Shown here one piece after another: positions 1-64,000 of a stretch of DNA of 64,000 nt (the stretch's first letter is position 1; each line of letters starts with the position of its first letter). Where the stretch lies: positions 79,234-143,233 of the forward strand of contig JAEELD010000009.1 in assembly GCA_016288695.1 (NCBI GenBank), written 5' to 3'. Origin of the DNA: Mycoplasmataceae bacterium. Lineage in GTDB: Bacteria; Bacillota_I; Bacilli_A; Mycoplasmatales; Mycoplasmoidaceae. The translations under genes were made by a program, and so were the position numbers. Under the pieces are notes generated by a model. It did no database searches. It saw only the letters and a program-made list of their open reading frames with translations, and had not been told where the DNA came from.

Positions 1-367
1 AAAAACTCCCAATAATATCATCCGCTTCGAAATTTTCAACTTCAATTTTTTTTATTCCCATTAAATTAACACATTGTTTTATGTCAGAAATTTGACAAAC
101 CAATTCATTAGGCATCTTTTTGCGTCCTTCTTTATATGTTTTCAGCTTTTTTTTTCGAAAAGTATCTTTACTATAATCAAATGCGACTATTCCATAATCA
201 TAATTGTTACTTCTTATCAATTTAATCACAATTCTTATAAATAAATTTAAAGCATTTGTGGGCTTCAATTGTTTTGATTCAAAATATGTTAATTGTTTTA
301 TTGTCGCATAAAAGCAACGATAAAATAGACAATTCCCATCAATTGCTATTGCTTTTTTACTCACCAT
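1..367 (-). CDS. 5'-3' exonuclease (PolA N-terminal-like), 3' end outside window
   Basis: Reverse-strand reading MVSKKAIAIDGNCLFYRCFYATIKQ...FEADDIIGSF matches the 5'-3' exonuclease start and the EADDIIG motif; truncated by window edge. Confidence 0.75.
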   Translation of the reverse strand, partial: MVSKKAIAIDGNCLFYRCFYATIKQLTYFESKQLKPTNALNLFIRIVIKLIRSNNYDYGIVAFDYSKDTFRKKKLKTYKEGRKKMPNELVCQISDIKQCVNLMGIKKIEVENFEADDIIGSF

Positions 368-369
368 AT

Positions 370-3309
370 TTAACTTAACTCCATAATTTTTAAAATTAAT
401 AAATTATTACTAATTCTTTTATTCTTTTTTACAGTTAAAACTGCAAAAATTCCTTCTTTTAAATTTGAACTATATTTGGAATATACCTCTCAAAAAATAG
501 GTAATTTATTCATAAAAAGAGTTTCATCTTCCACTGATATGAATGACATTGGATGACCATTTTTATCTTTAAATGTCGTGATTGAATTAATTTTAACTAT
601 GATGTGATAATATCCATTTTCAACTGATGAATCAAGAAAACTTCTTAATGAAACTAAATTTGTAAATTGAGAAGAATACTTTTCCTTTAATTTGATTAAA
701 GGTACTTTTTTTAACAAAATTCCTGTATATTCTTGTTCTTTTTTAGATAATTGTTCTAATTCTTCTTTAGTTGGCACTGCGTTATCCAATTTCATATCTG
801 TTATACACTCACCAGTTGTTAAAATATTATTTACATTCTCGAATATAGAATTCAAATTTTTAACTATTCAGAATCGTGAATACTGACTATTAAAGCAATC
901 AAATGCACCTGAATATGCTAACAAAGTAATTGTTTTTAAACCTATACCATTATTTGACAAAATTTTAATACATGAAAATAAATTATCAAATTTTTTACCA
1001 TTTAATGATTCTCTAATAGAAATTATTTTATTAGATATCGTTTGTCCTATACCTTTGACGATATTAAAACCTAAAATAATTTTTTTTGATTGAACAATTG
1101 AAAAGTTAGAACTTGATAAATTAATATCTAGTGGTAGTATTGAAATTCCTTGACTTAATGCGCAATTCAAATATTCATTAATTTTTTCAGTTGAACCACC
1201 ATTATTTATTAGTAATACAGTATAAAATTCAAGCGGAAAATAATATGCTATGTATGCTAATCAATAGCTTATATATGAATAAGCAAGTGCGTGTGAATGA
1301 TTAAAACCATAATTAGCAAATTCTAAAATATAGTCATATATTTTATTTAAAATTTCTTTGGAGTATTTATTCTTCATACCACCATTAATAAAATCTTGTT
1401 TTAGTTTAATAAGTTCATCCTCATTTTTTTTAGATAAAGCTCTTCGAAAACTATCTGAAACGCCTAAATTAAAACCAGCAATTTTTTCAGCTATTTTTAT
1501 TACTTGTTCCTGATAAACAATTACATTATATGTAGGAGCCAAAATAGATTTTAAATCATTGTTTAAATATTCAATTTTTTCTGGATTTAATTTATTAGAT
1601 AGATACAAAGAAATATTTTTTTGTGGCCCAGGCCTATATAAAGCTGAACAAACTGAAATATCTTCAATACTTTTTGGCTTGATTTTTTTCACTAAATTAG
1701 TCATGCCTGATGATTCTAATTGAAAAATACCCGTCGTTTTCCCTTGAGATATGTAATTGAAAACTTTCAAATCGTTCATTGGAATTTTATTTAAATCTAA
1801 ATTCTTATTTTTATATGAATAAATTAAGTTAAGAGCTTGCGAAATTATTGATAAATTTACCAACCCAAGAATATCAATTTTAATTAATCCTAATGATTCC
1901 ATATACTCCATTGAGTATTGTGTTGCATATTTACCAGTAGATGAAAGCTGAATTGGAATAATCTCATACATTTTTTTTGATGAAATAACAATGCCGGCAG
2001 CATGCACTCCTGTTTGTCTAGGGTAGTTTTGTATTTTTTTTGCTATTTTAAAGAGCAATGGATAATCTGCAACATATTTATCTAATTTTTTTTTAATTGA
2101 TTGATCTATAGAAGAAAAATCATCCATTAGAAGTTTGGAAATACTTTCTATTATTGTTTTATTCATATCAAGTATTCTTCCAACATCACGTATTGCCATC
2201 TTAGCTTTAATTCTTTGAAAAGTAATTATGTGACATGTATGATCACAACCGTATTTATTAAATATGTAATCGACAACTTCTTCACGACGTGAATCCATAA
2301 AATCAACATCAATATCAGGCATGCTTTCCCTTTCAGGGTTTAAAAATCTCTCAAAAATTAAATTATTTTCAATAGGATCTATTGTGGTTATGCCTAATAA
2401 ATATGCAACTAAACTACCACATGCTGAACCTCTTCCTGGACCTACCAAAATATTATTGTTTTTCGCAAAGCCTACATAATCTTGCACAACTAAAAAATAA
2501 TCATTAAATTTTTTCTTGTCAATTACATCCAATTCATATCTTAGTCTTAACATATAATTATTGGGAATATTGTCTTTCAATTTAAATTTTTTTATCAAAT
2601 TTTCAACACATAATGATTGCAATAAAGCTTTGCTATTTTTTGATTTATCAAACTCAATATTATTGCTAGCATTATTAAAAATAATTTTTAAATCACAATT
2701 ATTAATTATGTGTTCTACATTATCTATAGCCTTTTTTGAAAACTTAATTAATGCTTCTCTTTCTGAGTACATATAATAACTAGAAATTTTCTTTTCTACT
2801 TTAACATCATTTAGTTTCAAATTATCTTTTATCGCTACCAATGATTTAAAATAAATAAAGTCATCTTTTGTTTCAAAAAAAGCAGGTTGGCCAGCTATAG
2901 AATTATTATGATTTTCCTCAAGGGTATAAATTTCTAAATCCTTATTAAATCAATTAACATCTTTTAAATTATCAACTATGATAAAAATATCAGATAAATA
3001 ATCATTCATATTAAATTCACGTTTGATATTGATAAAAGATGAAATTTTTACTAAGTTTTTATATCCATAATAATTTTTTGCTATTAAATATAAATCATGC
3101 CTATTATAATTTGTGTGCAAACCAATTATCGGCTTCAAATTATTCAAAATAGCTTTCTTATAAAACTCGATAGCTCCATACATGTTATTAAAATCAGTTA
3201 AACACACATGAGTTTGCTTATTTTTTTTCGCAAAATAAATAATGTCATCAATTGACATTGATGACATTAACAATGAATAATATGAGTGTGTAAAAAGATT
3301 TACAAACAT
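370..3309 (-). CDS. dnaE: DNA polymerase III subunit alpha (DnaE type)
   Basis: ORFs 2950-3309, 1261-2841, 868-1170 and 490-855 join in one frame through UGA(Trp); motifs GPGRGSACGSLVAYLLGI, PDIDVDFMDSRR, QTGVHAAGI, YWLAYIAYYFPLEFYTVLL; 979 aa. Confidence 0.93.
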
Positions 3310-3318
3310 TAATAAAAA

Positions 3319-3546
3319 TTACTTTTGCTTTTTGTTAATATAGTAACGTATTAATTCAACAACTTCATCATTATTGTTTTCATATTCCAACATATATTTC
3401 AATTCATCAACAGATAATTTAGACAAAGTCTTTTTGTTTATACCTGATGACAAAACATTCTTTAATGAATCAACATCAACAACTTTAGTCTCATCAACTT
3501 CAACTCTGCTCAAATCATCTAACTTATCTTTTTTGAATATAGACAT
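3319..3546 (-). CDS. hypothetical protein, 75 aa
   Basis: Intact ORF co-directional with and immediately upstream of dnaE. Confidence 0.5.
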   Translation of the reverse strand: MSIFKKDKLDDLSRVEVDETKVVDVDSLKNVLSSGINKKTLSKLSVDELKYMLEYENNNDEVVELIRYYINKKQK

Positions 3547-3653
3547 TATTAATTAAATCCCAATTACCAAATATTTTAATCTATTCTCATTAAATATTAT
3601 TGCATTTTTATTAAATTAATTTTGTTAATTTTATTTAAATGTTTTAAAAACAA

Positions 3654-3691
3654 TGCTCAACTGCACTATTAAATGATGCCCATATTGAGCA
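3654..3691 (-). terminator. putative terminator hairpin after rpe
   Basis: TGCTCAA...TTGAGCA arms; on the minus strand followed by TTGTTTTT. Confidence 0.35.
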
Positions 3692-3708
3692 AAAAAAAGT
3701 ATAGCAAA

Positions 3709-4398
3709 TTACTTTAGTGCCCTTACATACTCAACCATTTTGGCTGGATCTGGTAATTTTGCTAAAAAACTACCTGATATGAAAACATCTACATAATCTT
3801 TTGTCAAATTAATTGTATTAAGATCCACGCCTCCATCAAGATAAATTTGAGTATTCTTTTTTAATTTTACAAGCACCTGTTTAATTTTTTTCAAATTATT
3901 AATAGCTGCTTCTTTTAAAAATTTTTGTCCTCCGAATCCTGGATTCACCCCCATTGCAATAATGTAGTCGCACTCATTAATCAATTTTTCATAAGTGAAA
4001 ATATTAGAATCTGGTTTAAAAGCAATACCACATTTCTTTTGACTAAACTTGATTCTTTTGATGAGTTTTAATGAAATATTTTCTGGTTGGGACTCTACAT
4101 GAAAAGCAATAGAATTAAATGGATATTTCATAAACAAATCCAAATACTTGTTAACATTAAAAACCATTAAATGTACATCAACAACAAATTTTTTTTCATT
4201 CAAAAATGACAAGTGCTCAGGCCCAAATGCAACATTATTTACAAAATTATTATCCATTACATCATAATGAATTCGTGTGATGTTTGATTTTTTCAATATG
4301 TTTAATTTATCAATAAAGTGTTTCTTATCTTTTGTGTCAATTGATAATAGTGAAACTTCAAGCTCTTTATTCCCCATCATTAAATTGTTATTTGTCAA
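3709..4398 (-). CDS. rpe: ribulose-phosphate 3-epimerase
   Basis: HYDVMDNNFVNN, VDVHLMV, MGVNPGFGGQKF, YLDGGV motifs. Confidence 0.93.
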   Translation of the reverse strand: MTNNNLMMGNKELEVSLLSIDTKDKKHFIDKLNILKKSNITRIHYDVMDNNFVNNVAFGPEHLSFLNEKKFVVDVHLMVFNVNKYLDLFMKYPFNSIAFHVESQPENISLKLIKRIKFSQKKCGIAFKPDSNIFTYEKLINECDYIIAMGVNPGFGGQKFLKEAAINNLKKIKQVLVKLKKNTQIYLDGGVDLNTINLTKDYVDVFISGSFLAKLPDPAKMVEYVRALK

Positions 4399-5149
4399 TA
4401 TGCTTTTTTAGAAAAATAGGATTATTAATTTTTTTTAAAACATCTCTGGAAGATAACTCACTTCCTTTATCATTTGAAAAAGCAACTGTAAAAAAATTAA
4501 TTGATTTATTTATTTTTTCATCACTGCAAGCAATGGTTATAACATCGCCGATATTTAATTCCATATTATGTGGTACTGGCGAGATAACATTCCCACCACG
4601 AACAATATATAAAATTAATGTACCTAATTTTTTACTTAGATCAAATTTATTTATAGGTGTATTTATGCATTTTGGATTGTCAACTACTAAACGCATCCAA
4701 CTATGATTATCTGATAATGGATGAATTTCGTCACCATAATGATATATTGCATGCAATGCGGCAGACTTAGCTGCTTGATGAAGTGGAACTATCACACTTT
4801 CAATTCCTAAAACTTTTAAAACTTTTTTATGTAAATCATTTTGAGCAACAGCTATAATTAATCCATTAACTCCAATATCAACCAAATTTGCGCAAACTGT
4901 TATTGAATCTAAAACATCAGAGATGGTGACAAAAATTGCATCAGCACTTGCAACACCTATTTTAAGCAAAGTGGCAACATTTGTTGCATCTGCATTTAAA
5001 GTATATGAAAATAAATTTGAAAATTTAGTCAATGATGCATTGTCTTTATCTATGCCTATAAGTGAATATCCATTATCAAATAGAATTTGAGCTATTTCAC
5101 TCCCTAATTTCCCAACTCCTAAGATAATATAACCATTTTTTTTACTCAT
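4388..5149 (-). CDS. ktrA: potassium uptake protein KtrA/TrkA-N family
   Basis: N-terminal Rossmann GVGKLGSEIA...IGIDKD, TrkA-C-like C-terminus; divergent from ktrB. Confidence 0.88.
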   Translation of the reverse strand: MSKKNGYIILGVGKLGSEIAQILFDNGYSLIGIDKDNASLTKFSNLFSYTLNADATNVATLLKIGVASADAIFVTISDVLDSITVCANLVDIGVNGLIIAVAQNDLHKKVLKVLGIESVIVPLHQAAKSAALHAIYHYGDEIHPLSDNHSWMRLVVDNPKCINTPINKFDLSKKLGTLILYIVRGGNVISPVPHNMELNIGDVITIACSDEKINKSINFFTVAFSNDKGSELSSRDVLKKINNPIFLKKHIDK

Positions 5150-5184
5150 AAATTAAATCACTAAGTCAAAATTTATCATTATGT

Positions 5185-5204
5185 AAATTATATTAATATA
5201 ATTT
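5185..5204. promoter_or_regulatory. 20-bp perfect palindrome AAATTATATTAATATAATTT between ktrA and ktrB
   Basis: Self-complementary sequence centred in the divergent intergenic region. Confidence 0.35.
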
Positions 5205-5231
5205 GTTAATACTTGTTTATAGACTTTTGGA

Positions 5232-6911
5232 ATGAATTGAGAAGAAAACAATAATCAAAACACAAAGAAAAAAATAAAAAATGTTTTATCTTATGTTGTT
5301 AAATTTATTTTTGGGAAAAATATTTACCAAAATTTTTTACGTGTTTATTTACTTCTAGTTGTTGCAGGTAGTTTATTACTTTATTTTGATATATCTCATC
5401 TCCCAAATACAAAAGTTAAATACAACTATACATACTGAACAGCTCTGTTTGTTGCTTGTAGTGCCTTTTCAAATACTGGTCTCTCACCAATTGAAATTTA
5501 TTCTTTTTATAACATTTTAGGTCAATCTGTCATTTTATTTTTAATTTGATCTGGTGGTATAGGAATTATTTCAGTCTTTTTTCTTTTATGAAATTGATTA
5601 AGGAAAGAAGGTGAATTTAAATATAAAGAATTACTACTCTTAAAAGAGGAAAGGGGTGAAGAAAATCTACTTAATGCATTTAGGCTTATTAAATTTTCTA
5701 CAATTTTTATCACTCTAACTCAATTATTTTTCGCAATATTGATTAGTTTTTGGATATGTTTTTTTCCCTCATATAACCAAATATCAATTGGGGTCATCAA
5801 TGGTGTAGAAAAAAATTATATGATTTCATGGGATGATAAATCAAATTTGTTGGATACATACCACAATTTTCCCCTTGCTCTTTGGCATGGGTTATTCTGT
5901 AGTTGCTCTGCTATGAATAATGCAGGATTTGAATTATTCTCATCAATCAATTCAAACTACTCATTATCGTCATTTCGAAATGACTGAAATGTAATATTTC
6001 AACTATTAATATCCATTGAAATAATTATTGGTGGGATAGGGTTCCCGTTAATTTTTGATGTATATGAGAAATATAGATTAAAGAAAAAAAACATGACATA
6101 CAAATTCACGTTATTTACAAAAGTTTGCTTAATTTCATATATTGTTGTGTTTGTAATATCAACAGGCACTGCACTATCTTTTGAATTTTTTTATGCTGAT
6201 AAATCATATTTCACTAATTTTAATAATACATATGATGAATGGACAATTATAAATTCTCCTAATGAAATTATGTTAGATTCAGGCATTGTTAGACCATGAG
6301 GTTCAAACCCTGAATTTAATAAAGTGTGTTGCATAATTTTTAATTCTATCAACACAAGATCGGCTGGATTTTCCACAATTAATCAAGGCTTACTAACTGA
6401 AGGATCAAGAATCATTTTCACTTTATCCATGTTTATTGGAACTAGTCCAAGTTCAACTGGTGGAGGAATTAGAACAACAACATTAGCTATTTTAATATGC
6501 TATTTTGTGGCAACATTGTTTGGCAAAAAAAATATAAATTTATTCAAAAGAAGAATCCCTGAAGAAACAGTTATGCGATCACTTTTTGTGTTCATTGCAG
6601 GCTTTTTTCTAATGTTAATATCTGCAGTAATTATTTTCCACACACGAAATATTCATGATAAAAGTATGTCTGTCGGTGAATCATTCAACTGGCATTTAAC
6701 ACCAATAATATATGAAATTTGTTCTGCGTTTGGAACTGTTGGTTTATCGACAGGTGTAGTTGGTAAATGTGATGAATTAGCCTTGTTTATATTAACAATA
6801 CTAATGTTCATAGGACAACTTGGTGTCTCTTCAACTCTTCTTGCGTGAAGAAAAAATAAAGTTTCTGTGGACACATACAGTTATGGTTATGAAGACATCA
6901 AAATTGGATAA
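5232..6911 (+). CDS. ktrB: potassium uptake transporter KtrB/TrkH family
   Basis: 560 codons with several UGA(Trp); SAFSNTGLSP, SGGIGIISVF, TSPSSTGGGIRTTT, SAFGTVGLSTG selectivity-filter repeats. Confidence 0.88.
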
Positions 6912-7524
6912 TATTAATAACATTAATTTAGGTCTATTAATAATAATTACTGGCCCAAGTGGGGTAGGTAAAAAAACTGCTTGAGCTCCAATTATCAAAA
7001 ACAAAAAAATACCAATTAATTTTAGCGTATCGGCAACAACTAGAAAAAAAAGAGAAAATGAAATTAATGGTGTTGATTATTTTTTCTTAACAAAAAAAGA
7101 ATTCAAAAGTTTGATACACAAAAAAAAGCTTCTCGAATATGCCAAATATGCAGGTGAATATTATGGAACTCCAATAGATTATGTAAATAAAATTAGAAGC
7201 AAAGGTGAAAATGTTCTATTAGAAATTGAATGCAAAGGCGCGTTAAAAGTGATGAAATTATTGAAAAAGAATAATGACAAAAATTTGTTAACTATATTTA
7301 TTGCCCCTCCATCTATAGCAGAATTGAAAAAAAGATTGATCAATAGAAGCACTGAATCAGTATGAGATATATATAAGAGAATTAAACTTGCAAAGAAAGA
7401 ATTAAAAAAATCCAAATTTTATGAACATGTTATAGTAAACCAAAATAATAAAGAAAAGGATACAACTAAGAAAATATTTGAAATCATTAAAGATAAAATT
7501 AATGCCACAATCACTAAAAAATAG
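6889..7524 (+). CDS. gmk: guanylate kinase
   Basis: ITGPSGVGKKT P-loop, SATTRKKRENEINGVDYFF, overlaps ktrB end; one frame through UGA. Confidence 0.88.
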
Positions 7525-8563
7525 AAATATATTTAAATTCACTTTATGTGAGTTGAAGAAATGGTGTGTTGATAATAACATTAAAGAATATGTTGCTATT
7601 CAAATTTTTAATTGGATATATAAAAAAAATGTTACTTGCTTCAAAAACATGACAAATTTATCTAAAGATAACATATCTTTTTTCGAAAGAAAAATATCAA
7701 ATTCACAGTTAACTATTGCAAAAATATTAAATGATCATATAGATAAAACAATTAAATTCTTATTTAAAACAAGCTATGATTCTCACTTTATTGAAACTGT
7801 TTTAATGAAGTTTAAATATGGATATAGCATATGTATATCAACAGAATTAGGATGCTCAATGGGATGCAAATTTTGTGCTTCTTCACAGACTAAGTTAATT
7901 CGTAAACTTGAAACAGACGAAATTGTTTTGCAATACTTTATGGTTAATAATTTCGTTTCCAAAAATGAAATGAGAAAAATAACAAATGTTGTTTTTATGG
8001 GTGTTGGAGAACCACTTGATAATTACAAAAACTTAAAAAATGCTATCGAAATTTTAAATGAATCTAATGGTTTAGGGTTGGGTAAGAAACATATAACGGT
8101 TTCAACATGTGGGTTGGTAAAACAAATTGAGCAATTTGATAAAGAAAAAATTAATGCCAACCTAGCCATTTCCCTACATGCTCCTATTGATTCTATTAGG
8201 AACAAAATCATGCCTATAAACAGGATTTATCCATTAAAGCGATTATTACCAGTACTAAGGAAATATTCAAAAAATAGTAATCAAAAAATCACAATAGAAT
8301 ATTTACTACTTAAGAATATCAATGATTCTGATGAATGTTTATATGAATTGATTAAAATAGCAAAATCATTAAAGTGTTATGTTAATTTACTTGAATATAA
8401 CAAAATCAATAACCTAGAATACAAGAAATCAAATCGAATTTTGTATTTTAGGGACCAACTTAACAAAAATAATATAATCACTACAATTCGGTTGAAACGT
8501 GGGTGCAAAATAAATGCAGCATGTGGTCAATTAAGATCCAAATATGAAGAATTTAACAATTAA
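7502..8563 (+). CDS. rlmN: 23S rRNA/tRNA adenine C2-methyltransferase (radical SAM)
   Basis: CSMGCKFCASSQ radical-SAM cluster, MGVGEPLDNY, ISLHAP, IEYLLL. Confidence 0.92.
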   Translation: MPQSLKNRNIFKFTLCELKKWCVDNNIKEYVAIQIFNWIYKKNVTCFKNMTNLSKDNISFFERKISNSQLTIAKILNDHIDKTIKFLFKTSYDSHFIETVLMKFKYGYSICISTELGCSMGCKFCASSQTKLIRKLETDEIVLQYFMVNNFVSKNEMRKITNVVFMGVGEPLDNYKNLKNAIEILNESNGLGLGKKHITVSTCGLVKQIEQFDKEKINANLAISLHAPIDSIRNKIMPINRIYPLKRLLPVLRKYSKNSNQKITIEYLLLKNINDSDECLYELIKIAKSLKCYVNLLEYNKINNLEYKKSNRILYFRDQLNKNNIITTIRLKRGCKINAACGQLRSKYEEFNN

Positions 8564-9311
8564 CTACTCCATAGAATCATCTGCAGGAACAAAAGCAAAA
8601 AATGAAGATGCTGCATGAATTGGATTTAACAAATCCAAGCAATGACTTGCAATTGTTTGTGATGGTATAGGAAGTGAAAGAAATAGTGAAATTGCATCTA
8701 CTTCTGTAATTGATTCATTTAAAAAAAAATTTTTAAAAAAGAAAAAAATTAATTTTCCTCTTTTCTGATTTAAAAGAACCCTTAATTATTCATATAAAAA
8801 ATTGAAAAAAACAATTAATAACATGAATATTAAATCTCATGTTGGCACGACTATTGTTTTATGCATTATTTCAAATGATAAAGTTTATGTATTCCATATT
8901 GGAGATAGTAGACTTTATCATCATAAGATTAATTCTTATGAATGAACGCTTTTAACTAGAGATCACAATCTAATAAATTTTCTTGATACTATTAAAACAC
9001 ATCAACTACCTACATTGATACAAAATAAAAATATGCTATTTTCACTAACTCAATATATACATTCTTCATCAAAAAAGAAAATGCATTTTGATTTTAAAAA
9101 AATAAGGATTAACCCAAATGATCTTTTATTTCTTTCTAGCGATGGTTTGTACAATTACATTAATGTTGACAAATCTTTAACTTTATTTATTGCAAATAAT
9201 AGAGGAGAAAATTTTAAAAGCATTTGCAACAAGCTAATAAAAACAGCAATTAAAAATGGATCAAATGATAATTTAACAGGAATATTAATTAGCTTTTCAT
9301 ATCAAAAATAA
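8544..9311 (+). CDS. PP2C-type serine/threonine phosphatase
   Basis: SSAGTKAKNEDAAW, AIVCDGIGSERNSE, VFHIGDSRLY, LFLSSDGLYN, GSNDNLTGILI; joined through UGA. Confidence 0.85.
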
Positions 9312-9318
9312 TTTAATT

Positions 9319-10605
9319 ATGAAATTTATTGATGAATGCACAGTAGAAATTAAAGCTGGTGATGGTGGAAATGGAATAGTTGCATGACGTCATGAGGCGC
9401 ATGTACCGTATGGCGGGCCATGTGGTGGAGATGGAGGTAATGGTGGTGATATTATAGTAATTGGGAATAGCAATATAAACACCCTTATTAAAATCAATAA
9501 TAAAAAAAAAATAATCGCTGAAAATGGGTCAAATGGCAAGACAAATCTTTGCCATGGAAAAAATGGAAAAAAACTATTTATTCAAGTCCCATTAGGGACA
9601 GTTATATACAATGCTGCTACAGGAGAAAAAATTTGTGAAATTTTAATAAATGATGAAAAAAAAATTATTTGCCGTGGTGGAAAAGGTGGACATGGAAATG
9701 GCTGATTTAAAAACCCAAAAAATAAAATACCTAACCTACATGAGAATGGTGATAAAGGTGAGTATTTAAAAGCTAAATTTGTTATTAAATTCATTGCAGA
9801 TATAGGGATAGTTGGATTGCCAAATGCAGGCAAATCTACACTTATTAATGCTATAACAGCAACAAATTCTAAAATAGGGAATTATCCTTTTACAACTATT
9901 ATTCCAGTTATTGGGGTTGTAAATCATAAAAATCAAAAATTAATTATTGCAGATATACCTGGGCTTGTTGAAGATGCATCAAAAGGAAAGGGACTAGGAC
10001 ATAAATTTTTAAAACATATTGAAAGATGTTCAATTTTAATTCATTTAATATCATTAGATACTAATGACAACCCAAATATTGTTAATGCTTTCAATATTAT
10101 CAAAAAAGAATTATCTACATACAAAAATGATGTAATGAAAAAAAACACAATTTTAGTTGCAAACAAAATTGATGTAAAAAATTCAATTATTCAATATAAC
10201 AAATTACAAAAAATAATTAAAAAAAAGATAATTGCTATTTCAGCAAAAAATAAAACAAATATTGAAAATTTATTAGATTTGTTATTTACAACTTTTAACA
10301 ATTTAAATAGAAACAAAAATTCGAATTTATCTAATGAATCAAAAAATATAAAAATATATAAAGTTAAAAAACAACTCGATTTTGACAATGATCTTGTAAT
10401 ATCTCAAGTAAACAAGGGTGTATGACAAGTTAAAAGTAAATATCTAGAATATTGAACAAACAAAATTCCTCTTGATACGCAAGATAACATTATTTGATAT
10501 AATGAAAAAATTAAAAATTTAAATATTGAGGAAAAAATAAAAAAATTGGGTGGAGTTTCAGGAGATACACTCATCATATATAAAAATAAATTATTGGTTG
10601 ACTAA
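9319..10605 (+). CDS. obg: Obg family GTPase
   Basis: [40 protein letters not shown] and GLPNAGKSTLINA, DIPGLVEDASKGKGLG. Confidence 0.95.
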
Positions 10606-10608
10606 TGC

Positions 10609-11358
10609 ATGAGATTTAATACTCTAAATGAATATATTGTTTATTTAAGAAATTGAATATATAAAGAGACTAAAAACGCATACAAATCAGGAGTGGTTAT
10701 AGGCATATCTGGAGGTATAGATTCTGCTTGCTGTTTGGCACTTTGCAGCCAAATCAAAAATATCAAAATGGAAAATTACTATATTGATATTGATAGCAAC
10801 AAAAAAAATAAAAGATTCTTATTAGAATTAGAAAAAAAATTTAAAGTAAAAATTAATTCCATAAATGCAACTAGTATTTATAAGAATTTAATTAAGCTAC
10901 TCAAAATTAGAGAAAAAAAATCATTAATAAACATCAAGCCAAGATTAAGAATGTTAATCTTATATGCTATAGCACAACAAAATAATTTATTGGTGGTAGG
11001 AACGTTAAATGCAGACGAAATCTATACTGGCTATTTTACTAAATATGGTGATAACTTATCTGATTTATCGCCACTTGCAAATTTAACTAAAAGTGAAATA
11101 TATAAAATTTCAAAATTATTAAATGTCCCGATATCAATAATTAAAAGAAAACCATCAGCTGATTTATATCCAAGACAAAATGATGAAAGTGAATTAAAAG
11201 TTTCATATTCAGAAATTGATTTATTTCTTAAAAATATTCCTATAAAGAAAAATAGCAAAAAAAGATTACTTAATCTAAACAAAGCTAATAAACACAAAAT
11301 AACTGGTTCAAAAAAACCACTACCTTATAGAAAAATTAAAAGTGATAACTACCTATAA
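10609..11358 (+). CDS. nadE: NAD(+) synthetase
   Basis: GISGGIDSA, GTLNADEIYTGYFTKYGD, KPSADLYPRQNDESEL. Confidence 0.93.
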
Positions 11359-11567
11359 ATTTTTTTATGTTTATTGCTATTATGTGAAACCCTATCGCTT
11401 CTTTCAGCAACTTTGCCTTCACCAAATCGCTCATCTAGTGAAAGATAACCAGTAATTCTACTAATGCCTTGTATATGAGTTGAACCGCAAACAGGACACA
11501 CCTTATCTCCTGGATTTAAATATGTCACATTTTTTTTATTAGTGGCATTGCTAGTATTTCTTTTCAT
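11349..11567 (-). CDS. detached glycyl-radical/zinc C-terminal domain of anaerobic ribonucleotide reductase
   Basis: 72 aa: CPVCGSTHIQGISRITGYLSLDERFGEGKVAERSDRVSHN corresponds to the extreme C-terminus of NrdD (second CxxC plus R-(I/V)-T-G-Y glycyl-radical motif); own ATG and purine-rich SD (AAGAAGAGGG). Confidence 0.85.
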   Translation of the reverse strand: MKRNTSNATNKKNVTYLNPGDKVCPVCGSTHIQGISRITGYLSLDERFGEGKVAERSDRVSHNSNKHKKIYR

Positions 11568-11653
11568 AATCCCTCTTCTTTTTGCTACGACTTAAAACTA
11601 ATTTTATTTTACAACAATTTTAATAAAAATAGTTGATTAAATAAGAATAAAAA

Positions 11654-12178
11654 CTAATAATTTAACAAGGATATTTTTTTAGTTTTTAAGCTTTTAACTA
11701 CATCAATTATTCTTTGATTTTTACTACCACGATATTTTAAGGTTTCATCTTTTTGTTCGTCAATATAAGGGCCATCAACAAGCACATCAATAGAACTTAA
11801 TAATCTAAAAATGTTATTATCTTGTTGAGACATAGCTAACAATTCCTCATAATAATAACCAGTATATGCCCAAATGTTTATTTTATTTTTATGTAACATT
11901 TCAGCAAAAATAGAGAATTTATCAGCTTGTTGAAATGGGTCCCCACCTGAAAAAGTTACCCCACTTAAAAATGGTTCACTTAAAACTTTATTAACTAAAT
12001 CTTTGATCAAAAATAATTTTCCTCCAGAAAATGGTCATGTTGATGGATTAAAACAATTTTTGCATTTATGTGAACAACCTTGTGAAAAGAAAACTTTTCT
12101 TAATCCAGGTCCATTAACCAAACTATCTTCAATAATTCCTGATAAATTAATTTTATAATTACACTTTTTTTTTAACAT
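11654..12178 (-). CDS. nrdG: anaerobic ribonucleotide reductase-activating protein (radical SAM)
   Basis: GIIEDSLVNGPGLRKVFFSQGCSHKCKNCFNPSTW, TFSGGDPFQQ, VDGPYIDEQKD; joined through UGA. Confidence 0.9.
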
Positions 12179-12225
12179 ATCAATAACCTTGATAAATATA
12201 TCATCATTAAATATAAATAAATATT

Positions 12226-14172
12226 TTATTTTGCGCAATCTAAACAATATCGAATATGGAAATTAATACCTATATAATTGATGTTAGTATGAGTATAAGC
12301 TCATGTTATGATATCTTGAACTTCCTTTTGTGACGGATATGAATCAAATTCAATGTATGAAATATGCCCTCCGTTTGACAAAGCATGAAAAGGTGCTTCA
12401 ATTTTAATTTTTTCTGCTATTGATATAGGAAAATTTACTGGCACATGATATGAATTAGTGTAATATTTTTTATCAGTTACTCCTTTCACAATACCAAATA
12501 AATTTCTGTCAATTTTAACAAATTTTCCACTTAATCCTTCAGCAGGTGTTGCATAGCAACTAAAATTTAACTTCATTTTCTTTTTTAGCAAATCACATTT
12601 ATTTCTTATATGAGAAACTATTTTTAATGCCAAATTCTGGGCTGATTTGCTCTCACCATGGTGATGTCCTATTAATGCTATTAATGCTTCTGCTATTCCT
12701 ATATATCCTATACCTCATGTACCATGACGCATTACAGGTTCGATTGAAGAATCTTTATTTAAATTTTCTGACCCTTTCATTAAATGCTGACCAATAACAA
12801 AAGGCAAATCTTTTACTTTTAATTTTTTTAAAACATCAAACCTGTGCATTAATATGTCAACACAGTCATTAATGCGTTCATCCAATATCTTAAAAAAAGT
12901 AGGAATATCATGATTGGACATCATTCCAATTCTAGGTAAATTAATTGTTGCAGGTGCATTATTTCCTCTGCCTTCAACACATGGTTTCCCATTTACATCC
13001 GAAATTAAATATGTCCTACACCCCATTGTAGCAGGCAAAATTCCTTTATCATAATATTTCTTATTAAAATCTGCATCAATATTCATAAAAGTTGGGTTCA
13101 TTCTCTTACTAGACACTTCACATGCTAGTGAAAATAAATTGTAATATGGGTCGTTTTTCTCTCTATTCACACCTTTCTTTACTCTGAAAATAATATTTGG
13201 AAATATTGGCTGCTCGCCTTTGCCTAAACCTTCAGAATATACTTTTAAAAATTCTTCACAGATAAGAGCAGCATCTTTAGAATTTGGGATGCCAATATTT
13301 ATTGAACTAAAAGGGACTTGGCTTCCTGCGCGTGAGTGCATTGTATTTAAATTAAAAACAACAGCTTGCATTGCTTGCCTTACAGCTGCTCTAGTTCTTT
13401 CTTCAAGAATAATTGATAGTTTATTCCCACTCAACCCTTCAGTAATTAATTGCTTTTTAATTTTTTTTCTTGTAAAACCAACATATGGAGCTAGATCATT
13501 ATCAAAGTTAGGGTGAGATTGCCCACCAAACATATCATTTTGTGAAGCCTGTAACATTATGCATGACAGCTCTGCTGCAACCCCGATGCTTCGTGGAGAA
13601 TTTATCATACCGTAGCCTGTATTAAAACCATTTGCTAACAATTTACTTGTTGGTAAATGCAAACAATTAATAGTCAAGTTATAAGAATCTAAATCATGTA
13701 TGTATACATACCCATTTTCATGAAGCTTTGCCAACTTCTCAGGTAACACAAAGTTAAGCACGTGTCATTTGTTGGATTCCGATGCTATTCTTAATAGTTT
13801 TGCAGAAAAATTATTTCCTACATTCGCATTATCTCTGTCAGTCTCTATGCCAATACTGACAATTTTTTTCATTAAATCAGATTTTTTTTCTCTTATTGCG
13901 TTTCTTTCTTTTCTATAAGCTTGATATTGAATTGCTAATTTTTTATAACCAAAATCACATAACGTTTGTACTACTAAATCTTGTATTTGTTCAACTGCAA
14001 TACTATCTAAATTAATTGATTCAATTTTTTTAACAATTGTGTTTACAATATTTGATATTTCATTTAAAGACAAATTAAATAAATTTGCCTCAGCAGCTTT
14101 TATAATTGCTTCTTTAATCTTGTTTTCATTAAATTTAGTTTGCCTATTATCTCGTTTGATTACTACTTTCAT
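12226..14172 (-). CDS. nrdD: anaerobic ribonucleoside-triphosphate reductase body, lacking the glycyl-radical C-terminus
   Basis: N-terminal ATP-cone, GGQSHPNFD, FPNIIFRVKKGVN, MGCRT, GRGNNAPATINLPR, GHHHGES; ends ...NINYIGINFHIRYCLDCAK-stop. Confidence 0.93.
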
Positions 14173-14181
14173 ACATTAAAT

Positions 14182-14664
14182 CTACACCTTAATATTTATT
14201 AATGAATTTAAATTTTTATATTTAGTCATTTTTACATTTGCATATTTAAACATTCGTATTGCAGCTATTGTCGATTCAGAATTTTTATATAAATTCTGTT
14301 CATAAATTACCTCCCTAATACCAGATTGAATAATAACCTTAGCACATTCATGGCATGGAAATAATGTTACGTATAATTTACAATTTTTTAAACTAGAAGA
14401 ATTCCTATTAAGAATAGCATTAATCTCTGAATGAACTACATACATATATTTTTCATTTAATTTTGAACTACTATTCCTTGCTCAAGGAAAATTGTCATCA
14501 CTACAACCTATTGGCATACCATTATAACCAACACCAACTATTTTATTGTCATTATTGACTATGCAACAACCAACTTTCGTATTTGGATCTTTAGAACGTA
14601 ATGCTGAAATTTTCGCTATAGCCATAAAATATTGATCCCATGATATGTGTTTCTTTATTTTCAT
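14182..14664 (-). CDS. dCMP deaminase (ComEB family)
   Basis: [21 protein letters not shown] (HxE), LFPCHECAK (PCxxC); joined through UGA. Confidence 0.88.
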
Positions 14665-16959
14665 CTATTCCTTAACTCCTTTTACAAATGCATTAAATCT
14701 ATCTACCATTGAAAATAGAGTAGACATGTTAACATTAATTTCATCTTTTGTTAGTGACTTATTAGAATCATTTGACATCACAATACGAATTGTGTATGCA
14801 ATTTCATTTTCATTAACCTTATACATATTTATAAATTCTCATTCATCAATAAATTCAAATTTGTTTAAATTAAGAATAATGGATTCCATATCTGTTTTTT
14901 CTGTTGTATTAAAAGTTAAATCCTTTATTATTGGAGGAATTTTCATAATTGGTTTCACCTTAAAAGAACTAGGTTTGTAATTGTTAATTAATAAATTTAA
15001 ATTCATAGTCAAAACATATAAATTTTGTGAAATCTTATATTTATTTAATAGATAATTTTTAATACAACCAATATAACCTATCAAATTATTTTCGAAATAA
15101 ATTGCTATGCAATCATTTGAAAATAAATAATTATTTGTTGCTTTTTTAAAAGAAATGTCTGCATGGAAAAAATTAGCAATTTCTCTAACTATCCCTTTTA
15201 AGCCAAAAGTGTTAAAAATTAATTGTGATAAATTAATATTATCCAATTGTATTTTTTCTGGCGCCAAACATGTTAAATTCCATTCAGTTCTCTTAGTATA
15301 AATTTTTTGTATTTCAAAAATAGGCATTGGTTTATTTTTTCTGTTCAAATTATATTGCATAGTTTCGACTAAACCATTTATCAAATTTAAACGCATGTAC
15401 TCGTGAGATTTATTTGAACATGGATTAATCTTGTAAAAAGGCTCCAAATCAAAAATATTAAAATCTTTAATTTTTGAAAAACTTGTTAAGTTATAATTTT
15501 TAACTTCATTAAAATAATTATTAACTAAAATATCTTGAATATTCTTTATAAAAAAATAATCATCATTATTGCTCTTATCTACATCTAAAGCTGTCAAAAT
15601 TGGTTGAGATTGTAAGTTATTAATTCCATAAATTTTTAATATCTCCTCAAAAATGTCCCACTGGTTATTTAAATCATCCCGATAACTTGGGACTAATAGA
15701 CTTTTACCATCAGCATAGTTAAAATTTAATTTTTTCAAGATGTTGGTAATTGTTCTTTTACTTTTTATGGAAAGAAAAGCTGAACATTCATCTATGTTAA
15801 AAGCAACTTGTTTGCATTCTTTATATTTCAGATTTTGTTTTGATATTGAAATATCAAAAATTTTAGCAAGCATATTAACAAAAATATTAATTTGGACAAC
15901 TGAATTTTTTTTTGTATTAGATTTTAAAATATCCACAATTAATAACAAATTTTTAGTGTTATTGGTTGGTAAATAATTTTTATTTACTACAGACCCTGAC
16001 AAAGCAATAATTTTACCATCACTCAAATAAATAATATCATTACTACTTAACCTTTTAACCCCATCAATAGTGTCAATCAATTCATTATCTTTTGCGTATC
16101 TTTGTTTTATCTCAGTAGAATTTAACAAAGAATAATCAAATATTAATGGTGTAACTCCAGTTAAATAAGTCAAAAAATTTATTTCATCAATTAATGCGTT
16201 TTTAACAGCAATTCCTGAATTCAGTAATTTCTTTTTTAACTTTCAATTACTATTTTTATTGGAAATATTATTAACAATTATAGCCCTGGATTCATTGCAA
16301 ATACTATCTAATAAATCAATATTGATGTTGTTAAAAATAGACTTATAAGACAAAATAGATAAATTAAATTTAAAACCAAAATAACTAGACAAATCCTTAA
16401 TTACAAAAACCGCTCCTGTTCAATCATGCCTGTTTGTTGGCAATGTAAGCTCAAAAATGGTATCATCTAAACCTAAAAGACTTGAAATATTAGTTTCCCC
16501 TACTGGGGCATCATTATCCAAAGAAATTATGCCATTAGCATTATCTCTATCTAATAAATCATGCCAAAGTGGGGTCAGTTCTTTATAGCTACAAATCATC
16601 CCTTCAGATTCAATTCCTAACAAACTCTTCTTTGTAATAATTCTGCCATCATATAAACGACAACCATTAAGTGCAACAACTACTTTTTGATTAATCTGTA
16701 AATTACTTGCTCCACAAATTATTTTCTTTAATTCGCTTGAATTTTGATTCACTTGAACACCAACTAAACTTAAATGATTGGAGCCAGTTACTTTTGAAAG
16801 ACTAACTATTTGTCCTACAACTAAATTAGTTAATTTTGGATGTGTTAAAATTCGTTCAATTTCAATTCCTAAATTATTGCATGCATTATTCAAATCTGCA
16901 ATTTTAATATTTTTAAATTCACTAACAAATGAACATAATAAATTATGTGATAAATACAT
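14665..16959 (-). CDS. pheT: phenylalanyl-tRNA synthetase beta subunit
   Basis: N-terminal tRNA-binding domain (VVGQIVSLSKVTGSNHLSL), LTLPTNRHDW, C-terminal anticodon-binding region; adjacent to pheS. Confidence 0.95.
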
Positions 16960-16961
16960 AA

Positions 16962-17984
16962 TTATTTAGACTCCTGATTCAATTGTCTTAAAAAACGAAA
17001 GTCATTTGTGTAAAGATCTCTTATATCAGCAATTCCATATTTAATCATGGCTAATCGTTCGATACCTACTCCAGCGGCAATACCAGTAGTAATTTTAAAT
17101 CCAGCAGAACTTAAAACATTTTGATGTAACATGCCTGCACCTAATATTTCTAATCATCCAGAATGCTTGCAAATATTACAACCTTTCCCTTTACAATTTG
17201 GACATTTAACATCTACTTCAAAACTAGGCTCTGTAAATGGAAAATAAGATAATCTATATCTTACTGTCGTATCTTGACCATATAAATATTTAAAAAATGT
17301 TTCTAATATCCATTTAAGATTTGCTACACTCAACCCTTCTCTTACCCACACTAAATCTATCTGATTAAATTGATGACTATGAGTAGCATCATCATCATCA
17401 TTTCTATAAACATAACCAAAAGTCAATACACGTAAATCTTTTGATTTATTATTTTTATGTAACTGTTCTGCTGTAGATGCTGTATTGTGTGCACGCAACA
17501 TAAACTTGTCATTTAAATAAAATGTTTCGCTAGTCTGCCTACCAGGATGATCGGCACTAAAATTCAAAAAATCGAAATTATATTTTATTGAAGTGACTTC
17601 ATCACCATTGACAACTGAAAAATCCAATTTTTTAAAAAAATTAATTATTTTATTAGATATTAATGAAATTGGTGATAAAGACCCTTTGTTAAAATTTGCT
17701 GTTTCAATAGATAAATCAGCAGTAATTTGATGATTTTTAGAAGATAGTTCATCCTTAAATGAAATTATCTTTTTTTCATATATCTGCATTATCTGGTCTT
17801 TCAAATTATTTAAATTAGAACCGAATGCACTTTTTTCAGATTCAGAAATATTCTTAATCTCTTTGTATAAAGGTGAAATGTTCTTTTTAAAAAAAATATT
17901 TTTTTGAGTAATTGCTTCCTTTTCAGATTTGCATTTATCAATAATTTGCAAAAAACTTGATAATAGTGTCTTATATTTATCCAT
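16962..17984 (-). CDS. pheS: phenylalanyl-tRNA synthetase alpha subunit
   Basis: [74 protein letters not shown]. Confidence 0.97.
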
Positions 17985-18026
17985 AAATACAACAAAAATT
18001 AAAACAAAAATTAACTATATATATAG

Positions 18027-18055
18027 TAATTATTAATTTAACAAATTAATAATTA
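18027..18055. repeat. 13-bp perfect stem hairpin (TAATTATTAATTT-AAC-AAATTAATAATTA)
   Basis: Perfect inverted repeat overlapping the GT2 stop codon; T-run on the plus side, a second ACTATATATATAGT palindrome adjacent. Confidence 0.5.
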
Positions 18056-19909
18056 TTTTTTTATTCGATCTAAACCCATTTTCTTTGTAAATTTATATCT
18101 AAAATCATATTCTTCTATTGGAAAATAAGAAAGATTAGATGACCATCCTTTATTGTTTTTTATTCCACCTAAAATAGCAAGTGAGATATATAACAAAGAA
18201 GGTAAAACAAAAAAAGGAAAAAAAGATGTTCAAATAAATCAATTATTGAAAATGTAATTCATGCTGTTAAAAAAATAAGCATTATTAGTATCTCAACTAC
18301 CAAAATATATAGTAACCAAAATGGTTAAACTCAAAACAATGCTCAACCATATTAAATCAGGGATACAAAATACAAATGTTTTTCATATACTTGTTTTGAT
18401 TACATTTTTTGAAGTAACTACCCATTTTTTCTTTTTTATTTTAAAAACATTATTTACAAATATTTCTCATACCCTTTTATAAAAAATTGAAAAACCTAGA
18501 AATGAAGTAACCAAGCGTCACAAAATAATTTTTAAAACTAAGAAATTCTTTTGAAAAAATGAAATAAGCAAGAAAATAAATAATTGGCTAAACGAAAGCA
18601 ACAACAATAAGCAAGCTGCAAAAATATTGAAATAAAAAAAATTTAAACACAAACATAAGACAATAAATGCTAAATTCAAAATAAAAAAAACAGAATATGG
18701 AAATAAATTAGCATTTAATAAAAAAAATATAAGGTATGGTCCATTTTTCTTTTTAACAAAAAGACGAGATTTGAATAGTAAAAACAAATCAGAATTAAGT
18801 CATTTTAATCTTTGTGCTTTATAATCATTTATGTTTTGAACACTAATCTTGCCCCCAAAATCAAAAGGGTTAACTATAGAAATATACCCTTTTTGATGCA
18901 ATCATATTCCTCTAGCCCAATCACAAGAGGCACATTCAACATCATTTAAATTTACTTTTGACATAGTTGAAACACGATAAAAAGAGCATCATCCATCTAA
19001 AAAAACTTTTGTTCCAAAAATATCAAAAATTTGAAATAAAAATTCATTAGCTATTTGACAATCGAAACTACCAATAGTTGAAAAGACATTTTGTGCAGGA
19101 TAGTAATTCGCATTACATGTAATCCCGCTTATCTTCATATTTTTTAAATATGGAGAATGGAAATAACATAGACTATTCTCAACAAAAGTTGAAGTTACAA
19201 TACTACTGGAATCATTTTCAAAAACAAAATCATATTTTTTACCATATTTATTTAGTCAATAAAATGTATTCCCCACTTTAGTAGGGTGTTGTAGTTTATG
19301 TTTATGATCCCTACGTGAAACATAAAAATTTTTATGTTTTTTAACAAAATCATCTATCTCATTAATTGTGGTTTGGTTTGTCGAATCATCACATATCCAT
19401 ACATCCATATTTTTATATGTTTGGTTGGCAGTTTGTAATAGTTGATTAGGTGAAAAATCATTGCATACTCCAACAACCAATGCTACTTTATCGGAAAGCT
19501 TTTTTGAGTTAACCGAATTGATAATAGTTGAGTGCTTTTCAAAATAATTTAACTTAATTTTATAGAAAAAAATAAATCTAAATACTTCGATGTAAAAATA
19601 AATCAAATATAGAAAGAAAATTAAATAAATAGAAAATTTTAAAAAGAGAAAAATAGATATAAAGACATAAAATTGCTTATCGTGATTGCTATGCAATTTA
19701 TCTATTAAAACATCCAAAAAACATGAAGAATTATTCACTACCCCATGAATAACATTAGGGCAAAACAAATCTAAATAAATAATAGAAGCAATTGAAACAA
19801 ACGAAAAAAAGAGAGAAATAAAAATTATTTTTTTGATATTTGGCAATCTAAAAAATCTATTAGATTGTTTATCTTGAGAAGATGTCTTACAAAATTTATA
19901 AGAAAACAT
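18053..19909 (-). CDS. membrane glycosyltransferase, GT2/cellulose-synthase-like (copy A)
   Basis: N- and C-terminal TM segments, VGVCNDFSPNQLLQTANQTYKNMDVWICDDS, FENDSS, LDGWCSFYR, QRLKW; 618 aa across several UGA. Confidence 0.8.
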
Positions 19910-19975
19910 TAGAATGAACTTTTATACAATTATAAATATTTTTACTATATTGGATACTATTTTAAAAAAGTAATG

Positions 19976-21811
19976 TTATTGTATTTTGTTTTCCTTAAAA
20001 TGAGAAACAAATTCCTTATATCGAAAATCAAATTTTTTAATATCAAAGTTTTTTTCATTACTACTATATCCATTTTTTAATTTCAATTCACCTATTCATA
20101 TGAAAAAAATATAAAAACATGATGGCAATACAATTAGAGGGAAAGCAAAAAACCATAAATATCAATTATTTATAATACATGGTAAATTAAAAAAAGTAGA
20201 TTTTTCACCATCTCAACTACCAATTAAAAATGTTAATAACAAAAAAATTAATGTGATAAACAAAACAAAAAAAGAATCATGCATTGATGCCCTAATTTTT
20301 TTTGAAAATGATGATTTAGATAAATTTTTGTCAATAACAAATTTACTATTAAAATTAGTTTTTAATAAAAAACCTCGTATTAGCAGTTGTCACATTCGCT
20401 TATACAAAATTGATAGTTGCAACATAGAAAGTAAAATAGAAATTCAAAGAATTTTAAGTATATTAAATCTCTTCAAAATACATGGGATAAGTATTGTTAG
20501 TCCGAATAGAACGAAAGGAATTAAAGTTATCAACATGGATGTCATGTTGGGCAAAAATTGCTTTGATAAAGTAGCCATCAACATTGCATTGAAAAAATTG
20601 GCAACTATGCTTATCATACATAAAACAAAAATATTATTAAATTGATAACAATTAACATACAAATTGTTTTTCTTATTTAATAATAAATGTTTTTTAAATA
20701 AATAATATTCTGCTCCCATTCATTTTAATCTTTGTTTTTTATAGGCCTCAATATTTTGCACACCTATCTTGCCTCCAAAATCAAAAGGGTTAAAAATTGA
20801 TACATAACCTTTTTGATGCAATCAAAAACCCCTAGCAGAATCACAAGAAGCACATTCAATTTTTTCTAATGGTATAGATAGTAATGTTTGAGTTTTATAA
20901 AATGTGCATCAACCATCTAGAGAAACTCTTGTCCCTAATAAACCTATTGATTGGGCTCAAAATTCATTACCAACTAATCAATCAAAACTATTAATATGAG
21001 AAATAAAATTTTTTGTAGGATAAAAATTTCCATTACATGTAACTCCGCTTATCTTCATATTTTTTAAATATGGAGAATGGAAATAACATAGACTATTCTC
21101 AACAAAAGTTGAAGTTACAATACTACTGGAATCATTTTCAAAAACAAAATCATATTTTTTGCCATATTTATTTAGTCAATAAAATGTATTCCCCACTTTA
21201 GTAGGGTGTTGTAGTTTATGTTCATGATCCCTACGTGAAACATAAAAGTTTTTATGTTTTTTAACAAAATCATCTATCTCATTAATTGTGGTTTGGTTTG
21301 TCGAATCATCACATATCCATACATCTATATTTTTATATGTTTGATTGGCAGTTTGTAATAATTGATTAGGAGAAAAATCATTGCATACTCCAACAACCAA
21401 AGCTACTTTATCGGAAAGCTTTTTTGAGTTAACCGAATTGATAATAGTTGAGTGTTTTTCAAAGCAAATTCCTTTTCATTTATCAATTTCTACAAAATTA
21501 AATAATATGCTAAATAAAAAAGCACATGAAAACATATTCATTATGTAAATAAATGTGTGGGTGAATAAAATTAAGTAAAATCTTGCTACATCAAAAACTT
21601 TATCATTTAATAAATTTTTTCTTAAAAAAGCAAAAAAATTTCCTGAGCTATTATCAATATTAAAAATAAAGTCATTGCAGAAAAATAAACAAAAAAACTG
21701 TGTTGAATTCACAAAAACTGAAAAAAATATTCCAATACAAAAAATTTTTAAGCTGAATTTGGTAGCACTAAAATACTTTTTTTGTTTATCATTAATGAAA
21801 TTTTTTTTCAT
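19976..21811 (-). CDS. membrane glycosyltransferase, GT2/cellulose-synthase-like (copy B)
   Basis: Paralogue of 18053-19909 with the same motifs; central part nearly identical, TM ends divergent; 611 aa. Confidence 0.8.
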
Positions 21812-21820
21812 GTATGCAAA

Positions 21821-23389
21821 TTATTTTTCTATGCTTAGTCTTTGATAGATAGGCTTGGAAATATCAACTTTATGATTATTTAATGTTGAAAAATCCAAAA
21901 TTGAATCAACATTGCATAAATTTAAAAAGTTAAATTGTTTTTTAGCTATTTCTGAACCATTTGACAAAATTGGGGAAACAGAAAATATCAAAATACGTGC
22001 TAGATTTGCTACTATGTTCAAAAAATTATCCAATCTATCTTTTAAATTTTCTTTTTTTAACATTCATGGCTTTGTTTCCTCTATATATTTGTTAAATAAT
22101 GAATTGACTTCCATGACCTTATTTAATAATAAATCAAATCTAAAATCTGACACATATTTATCAATGTTTTTAATTAAATCTTTTGCCTGATTTATAACAT
22201 TTTGCTCAAAATCTGTAATTAATGCAAAATTGATTTCTGGAATAATGCCTCCATTATATTTATTTAACAAACCTAACGAACGAGATATAAAATTACCAAA
22301 ATTATTAGCTAAATCATTATTGTAAGTCATAATAAATAATTTGTGTGTGAAAATTCCATCATTAATAATTGGTATGTTTTTTAACAAAAAATACTTTAAA
22401 GAATCTGCCCCATATTTTTCAACATATAAAAATGGGTCAATTACATTGCCAAGTGATTTAGACATCTTCCCTTTATCAGTTATTATCCAACCATGTGAAA
22501 TTATTTTAGATGGTAATCTTAACTTCATACAATGAAGCATTATTGGCCAATAAATTGCATGAAATCTAGTAATTTCCTTACCAATTACATGAATTATCTC
22601 GGTTTTTTCATCCTCTCAAAAAATGTTAAAATTATTGGCATTAACTTGTTTATACCCTAAACCTGTTAAATATGCAAATAATGCATCAATCCATACATAA
22701 ATTACGTGATTTTTGTTTTCTTTAACCTTAACTCCTCAACTCATGGATGTCCTTGTTATAGACAAATCATCAATTCCTTTATTTACAAAATTATTCATAA
22801 TTTCTTTCATTCTCTCATTAGGAAATATAAAATTCTGATTTTCTTTAAAAAAAGTTTCCAATCATTTTTGATATTTTTTAAATTTAAAAAAATAAGTTTC
22901 TTCATGCTTCTCAACTAATTTGTGGCCAATTTTGCAAAGTAATTCACCATCATCACCATGTATTGCATCTTTTTCTTTATAATTTTCTTCACACTGAACA
23001 CAATATAACCCTTTTCACACATCTAAATAAATATCTTCATTTTTATAAAAATTACTAAAAACATTTTGAACAACTAAGGTGTGATTTTGATCTGTTGTCC
23101 TTACAAAGCCATCAAAAAAAATCCCTAATTCATCCCATAAAATTTTAAAGTTTGAACTTATTTGATCAACAAAATCTTGTGGTTCCATATTTGATGATTT
23201 AGCTTTGTCATTAATTTTTTGACCATGTTCATCAAGTCCTGATAATAAAAATACTTTATGCCCAAACAATCTTTTATATTTAGCAAAAGTATCTGCTAAT
23301 ATGGAGGTATAAGCATGCCCGATGTGTGGTTTGCCTGATGCATAATATATTGGTGTTGTAATGTAATATTTTTTTTTAAAAAACTTCAT
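21821..23389 (-). CDS. metG: methionyl-tRNA synthetase
   Basis: YYITTPIYYASGKPHIGHAYTSILAD, DEHGQKI, SKSLGN (KMSKS region), 522 aa. Confidence 0.96.
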
Positions 23390-23463
23390 AATAATGCAAG
23401 AGAAACAGAATACAAAACAATTATTTTAGTAATATAAAATAATTATATTAATTATCAATTGTT

Positions 23464-24411
23464 ATGGCTTTGCAAAAGATAATGATGAATGATGCAAATA
23501 CATTCGATGCATTGATTATTGGTGGAGGACCTGCTGGATTAACTACTTCCATTTATTTATCAAGAGCTGGATTTAAAAATGGTTACATAGAAAAAAATAT
23601 TCCTGGTGGGAAAATTGTAAATATTGATTTAATTAAAAACTATCCAGGTTTTAATCAAATAAAAGGAGCAGATTTGGCATTAAGAATGTATAGCCAAGTT
23701 GAGTCTCTTGGTGGGGTTGCAATATTTGGAAATGTCAACATGATTGACCAACATGGTGATTACCATGTGGTTTATTGTGATGGAGGTGGAACATGATTTT
23801 GCAAATCATTAATAATAGCTACTGGTGTTGCACCTAAAAAAATTGAATGCGAGAATGCTGATTATTATTTAAACAAAGGCATCAGTTATTGTGTGGTTTG
23901 TGATGGAAATTTAGCAAAAAATTGTGAAGTTTGTATAGTAGGAAACGACAATATTACTATCAATAATATTATTTACCTTTCAAATATAGCATCAAAAATA
24001 TCTATTATCAATGAATATCCTAATTTTGATACTAGCAATAGCAAAATTAAAGAACTATTATCATTAGGGAAGATTAAAATATTTAATGAAGCTTATATCA
24101 AAAAAATTAATGGTGACAAACAAGTAATTAATTCAATTGATATAAATCAAAAAAATACATCATTAAATATCCCATGCAAATTTGTCTATATTTCTAAAGG
24201 ACAACAGCCACAAACAGAATTTATTAAATACAAAGATTTGTGTGATAACAAAGGATATATTATTAATAATCTAGATATGTCTACATCTATACCAGGATTA
24301 TTTTCGGCTGGTGATTGTAATCATGAATCAATTAAGCAAATAACTAGCGCCATTGGACAGGCTACAGTTGCTGCATTATCAGCAATTAATTATCTAAATT
24401 CTAAAAAATAA
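23464..24411 (+). CDS. trxB: thioredoxin reductase
   Basis: IIGGGPAGLT, ISYCVVCDG redox motif, GLFSAGDCNH. Confidence 0.93.
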
Positions 24412-25334
24412 TGACTACTTTCAGTGAAAACATTAAACATGAATTATGTAATATTGCATATTCAAAAAAAATGTTACAAAAAATTCTTGACTCTTATTTG
24501 ATCAACAGACTTAAAATAAATTTATTTCAAGGCAAAAGCGAATGAATAATTGATTCCAATTTTTCTTTTATTATTCATTTCATTGCAAAAATACTTAAAA
24601 ATATCTACAAAATAAAATTCACATTGGAATATAGTGAATTAAATAAATTTAACAATATGAGAACATTTAGAATTGTCATACAAGAAAAAGAATTAAATAA
24701 AAATTTTAATAAATCAAATATTTTTAACTATACCTACTCAAAAAATAATATATCCCAAGATGAAAAAAAATCATTTTTAATAGGTGCATTTCTTAGCGGG
24801 GGGAGTATTAATAATATTTCAAAAAAAACATCATATCACTTAGAATTTAGAAGCAGCAATATCAATTATTTAAAATTTTTACAAGAGATTTTATTTTCAT
24901 ATAAAATTTCCCCTTCGTTAATAAAACGAAAATACAGTTCGATACTTTACTTAAAAAAGGGGGCAGAAATTTCTGATTTCTTAAAAATAGTTGATGCAAA
25001 GGATTCACTATATTATTTAGAAGATAAAATTATTTCCCGAGATTTATCTAATCAAGTACATCGATTAAACAATTTGGATATATCAAATATTAGTAAATCA
25101 ACAAAAGCAGGGAATGAACAAATAAGAATAATTAAAGAGATTTACAACACAAAAATATACAAAAAGCAACATAAAAAATTTAAACATTTTTGTGCATTAA
25201 GAATATCTAATCCTTCTGCATCTTTAAATGATTTAGTTAAATTATTTAAGCAAAAATATTCTATTAGTATAACAAGGTCAGGAATAAGCCATTATGTTAA
25301 TAAAGCGAAAAAAATATATAAAAGTCTAAAATAA
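24411..25334 (+). CDS. whiA: WhiA-family DNA-binding protein
   Basis: MTTFSENIKHELCNI, GAFLSGGSI, YHLEFRS, C-terminal LRISNPSASLNDL...ITRSGISHYVNKA; downstream of trxB. Confidence 0.85.
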
Positions 25335-25364
25335 TAAATTATTTTATAACTCAGTTCATGGTAT

Positions 25365-28300
25365 ATGGATAATAAATTTAAAATTTTTTTTATCAAAACA
25401 AAGATTTTAACAAGCGAAGAATGTGATATCTTAGATGAATATGTTAGTTTAGATAATGGCTATGACAATTCAAACAATTCATTCTTCATAAATGTAAAAA
25501 TAAACAAAATAATGCCTATTGCGTTATATGAAAAACTATTAGATATTAAACTAAGAAATAATAATAATTTTGAATTTAATTTAAGTGGATTTAGTTTAAT
25601 GTATTCTAACAAGGAATTAAATGATTATTTTTCATTTATTGTAAACAAAATTTCATCATATGATAATCAATTAACTAATTTATTTTGCACAACAAATAAT
25701 AATTTGAATAATAAAAATCAAATAGATATTTATTACTATGGAAATCATGAATTCACATTCTTAAAAAATAACCAAGAAAAAATGTTATCTTATTTTAAAC
25801 TTGCAGGTTTTCCGATAACTAAAATTAATTTGTTACTTAACAAAAATAGACAGAGCGTTGACTTATATAAAGCCACTACTTCCTCAAATATACAAAAAAC
25901 TATTGAATCAAATACTACTAGCTCTCGTGACACTAATTTATTTAATAAATTAAATTCAATAAATAACAGTAATGTTGTATCCATTTCTGATTTAGAAGAT
26001 GGCATGACAAATACAACAATTGAAGGATATATATTTAAAATTCAATCAAGTAAAACAAAAACTAATAATTTAATTTTCAACATTTGAGTTAGTGATAATG
26101 AACAAGCAATAAGGTTGACTTCTTTCATTGGCAATAACAAAAATCAACAATCTTGAAAAAAAAATAGCTTAACCGAGAAATATCTTAATAATTTGAAAAT
26201 TAATGATTGGATAAAGGCTGAGTGTAATTTTAAAATTAGTCAATTTCATAATAATGAACTTTGCGGAACAATACTAAAAATTAAAACAATTGAAGTGCCT
26301 AAAAAATTCAATAGAACTGATTCCTGTCCTATCAAAAGAATAGAATTATTAACACACTCTAATATGTCTTCATTTGATGGCTTATCTTCAATAAACTCCA
26401 TTGTTGAACAATCTAAAAAATTTAACTGGAATGCCATTTCAATTGTTGATAGAAATAATGTTCATGCATATCCTGGTGCTTATCATGAATCTAAAAAATT
26501 AAATCAAAAAATTATATATGGTGTTGAACTAAATGCACTTAATAGACATTCAATTGTTCTAAACCCAACTAATAGCTCTCTCGTTAATTCAGAAATGGTA
26601 ATTTTTGATATTGAAACAACAGGTTTAATAAATGAATTTGATGAATTAATAGAATTTGGAGCTATAAAGTTGAAAAATCAATGTATTATTGAAAAAATTA
26701 ATTTTTTCATTAAACCTAGCAAACCAATCAGTGATGCCATAAGTCAAAAAACACACATATCAAATGAAATTTTGCAAAAAGAAGGCGTTCCAATAAAAGA
26801 AGCATTGAATCGAATTAAAACTTTTTTTGCCAATTGTATTCTGATTGCTCATAATGGAATAAATTTTGACTATCGTTTTATTAATAAAAAGTTGGAACAA
26901 AATAAAATGGCATTGCTAACAAATACAATTATTGATACAATGCAAGTTTCGCGTTTGATTAATGAAGAAATGACACAACACAATTTAGGAGCAATTGCCC
27001 GAAAATATAAATTTACTTACAATGAGTTAATTGCCCATCGAGCAGATTTTGATACAGAAATTTTGCTTAAAATATGACAAAAAATGTTAGAAATATTAAA
27101 AAATAAGAACATAACTACAATAAACGACTTATATAAACAAACTAGCGACAATTACTATACTAGACAGTTCGCTAACAATTATTTAATTATCTATCCAAAA
27201 ATAAACAGTGCATTCCCAACTTTATATAAAATTGTGTCTGATGCTAATACAAAATTTCTATATGGTTCTCCTCGGACTTTTTATGATGAAATTGATAAAT
27301 ATCGTGATCAATTTATAGTGGCTAATCACCCTATAGAATCATCCTTATTTGATAGTGCGATGAATGATACGGTTTCTGAGTTAGAAGAAAAAATTAAGTA
27401 TTTTGACTATGTTTTTATTTCTCCTCCTGATAATTTATTACACGAAATAAATAGAAAAAATATTACACTTGACCAAATACAAACAATAATAAAAAAAATA
27501 ATAAATGCATCAAATAAACTCAATAAAAAAGTCATAGCTGTATCGGATTGTTATTATTTAAATCCTTGAGATTCAATAGGGCGTGAAGTTTTCATTAATT
27601 CAAAACTTTTAAATGGAAAAAGACATAGATTGTATAGCTTTTCACAACCAAATAATGTAATCCCTAAAAACCATTTACGAACAACTGAAGAGATGCTAAA
27701 AGAATTTGGCTTCTTAAATGACAAAAAAGTAATTGATGATGTAGTTATAAATAATTCAATATTATTTTCAAATAATATTCCTAACAATCTAATTCCAATT
27801 AAAACAAAATTACACACTCCAAAATTAGCTAATGCAGATAATAATGTTCAAAACATTTGTATGGCCAAATTAAAAGAATATTATGGCGATAATATTCATA
27901 AAGAATTACAAAAACGACTTGATAAAGAATTAAAATCAATTCTATCAAATGGTTTTGCAAATATATATTGAATTGCCAGTCTACTTGTAAAGCAATCTGT
28001 TAGTGATGGGTATTTAGTTGGTTCACGTGGTTCTGTTGGCTCTTCATTTGTTGCATATTTAATGGGTATAACTGAAGTAAACCCATTACCTCCTCACTAT
28101 TTATGCCCAAAATGTAAACATTTTGAATTTTCTAATGATGCAGCAAATGGATATGATTTGCCGATAAAAAAATGCATTCATTGTGGTGAAATTTTAAAAT
28201 CTGATGGGCACAACATACCATTTGAAGTGTTTCTTGGATTTCATGGCGATAAAGTACCAGATATAGACTTAAATTTTTCTGGTGAATACCAATTAAAAGC

Positions 28301-29708
28301 ACATAATTTCATTAGGAAGATGTTTGGAAATGATCATACACTAAGAGCGGGGACAATATCAACAATAGCTGCAAAAACTGCGTTTGGGTATGTAAAAACA
28401 TTTTACGAGCAAAAAAATAATGACAAGATAATAAATTCTGCTAAATTAGATTGAGTCGCTTCTAAGTGCACAAATGTAAAAAGAACCACTGGACAACATC
28501 CTGGAGGAATTATTATATTCCCAAAAGAAACGAATATTTTTGATTTCACTCCCTATAATTATCCTGCCGATGACAAAAAACAATTTTTTTCATCACATTT
28601 TGACTTCAATAGCCTTCATGACCAATTATTAAAATTTGATATATTAGGTCATGATGACCCTACAAAATTAAGAATTTTACATAAATTAACAAATGTTGAC
28701 CCTCTTACAGTACCGCTAAATGAAAAAAATGTTCTAAAAATGTTTAGTGATGTTTCAGTATTAAATATTAGTCCAAAAGACATAGGTGGAGAAATTACAG
28801 GTGTAATAGGACTTCCTGAATTTGGAACTACTTTTGTCCGTAATATTTTAAAAATTGCTTTACCTAAATCTGTTAATGATTTAATAGCCATTTCTGGTTT
28901 AAGTCATGGAACAGGAGTATGATTAAATAATGCTGCGTCATTAATTAAAAATAATTCACTAACTTTGTCAGATGTTGTTAGTTGTAGGGATGGAATAATG
29001 ACAAAATTAATTAGTAATGGGGTTGATACACAGGTAGCATTTAATACTATGGAAAGTGTTCGTAAAGGAAAAGGAATTCAAAAAAATGAATTAGATATTA
29101 TTAAACAACATAATATACCAGACTGATACATAGATTCATGCTTAAAAATTAAATATTTATTCCCAAAAGCCCATGCCACAGCATATGTTATAATGGCCTT
29201 AAGAGTAGCATGATATAAATTACATTATCCACTAGAATTTTATGTAACTTATTTTACAATCAAATCAGATCTCTTTGACCTAAGAACAGCATTGCTTGGG
29301 AAAGATGAAGTTGAAAAGAAAATAGCTAATATCAAACAACGATCAAATGATAATGTTCTTAAACAAAGTATAAAAAAGAAAGAAGAAGACATGTTAACAG
29401 TATATGAGGTAATGCTTGAAATGTTTGCAAGAGGATTGTCTTTCAAAAATATAGATATTACAAAAGCTCATAACACAAATTTTTTAATTGATGAAGGGAA
29501 AATAATGCCACCATTTATTTGTGTTAATGGACTTGGTGAAATTGCGGCAAGAAATATTTATAATTCCCGAATGGAAAAACATTTTACCTCAAAAGAAGAT
29601 TTAATGAAACGTGGCGGTTTTTCAACTACAGTGTTAAAAGAATTGGATGAATTAAAAATTACTACTAATTTGAAAGAATCTGATCAGTTATCGCTATTTG
29701 ATATTTAA
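25365..29708 (+). CDS. polC: DNA polymerase III PolC type
   Basis: 3'-5' exonuclease [58 protein letters not shown]; 1447 aa through UGA codons. Confidence 0.95.
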
Positions 29709-29721
29709 AAAATTAATTTGT

Positions 29722-30228
29722 ATGTTGCATATTGTTTTATTTGAACCAGAAATTCCTGAAAATGTAGGTAACATAATACGAACATGCTATGCTTTTAATT
29801 GCAAACTACATTTAATTAGACCATATGGATTTTTTCTTAATGATAAACGGATTAAAAGAAGCTCTGTTAATTTTCTAAATAAAATGAAAATAATGGAATA
29901 TGACCAATATCAAGAATTTATTGATACAAATAAAATATCAAATGAATCAATAATTTATTACATAACCAGATATGGAAAATATAATACTAGCAAAATAAAA
30001 TACAATTTTGAATGTGATAATTATTTGATATTTGGCAAAGAATCTACTGGGATTGATAAAAATATACTAAAAGCAAATATTGAAAGAACAATAAGAATCC
30101 CTATATCAAAAAATGTTAGAGCATTAAATCTTTCAAATTGTGTTGCAATGCTTTCTTTTGATTTTGTTAGGCAAAATAATTTTAAAGATCTAGAAAATAA
30201 AGATCCCTTTAAAAAAAATTGAATATAG
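29722..30228 (+). CDS. trmL: tRNA (cytidine/uridine-34 2'-O)-methyltransferase (SPOUT)
   Basis: LHIVLFEPEIPENVGNIIRTCYAF, FGKESTGI, RIPISKNVRALNLSNCVAM. Confidence 0.88.
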
Positions 30229-30230
30229 TT

Positions 30231-30974
30231 TTAACTACATAAAAATAAATAGCCTAAAGAAACTGCTTCTGGAATATAACATACATCCAAATTTGTCCTT
30301 AAAATCTTATCTTTTTCTTTATTAGAAATATTGTTACCAGTCAAACAAAATTTATTTACAGACAATTGCTTTGAAAAATATTCTATTAAAAAAGGGGCAC
30401 CACCTTTTTTAACAAAATTATTTCCATACATTAATGCTGTTTGTGTATCATACCCAAAATCTAATGAGTCGTCACCAACTAAATTGCTTATTGCCTCACA
30501 ACTAATTAGTTCAGTTTTTTTAACAAGTTCTTCTATGCTACACTTGTTTGGTCAAATTATTGCTCCATACATTTTATTGTTATCAACTCCAGTAGCAAAA
30601 TTGGCAGTGCCGAAAGATATCCCTATTGCCTTGTTAAATTTTCTTTTCAAAAATAATGAAAACCCTAAAATATCTACTCCAATTTTATCAATTTCAAATC
30701 GTGATAAATCAAAAATACTTTCAAATTTTTTTGGGGTTACTATATGAGGAACTATGTTAGTAATTTTTTTTAATATTTTTACAACTTTGTCTATCATAGA
30801 TGGAGCAGAAGCACCAATAATTATTTTATTGATTTCTATTGACCTAGTTAACTTTACAAAAAAAATATCATTTAGTAAATCATTTCGTGTTAAATCTGTT
30901 TTGATTACTTGCTTTTTCCAATTAAAAATATAAGCTTTAACAAAACTATTTCCAATATCTATTACTAAATACAT
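30231..30974 (-). CDS. coaX: type III pantothenate kinase
   Basis: MYLVIDIGNSFVKA, GVDILGFSLFLKRKF, GISFGTANFATGVD, GYDTQTALM; joined through UGA. Confidence 0.85.
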
Positions 30975-31057
30975 AATATCAAATAACAATTATAAATGCA
31001 ATAAGCTTACTATTTTAAACCAAATTTTATTTTCATTGATGCAAAACAAAGTAAAAT

Positions 31058-31546
31058 TTATTTTCTTTTATTATTAATTGAATGTACGGCCCCTAAATTT
31101 TTATGCAATTTCTTTTTTAGTTGATACTTAATTTTTTTTAATTTTGAAGATGATATATTTTTGTACTGTTTAGATGCAACAAAAATAATAGTTTCAATGG
31201 CAGGATTTAAATGACGGTTGGTATTTGCGATATCTAATTCATAATCGCAATCGTCAATACTCCTAATAGATCTGACTATATATTTGCAATGAAATTTTTT
31301 GGCAACATCAACTGTAAGACCATCATTACATATAACTTTAACATTCTTAAGTCTTAATTTATCAACATTTGCTTTAACTTTTTTAAATCGCTCTAATAGT
31401 GTAGAACAATATTTTTTATCAGCATTCACAGAAACAACAACATATAGCACATCAAATAACTTACTAGCTCTTTTAATAATGTCAATATGACCACTATGTA
31501 AATTGTCAAATGAGCCAGGAAATATTGCTCTTTTTGTAAATTTCAT
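31058..31546 (-). CDS. coaD: phosphopantetheine adenylyltransferase
   Basis: AIFPGSFDNLHSGHIDIIKRASKLFD, RSIRSIDDCDYELDIANTNRHLNP, ISSSKLK. Confidence 0.9.
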   Translation of the reverse strand: MKFTKRAIFPGSFDNLHSGHIDIIKRASKLFDVLYVVVSVNADKKYCSTLLERFKKVKANVDKLRLKNVKVICNDGLTVDVAKKFHCKYIVRSIRSIDDCDYELDIANTNRHLNPAIETIIFVASKQYKNISSSKLKKIKYQLKKKLHKNLGAVHSINNKRK

Positions 31547-31612
31547 ATTTACAAGGATTCGTAAGTATCTATAAATTATATAATCATATTGATTTTAAAC
31601 AAGCTAAACTCT

Positions 31613-32599
31613 ATGAAAATATTTGATGTAATAAAAGAAAAGATAAAAGCTAAAAAACAAATTGTAAAAATTGTTTTTCCCGAAGGATGGAATAAAACTA
31701 TCATTTCTGTGGCCAATAAAATTTGCAAAGAGGATTTAAATATAAAACCTATAGTTATTTTTAACTCAAGAAATCAACTCCCTAATAATGTTGAAATATT
31801 GTTTCAATCAGTTTTTATTGAAGAGATGGATTTAACTAAATATGCTAATTTTGTCTATGAATTGAGAAAAAAGAAAAATGTAACATTAGAACAGGCAAAA
31901 GAACTAGTTAAAAAATCTAATTTTCTTGCTTCTACAATGGTAGCAATGGGTGAAGCGGATTGCGAAATTTGTGGGATTGAATATTCCACAGCTGATACAT
32001 TAAGAGCTGCTTTACAGATAGTTAGACCTAAAAATGGCACAAAGATTGTCTGCAGTGGTTTTATTATGGAAAAAGATGGCTCTAGATTAGTTTTTGGGGA
32101 TTCATCAGTAAACATCGATCCAAAACCTGAAGAATTAGCAGAAATTACTAAATCACTAGCAATTTTTGCAAAAAACATTGCATTAATTGATGAAGTAAGA
32201 GTTGCAATGCTTAGTTACTCAACTGATGGCAGTGGAAAGGGAGATTCAGTCGATAAAGTTAAAAAAGCTTTTGCTATGGTTAGTAATGACAATGAATTTA
32301 CATCTAAATATAAATGCTTTGGTGAAATTCAATTTGATGCAGCAATCGACATGAGTGTAATGAGAAAGAAAGCAAAAAAATTAGAATGAAATGCACCTGC
32401 TAATGTTTTTGTGTTCCCAAATATTGATGCTGGAAACATTGGATATAAGATTGCACAAAGATTAGGAAATTATCAAGCAATAGGGCCTGTAATCATAGGT
32501 TTAAATAAACCTGTTAATGATTTGTCAAGAGGAGCAAATGAAAATGATGTTCTTCAATTAACATATATCACTGCACTACAGGTAATCAATAATAGCTAA
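31613..32599 (+). CDS. pta: phosphate acetyltransferase
   Basis: VFPEGWNKTIISVANKI, MGEADCEICG, LSYSTDGSGKG, FGEIQFDAA, FPNIDAGNIGYKIAQRLG. Confidence 0.93.
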
Positions 32600-33183
32600 T
32601 CTTTTAATTTATAGTGCTGCCTACATCGTGATTCATAAAATTCATTATCACCTATTTTAATAAGATTGTCAGTTTTAGAAGCTGGTTTTCCATTTATTAA
32701 ACGTTGTGTCCGTGTTGCTTCTGCACCACAAACAGTACATATGGCTGTTAATTTAGTAACTTTATCAGCATAAGCTAGTGTGCTTGCAATTCCTTCAAAA
32801 GGTTCGCCTTTGAAGTCTAAATCAAGCCCAGCTACATATACAACATAGCCTTTATCAGCTAATTTATTACAAACAATGCCTAAATTTTTATCAAAAAATT
32901 GTGCTTCATCTATTGCTATTGCATCAATATTTTTATGTTTTGTAACATATTCCCATATATCATTAGAAGTGGAAACTTCAATTGCACTAATATGTCTACC
33001 GTCTCTGGATTTTATTAAATTCTTTGACCTAACATCAATTTTAGGTTTGAATATTAAATAAGAAATATCTGCATATTTAAAACAATTTATACGTCTTAAT
33101 AATTCTTCAGATTTTCCAGCAAACATTGGACCACATATAACTTCTATTCACCCTTTTAATTTACTAAATGCATTTAATTTCAT
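32596..33183 (-). CDS. tdk: thymidine kinase
   Basis: [50 protein letters not shown], CxxC zinc motif. Confidence 0.93.
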
Positions 33184-33205
33184 ATCACACAATTAAATAT
33201 AAATA

Positions 33206-34306
33206 CTATACATTAAATTTGAAAAGACAAACATCACCATCTTGCATAATATAATTTTTGCCTTCTAATCTCATTTTGCCGTTTTGTCGCACTGCTGCTT
33301 CTGAACCAAATTTCATAATATCTTCATATGAACAAATTTCTGCTTTTATAAAACCTTTTTGAAAATCAGAATGAATTATTCCTGCACATTCTGGAGCTGA
33401 CATCCCAACTTTGAAAGTTCAAGCTTTTGTTTCTTTTTCCCCAGTAGTAAAAAATGTTCGTAAACCTAAATGCTTATAAGTTGATTTAATTAAAATATCT
33501 AATCCAATTTCATCTATTTTAAATTCTTTAAGCATTTCTTTTTTTTCATCATTTTTTAATGTAGATATTTCATATTCAAGAGAAATAGAAAGTGGTATCA
33601 CCAAATTACTACTATTTTCATTAATAATATATTCTTTTAATTGTTTAAAAAAGATATTATTACTTGGATTAGCAATATCAGAACTATTAACATTAGAAAT
33701 ATATATCATAGGTTTTAATGTCAAAAAATTGTATTTTTTTAATATTAAAAGTTCTTTTTCTGATCAATTATTTTTATTTAAAAAACAACCATTATTTAAT
33801 AAATCATTAACTTTATTAAGTAAATCTAATTCTGTTAGATTTTTGCTATTTATTAATTTATTTTTTGAATGAGATATGATAGTTTCAACCATTTGTAAAT
33901 CTGAAAGAATCAATTCATCATTAATAATTTTTACATCTCGTATTGGATCAATTTTATTGTAAACATGAAGTATTTCTTTATCATCAAAACATCTTACAAC
34001 ATGACAAATTAAATCAACATCTCTTATATTTGATAAAAATTTATTACCTAGGCCTTCACCAATATTTGCATCTTTAACTAAGCCAGCAATGTCAACAAAA
34101 GTACATGTAGCGAAAGTTGTTTTCTCTGATTTAGCAATATTGGATAAATTAATTAAACGATTATCATTAACTTGTACAATACCAACATTAGGGTTTATTG
34201 TAGAAAAAGGGTAATTGGCTACTAACACTTTTGAATTAGTAATAGTATTAAATAAAGTAGATTTTCCCACATTGGGAAGCCCTACTATTCCAGCTGACAA
34301 TCCCAT
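33206..34306 (-). CDS. ychF: YchF/OLA1-type redox-regulated ATPase/GTPase
   Basis: [40 protein letters not shown]-terminal TGS-like QKGFIKAEICSYEDIMKFGSE. Confidence 0.94.
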
Positions 34307-34338
34307 AATTAAAATATTAACAATATTTTATTTAAATT

Positions 34339-35457
34339 TTATTGTTTAATTGGTAAAAGTAAAAATTTATATTTTTTATTTCTTTCTGAAGTGAAGCATA
34401 TTTGTCTGTCATTTGAAATAAAATTAAAAATTATTTCTTCATCTGGGAAAATTTTTACCATTTGATTTAAATATTTTAAATTCAAAATAAATTTTATTTG
34501 ATTAATATCATTGGAAAACTCAACAGGTATTTTTTCATTACTTATACCAAATTCGTTACTCTTTGCAATTAAATTAATTTGGTTTTTGTTTATTATTATT
34601 TCTAATTTAGGAGAATTATCAGACTGGGTTATAACTGATGATACATTTAATGAATTATTTAATAAATTCTTTTTAATTGAAAAATTATAAGGATATGTTT
34701 CTTCTAAAACTTTATAAACAGATGGGTATTCTCCTTCTAATAATTTACACATAAATAAATTATTATCATTATCTTTTATTAAAAGTTTTTTACCATTTGT
34801 ATAAAAAACATTTTCATTTTTTGAAATATCATTAATAACTTTTATAAATTTAATTGTTTTTACATCAATGATGATTTTGAAATTTTCACCAATATATTCA
34901 TCTTGGATATAACCTAAATAATAAGAATTTGTAGCAATAGCTTCTATTTTATTTTTTAAACGAGTTGAATCTATTAATACACCATTTAAAATATTGTTTG
35001 TGATGTTGTTAGAAAAGGTGAAAAAAGAAATTTTTTCTGATAAGTTGTTTATAAAATTTTTATTTAATTTTATATTTACTCAATCTTTATATTCAAAATC
35101 TAATTTTGAGAATAAATCTGAATTTAATAAATTAAGTTGTGAAGTGAAGTCATTAGTTTTTATAGAAAGAATTGAATTATCAATAATTTCAAATAAAATT
35201 AAATCATTATTTAAATTATTAACTATATCTATTAAAATTTTTCCTTTTATTAAAAATATACCTTCTGAGTAAATTTTAACTTGATTGATTTTTATTAAAC
35301 TTGCAAAATTGTTGTTATAGTTTGAAATTGAAATTTCATTTTCTTTAACATCAAACAATAAACTATTAAATGATTGATTTAAATCATCATTTAATAACGT
35401 TTTATTTGTTAATAGTAGTGCTTTAGTTAATATATTTTTTTTAATTTCAAATTTCAT
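34339..35457 (-). CDS. dnaN: DNA polymerase III beta sliding clamp
   Basis: 372 aa beta-clamp organisation; LEGEYPSVYKVL, C-terminal KYKFLLLPIKQ; adjacent to dnaA. Confidence 0.88.
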
Positions 35458-35534
35458 GTTGCTAATATTGTTTGATATTTATATTTATTTTTATTTATTT
35501 TATATTATTAATATAGTTGTTGGAATGTTGAAAA

Positions 35535-36899
35535 CTACAAATTTTTATATATTTTTTCAATATATTCTTTTAATTTTTCATCCTTTAATATTAAAGATTC
35601 AATTTTGTTAATAGATTCTATAACAGTTGAATGGTTTCTATTTCCAAAATATTTCCCAATTTTTTCATAAGGCATATCAAATCTTTTTCTAAATATATAC
35701 ATACAAACATGTCTTGCATTAGATATATTTTTCTTTCTTGATTTTGATTTGATCATTTTTAGTTCTACACCATAAGTTAAACAAACATTTTCTATCACAA
35801 CATTCGGATTTATTTCATAAATTTCATTATTCTCTTCATTTTCATTTTGCAAAATTTGTTTAACATTTTCTAAAGAGACAAAGTTGTTTGAAAAATGATT
35901 AATATTCAAATAAAATGAAATTTTAAAAATTAATCCTTCTAACTTTCTTATATCCTCATTACATCTTCTTGATATATATAACATAGCTTCTTTTTGGAAT
36001 GTGTAATTTAGATTATATTCAGATAGTTTTTTACACAAAATTTTATAAATATTTTCAACAGAAGGTTTGCGTATTTCTAAGTTTAAGCCTAAATATAATC
36101 TTGAAATCACATATTGGTCGAACCCTACAAGATTATTTGGTGAAGTATTGCATGTAATAACAATCATTTTATTGTTTTTCATTAAGTGATTAAAAATGCT
36201 AAAAAATATTTCAATAATTTTTGTTTTTTTAGATAAGAACTGAAAATCATCAAATAAAAATAAATCAACATTTTCATATTTTTTTTTAATTGATTCTAAT
36301 TGGTTGTTTTTATTAATGATGGAATCATATATTTCTCTAATAAATTCATCAGAATCTACATATAATATTTTTTTGTTTTTGTTGATTTTAAACATTTCCA
36401 CACCAACCGCATTTAACAGGTGCGTTTTGCCTAAACCTACTCCTCCACTAATGAAAAAAAAATTAGAAGTAACATTGTTTTTTGTTAATGAATCAAGAGC
36501 TAAAAATGCTTCTTTATTAAATTCATCAACAACAAAATTATCAAAATTTTTGTTTTCTTTAATATTAGTCTTATTTAATGAAAAAATTTCATCTGTGTTT
36601 TCTTTTTTAATTTTTTCTTTTACATCATCCTCAGCTATTAATGAAACTTTAATTAAACTATTAAATGTATTATTTATTTCATCTGCAATTATTTTCAGAT
36701 AATTTGTTTCAACAACATTTTTTATAAATTTGTTTTTTACAGTGATAATTAGTGTTTCATTATCAATAGAATAAATATCCATTGGTTTAATAAAGTTATT
36801 AAAATTTTCTGTATTTTTTATTTTTTTCTCTATATTTTTTTTAATCTCAGAAAATTTGTTTTTTATTAGTTGAATATTAATTTTCTCTGTTGTACTCAT
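35535..36899 (-). CDS. dnaA: chromosomal replication initiator DnaA
   Basis: FISGGVGLGKTHLLNAVG, LFLFDDFQFLSKK, SRLYLGLNLEI, C-terminal GNRNHSTVIESINKIE. Confidence 0.97.
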   Translation of the reverse strand: MSTTEKINIQLIKNKFSEIKKNIEKKIKNTENFNNFIKPMDIYSIDNETLIITVKNKFIKNVVETNYLKIIADEINNTFNSLIKVSLIAEDDVKEKIKKENTDEIFSLNKTNIKENKNFDNFVVDEFNKEAFLALDSLTKNNVTSNFFFISGGVGLGKTHLLNAVGVEMFKINKNKKILYVDSDEFIREIYDSIINKNNQLESIKKKYENVDLFLFDDFQFLSKKTKIIEIFFSIFNHLMKNNKMIVITCNTSPNNLVGFDQYVISRLYLGLNLEIRKPSVENIYKILCKKLSEYNLNYTFQKEAMLYISRRCNEDIRKLEGLIFKISFYLNINHFSNNFVSLENVKQILQNENEENNEIYEINPNVVIENVCLTYGVELKMIKSKSRKKNISNARHVCMYIFRKRFDMPYEKIGKYFGNRNHSTVIESINKIESLILKDEKLKEYIEKIYKNL

Positions 36900-36977
36900 T
36901 TGTTGAAGTTTAAAAGAATTTTTGGAAGTAGTTTTATTATGTTTTTATATAATACACAAAATAAATGAAATTTTATT

Positions 36978-37124
36978 ATGAAACGAACTTTTCAGCGAAA
37001 TAAAAGAAAACGTGCTAAAGTATCAGGTTTTAGAAAACGAAATTCAACTTCAAAAAGTCGTAAAATATTAAAAGCTAGACGTTTAAAAGGCAGAAGAAAA
37101 TTGTCAACTTCTGATGAAAATTAG
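36978..37124 (+). CDS. rpmH: 50S ribosomal protein L34 (absent from ORF track because <60 aa)
   Basis: [48 protein letters not shown]. Confidence 0.95.
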
Positions 37125-37443
37125 AAATTTTGCAACTCTTAATAAAAATGATAATGTGAAGCTTTTATTAAACAATTCTAAGTCTAAATTTGATAATATT
37201 TTCATACTTAGATATTCTTATTTAAATTCAAATAAATTTAAATATTTGATTTCAGTAAGTAAGAAATTTTTTAAAAAAGCTACAACAAGAAATAAGATTA
37301 AAAGGCAAATTAGAACATTTATTAGAAGATTAAACATAACAAAAAAAGTAAATTTAATAATAATAGTAAAGAAAAATTATGATTGTAAGAAATATTCTTC
37401 TAATTTTGAATCTTTTTCTATCTTATTTAATAAAATAAATTAA
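37114..37443 (+). CDS. rnpA: ribonuclease P protein component
   Basis: [25 protein letters not shown] motif, overlaps rpmH end. Confidence 0.85.
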
Positions 37444-37470
37444 CTAAATAAAACAAATTATTTGATAACA

Positions 37471-38613
37471 ATGAGTCAAAAACCTGCTTTTACTTATAAT
37501 TCATTAAAAAAAACTCATAACGATAATGTGGTCTCTAGTCCATTTTGAGTTGATCCAAAATCTAAGACTTCTTTTGTTAAACAAGTGTTTAAAATAGTTT
37601 GGAAATGGACAAAAATATTAATTCTAATTTTCTTTTTTGCTATTGGTTTATGAGGATGTTTTCAATCATCATTTGATCCAACTGTAGCATCTTCTACTGA
37701 AATAGGTTCAGGTTTGGAATTTGGGTTTTTATTTGGTACAACTGGTAATTATATATATGACTTATCATCAAGTTCTACACAACAATTTCATTCATTTACT
37801 TCATGAACACTTGATTATGGGTTGTTTTATGCATTGTTTGTCTATCCTGGCGCATTGATTTGTATGAATATTTGTTGGGGGTTACATGATTTTTGGGGAG
37901 GTTTAGGTGCTTTATTAAGTTTATTAACTTTAATTGTTATAATTCGTGCTTTAACATTAGCAGCAACGATTAAATCTACTATTCAAAATGAGAGAATGTC
38001 TGAATTAAGTGGCAAGATTTCTGAAATAAATGCAAAATATAAAAATCTAAATGACATGACTTCAAGGCAACTTAAACAGCAAGAGATAATGAATTTGTAT
38101 AAAAAACACAATGTTCATCCATTTTCAGCCTTTGAGCAAATGTTTTTAACATTGCCAATCTTTTTAATTATTTATAGGGTTGTGACAATATTAAGACCAA
38201 TGAAAGCAACTGTTTTATTTAATTTATGAAATTTTTCATTGGTTCCAATGAATCAAATTTTTGGCAATTTTCTTAATAATGGTTGAACATATATATTCTT
38301 TTTGTTAATAATATTACCTACACAATTTTTATCATCATGGTTGCCTCAGTATTGGGCAAAATTACGTAATCGTAGAAATGCAATAGCAAGCTCTGAAAAA
38401 GGACAAAAAGAAGGAAAAAAGAAAAAATTAATTCAGTATGCTTTTACTGGGCTGATGTCATTAATAGCAATTTTTACACCTTGCGGCGTTGGTGTATATT
38501 GGTTTTTTAATGCAATAATGTCTATTTTGCAATCATATGTAATGCATAGGATTATCATTAACCAGCATAAAAGAAAATTTAAATATAAATTCAACAATTT
38601 AGAATTTAATTAA
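37471..38613 (+). CDS. yidC: membrane protein insertase YidC/OxaA
   Basis: Position after rnpA; WGLHDFWGGLGALLSLLTLIVIIRALT, ISEINAKYKN, PIFLIIYRVV, TPCGVGVYWFFNAIMSILQ. Confidence 0.88.
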
Positions 38614-38618
38614 GTTTA

Positions 38619-39428
38619 ATGGATATATCTAATACTTTAAAATATGTTAAGCAAAACAATTTTCATTTTTCTAAAAAATATGGTCAAAATTTTTTAGTTG
38701 ATGATGGAATTGCATCAAAAATTATAACTGAAGTAAAAAAAAATAAGTTTGACTCAATAATTGAAATAGGTTCTGGTCTTGGCGCATTAACCGAACGCTT
38801 ATTAGAGTTCAAACAAGCTATTTTTGGTATTGAGTTTGATAAGAGGTTATTTTCTTTTTTAAACAAGAAATTTTCAAATAATTCAAACCTTATGTTAATT
38901 AATGACGATGCATTGGATGTCGATTTTGAAAATATTGCAAAAAAATTTAAAGATACTATTATAGTTGCTAATTTACCCTATTCAATTACTACCCCTTTCA
39001 TTATTAAGTTTTTAAACACTAAATCTATAAAGAAAATGATTTGTATGCTTCAAAAAGAGTTTGTTGAGAAAATATTGAATTTTAAATGCCAAAAAAAACA
39101 TGGAGCATTTAGTGCATTAATTAATTATTATGCCACATGCACTAAATTATTTAATGTTTCAAAAATGTCATTTTATCCAGTTCCTAAAGTTGATTCTACT
39201 TTTATTGATATAACAAAAAACAACAAGTTATTTGATGTGAATTTTTTTAAATTTTTAAGAAGAGTATTTCAAAATAAGAGAAAAAATTTATCCAACAATT
39301 TAAGATCTTTCTTATCTAAAGAATCAATAAATCATTTATATGAAAAATTCAACTTCTCTCCAAATTTAAGAGTGGAGGAATTAGATAACGATGTTTTATA
39401 CGAGATGTATAAGCATTTCAACCCATAA
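38619..39428 (+). CDS. rsmA: 16S rRNA dimethyladenosine transferase
   Basis: KKYGQNFLVDDGIASKI, IEIGSGLGALTERLL, VANLPYSITTPFI, FYPVPKVDST. Confidence 0.93.
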   Translation: MDISNTLKYVKQNNFHFSKKYGQNFLVDDGIASKIITEVKKNKFDSIIEIGSGLGALTERLLEFKQAIFGIEFDKRLFSFLNKKFSNNSNLMLINDDALDVDFENIAKKFKDTIIVANLPYSITTPFIIKFLNTKSIKKMICMLQKEFVEKILNFKCQKKHGAFSALINYYATCTKLFNVSKMSFYPVPKVDSTFIDITKNNKLFDVNFFKFLRRVFQNKRKNLSNNLRSFLSKESINHLYEKFNFSPNLRVEELDNDVLYEMYKHFNP

Positions 39429-39430
39429 AT

Positions 39431-40255
39431 ATGTTTTTTTTGAAATCATATTCCAAAATAAATTTACTTCTTAATGTTCATAGGAAACAAAATGATGAAC
39501 AAAAACATAAAATAGAATCTATTTTTTCATTGTATTATGGCTTGTATGACAAAATTAAAATAAGCAAGTCAAAAACATTAAAAATTTTGTATTTTGACAA
39601 ATATAAAAATGCATTAGAAATAAAAAATTGTATAGTAAAAAAAACAATTAATTGAATAAAGACGAATTTCCCAAATGTCAACCTTGTTTATACAATAACC
39701 ATAATTAAAAACATTCCAATAGGTAGTGGTTTAGGTGGCGGGGCATCCAATGCAGCAACCGTAATTAAATATATTTTGAAAAAAAACAGGATTAAATTGT
39801 CACCAGAAAATTTATTTGATATTGCTTTAAATTTAGGGAGCGATATACCATTTTTTTTATCTGGTCATAAATTTGCTTTAGTAAGAAATTACGGAGACTG
39901 CATTACTCCATTAAATAAAATTTTTGTTAAGTTTAAAATCTACCCAATAAATGTGTTATCATTATCCGAAAGAGTTTATAAAGAATTTGATAATAGCAAC
40001 AAACAAAATAGTCCTGATTTTAATAAATCATTTTATGAAATAATGACCAACAATATTAGTAGTGTAACATGTTATAATAATTTGCAAGAATCAGTTTTTA
40101 AATTATATCCTGATGTTAAAAAACATTATATGGAATTAGATAAGTTTAAAAATTATAAGATTATGGTAAATGGAGCAGGTTCATATTTGATACTTTTAAA
40201 AAGGCACACAAAACAATTTAACGAAAATGAAAAACCCAATTTACTTATGAAATAA
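39431..40255 (+). CDS. ispE: 4-diphosphocytidyl-2-C-methyl-D-erythritol kinase
   Basis: YSKINLLLNVHRK, GHMP motif IPIGSGLGGGASNAA, LGSDIPFFL, MVNGAGSY; joined through UGA. Confidence 0.88.
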
Positions 40256-41006
40256 ACCAAAAAAATATATAGGAACAATATTTTTTATTCATGGTTATTC
40301 TGGTAATTATTCATATTTCCATTTGGATAAGGAATTAGGGAAAATTTTTGAATTTTATGCCATAAATTTACCAGGGCATGGTGGGAATAAAATTCCACCG
40401 AATAACTCCGAAATGAAAAAAAAATTAAATTTTCATTTCATGAGTGATTATGTTATTAATTTCATGGTAGAGCATTCATTAAAAAATATTTATTTGATCG
40501 GTCATTCAATGGGTGGTTGTATAGCTTCTATTGTTGCAAGTAAAAGGCCTGATTTAATAAAAAAATTAATTCTTATTTCACCAATGAATTTTGCATGTAT
40601 TTATAAAGCATTTTGTTTTCTTTTTAATTTTTTTCCTAAAAATAATTCAGGGCATGAGAAATTGCTTTCTTTGGTATATAAAGACATTAACTCGAAGAAT
40701 AAATTATTTCTGTTGCCAGGGAAAGAAAATAATAGCAAACAAATGAACTATCTGGGCCACAAAATAATGATGTCCCCAAGATGATTTTTAATGATGCACA
40801 GTTATCAGAAAAAAATTACAACACCAACATTATTATGTCTAGGCAGATATGACAAAATCATTCCATATAAAAAAACTATTAAAAATTTTTCTAAACATTT
40901 ATCAAATTTAACAATTGCTACTTTCTATAATTCTTCGCATATGTGTTTCTTTGAGGAAGAAAAATTGTTCTTCCAGACACTAAAAAAATTTTTATTAGAT
41001 AATTAA
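40227..41006 (+). CDS. alpha/beta hydrolase
   Basis: FFIHGYSGNYSYF, INLPGHGGN, LIGHSMGGCIAS nucleophile elbow, catalytic-type SSHMCFFEE; starts inside the ispE 3' end. Confidence 0.8.
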
Positions 41007-41636
41007 TTTTTTTGCAAATTTAAGATCTGTTTTAGTTGTAATCTTAAAGTTTTCTAATTCCCCTATTACAAAATTTTCTTTTTTTAAATTAAATCCAATT
41101 GATGAAAAGAAATCTGTACCTTGGTTAGATTTTGTTTTTTTTCACATTTTGAATTTAAAAGCTTGAGGGGTTTGCACAGCAAATAAATATTTTCTATCTA
41201 TGTAGTTGCATGTATTTTTTATTTTAATAATCGAGTCATGCACTGGGATTATAGCACTCGCGGCATTATATTTTTTTGCTACATTTACTACTTTTTTTAT
41301 TAAACTTGCAGAAACAAAAGGTCTGTCTCCATCTAGTGTTACTACAACATCATCCTTTTTGATATTCTTTTTAATTTTATTCAAACAGATGTCGATTGAT
41401 TCCTGTCTATTTTTTTCACTTCCTATAACAACATCATACAGTTTGCTAGTGGTGAATGCGTTTTTATGTTTTTTATTTATAACAATGATTATTTTGTCTA
41501 AAAAATTGCATTTTTTGCATGTGTCTAAAACATGCATGAACATCGGCTTTTTATTTATTAATTCATTAATTTTCTTTCCATGTATTTTGCTGAATCTAGT
41601 ATTTTTACCAGCAAGTAAAATTATGCATCAAGTCAT
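40995..41636 (-). CDS. ispD: 2-C-methyl-D-erythritol 4-phosphate cytidylyltransferase
   Basis: MTWCIILLAGKNTRF, VIGSEKNRQESI, VVTLDGDRPFVS, VQTPQAFKF; joined through UGA; near ispE and ispF. Confidence 0.8.
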
Positions 41637-41637
41637 T

Positions 41638-42498
41638 TTATTTTATGTTCTTTTGAATTTTTGTTAAGTATATTAAATTTTTTAATAGCATAGTTACAGT
41701 CAATGGGCCCACACCACCAGGCACAGGTGTTATATGTATATCCATATTTATAAGACTATCAGAATCTACATCTCCACAAATTTTATTGTTTTCATCTCTA
41801 TTTATTCCCACATCAACTATAACTGCTCCATCCTTAACATGTTCTTTTTTTAAAAATTTTGGTTTTCCTACAGCAACAACAATAATGTCAGCAGATTTAG
41901 TTAATGATTGCAGATTTTTAGATTTAGAATGACAAATAGTAACAGTAGAATTTTCTAAAAGAAATAAAGCAGCAAGTGGTTTTCCCACTATGTTACTACG
42001 GCTAATAATAACTACATGCTTTCCTAAAAGTTCAATATTTGACTTTTTTAAAATTTCAATAATTCCAGCAGGAGTACAGCTTTTTATTACTAGTGAGTCA
42101 TTTTTGGCAGTTCATAATTTTCCTATATTTTCAAAAGTGAAACAGTCAACATCTTTTTTAGGATTAACTCTATTAACAAGTTGTTTTGCATTAATTTGTT
42201 TAGGTAAAGGTAATTGGATTAAAATACCATTTATATCTGAGTTTTTGTTCAATTCATCAATTTTTAATTGTATTGTTTCAATTTGTACATTTTCATCAAA
42301 ATGGAATAATAAAGTTTTAGTATTTAGTTCTTTACTTAAATTGATTTTATTTCTGATATAGATATTACTTGCATTATTATTTCCAATTTGAATAATTGCT
42401 AATGTTGGAACAACATTATGTTTTTTTAGCATTTTGATTTCTTCAATCAGTTGCTCTTTTATTTTTTCTTTAATAGCTAAACAATTTATTATTTTCAT
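41638..42498 (-). CDS. folD: methylenetetrahydrofolate dehydrogenase/cyclohydrolase
   Basis: GILIQLPLPKQI, PKKDVDCFT, SCTPAGI, ISRSNIVGKPLAALFL, PVPGGVGPLTVTMLL. Confidence 0.94.
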
Positions 42499-42531
42499 AT
42501 TTTTATAATAGTAATATTAATTGTCATATTT

Positions 42532-42981
42532 ATGTTTTTTATTGGTCATGGTATAGATCAACATAAGTTAGTAAAGAGAAAAAAAATAATAGTTATTGGA
42601 GGCTATAAAATGCAATCAGAATGGTCAATATTGGCGCATTCAGATGGTGATATTGTACTTCATTCTATTAGCAATGCAATACTTGGTGCTTTAGGGAAAG
42701 GAGATATTGGTGATTATTTTCCTGATAGTGATAAATTTAACAAGAATTTAGATTCGCAAAAAATTTTAAAAAAGGCATTAATGTTTCTTAAAAATAAAAA
42801 GATAGTTAATATTGATTTAACAATAATCTGTGAAGATATTTTTTTTGGGAATCATAAAAATAATATTAAAAAATCACTAGAAAAAATATTGCCATGCAAG
42901 CACATTAATGTTAAGTGTACACGATTCGAGAAAGCAACTCATATGATATGTTGTGAGTCAATTTTATTGATTCATAGTTAG
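42532..42981 (+). CDS. ispF: 2-C-methyl-D-erythritol 2,4-cyclodiphosphate synthase
   Basis: IGHGIDQHKLV, LAHSDGDIVLHSISNAILGALGKGDIGDYFPDSD. Confidence 0.93.
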   Translation: MFFIGHGIDQHKLVKRKKIIVIGGYKMQSEWSILAHSDGDIVLHSISNAILGALGKGDIGDYFPDSDKFNKNLDSQKILKKALMFLKNKKIVNIDLTIICEDIFFGNHKNNIKKSLEKILPCKHINVKCTRFEKATHMICCESILLIHS

Positions 42982-43075
42982 ACAAGATGCATCAATTTTA
43001 ATTTATTTGAGTGAATTAAGTTTAATTAATTGGGCACTTTAAACTATACTTCACTCATAGCTCTATTTTTTATAC

Positions 43076-43092
43076 TAGTCACATAGTGACTA
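43076..43092. promoter_or_regulatory. inverted repeat TAGTCAC-ATA-GTGACTA upstream of restriction-modification genes
   Basis: 7-bp perfect arms in the ~200-bp intergenic region before the methyltransferase. Confidence 0.35.
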
Positions 43093-43185
43093 TAAATGTG
43101 ACAAGTAATTAAATACAATTTTATTGTATTTTTGGTATATTAATAATTGTAATTATTCAGCAAATAATAATTAGATAGAGGAAAA

Positions 43186-44283
43186 ATGAGAAATGGACAT
43201 AATTTTAAGCATTTCACTGATAAAGATTTTTTAAATTTATTTTATTCATTGAGAAAAAAATATGGCATTGATTTCTTAGCAAATAAATTTAATTTAAACA
43301 ATAATACAATCGTTAGATGAGTAAACAATAACTCTATTCCATCGCAGTATTATTTAGATTTAATTTTATTAACAAATGACAGGAAGCAGGTATCTCAATA
43401 CATCAAATATATTTCAGCAAGAAATAAAGACCAATTTTACACAAAACCAGAAATAGCTAAAAAATGTTACAAAATCTTGCTGAAATTTTTAAAAGATAAT
43501 AACATTGACTCTAAAAAATATACTTTTATTGAACCAAGTGCTGGTTGTTGCAATTTTTTTGAATTGTTACCAAAAAAACGCAGAATCGGAATAGATATTG
43601 ACCCAAAAGGCAATAAAGAATTAATCAAACAGAACTTCTTGGAATATGTGATTCCAAATAAAAAAACAATATTAATTGGGAATCCTCCTTTTGGTTTAAG
43701 AGGGAATTTAGCTTTAAGATTTATTAATCATGCTGAAAAATGTGATTTTATTGCAATGATTTTACCACCGCTTTTTGAAAGCGATGGTAAAGGCACACCT
43801 AAAAATAGAGTTTTACATCATAAACTTGTTTTTTCAATAAAATTGCCATTGAATAGTTTCCAATATCCAGATGGTAAGAGCATTGATGTTGCAACGCTAT
43901 TTCAAATTTGAGCTAAAAAAGATTTTAATATCAAAACAATTGGTATGACATACAACACTGACAAAATTGTTAAGATTTATTCTCTTTCCAATGGACCAAC
44001 AAGCTCATCAAAAAGAAATGTTAAGATGATTGATGAATGCGATCTATATTTACCATCAACATGTTTTTCTGGTATGAAAGCATATAAATCATTTTTTGAT
44101 TTACCAAATAAACGCGGTTATGGAATAGTCATATTGGATAAAAAAAATAAGAGTAAAATTCTGCAAAAATTGAAAAGTACAGATTGATCTAATGATTATG
44201 CTTTTTTGTCAACAAACTCTGCTTTAAATCTAAGAACAAGTTTAATCAAAAAATGTGTCTATACTATTTCAAAACATTTGTAA
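43186..44283 (+). CDS. DNA adenine methyltransferase (N-6), with N-terminal HTH-like segment
   Basis: FIEPSAGCCNFFELLP (motif I), IGNPPFG (motif IV); N-terminal FGIDFLANKFNLNNNTIVRWVNN-type helix-turn-helix; joined through UGA. Confidence 0.78.
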
Positions 44284-44296
44284 AGGATAAATATTT

Positions 44297-44863
44297 ATGT
44301 GTAAAAATTTAAGTTTAGACGACCTATTTATACAACAAATTAAAAACACTAAACAGTCATGTAAAACACAAGATCCGTGATCACCTGATTGTAAATTTAT
44401 AGCTGTGCGTTCCCTTAGCATTGATGAGCGTGGTAGAAATGCACAAGAATTTTTGCAAAGTGTTTTTAAACTTGGCGGTTTTAGAACACAAGGTGATAAT
44501 GAAAAAACAGGAAATTGAGATATTAAGATAAATAATTGAAGAGTTGAAGTAAAATCAGCAACTATGGATAGAACTAGCAAATTTCAGCATGAATCAGTTC
44601 ATAAAACTAATGACTATGATTTTATATTTTTCTTAGATATTGCCCCAAATGAAATATATTTTTCTTGTTGCAAATATGTTAATATACCTTGAAATTTATT
44701 GCACGAACGAGGTAACGAATCCAAAAGAGATAAACGAACGACTGGTGCAGGATTTAAATGAGATTTTAAATATAATGAAAAAGATAAAAGATTACCATCT
44801 ACATATGGTTGTGTAAAGAAAGTTGAAGACATTATTTCAATATTTCAAAAATGTAATTCTTAA
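44297..44863 (+). CDS. putative type II restriction endonuclease (PD-(D/E)xK)
   Basis: 188 aa read through several UGA(Trp); GNWDIKINNWRVEVKSAT gives D-(X)n-E-V-K; directly downstream of methyltransferase. Not present in ORF track on this strand. Confidence 0.7.
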
Positions 44864-46884
44864 TCTTTTGATTTTTGTCACTTATCTTTGCCATTATATG
44901 AACAATTAGTAAGGAAATTTATTGATGATGATTTAGCAGAAACATTTGCACCTAACTTAGTTGGTGCAAATCTATAATCATTATTGAAATAATAGTTATT
45001 ATCTTCATATTTTTTTATTGTACCATTTTCGCATAATTCAATAAATAAAGGAAAATTTTCATTTTCTTCATCATTAGAATAGTCATAGACTCTTGTACCT
45101 TTTTTGACAGTTACAGACTTTGTATCTTCATCATATAATGCAGAATATTTAATGTTTTTAACATTACAACAAATGTCATATGTTTTGCTAAACTTTTTTA
45201 ATGACTTTTGATATGGGAAATATTTAATGCATTCATTACAAAGCCAATCTGTTCTTTTATTAATTTTGTCTTTGTTTCACTTTTTAGTTTTAAAAAGTAA
45301 CTCGTTTATTTTCAAATCTTTGTAAGTAAAGAAATCTAATTTTTTTGCATATTCGCTATTTTTTGCCAAAATGTTGTCATCACGTGTCAATAATGTCAAA
45401 TTTCCTATTTTGTTTAAGTATTTTTTGAATTCAATATCATTAGTTGATTCAAAATATTTTCAATATTCGGAGTTTGGCTTTGGTTTCTTTGGCATTATAT
45501 GTTCTATTGTTAAAGGTTTCACTAATTCAGTCTTTTTTGCTGAAGTTTGAGATTCTTCAATATTACGAAATATAACTGAGGTATATCCTTTTCTATGTTT
45601 ATAAGCATCCTGATTATGAATTTCATTTTTTACTTCTTCATCATCAGGCATTCGTCCCTTATTATCTACATTTACATTTACAATTTTGAATAAAAGAAAA
45701 TCATAAAGATCAGGTTGATTTTTTTCAATTTTTTCAATTAACGGAACTAAAACTTGAGATAAATCATAATCTATATCACATATTTCTCTCCTGATGAAAT
45801 AAGTGTTTAATAATATGAAAATTTTATCAAATAATTCTTTTTTTATCTGTTTTTGTTTGTACATTTTAAACAGTAACATCGCAACAGAAGAACAATAACC
45901 AGACGATTCTAATTTAGAAAAATCTCTTATTACTGGATTTTCAGTATCTTTAGGCTCATATAAATCTTTAAATAACTGTGAATATTCTAACAATTCATCT
46001 AAAAAAATTTCTATTTTTTTATTATCATTTTGTAATGAATCATAATATTCTTTAAATTTGTCATATAGATTTGTATTTCAAAATAAATCCTTTGTTTTCA
46101 ATCGTATAAAATTTAATCAAAATTTTTCTCTTTTATCTGGAGCAATTATTTGTTCAAACTTTAATCAATAATTTTCATAAACTTTTTGTTGATAATTCGC
46201 TTCTAGACCCATAAGAATATAATTTCTTATTAAGTCCACAGGTTTTAACCCTTCGCCTTTTGAGTTTATGGATTCAAAAATTTTTTGTGGCTCATGATTA
46301 TTATCAAGCGGAATTGCAATAATATAAAGTCTTTCCAAAGCACACATTAAATTTTCGATACTTTGATTGGAATATTTCATTATTTCATCATGAAGAAATT
46401 TAAAAACACAATAAATATTAGACTTAAGTTCATCCTCATTTAATTCAATATCATTCATAATTTTTGAAAAAATCATGGAATTTGAATTTGCTTCTTTAAG
46501 ACGCAACTTTATTTCGCCTTTTTCCTGTTTGAACAAATATTTAAATTTAAAATCGTCTTTTTCTTTATCTTCTTTAAATAAATCTAATATACATTTCAGT
46601 ATTAAAAACATTGTTGTCAATCGTTGTTGACCATCAATAATTAACAATTCATTTTGATCATAAGTTTTTGATTGTGTATTGTAAATAATAAAACCAGCAA
46701 AATGTGAACCATTTTTGTTGTCAAATAGTTTTTTTATATCCAATCATCAAATTTTTACACTTTTCATTTTGGTTCATTTATATTCTCTTTGATATATTGG
46801 AACAACAAGCTGGCCATCCATTGTTCTAATAAACTTTAATAGCGAAACGGCCTCAATATTAGATGGTAAATTAAAATTATTCAT
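44860..46884 (-). CDS. DUF262/DUF1524 (GmrSD-like) restriction-type nuclease, probable DUF4357-like C-terminus
   Basis: VPIYQREYKW, IIDGQQRLTTMF, FESINSKGEGLKPVDLIRNYIL, LTIEHIMPKK (HNH-like HxxP), IGNLTLL; 674 aa through UGA. Confidence 0.85.
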
Positions 46885-46959
46885 GTTATTGTTTTTAATA
46901 ATAGCAAAAAATATTATATTAGATGTATATATTTAAAAGTGTAAATAATAAACAATCTC

Positions 46960-47034
46960 TTACCTCTTCCCTTCCTTAATCACTTGTTCAAACAACTTTT
47001 GCTGTCACAAATTGTCAATAAAATATATATCAGT
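46960..47034 (-). pseudogene. 25-codon C-terminal gene remnant (TDIYFIDNLWQQKLFEQVIKEGKR-stop)
   Basis: Protein-like tail in otherwise non-coding DNA upstream of the DUF262 gene; no start, preceded by a stop. Confidence 0.3.
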
Positions 47035-47074
47035 TTATCAATAGACCACAAAAAATAACCATTTTTTTCTAAAT

Positions 47075-47976
47075 ATGAAAATAAAAATTGATGATGTGTT
47101 TAAAGTCTTGCAAAATAAATTAGATATATTTTCTTATGTTGAGTTGAAAAATGTATGAAAAGTTCAAAATATTGATTCAAATTATTTTATTAATAAAGAT
47201 TATAGCGAAGTTCCTTTTGAATATGTATTTGGACTTTGAAAAAAATATTATCCCAAAACAGAAGTAGAGGATCTAAAAAATAAAATATATGATTTTGAAT
47301 GTATTTTTTGAGCAAATTCTATTTATGAAAACTTCATTGCATATGATTGAAGACAAAAACAAATCAAATTATTAATAGATTTGGAAAGAAGAATGTAAAT
47401 ACAAACGATTGACGAAAATTAACTATTGAAGAGGTATTAAATTTGTTAAAACCTACTACTGAATTCAATTGATTATTGCCAAGATGACAATCACAAAACC
47501 CGCCTGGCTTTATACCATTGTATTGATTAAAAAACTTTGAAATAATTAAGGCTAACACAAAAACTCAAAAAACAATGGTGTATTTCATAGACTGATTTAA
47601 TTTTTAAAGATAGAACCAACAACCAATACAATGGTGTAGAAATTACAATGCATTTGCCGAATTTGGAATATTTAATCGTCACAAAATAAAAAACATTTCA
47701 AAATACTTTGAGGCATTTGAAAAAAGAATTTTCAAACCAATATTTGAGGAATTCGAACGATTAGTTTATCAGCACACAAATTCATTAAAAAAATATGAAA
47801 ATTGTGACAAATATTTCCTAATCATTCAAACTAATAATTATACTCCTGAGTTTTTGTATTCACTGCTTGAAAATTATGCTGATGATTTTTTAAACAAGGA
47901 AAACAAATGGGTGCATATTACATTTTTAATTTTCTTATTTTATTACTTCCCTGTCTTTAATTATTCATTTACATAA
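47075..47976 (+). pseudogene. degraded hypothetical gene
   Basis: MKIKIDDVFKVLQNK...LIDLERRM-stop, then +1 frame NTNDWRKLTIEEVLNLLKPTT...FIDWFNF-stop-R-stop-NQQPIQWCRNYNAFAEFGIFNRHKIKN...: one frameshift and two nonsense codons. Confidence 0.5.
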
Positions 47977-47987
47977 TTTTTTAATTA

Positions 47988-48063
47988 TGGTGGTTTCAGG
48001 CAGAATTGCACTGCCGACACAAGGATTTTCAGTCCTTTGCTCTACTGACTGAGCTATGAAACC
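47988..48063 (-). tRNA. tRNA-Phe (GAA)
   Basis: GGTTTCATAGCTCAGTCAGTAGAGCAAAGGACTGAAAATCCTT...TGAAACCACCA cloverleaf. Confidence 0.95.
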
Positions 48064-48069
48064 ATATTA

Positions 48070-48145
48070 TGGCGGTTCAGACGGGAATCGAACCCGCAAT
48101 CTCCTCTGTGACAGAGAGGCATGTTAACCGGTACACCACTGAACC
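48070..48145 (-). tRNA. tRNA-Asp (GTC)
   Basis: GGTTCAGTGGTGTACCGGTTAACATGCCTCTCTGTCACAGAGGAG...CTGAACCGCCA cloverleaf. Confidence 0.95.
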
Positions 48146-48279
48146 ACAAATATTATGGGTAAAGCTAGATTATGTTGTTTAATCTAACTTCATAAATTAT
48201 ATAAAATTTAGTACATTTGAAGTATTTAGGGTTTTACATATTATTGAAATAAAATACCCATTATTCAAAATAATTAATT

Positions 48280-48528
48280 TAAACATCAACCATATGTTTA
48301 TTTTTTAACACATCTGATTTATATTCAGCAATCATATACTTTCATTATGGATTATTATATATACCTTGAATATATAGACTCCTTTTCACACAAATAATCA
48401 GAAGTCATTGTTGCAAAGGTTTGAAGAATTATTTAAAATTTCATGAATAAATTTCATTAATTTTTGTTCTTATTTCTTCTCTAAGCTTTTTATCATTAAT
48501 GCTACATTGTGGTCTTTTATTATTCATT
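48280..48528 (-). pseudogene. degraded ORF with internal stops
   Basis: One frame reads MNNKRPQCSINDKKLREEIRTKINEIYSWNFK*FFKPLQQWLLIICVKRSLYIQGIYNNP*WKYMIAEYKSDVLKNKHMVDV*. Confidence 0.35.
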
Positions 48529-48639
48529 TTTCTAAAAATTATAAAGTCATATTTATAGAAAATAATAGGTTTGTGTAATCAAACATATGTGTTTTTGGAA
48601 AAACCTTTATTTTTATTTTTATCAATGAAAATACAAAAA

Positions 48640-48678
48640 TTTTTATTGTACCGGTCAATTTTTGATGAACAATAAAAA
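48640..48678. terminator. inverted repeat TTTTTATTGT...ACAATAAAAA, possible bidirectional terminator
   Basis: 10-bp perfect arms flanking a 19-nt loop, downstream of the ABC transporter genes. Confidence 0.4.
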
Positions 48679-49019
48679 CATAATCAATGGTTTTTTATTG
48701 TTGGTAAATAACTTTTCCAAACAAATAAAGGACGTCATTTATTTTTATCGACGTCTTTATAATAGTTGTATTTAAATTCTTTGCTGAAATATACATTTCA
48801 ACGTTTATTTTTCATTAAAAGCAGAAAGGGGCCGTAAGCCCAAGAAAGGAGGTCAAATAAATGACAACTTTCAAATGTAATTATATTTTTTTAAAATTTT
48901 TTAAACAAAATTTTTTTTAAATTTTTAAAAAAAACAAAAATTTTTAAAAATTACTTCTGGTTTTATTATAGCCTTTAGAAAAGACATTATATGTCATATG
49001 AATGAGCGACTTAATTTTA

Positions 49020-49703
49020 TTAAAAATCAACTTTTTCTAATCGTTTAGATGATACCTTATAAACCGCAATATGGATAGCAAACGATGTAACTAATGCCCC
49101 AGCGAGTGCACCAATTTGGATACCAATATGCAGGTTATTAAGAATCTCTAAACCAGGAATATAAGGCAAAGCAACAGTAAATACACCAACATAGATAACA
49201 AATCCTAAGATGGTAAATAATGTTGACATGACAATTGATTTTCCTTTTTTATAGTAAATTGGGAAGAAGATTAAATCTGCAATGGCGTAGCCGATAATGA
49301 CCACTGCTAAAAGAAGAACATAACTATCAAGTCCTAACCCAGGGTTGGCATAGTCTTCTGGCTTCGGCAATGATTGTGATACAAGATCGTTAACTATACG
49401 AGCAAGAGGATATAAAGCTGACATGAGAGCAATGAAAGCTACTTGCATGAGTATAATGGTGATAATTCTCGCCATGACAATATCTTTTTTACGAACCGGT
49501 AGCAAAGTTGAATAAAGCAAATCATTACTTTGTTGGCCTTTATTAGCTCCTAAAAAGAGGATTGGATAGCAAGTTAAGACATAGATGAATCCCACTCCTA
49601 ATGGATAAGAAGGAATAAGAATCGTGAACGGAAAAAGAAGAATGAAAACATAACAAATTGGGTGCATCACCAATTTGAATTCTTTATAAATCAAAGCTTT
49701 CAT
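49020..49703 (-). CDS. ABC-2 type transporter permease
   Basis: MKALIYKEFKLVMHPICYVFI...GANKGQQSNDLLYSTLLPVRKKDIVMARI, six-TM pattern; SD AAAGGAG; coupled to ATPase. Confidence 0.85.
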   Translation of the reverse strand: MKALIYKEFKLVMHPICYVFILLFPFTILIPSYPLGVGFIYVLTCYPILFLGANKGQQSNDLLYSTLLPVRKKDIVMARIITIILMQVAFIALMSALYPLARIVNDLVSQSLPKPEDYANPGLGLDSYVLLLAVVIIGYAIADLIFFPIYYKKGKSIVMSTLFTILGFVIYVGVFTVALPYIPGLEILNNLHIGIQIGALAGALVTSFAIHIAVYKVSSKRLEKVDF

Positions 49704-50556
49704 TTTTACTTTTACTCCTTTCAATATAGATCATGATTTGTTCTAAATCTGGTTCTTGTGGTTTGATCATATTTTTCTTAAAAAGATTTTTTTTATCTAT
49801 GCTAATTAATCCTTCAATTCGATCATCGAATTCTTTATAAGCAATATATTCATTTAATAATTTTTTATTGAAAGATTTGTCTTTAACAAATAAGTAAGAA
49901 TTGATGAAATCATTTTTGGCTCCTGTATAGATAATTTCACCATCATAAATATAAGTGATATCAGAAGCGCATTTATCTAAATCACTAGTTATGTGTGTAG
50001 AGAAAAGAATCGCTCTATCTTTGTTTTTAACAATGTTACGGAAGATGTCTAATATCTCATCTCGAGAAACAGGGTCTAATCCTGATGTTGGTTCATCTAA
50101 AATTAATAGTTCTGCATTATGAGATAAAGCAATAGAGACAGAATATTTAACTTTCATACCACTGCTTAGTTCCTCGAGTTTCTTATTGAGATTTAAATTA
50201 AATAAACGGCATGCTTCATTAAATTTTTGCTCATCGAATTGCTTATAAAATCTTTTTGTGACATTCAACAATTGGTGAATGGTTTTGTTTGGATGGTAAT
50301 TTAGTTCGCTTAACGCAAAGCCAATTCTCTGTTTATTTTCTAATTCATTCTCTGCCATATCAGTATCAAAAGCTCTGATCTTTCCACTTTCAAAATGGAT
50401 GAGATTCATGATGCATTTTAAGGTTGTGGTTTTACCTGCACCATTACGTCCGATAAAGCCCATGATTTGTCCTGGTTTTACTTCAAAAGATACTTCCTTC
50501 AAGTGGAAGGAAGGATATGACTTTATGACTTTTTCAAGTTTTAATATAGTGTTCAT
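49684..50556 (-). CDS. ABC transporter ATP-binding protein
   Basis: GFIGRNGAGKTTTLKCI Walker A, LSSGMKVKYSVSIALSHNAELLILDEPTSGLDP signature/Walker B. Confidence 0.93.
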   Translation of the reverse strand: MNTILKLEKVIKSYPSFHLKEVSFEVKPGQIMGFIGRNGAGKTTTLKCIMNLIHFESGKIRAFDTDMAENELENKQRIGFALSELNYHPNKTIHQLLNVTKRFYKQFDEQKFNEACRLFNLNLNKKLEELSSGMKVKYSVSIALSHNAELLILDEPTSGLDPVSRDEILDIFRNIVKNKDRAILFSTHITSDLDKCASDITYIYDGEIIYTGAKNDFINSYLFVKDKSFNKKLLNEYIAYKEFDDRIEGLISIDKKNLFKKNMIKPQEPDLEQIMIYIERSKSKNESFDL

Positions 50557-50623
50557 TTGATTTGTTTCTCCGCAACATTATAGAAAATATCAGCTTTTAA
50601 TATAACAATACCTCTTTTTCTTA

Positions 50624-50701
50624 CTACCTAAAACCTTTAATGTTTCCTCCTTCTTTAATATCAAACATTTCTCTAGTTTCTTTAGGAACAGTATCCGCAT
50701 T
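50624..50701 (-). pseudogene. C-terminal remnant, possibly AbrB-type regulator (ADTVPKETREMFDIKEGGNIKGFR-stop)
   Basis: Short protein-like tail resembling the AbrB IPKEIREML-IKEGD motif, upstream of the ABC ATPase on the same strand; preceded by a stop. Confidence 0.3.
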
Positions 50702-50735
50702 TTATCAAATTATTGCTTATTTTGCATAAAAAAAA

Positions 50736-50760
50736 CAGTATTGACATTGTATCAATACTG
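50736..50760 (-). terminator. rho-independent terminator after tRNA-fMet
   Basis: CAGTATTGA-loop-TCAATACTG followed on the minus strand by a T8 run. Confidence 0.75.
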
Positions 50761-50772
50761 TAGTTTACATTA

Positions 50773-50849
50773 TGGTTGCGGAGGGTGGATTTGAACCACC
50801 GACCTTCAGATTATGAGACTGACGAGCTACCAGGCTGCTCTACTCCGCG
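50773..50849 (-). tRNA. tRNA-fMet (CAT), initiator
   Basis: CGCGGAG...CTCCGCAACCA with C1:A72 mismatch; anticodon CAT. Confidence 0.93.
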
Positions 50850-50856
50850 ATATAAG

Positions 50857-50949
50857 TGGCGGATGCTAAGGGATTCGAACCCCTGCGTACCTTTCGATAC
50901 CTTTCGGTTTTCAAGACCGATCCCTTCAACCAGACTTGGGTAAGCATCC
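50857..50949 (-). tRNA. tRNA-Ser (TGA)
   Basis: GGATGCTTACCCAAGTCTGG...GGTCTTGAAAACC... long variable arm ...AGCATCCGCCA. Confidence 0.95.
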
Positions 50950-50981
50950 AAACCTTATGCATATTATACAATGTTATTTTA

Positions 50982-51059
50982 TGGTGGAACTTATAGGACT
51001 CGAACCTATAACAGACCGATTATGAGTCGGGGGCTCTAACCAAATTGAGCTAAAGTTCC
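50982..51059 (-). tRNA. tRNA with CAT anticodon, probably tRNA-Ile2 (lysidine-modified)
   Basis: GGAACTTTAGCTCAATTTGGTTAGAGCCCCCGACTCATAATCGG...; GACTCATAATCG loop context and array position suggest Ile2 rather than Met. Confidence 0.85.
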
Positions 51060-51068
51060 TTAAAATTT

Positions 51069-51145
51069 TGGTAGCAGGGGTGAGATTCGAACTCACGACA
51101 CCCCGGGTATGAGCCGAGTTCTCTAACCAACTGAGATACCCTGCC
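51069..51145 (-). tRNA. tRNA-Met (CAT), elongator
   Basis: GGCAGGGTATCTCAGTTGGTTAGAGAACTCGGCTCATACCCGGG...; array position. Confidence 0.85.
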
Positions 51146-51150
51146 ATTTA

Positions 51151-51227
51151 TGGTCGGGAAGACAAGATTCGAACTTGCGACCCCTTGGTCCCAAACCAAG
51201 TGCTCTACCAAGCTAAGCTACTTCCCG
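51151..51227 (-). tRNA. tRNA-Pro (TGG)
   Basis: CGGGAAGTAGCTTAGCTTGGTAGAGCACTTGGTTTGGGACCAAG...CTTCCCGACCA. Confidence 0.95.
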
Positions 51228-51233
51228 GATCAA

Positions 51234-51310
51234 TGGCGCGCCTTGTAGGAGTTGAACCCGCAGCCTTTTGGTCCGTAGCCAAACGCTCTATCCAATTGAG
51301 CTAAAGGCGC
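51234..51310 (-). tRNA. tRNA-Arg (ACG)
   Basis: GCGCCTTTAGCTCAATTGGATAGAGCGTTTGGCTACGGACCAAA...AAGGCGCGCCA. Confidence 0.95.
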
Positions 51311-51434
51311 ACAAATACACATATTGATAACCATGGATATTATAATTTATTAAAAGTTTTTTAAATAAGTTATAATTTGTATTAGTATTTGTTGTTCTAT
51401 TTAAAAAATTTAATAAATTCTTTTTATTTCATCA

Positions 51435-51986
51435 ATGGATAATATTAAACAATACTTATTGGATGATAGTAATGTAATTTTACGTCAGCCTTCACAAGAT
51501 TTAGACATAAATAATATATCTGATAATGAACAAAAACTCATTAACATTATGGTCAAGTATATAGATTGCTGTTACTTAGGTAAAGCAAAAGAATGTGGTA
51601 TTAAAGAAGGGATAGCTATTGCCAGCAATCAAGTTGGATTATTAAAAAAAGTAATTTATATTCACTTTAATCATTTAGATAAAGAATATAAATACTTATT
51701 AGCTAATCCAAAAATAATACAGTATTCCTTACAAAAAGTCTTTTTATCTTCTGGTGAAGGCTGTTTAAGTGTTAAAGAAAAACACGCAGGTTATGTACCA
51801 AGATATTCGAAAATTACAGTACATGCATATGATTTATTAAATAAAAAAGAAATATCAATTGATGCAAGCGATTTGTTATCAATTTGTTTGCAGCATGAAA
51901 TTGACCATTTGTCAGGCAAATTGTATTATGACAAAATTAATAAAATTGACCCATTTTATTTTGAGCAAGAGTGAATAAGGATTTAA
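51435..51986 (+). CDS. def: peptide deformylase
   Basis: GIAIASNQVGLLKKVIYI, SSGEGCLSV, CLQHEIDHLSGKLYYD; extends past UGA to TAA. Confidence 0.93.
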
Positions 51987-51989
51987 TGT

Positions 51990-53777
51990 ATGAAAAATGA
52001 AATTTTAAATAAATTATTTAATGATAATAAACCAAATTTGAAACCAACAAAATTTATTCCTCTTGGAGGGGTTGAAGAGATTGGTAAAAACATGTATGTT
52101 TTTGAACAAGGTGATGAATTATTTATTGTTGATTGTGGAATAAAATTTTGTGATCAGGAATTACCTGGTGTTGATGGGATTATATGTAATTTTAATTACA
52201 TTGTTGAAAATGCAAAAAAAATTAAAGGTCTTATTATTACCCATGGTCATGAAGATCATATTGGTGGCATACCATATTTGTTAATGACTGTGGATATTCC
52301 AAAAATATATGCAGGTCGTTTACCTATTGAAATGATCAAAAAAAAATTAAAAGAATTTCATGAAATAAAAAACATGCCAGAATTTGTAATTATTGATGAT
52401 TCATCAGTTATTAAAACAAATGAGTTTTCAATACAGTTTTATCGAGTTTGTCACTCTATTCCTGATGCGTTTGGGATATATATCAATACTACAAATGCAA
52501 AAATTGTTCACTCAGGAGATTTTAAATTTGATTTTTCAACAAAAGGTGATGAATTCGACATATTAAAATTAAGTAAATTTGGAAACACTGATGTTGATTT
52601 ACTCATTTGTGAATCAACAAATGCTGAAACACTAGGTTTTGCTCCAAGTGAGAAGTATGTAATAGATGAGTTGTCTAATATAATATCAAGCTGTCCTGGA
52701 AGAATTTTTGTTTCAACATTTTCAAGCAATTTGCAACGAATTGAAGAAGTAATTGAAATAGCTATTAGAGCTAAAAGAAAGATATGTTTATTAGGAAGAA
52801 GTATTAATTCGAATGTTAATATTTCAATAGATATTGGTTTCTTGAATATTTCTAAAGAATTAATAATTCAAGCACGTGAATTAAAAGATTTTCAAGACAA
52901 AGAAATATTAATTTTATGTACTGGTTCACAGGGTGAAGAAATGGCAGCATTGAATAAAATAGCACAAGGTCAAAACCCTTGAATTACATTAAAACCAACA
53001 GATACTATTATATTTTCATCTAGTCCTATTCCTGGTAATTATGAATCTGTAGAGCAATTAGTTAATAGACTTTATATGTGTGGAGTTCAAATAAAAACTA
53101 ATTCCAAAGAAACAAAATTACATTCATCCGGTCATGCCACTCAAATTGAACATCAATTATTGTTTAAGTTAACAAATCCGCAATATCTTATTCCAATTCA
53201 TGGTGAATTTAAAATGCTACGAGCATTAAGACAAAGTGCGATTGATTCTGGAATACATCAAGATAATATATTTCAAATCACTAATGGTCAAGTTGTTGAA
53301 ATTATTGATCACAAATTATATCAAACAAGTGACTCTGTTGATGTTGAAGAAGTATATGTTAATAATGGCAAGATAGATAATAATTTAATCGGAATGTTAA
53401 ATTATCGACGAATTCTTTCAGAAGATGGTATTTTCTCGGTAACATTATTAATTGATACAAAGAACATGAAACAAGTTTCGGTTCCTTCAATTACAACAAA
53501 AGGTTCATTTTTGGTTAAGAATTCACAAGCACTAGTCACAAAAATTTCATATTCAATTAAAGAAAGAATTGACAAAATATTAGCAAAAAGTTCACATATA
53601 AATATTACTTATATAAGAAAAACTGTTGCTAGCATTGTGCATTTTTTTATTTGGTCAAATAAACGAAAGAAACCATTAGTAAGAACATGTATTATTGATG
53701 TTTCAAGCAATGGAGATCAAGAAATACCTCCACCTAAGCAAAGTGTACAACAGCAACCACAAGTAGAATCTAAATAA
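51990..53777 (+). CDS. rnj: ribonuclease J
   Basis: FIPLGGVEEIGKNMYVFE, THGHEDHIGGIPYLL, HSGDFKFD, CTGSQGEEMAAL, IPIHGEFKMLRAL; joined through UGA. Confidence 0.95.
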
Positions 53778-53787
53778 ATCTAGGTGT

Positions 53788-54531
53788 TTAATTTGTAATT
53801 TTTCTAAAAAAATTTACTACTGATTCTTGAAAATAATAATTTGTAATAGAATTAGTAAAAGTTGATTTATTTGGATTGATTTCAATTATTTTCACATCAG
53901 GATTTGCATTTTTTGCTATAAAAGGTAATTGATTAGCAGGCATTACTTGGCCACTGGTGCCAATTATTAATATAACATCAGCTTTTTTGATTATCTCTAT
54001 AGATGAATTAAGAGTATAACTATCAAGATTTTCTCCATAAAAAACAAAGTTTGGTTTTAAAATACCACCACACTTGTTACATGTTGGAGTATCTGTTGTT
54101 TTTAGATTTATTTCTGTATCTTTATAGATACCACCACATTTAATACATTTTAAAATTTTTGTAGTCCCATGAAGTTCATAAACTTCTTTTGATCCAGCTA
54201 ATTGATGGAGCCCATCAATGTTTTGGGTGATTACTGTTTTCACAATTCCTTTTTTTTCAAGATTAGCTATTGAAATATGACCAAAATTTGGTTTAGCCTT
54301 ATTTATCATATGGTCATAAAATATGTGTTTTACTTGTTTTCAAGAATCAGAAGGATGAGAGAAAAAATAATCAAGTTCAATGAACTTAGGGTCATATTTT
54401 GTTCACAAGCCACCATTTCCAGTAAATGCAGGAATCCCAGACTCAACTGACATCCCCGCCCCAGTAAAAACTACTAATGATTTTGAACTTTTAATGATTT
54501 TATCTACTAAAAGATACTTTTCATTAAGCAT
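53788..54531 (-). CDS. SIR2-family NAD-dependent protein deacylase
   Basis: VVFTGAGMSVESGIPAFTG, TQNIDGLHQLAGS, ELHGT, two CxxC zinc pairs, GTSGQVMPANQLP; joined through UGA. Confidence 0.92.
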
Positions 54532-56136
54532 TTAGTGTATTTTGTTTTTAGAAATTTTGACACTTTTTTCTTTTTGTCACAATAGTAATTGTTTGTAATT
54601 ATGATCAGTTAAAGAAATTAAAAAGTCATTTATAAATGGAATAATGAATAAAAATATTGAAAATCCTCAGAATATTAAACTACCAGATCATTTTTCAAGA
54701 GGATCTTTGTTGTCATAAAATAAACCTCAGATTTTAAATTCACCACCACTATTTTTTATAGCATCATACCCAAATGTATAGCCTAAACTTCATAAAGGAA
54801 CTAAAATACATCCTAAAAATCCAATGATGGAAGTAGGGATTTGTCCTTTTTGATGATTAACTTCAGAAGTAGGAACTTTATTCAATTCGTAATTAACAAC
54901 TGATGATAATGCAACAATACCATAAAGTATAAAAGCAAATACAACAATGGCATTACTTATACCATCATATAACTTATCAGTTTGTAATATTCCAGAAGGG
55001 ATACTAACAAGAAGAAAGTACATTATAAGAATTATGAATAAGTAGATTGCAGCACCAAATGATTTAGTTGTTTTATTACTAATTTTTTTGAATCATTTTG
55101 ATGCAAATAAAGTTTCTTCATCAATAGCATATGCAAATGATTTAACTCCAGCCATAGTTAGTGATAAAGTACATCCAAGGAGAGCTATAGCCATAAATAT
55201 AGACATCAATATTGTGCAAATTTTAATTGCCCCTTCATTTCCCTTTAAAAGAACATTAAATAATTCATATGGTGTACCACAACCTGAAAATAACTGACCA
55301 ATAGTTACAAAGAAATATAATGAACCAGAAATAACCATTGAAAGAATAATAGATAATGGTAAGTTTTTTTCTGCATTTTCTAATTTGTCAGAGATATTAC
55401 CTACAATTAAAAAACTATCAAAAGCAAACATTATTGCAGGTAGCGAATTAAATATTCCAAATAGGTCAAAATCCTTAGTATACTTATCAACATGTTCTGA
55501 AACAAATAAATTATTTTCAGGATTTATAATACCGCATACAACACCACAAACTATAACTAGGGTAATTGGTAAGAATTTTATTAATGAAATTAAACCTAAT
55601 GATTTTGTAACAAGAGATTCACTTATTACTATGGAGGATATGATTAAGATAGAAAGACCAAACCCTATTAAAATAATCATTCAAAAATTAATACCATTAA
55701 TACTTGATGTTGCATAATCAGGATTTATATTGAATATAGATTCTGCAAAAAACATCGACATAACAAATACATAAATTGAATAATAAATTAATGGATACAT
55801 AATTTTAATAAATCTACCAAATCTATTACCAATATATCTACTAGATCAACCACCTAATCCAGAATTATGAGGAACTTTTGCTCTTGATATTTCCCCATAT
55901 GAAAAAGCAGTACATAGTGCAATAATAAACACAAGGACCCACGAAAGTATTACTCCGATTGGATGTCCATTATTATTTGAAAAAACTCCTTTGTTTTTAA
56001 GAAAAATTCCAACACCAACCATTGAGCCAAAAATAACAGAAATAGCCCCAAATAAACCAATTTTATTAGCCGTTTCAGCTTTAACTTTTATTCCTGGTTC
56101 AGTTTTGTTGATATTACTATTGAGTGTTTTAACCAT
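54532..56136 (-). CDS. APC-family amino acid permease
   Basis: KIGLFGAISVIFGSMVGVGIFLKNKGV, ~12 TM pattern; joined through UGA; 534 aa. Confidence 0.85.
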
Positions 56137-56139
56137 AAA

Positions 56140-56514
56140 TTATTCTTTCACAGCAATAGCTTCTATTTCCAAACCTACATTACGAGGTAATTTAGCAACT
56201 TGTACACAACTTCTTGCAGGTTTGTGTTCTTTAAAATAACTTTCATATACCTTATTAATTTTTGCAAAATCATTAATATCAGAAATAAAAACTATTGTTT
56301 TTACAACATCATTTAAAGAATATCCTTCACATTCCAAAATAGCTTTTACATTTTTCATGGATTGATGTGCTTGTTCTTCAATTGTTGCTGGGACTGTTCC
56401 TGTAGCTGGGTTAACAGGAATTTGTCCAGAAGTATATATACAATTTCCAATTTTTACAGCATGACTATACGGACCAATTGCTTCGGGAGCATTTGCACAT
56501 TTTACTAATTTCAT
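56140..56514 (-). CDS. ridA: RidA/YjgF-family reactive intermediate deaminase
   Basis: APEAIGPYSHAVKIGNCIYTSGQIPVNPATG, KPARSCVQVAKLPRNVGLEIEAIA. Confidence 0.93.
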   Translation of the reverse strand: MKLVKCANAPEAIGPYSHAVKIGNCIYTSGQIPVNPATGTVPATIEEQAHQSMKNVKAILECEGYSLNDVVKTIVFISDINDFAKINKVYESYFKEHKPARSCVQVAKLPRNVGLEIEAIAVKE

Positions 56515-56615
56515 ATACTTTAACCTCCAAAAAAATATTTTGATTAGATATTAATTATTATATTTATATTTTGTTGACAAAATATTGCATTATTTTAATT
56601 TGTGCTTTGATTAAA

Positions 56616-58745
56616 TTAACTAGGTAAAAGTTCATTAACTATTAGTTTTGATTTACCAGATAAAGTTATTTCATAATTTTTATTTTTTGTAATTTCATTT
56701 TTGATAATTTTTTGAGCTATTAGGTTTTCAATTTCTTTTTGAATAAACCTTTTTATAGGTCTAGCCCCATACATAACATCATATGAGTTTTTTTCTATAA
56801 AGGGATAGATACACTTGTTAAATTTTATATCTATATCTTTTTGTTGAAGTCTTAGAGTCAATTCACTCAAGTTTTTTTTAATTATTAAAATAATTGATTT
56901 ACTTTCTAATTGGTTAAATGGAATAATTTCATCTATTCTATTAATAAATTCTTTTTTTAAAACATTTGTTAATTTCTTAATAGCTTCTTCATTTTTATTT
57001 TCCATAATCAACTCACTATTCAAGTTAGTTGTCATGATAATAATTGTATTCTTAAAATTAACATTCCTTCCCTGGCTATCTTTTAATCTTCCATCATCTA
57101 AAACTTGTAAAAATAGATTTAAAACATCAGGATGGGCTTTTTCAATTTCATCTAAAAGTATTACTGAGTATGGCCTGCGTCTAACCGCTTCGGTCAATTG
57201 TCCTGCTTGGTCATATCCAACATATCCAGGGGGAGCACCAATTAATTTTGAAACAGAGTGCATTTCCATAAATTCACTCATGTCAAACCGGACCATAGAT
57301 TTTTCATCATCAAATAATAAGACTGATAATCTTTTTGCCAATTCTGTTTTACCTACTCCTGTAGGTCCAATAAATAAAAATGAACCTATTGGACGATTAG
57401 GATCATTAATTCCAGCCCTACTACGCAATATTGCATTACTTACTGCATCTACTGCTTTATCTTGTCCGATAATTCATTTTTTTAAGTCTTTATTTAAATT
57501 TAATAGTTTGTTTTTTTCTGATTCCAATAATTTTTCAACAGGTATTCCTGTTATTTTTGAAATAACTTCCGAAACATCATTTGGACCAACAGAATCATGG
57601 ATCATATAATTGGGATCACTATGCATTTTATTTTCTATAACCTTAATTTGTTCTTCCAATTGTGGTATTGTTGAATACAAAAGTTTACTTGCTTTTAAGA
57701 AATCTCCTTCAAGTTGGTATTTATCAACCTTTAATTTGCTATCTTCAACTTGTTTTTTTAAATCATTTAATTTATTGTGTTCAGATTTTTGTTTTTGTCA
57801 TTCTTTATTTAGACTAGCTTGTTTATCTTTTAGTTTTTTTAATTCAGATTCAGTAATTTTTAGATTTTGTATACTTTTTTGATCTTTCTCTGAAGAAAGT
57901 GCAGCTTTTTCTGTTTCTAAATAAATTATTCTCCTATTTACTTCATCTAAATTTTCTGGTAAAGAGTACATTTGAGTTTTGATTTTTGAAGCAGCTTCAT
58001 CTATTAGATCTATAGCTTTATCAGGTAAAAAACGATCATTTATGTATCTATCCGATAAATTTACTGCAGCTATAAGTGCCGAATCATGAATTTTGACTTG
58101 ATGGAAGATTTCTCATCGTTGTTTTAAACCTCTCATAATTGTTAATGCTTCTTCTTTAGAAGGCTCTTTAACATATACTTTTTGCATTCTTCTTTCTAAT
58201 GCAGAATCTTTCTCTATGTATTGCCTGTATTCATTTAATGTTGTAGCCCCAATAACCTTAATTTCACCTCTTGCTAACATAGGTTTGAAAATATTAGCAG
58301 CATCCATTCCTCCACCTGCGTTTTTTCCAGTTCCTACTAGTTGATGGATTTCATCGATAAATAAAATTATCCTGCCATCAGATTCTTTTACTTCTTTTAT
58401 TAAAGAATTTATTCGTTGTTCAAATTGGCCTTGGAAACTTGCCCCAGCAATTAAACTTGGTAATGAAATTTCATAGATAATTTTATCTTTCAAGTTGGTA
58501 GGAACATCATTATTGACTATACGCATTGCTAATCCTTCAACTATTGCTGTTTTACCTACTCCTGGTTCACCAATTAAAACAGGATTATTTTTGCTTTTAC
58601 GTGATATTATTTCAATAACTCGTCTTGTTTCATCATCTCTACCGATAATTGGATCTATCTTACCATTTTCAATTTCTTTATTAAGATTTCTTCCACACTT
58701 TTCTAGTATTTTTCCTTCTTCATTTGGTTGAAAACTAAAATTCAT
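56616..58745 (-). CDS. clpB: ClpB-type disaggregase, lacking an N-terminal Clp-N domain
   Basis: [99 protein letters not shown] upstream. Confidence 0.95.
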
Positions 58746-58778
58746 TATTATCTCCTTAGTTAAGATTATAACATAAAA

Positions 58779-58805
58779 TTAGCACTCATTTAGTGAGAGT
58801 GCTAA
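58779..58805. promoter_or_regulatory. CIRCE element (HrcA operator)
   Basis: TTAGCACTC-ATTTAGTGA-GAGTGCTAA, exact consensus inverted repeat upstream of clpB. Confidence 0.95.
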
Positions 58806-58878
58806 AAATACTTTGAATAAATTGGAAGACCTATTTTAGCAGCTTCAAATTATAATGTACTATATTAAATATAGTGGT

Positions 58879-59535
58879 ATGGAAAATAATAAAGAAACAA
58901 CAAGGATGGAAAAATATGCTGACTATCGTCAACAAATTTTAAGTCAAGATGCATTATTATTTTCCATAGATGAGAAAGCTAAAATATTAAAGCAGTATCA
59001 AACGAAAATTAATAATATTTCTCCTTCAATTCTCAATAATCTTCAAAATGAACTTAACATTATATCTTTAGTGTCTGTTAATAATGTTGATTTAAAAAAA
59101 TTTTCTGATTTAAAAAAATTTAATAATTTATTAGACAGAGATGTTAAAAATGATTTAAGTAAACGAATTAATGATTTTTTACATACATACTCCAATAACT
59201 CGATAATTGATACTAAGTCAAATTTAATATCAGATAAGTGGTTAGAACATGATAAAAATTATTTGCTATTAAATGAAATAAAATCACAGATTAATCATTG
59301 TAAAAATCAATTAGTTGATTTTCCTAGTGTTAGTAAAGCAAAGTTAAATAAATTAAATGACATCATTGAAAATGCAAATTCAGACAAGGATGATATAAAA
59401 CAATACACAATCGAACCATCAGTTGTAGAACCCAAAAATAATTTTTTTAAAAGATCTTATTTTGTTGTTGTTTTTTCAATTATCTTTCTAATGCTTTTAA
59501 TTGTTATCCTTAATATTTTTGTCATAACATCATGA
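58879..59535 (+). CDS. hypothetical protein with a single C-terminal transmembrane segment
   Basis: Coiled-coil-like hydrophilic body, C-terminal [25 protein letters not shown]; overlaps cmk start. Confidence 0.65.
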   Translation: MENNKETTRMEKYADYRQQILSQDALLFSIDEKAKILKQYQTKINNISPSILNNLQNELNIISLVSVNNVDLKKFSDLKKFNNLLDRDVKNDLSKRINDFLHTYSNNSIIDTKSNLISDKWLEHDKNYLLLNEIKSQINHCKNQLVDFPSVSKAKLNKLNDIIENANSDKDDIKQYTIEPSVVEPKNNFFKRSYFVVVFSIIFLMLLIVILNIFVITS

Positions 59536-60203
59536 GCAAAATAATAGATAAAAGTTTTCAAATAGCTATAGATGGTCCATGTGCCGTTGGAAAAACAACA
59601 ATCGCAAAGAAAATTGCAGAAAAGTTATCATTTTTACTAATAAATACTGGAAACATGTATCGTTGTTATGCATTAGTTCTAAAACAAAAAAAATCAAATT
59701 TAGAAAATGAAAATGAAATTCTAGATGTTTTAAATTCTTCAAAAGTTGATTTAGATAATGGGAAATGACACATTAATGGCATCAATGTTACTGAACAATT
59801 ATTAGATCAACAGATAGCTTCTATTGCCAGTAAAATAGCAACAATCAAAAAAGTTAGAGATAAATGTGTTAATGATCAAAGAAAAATTGCTTTATCTAAA
59901 AACTGTGTTATGGAAGGAAGGGATATAGGGACAGTTGTTTTACCTAATGCGACATTAAAAGTATATTTGGATGGTGATATTGATTTACGAGCAAAGCGAA
60001 GATGAAAGCAGTTGAATTGTAATAAACCACTTTCAATAATAAAAAACGAAATAATTGAACGAGATTACCAAGATACTCATAGGGAATTTTCTCCATTAGT
60101 AAAATCAAAAGATGCATTTGTAATTTATGACAATGGTTTGTCAATTGATGAAGTATCTAATATGATAATTGACAAATTTAAGGAAAAAACAAATGCAGCT
60201 TAG
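59532..60203 (+). CDS. cmk: cytidylate kinase
   Basis: [47 protein letters not shown]; joined through UGA. Confidence 0.93.
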
Positions 60204-61533
60204 TAAGGTAGCTATTATAGGCAAACCAAATGTTGGTAAATCAACTTTATTTAATAGGTTGATACACAAAAAGAAATCCATAATTTTCGATACGCCAGGC
60301 GTTACTAGGGATAGAATTTATGGGACAGTAAATTGATTGAATAAAGAGTTTACATTGATAGATACAGGAGGTCTAACTAATAAAAATCTACCATTTCAAA
60401 AAAGCATTCAATCACAAGCAGAATATGCCATTTCAGAAGCTGACATAATACTATTTATAGTTTCAAATAAAGAAATGCTAGACAATGATGACTATTTAAT
60501 TGCTAAATTATTAAAAAAAAGCAATAAAAAGAAAATATTTTTAGTCTTGAACAAGATTGATATAAATTCAATCAATACAAACAATGACATATTTTATTCG
60601 TTAGGTTTTGGCAAACCGCTTTCTATTTCTGCTGAGCATTCTATTGGGATAGGCGATTTGTTAGACAAAATCATAGAAAATCTTGCTGTGTCAAAAGCAA
60701 GCAATGTCGATTCGTCCACACGATTTTGTGTTATAGGTAGGGTAAATGTGGGAAAATCCACATTTGTTAATTCAATATTGAATTCAGACAGAGTTTTATC
60801 ATCGCCAATTCCTAATACAACTCGTGATAGTGTGGATTGTCAGTTTAAATACAACGGAAAACAATATGTTATTATTGACACTGCTGGAGTTAGAAAAAAA
60901 AGCACATTAGATAATTTAGATAAGTTTATTTTATTGAGAACACAAGATGCAATTTTACAATCACAATTAATAGTTTTGATGCTAGATGGGAGTGAGGAAA
61001 TCACAAACCAAGATGAAATAATTGGAGGGATGGCTTTTAAAGCCAACATACCAACAATCATTGCTGTTAATAAATGAGATTTAGTAAAGAAAAATGAAAA
61101 GACAATGAATGAATTTATTAAGAAAATAAAATTTAAATTTCATTATATTCCATGAGCTCCAATAATTTTTATTTCTGCTAAGAAAAAGAGTAGGATTAAT
61201 AAAATTTTTGAAAAAATTGACTTAATTAACGAACAATTAAAAATTAAAGTTAATAATTCTTTATTAAATGAAATTATTTTAAAATCTGTTGCTCATAATC
61301 CTCCACCTTTATTCAAAGGTCATAGACTAAACATATCATATGCCACACAAATCAAAGCGCAGATACCTTCATTTGTGATATTTACAAACAATCCTAAATA
61401 TTTGCATTTTTCATATGCAAGGTTTATAGAAAATATAATAAGAAAATCATTTGGATTAGATGCTGTACCAATAACTGTTTATTACAAAGATAAAAATTCG
61501 CGAATAAGAGGCATAAAACAGGAGGATAAATAA
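60193..61533 (+). CDS. der: GTPase Der (EngA), double G-domain
   Basis: [29 protein letters not shown], second domain [26 protein letters not shown]; joined through UGA. Confidence 0.95.
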
Positions 61534-62523
61534 ATGAGTAAAGTTGCAATTTTAGGAACAGGTGCTTGAGGAACTGCATTAGCTAATACATTGTTAGCAA
61601 ACAATCATGATGTAGCTATGTGGGGGATAGATGAGAAAGAGATAAGTGATTTAAAAAAATCAATTAATTGTAAGTATTTTGGTAAAGCAAAATTAGTTAA
61701 AAAATTAGCATTAGTCTGCATGGATATAAAAATGATTGTTGATTTTAAACCAAATTTTATTATCATTGCTGTTCCATCTATATATATTGAACAGACTTTA
61801 AGTAAATTTATTGATATTTTAAAAAACAGACCTATTATCATAAATGTGGCAAAAGGTCTTAATTTGAAAACAGATAAGACTTGATCATTAACTATAGAAA
61901 AAATAATAAATAAAAAAGCTAATGGTTTAGTTACTTTAATAGGTCCAAGTTTTGCATATGATGTTTTTTTTAAGCATAAAACAATAGTTAATACAGTATC
62001 TAGAGATATAAAAAAAGCTCAGAAAGTAGCAAAAATATTTAATAATTCATTTTTTCGATGTGTATCAATTACAGATGTTTATGGTGCTGAAATAATAAGT
62101 GCTTTAAAAAATGTTATGGCAATTGGGAGTGGGATTATTTTTTCACAAAATCATTCAATCAATACACGCTCTGCCGTTTTAGCCCAAATAACAAAGGAAA
62201 TTTTTCGGATTTTAACAATAGCAGGAGGTAAGAACACCACTTTATATGAGTTTTGTGGGATTGGTGATATATTTTTAACATGCACAGACACAAAATCAAG
62301 AAATTTTTCGTTTGGTATTTTGGTTGGAAAAAAGGGTATAAAAAATGCATTGGAGCAAAATAAAAATAAAACAGTGGAGGGATATTGAGCTACAAAAATT
62401 GCATATGATATTATTAAAAAGCATAATATAGATGCTCCAGTAATAACAAACATTTATAATATTTTGTACAACAACAGAGATGCAAAAGTATTTGCTAAAG
62501 AATTTATTAAGAGTTTTAGATAA
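61534..62523 (+). CDS. gpsA: glycerol-3-phosphate dehydrogenase (NAD(P)+)
   Basis: VAILGTGAWGTALANTLL, VAKGLNLKT, GPSFAYDV, SALKNVMAIGSGI, GIGDIFLTCTDTKSRNFSFG; joined through UGA. Confidence 0.94.
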
Positions 62524-63031
62524 TTTTTTTTATTGTTTCAATTAAGTTTAGGATTCCTGGAAAGACAATTGTTAATTCATATCCAATTGTCTCTATGTCT
62601 TTTTCACTAATTGTTTTTTTGCTTTTTTCTTTTACATATTTAAGTATTTCATCAATCGTTATTAAGTAATATTTGTTTAGTTTATAAAAATGAACAATCA
62701 AAAAACATAATGTGTTAAATTTGTTCTTAGCAGCTATTAAAAATGATAATTGGTGTTCTTTTATTGAGTTAAGACTAAAAGCAGAATTTATTGTTTGTTT
62801 TGCTTCAAATTCTATGTGTCTCCCCATATAATTGCCAGTATAATCAACTGTTGATTTTGAACATATTTGACCAATAAATTTTTTTTGGTCTAACATATTT
62901 AATATTTTAAATGGGATATGTCTTTTTTCGAAATATGCAATAGATTTATCAGCGTAATAAGATATTGTTCGACTAATTATCTCTTCTAAATACATCCCTT
63001 TGTTAGATGAAATATGAGTAAAGTACTTCAT
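62516..63031 (-). CDS. recU: RecU-family Holliday junction resolvase
   Basis: NKGMYLEEIISRTISYY, STVDYTGNYMGRHIEFEAKQT, KEHQLSFLIAAK. Confidence 0.85.
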   Translation of the reverse strand: MKYFTHISSNKGMYLEEIISRTISYYADKSIAYFEKRHIPFKILNMLDQKKFIGQICSKSTVDYTGNYMGRHIEFEAKQTINSAFSLNSIKEHQLSFLIAAKNKFNTLCFLIVHFYKLNKYYLITIDEILKYVKEKSKKTISEKDIETIGYELTIVFPGILNLIETIKKII

Positions 63032-63139
63032 AATACTTAATAATATGGATATTTGTTCAAACTATTAAATTAAATTTTAACTTGTTAAATCTAATTTCCT
63101 TCTGCTACAAATAAAATAAATATAATTTTGTTGGGAGGG

Positions 63140-63157
63140 TTCTTAAATATTTAAGAA
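63140..63157. promoter_or_regulatory. 18-bp perfect palindrome TTCTTAAATATTTAAGAA upstream of putative surface protein
   Basis: Self-complementary, just upstream of the AAGGAG Shine-Dalgarno. Confidence 0.4.
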
Positions 63158-63183
63158 TCTTATTTGATAAGGAGTTTATATAT

Positions 63184-64000
63184 ATGACAAAAAAAAATTC
63201 TTTTAGGATTAATCCCTTTATCATTGTGCTCAATAATAGAACCTACTTGTAATGCTAGTAGTTCATTATTGAATAGTGTTAAGGCTTCTAATGAAGATGA
63301 AAAGGGAATTAGTTTTGAAAATCTTGAATACATATACCATAGTGGGGTTATTAACTATTATCGATTAGATAAAAAACAACAAATTGAGATTGATAATCAG
63401 ATTAAGGAAGAAAAATCTGAATTTTATGCTAATTTTTTAGATAAATTTGATTATTTTTATAAAAATAAAGATTTAAAAATAAGAGAAAGATATACAAAAA
63501 TTAATGAAATTTGTTATACGGCATCATTGAAAATTGTTGATTTCATTTTAGTTAAGGAAGATTTAAACAACCAAATAAAAAGCACAAATGAGGTTAAATC
63601 AAGTAATAGGATAAGTGAGGTAGTAAACTTTTGCAAAAATAATTATTTACTTTATGATGAAGGCTCTGATTTAATTGATAAAGCTATGATAGAAGAATCA
63701 TTTTTTGCTGCTTCGAAGTCAGTTATAATTTTAAACACAAGTTTGATTTTAAAAAAATTCTTAAAGTCTGTAGGAAAAACTAAAGAAAATAAGGAAAAAT
63801 TAGATTCAATTTATGTTAATAAGAAAGTTTCAATTGATGAGCTTTATCAAGAAGGAAAATTAAAAGTTGGTCAAGATTTAACTGAATATGTAAAAAATAA
63901 TGAATTGGACATTAATTATGAACATGAAAAATCTCAATTTTTGTTGCCAAATTTCCATGATTTTGAATATAAAGATAAATTTGACTTATATGTAAAGATT
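63184..64000 (+). pseudogene. putative secreted/surface protein, out of frame at A9 tract; continues past window
   Basis: SD AAGGAG, ATGAC(A)9; the ATG frame stops within ~25 codons, the shifted frame is open to the window end with signal peptide ILLGLIPLSLCSIIEPTCNASS then a >250-codon hydrophilic body. Confidence 0.65.

Follow-up and report, generated by a model that had tools for sequence, protein, structure and literature searches.

A nine-A frameshift in one member of an apparently species-restricted Mollicute membrane-protein family: a candidate Vaa-like switch

Introduction

Expression of Vaa in Mycoplasma hominis depends on the length of an A tract in the gene; eight A residues give the ON state, seven or nine give the OFF state, and switching takes place at 10^-3 to 10^-4 (PMC524362). 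In Mycoplasma fermentans, phase variation of P78 comes about by frameshifting within a poly(A) tract in the 5′ part of the gene (PMC2831843). At Vmm-type lipoproteins of the Mycoplasma mycoides cluster, a poly-TA tract is located in the promoter region (PMC3053259).

The window analysed here, a stretch of 64,000 nucleotides from the genome of a Mycoplasmataceae bacterium, ends in a gene for which Vaa would be the closest precedent, through likeness in mechanism and not by descent. As in Vaa, an A tract lies in the 5′ coding region, eight A residues are in frame and nine out of frame, and the protein is of a surface type in a Mollicute (PMC524362). Vaa is a single-copy gene with demonstrated switching, whereas the window gene has multi-pass paralogues, seven members in all, for which switching is proposed from sequence; the family also has no detectable sequence relation to any named one. 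P78 is similar in that a 5′ poly(A) tract shifts the frame (PMC2831843), but the P78 tract is of seven bases and lies in an ABC transporter subunit gene, whereas here the family is an orphan. The Vmm-type genes have (TA)n of differing length ahead of surface-protein genes, as seen here (PMC3053259), but in their promoters; in the present family the repeat lies between the Shine-Dalgarno sequence and the ATG, so any effect would be translational. The first-pass annotation had invoked homopolymer slippage as an antigen switch of Mollicutes, and M. hominis vaa is an exact precedent for it (PMC524362).

Results and Discussion

The start region of the window gene

Between 63169 and 63200 the window reads AAGGAG, a 9-nt spacer, ATG at 63184, AC, A9 and TTC (Table 1), the arrangement that had been described from the sequence at first. 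The quick stop claimed for the ATG frame with nine As was found after 22 codons, its translation being MTKKNSFRINPFIIVLNNRTYL-stop. The frame reached with eight As, said to be open to the window edge, runs for 268 codons without a stop under translation table 4 when entered at 63197. Many intact genes of this genome need TGA to be read as Trp, as in Mollicutes. Position 64000 is also where the contig (C13) ends, and the truncation of the gene is therefore due to the assembly as well as to the window.

A leader hairpin between the putative -10 element and the Shine-Dalgarno sequence was also considered. Its energy was not clearly below that of shuffled sequences in most copies (z -0.1 to -2.2), and since it lies this near to the controls, no hairpin is claimed as a feature.

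Table 1. Coordinates of features at and near the start of the window gene.
Feature	Position in window	Strand	Remarks
A9 tract	63189..63197	+	same place is A8 in four paralogues, interrupted tracts in two
ATG frame as assembled	63184..63252	+	22 codons, then stop
Shine-Dalgarno sequence AAGGAG	63169..63174	+	
TATATAT run within Shine-Dalgarno-to-ATG spacer	63177..63183	+	5 to 17 nt in paralogues
Putative -10 element TATAAT	63121..63126	+	similar position in most paralogues; consensus by eye
Upstream TTG, in frame with the long frame through A9	63164..63166	+	possible weak alternative start, without clear Shine-Dalgarno
Open downstream frame	63197..64000	+	268 codons to contig end; homologous to paralogue residues 5 to about 276
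recU	62516..63031	-	left-hand neighbour, synteny anchor
gpsA	61534..62523	+	anchor for fetching the equivalent region in congeners

A seven-member family of membrane proteins

When this genome was searched at the DNA and protein levels, the 5′ ends and the 3′ ends of one gene family came up seven times each; its proteins are about 865 residues long. The assembly contains two copies in full (872 and 863 aa, on contigs C18 and C8), and a third becomes a single frame of 869 aa once C18 is closed across its 141-base end overlap; the remaining copies are cut by contig ends. Paralogues with A8 or A9 runs, for which the first-pass annotation had proposed a search, are thus at hand. A8 follows ATGAC directly and in frame in four paralogues, two others have interrupted tracts, also in frame (AAAAAAGA in one and AAAGAAGA in the other), and A9 is seen only in the window copy. 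Of the seven genes, only the window copy is out of frame. The contrast between in-frame A8 and out-of-frame A9 is one across paralogues, not between alleles of one gene.

The family proteins begin with MTKKILLGLIPLSLCSIIEPTCNA, which resembles a signal segment; the next 480 or so residues are hydrophilic, for the most part conserved, and would make up the ectodomain. About five hydrophobic segments per protein are found near residues 514-585, 707-737 and 794-861. Mean identity between copies is 0.75-0.99 in the conserved blocks, with dN/dS of 0.13-0.27, and 0.12-0.4 in the membrane segments and the loop between them; dN/dS in the variable blocks (residues about 500-580 and 705-872) is 0.5-0.95. 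The membrane segments therefore appear to diverge quickly, by diversifying or relaxed change. Conserved and hypervariable parts side by side, as in the multigene families Vlp, Vsp, Vpma and VlhA, are present here in seven copies. The product of the family may be surface-exposed.

The signal peptide claimed at first corresponds to the signal-like N-terminus of the family, but no match to signal peptidase I (PF10502) was found in this 89% complete genome, and processing of the signal sequence is therefore putative. Signal-like N-termini are present on many proteins despite the missing PF10502 match; incompleteness, divergence or true absence could account for it. A canonical lipobox was absent on inspection, Cys15 following Leu and Cys22 following Thr and not Gly, Ala or Ser.

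No match to the family was obtained in Pfam or NCBIfam up to E 1 or in the PDB, and PHROGs gave nothing useful. These empty searches speak against a known protein family as its identity, and they give no support to descent from a named mycoplasma antigen family, as no sequence homology to one came up in them. A 12-row profile of all copies found no relatives in 35 other congeners (E up to 1), 15 genomes from the order's other genera gave no match in a single-protein search, and a pattern scan of a wider collection of genome contigs (genome_contigs), which reaches close relatives only, found none either. The predicted structure was unusable (pLDDT 38). On these comparisons the family is apparently a species-restricted orphan of multi-pass membrane proteins with a signal-like N-terminus. 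Neither the family nor its hypervariable membrane segments, nor the (TA)n tract described below, had been noticed in the first-pass annotation.

The A tract and the genome background

A pure A tract in the first codons, a feature of genes of the Vaa and P78 type, is present in the window copy as A9 directly after ATGAC. In this genome 86% of Lys codons are AAA, and A8 after the start arises because Thr-Lys-Lys-Ile in preferred codons yields it. In 4 of 22 ordinary genes of the window, A8 or more is found no further than 33 nt from the start; metG, dnaN and a trkA homologue are among the four. The window holds 15 A/T runs of 9 or more, and 70 of 80 runs of 8 or more are inside intact ORFs. Thus A8 or longer at ordinary starts, together with two paralogues lacking a pure tract, makes the A tract no diagnostic signal, and it was rejected as a signature; it is mutable but does not mark the family. 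A9 alone is unremarkable by chance. For such a run to break the frame is unusual, and it stands out because elsewhere these runs mostly sit in intact ORFs and the other six paralogues are in frame.

metG itself, a reverse-strand gene (21821-23389), has an in-frame A9 at 23369-23377, a few codons from its start. This tract is a natural control for read-level stutter and suggests that such tracts are tolerated in housekeeping genes.

The window gene is best explained as a Vaa-like slippage-switchable surface gene caught out of frame, to which we give a probability of about 0.5. The window end would be the 5′ third of one member of the seven-gene family, put out of frame by nine A where the in-frame paralogues have eight or an interrupted tract. 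The allele would most likely be a slipped-strand OFF state, eight A being ON and nine A OFF, with slippage as the presumed cause; it may be reversible by a change in tract length, as in M. hominis Vaa and M. fermentans P78. The gene would lie within a family whose membrane segments also diverge quickly. The phase-variable surface protein suggested at first is plausible and supported in part: the real +1 frameshift against in-frame paralogues, the membrane or surface-type family and the TGA=Trp genome stand. The tract itself lends that suggestion little, as start-proximal A8/A9 is ordinary. Three findings are evidence against this explanation: tract purity is not conserved, as two of seven paralogues have interrupted tracts; start-proximal A8 or more is common in ordinary genes, following from Lys codon usage; and signal peptidase I had no match in the genome.

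The gene could also be leaky and not OFF, transcription slippage at A9 or a start at the TTG at 63164 giving some full-length protein at lowered expression. Insertion and deletion by RNA polymerase grow with the length of A/T runs in E. coli and Buchnera (PMC5574713), and frameshifted poly-A genes of Blochmannia may be rescued by slippage (PMC3017870). The long frame, read backwards through A9, is open from 63155 and contains this TTG. Slippage, however, is mostly insertion and not deletion (PMC5574713), and the TTG has no clear Shine-Dalgarno sequence, so that leaky expression is improbable.

Integrity of the rest of the gene

In two congeners (loci L098 and L102), compared over the order gpsA-recU-tlyA-dinB, recU on the minus strand is followed directly by tlyA and dinB on the plus strand, and there is no family gene at this position. 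The present genome has recU next to the 5′ end of the window copy, where C13 stops; tlyA and dinB lie on contig C17, behind a family 3′ end with which that contig opens. The two stubs match in orientation and coordinate, C13 ending at about residue 276 and C17 starting at about residue 292, a gap of about 15 codons. Because synteny, orientation and residue coordinates agree, C17:1-1704 is likely the C-terminal half of the window gene.

Downstream decay beyond the window had been named in the first-pass annotation as the mark of a dead pseudogene; this likely C-terminal half is intact, with 567 codons without a stop and dN/dS of 0.16-0.25 in its conserved blocks. The part within the window has dN/dS of 0.07-0.26 against the paralogues, inside the range of in-frame pairs, and its singleton changes are 8 synonymous and 5 nonsynonymous. 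The open frame and the low dN/dS in the window part and in the half assigned to it on C17 therefore exclude an old pseudogene.

A recent loss of function has to be weighed here. A chance +1 slip in a Lys-codon A8 would have left one of seven redundant paralogues a young pseudogene or a fixed null, and switching would not be under selection. Gene starts with A8 are commonplace in this genome, the remaining six copies, all in frame, could cover for the lost one, and tract purity is lost in two paralogues. With the rest of the gene intact and constrained, however, the lesion must be very young, and the diversifying or relaxed membrane segments and a second repeat at the start site are as expected of contingency genes. 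We consider such a loss unlikely, although it deserves serious attention.

The window gene likely adds a further case to a known kind of switch, this one from an orphan family and with an unusual second repeat in the initiation spacer. If the switching is true, poly-A phase variation reaches an uncultured Mollicute lineage and an orphan multi-pass family.

A TA repeat in the initiation spacer

The TA run between the Shine-Dalgarno GGAG and the ATG ranges from 5 to 17 nt across family copies, and the resulting Shine-Dalgarno-to-ATG spacers are of 7, 9, 9, 9, 14, 15 and 18 nt. The pattern GGAG-N(0-16)-TATATATATG occurs five times genome-wide, always at family starts, and its reversed control had no match in the whole genome. 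Only four TA runs in the genome reach 13 nt or more, and three of these are at family starts. Within the Shine-Dalgarno spacer (TA)n is confined to the family genome-wide and is a more specific signature of it than the A tract. The fourth long TA run lies outside the family on contig C15 (6284-6302; L115 about 1502-1520), upstream of a hairpin which a T run follows.

Spacing between the Shine-Dalgarno sequence and the ATG in the range of 7-18 nt normally alters translation initiation. Changes in TA length could therefore tune output, and drift in (TA)n would probably shift the translation rate of each copy in 2-nt steps. We tentatively suggest, and hold it doubtful as a whole, that the family carries a dual-repeat start-codon module, in which the (TA)n spacer would act as a translational rheostat and the coding A8/A9 as an on/off switch, across seven species-restricted multi-pass surface proteins with hypervariable membrane segments. 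A literature search limited to open access found no report of a TA tract in the Shine-Dalgarno spacer. If the switching is true, this would also be a compact case of spacer-length variation and frame switching at one start codon. Tuning of translation by the TA tract, should it take place, would be a control point distinct from the promoter TA tracts of the M. mycoides cluster.

The assembly

The draft genome comprises 606,749 bases in 27 contigs. The A9 could in principle be an assembly or base-calling error, or a chimaeric consensus, built near the contig end from reads of different paralogues or strains: the genome is a draft, the gene runs into a contig end, and its repeat family interrupts the assembly at five contig pairs. 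Contig ends overlap by exactly 141 bases in C18 with itself, C19 with itself and C25 with C26, which points to a short-read assembler with k=141; a homopolymer error at nine A is thus unlikely, indels at such runs being rare in short-read k-mer assembly. Moreover, about 800 nt separate the tract from the contig end, the flanks of the window copy differ from every paralogue, and other long A/T runs mostly sit in intact ORFs (70/80, as above). An error of either kind is very improbable.

The ends of C18 (L009, 1-5582) share the 141-base overlap, so that the contig is self-closing, and the family genes on it number exactly two, both complete and in tandem. The 141-mer has no exact copy in the other family-bearing contigs, the best having 12 mismatches. 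C18 would be one of two things, a tandem array that has collapsed or a circle cut out when tandem copies recombined. The second self-closing contig, C19 (L091, 1-5380), carries a Rep_OBD replication protein (PF01719) and several orphan ORFs, and is taken to be a small circular replicon, a plasmid or phage-like, that was binned with the genome.
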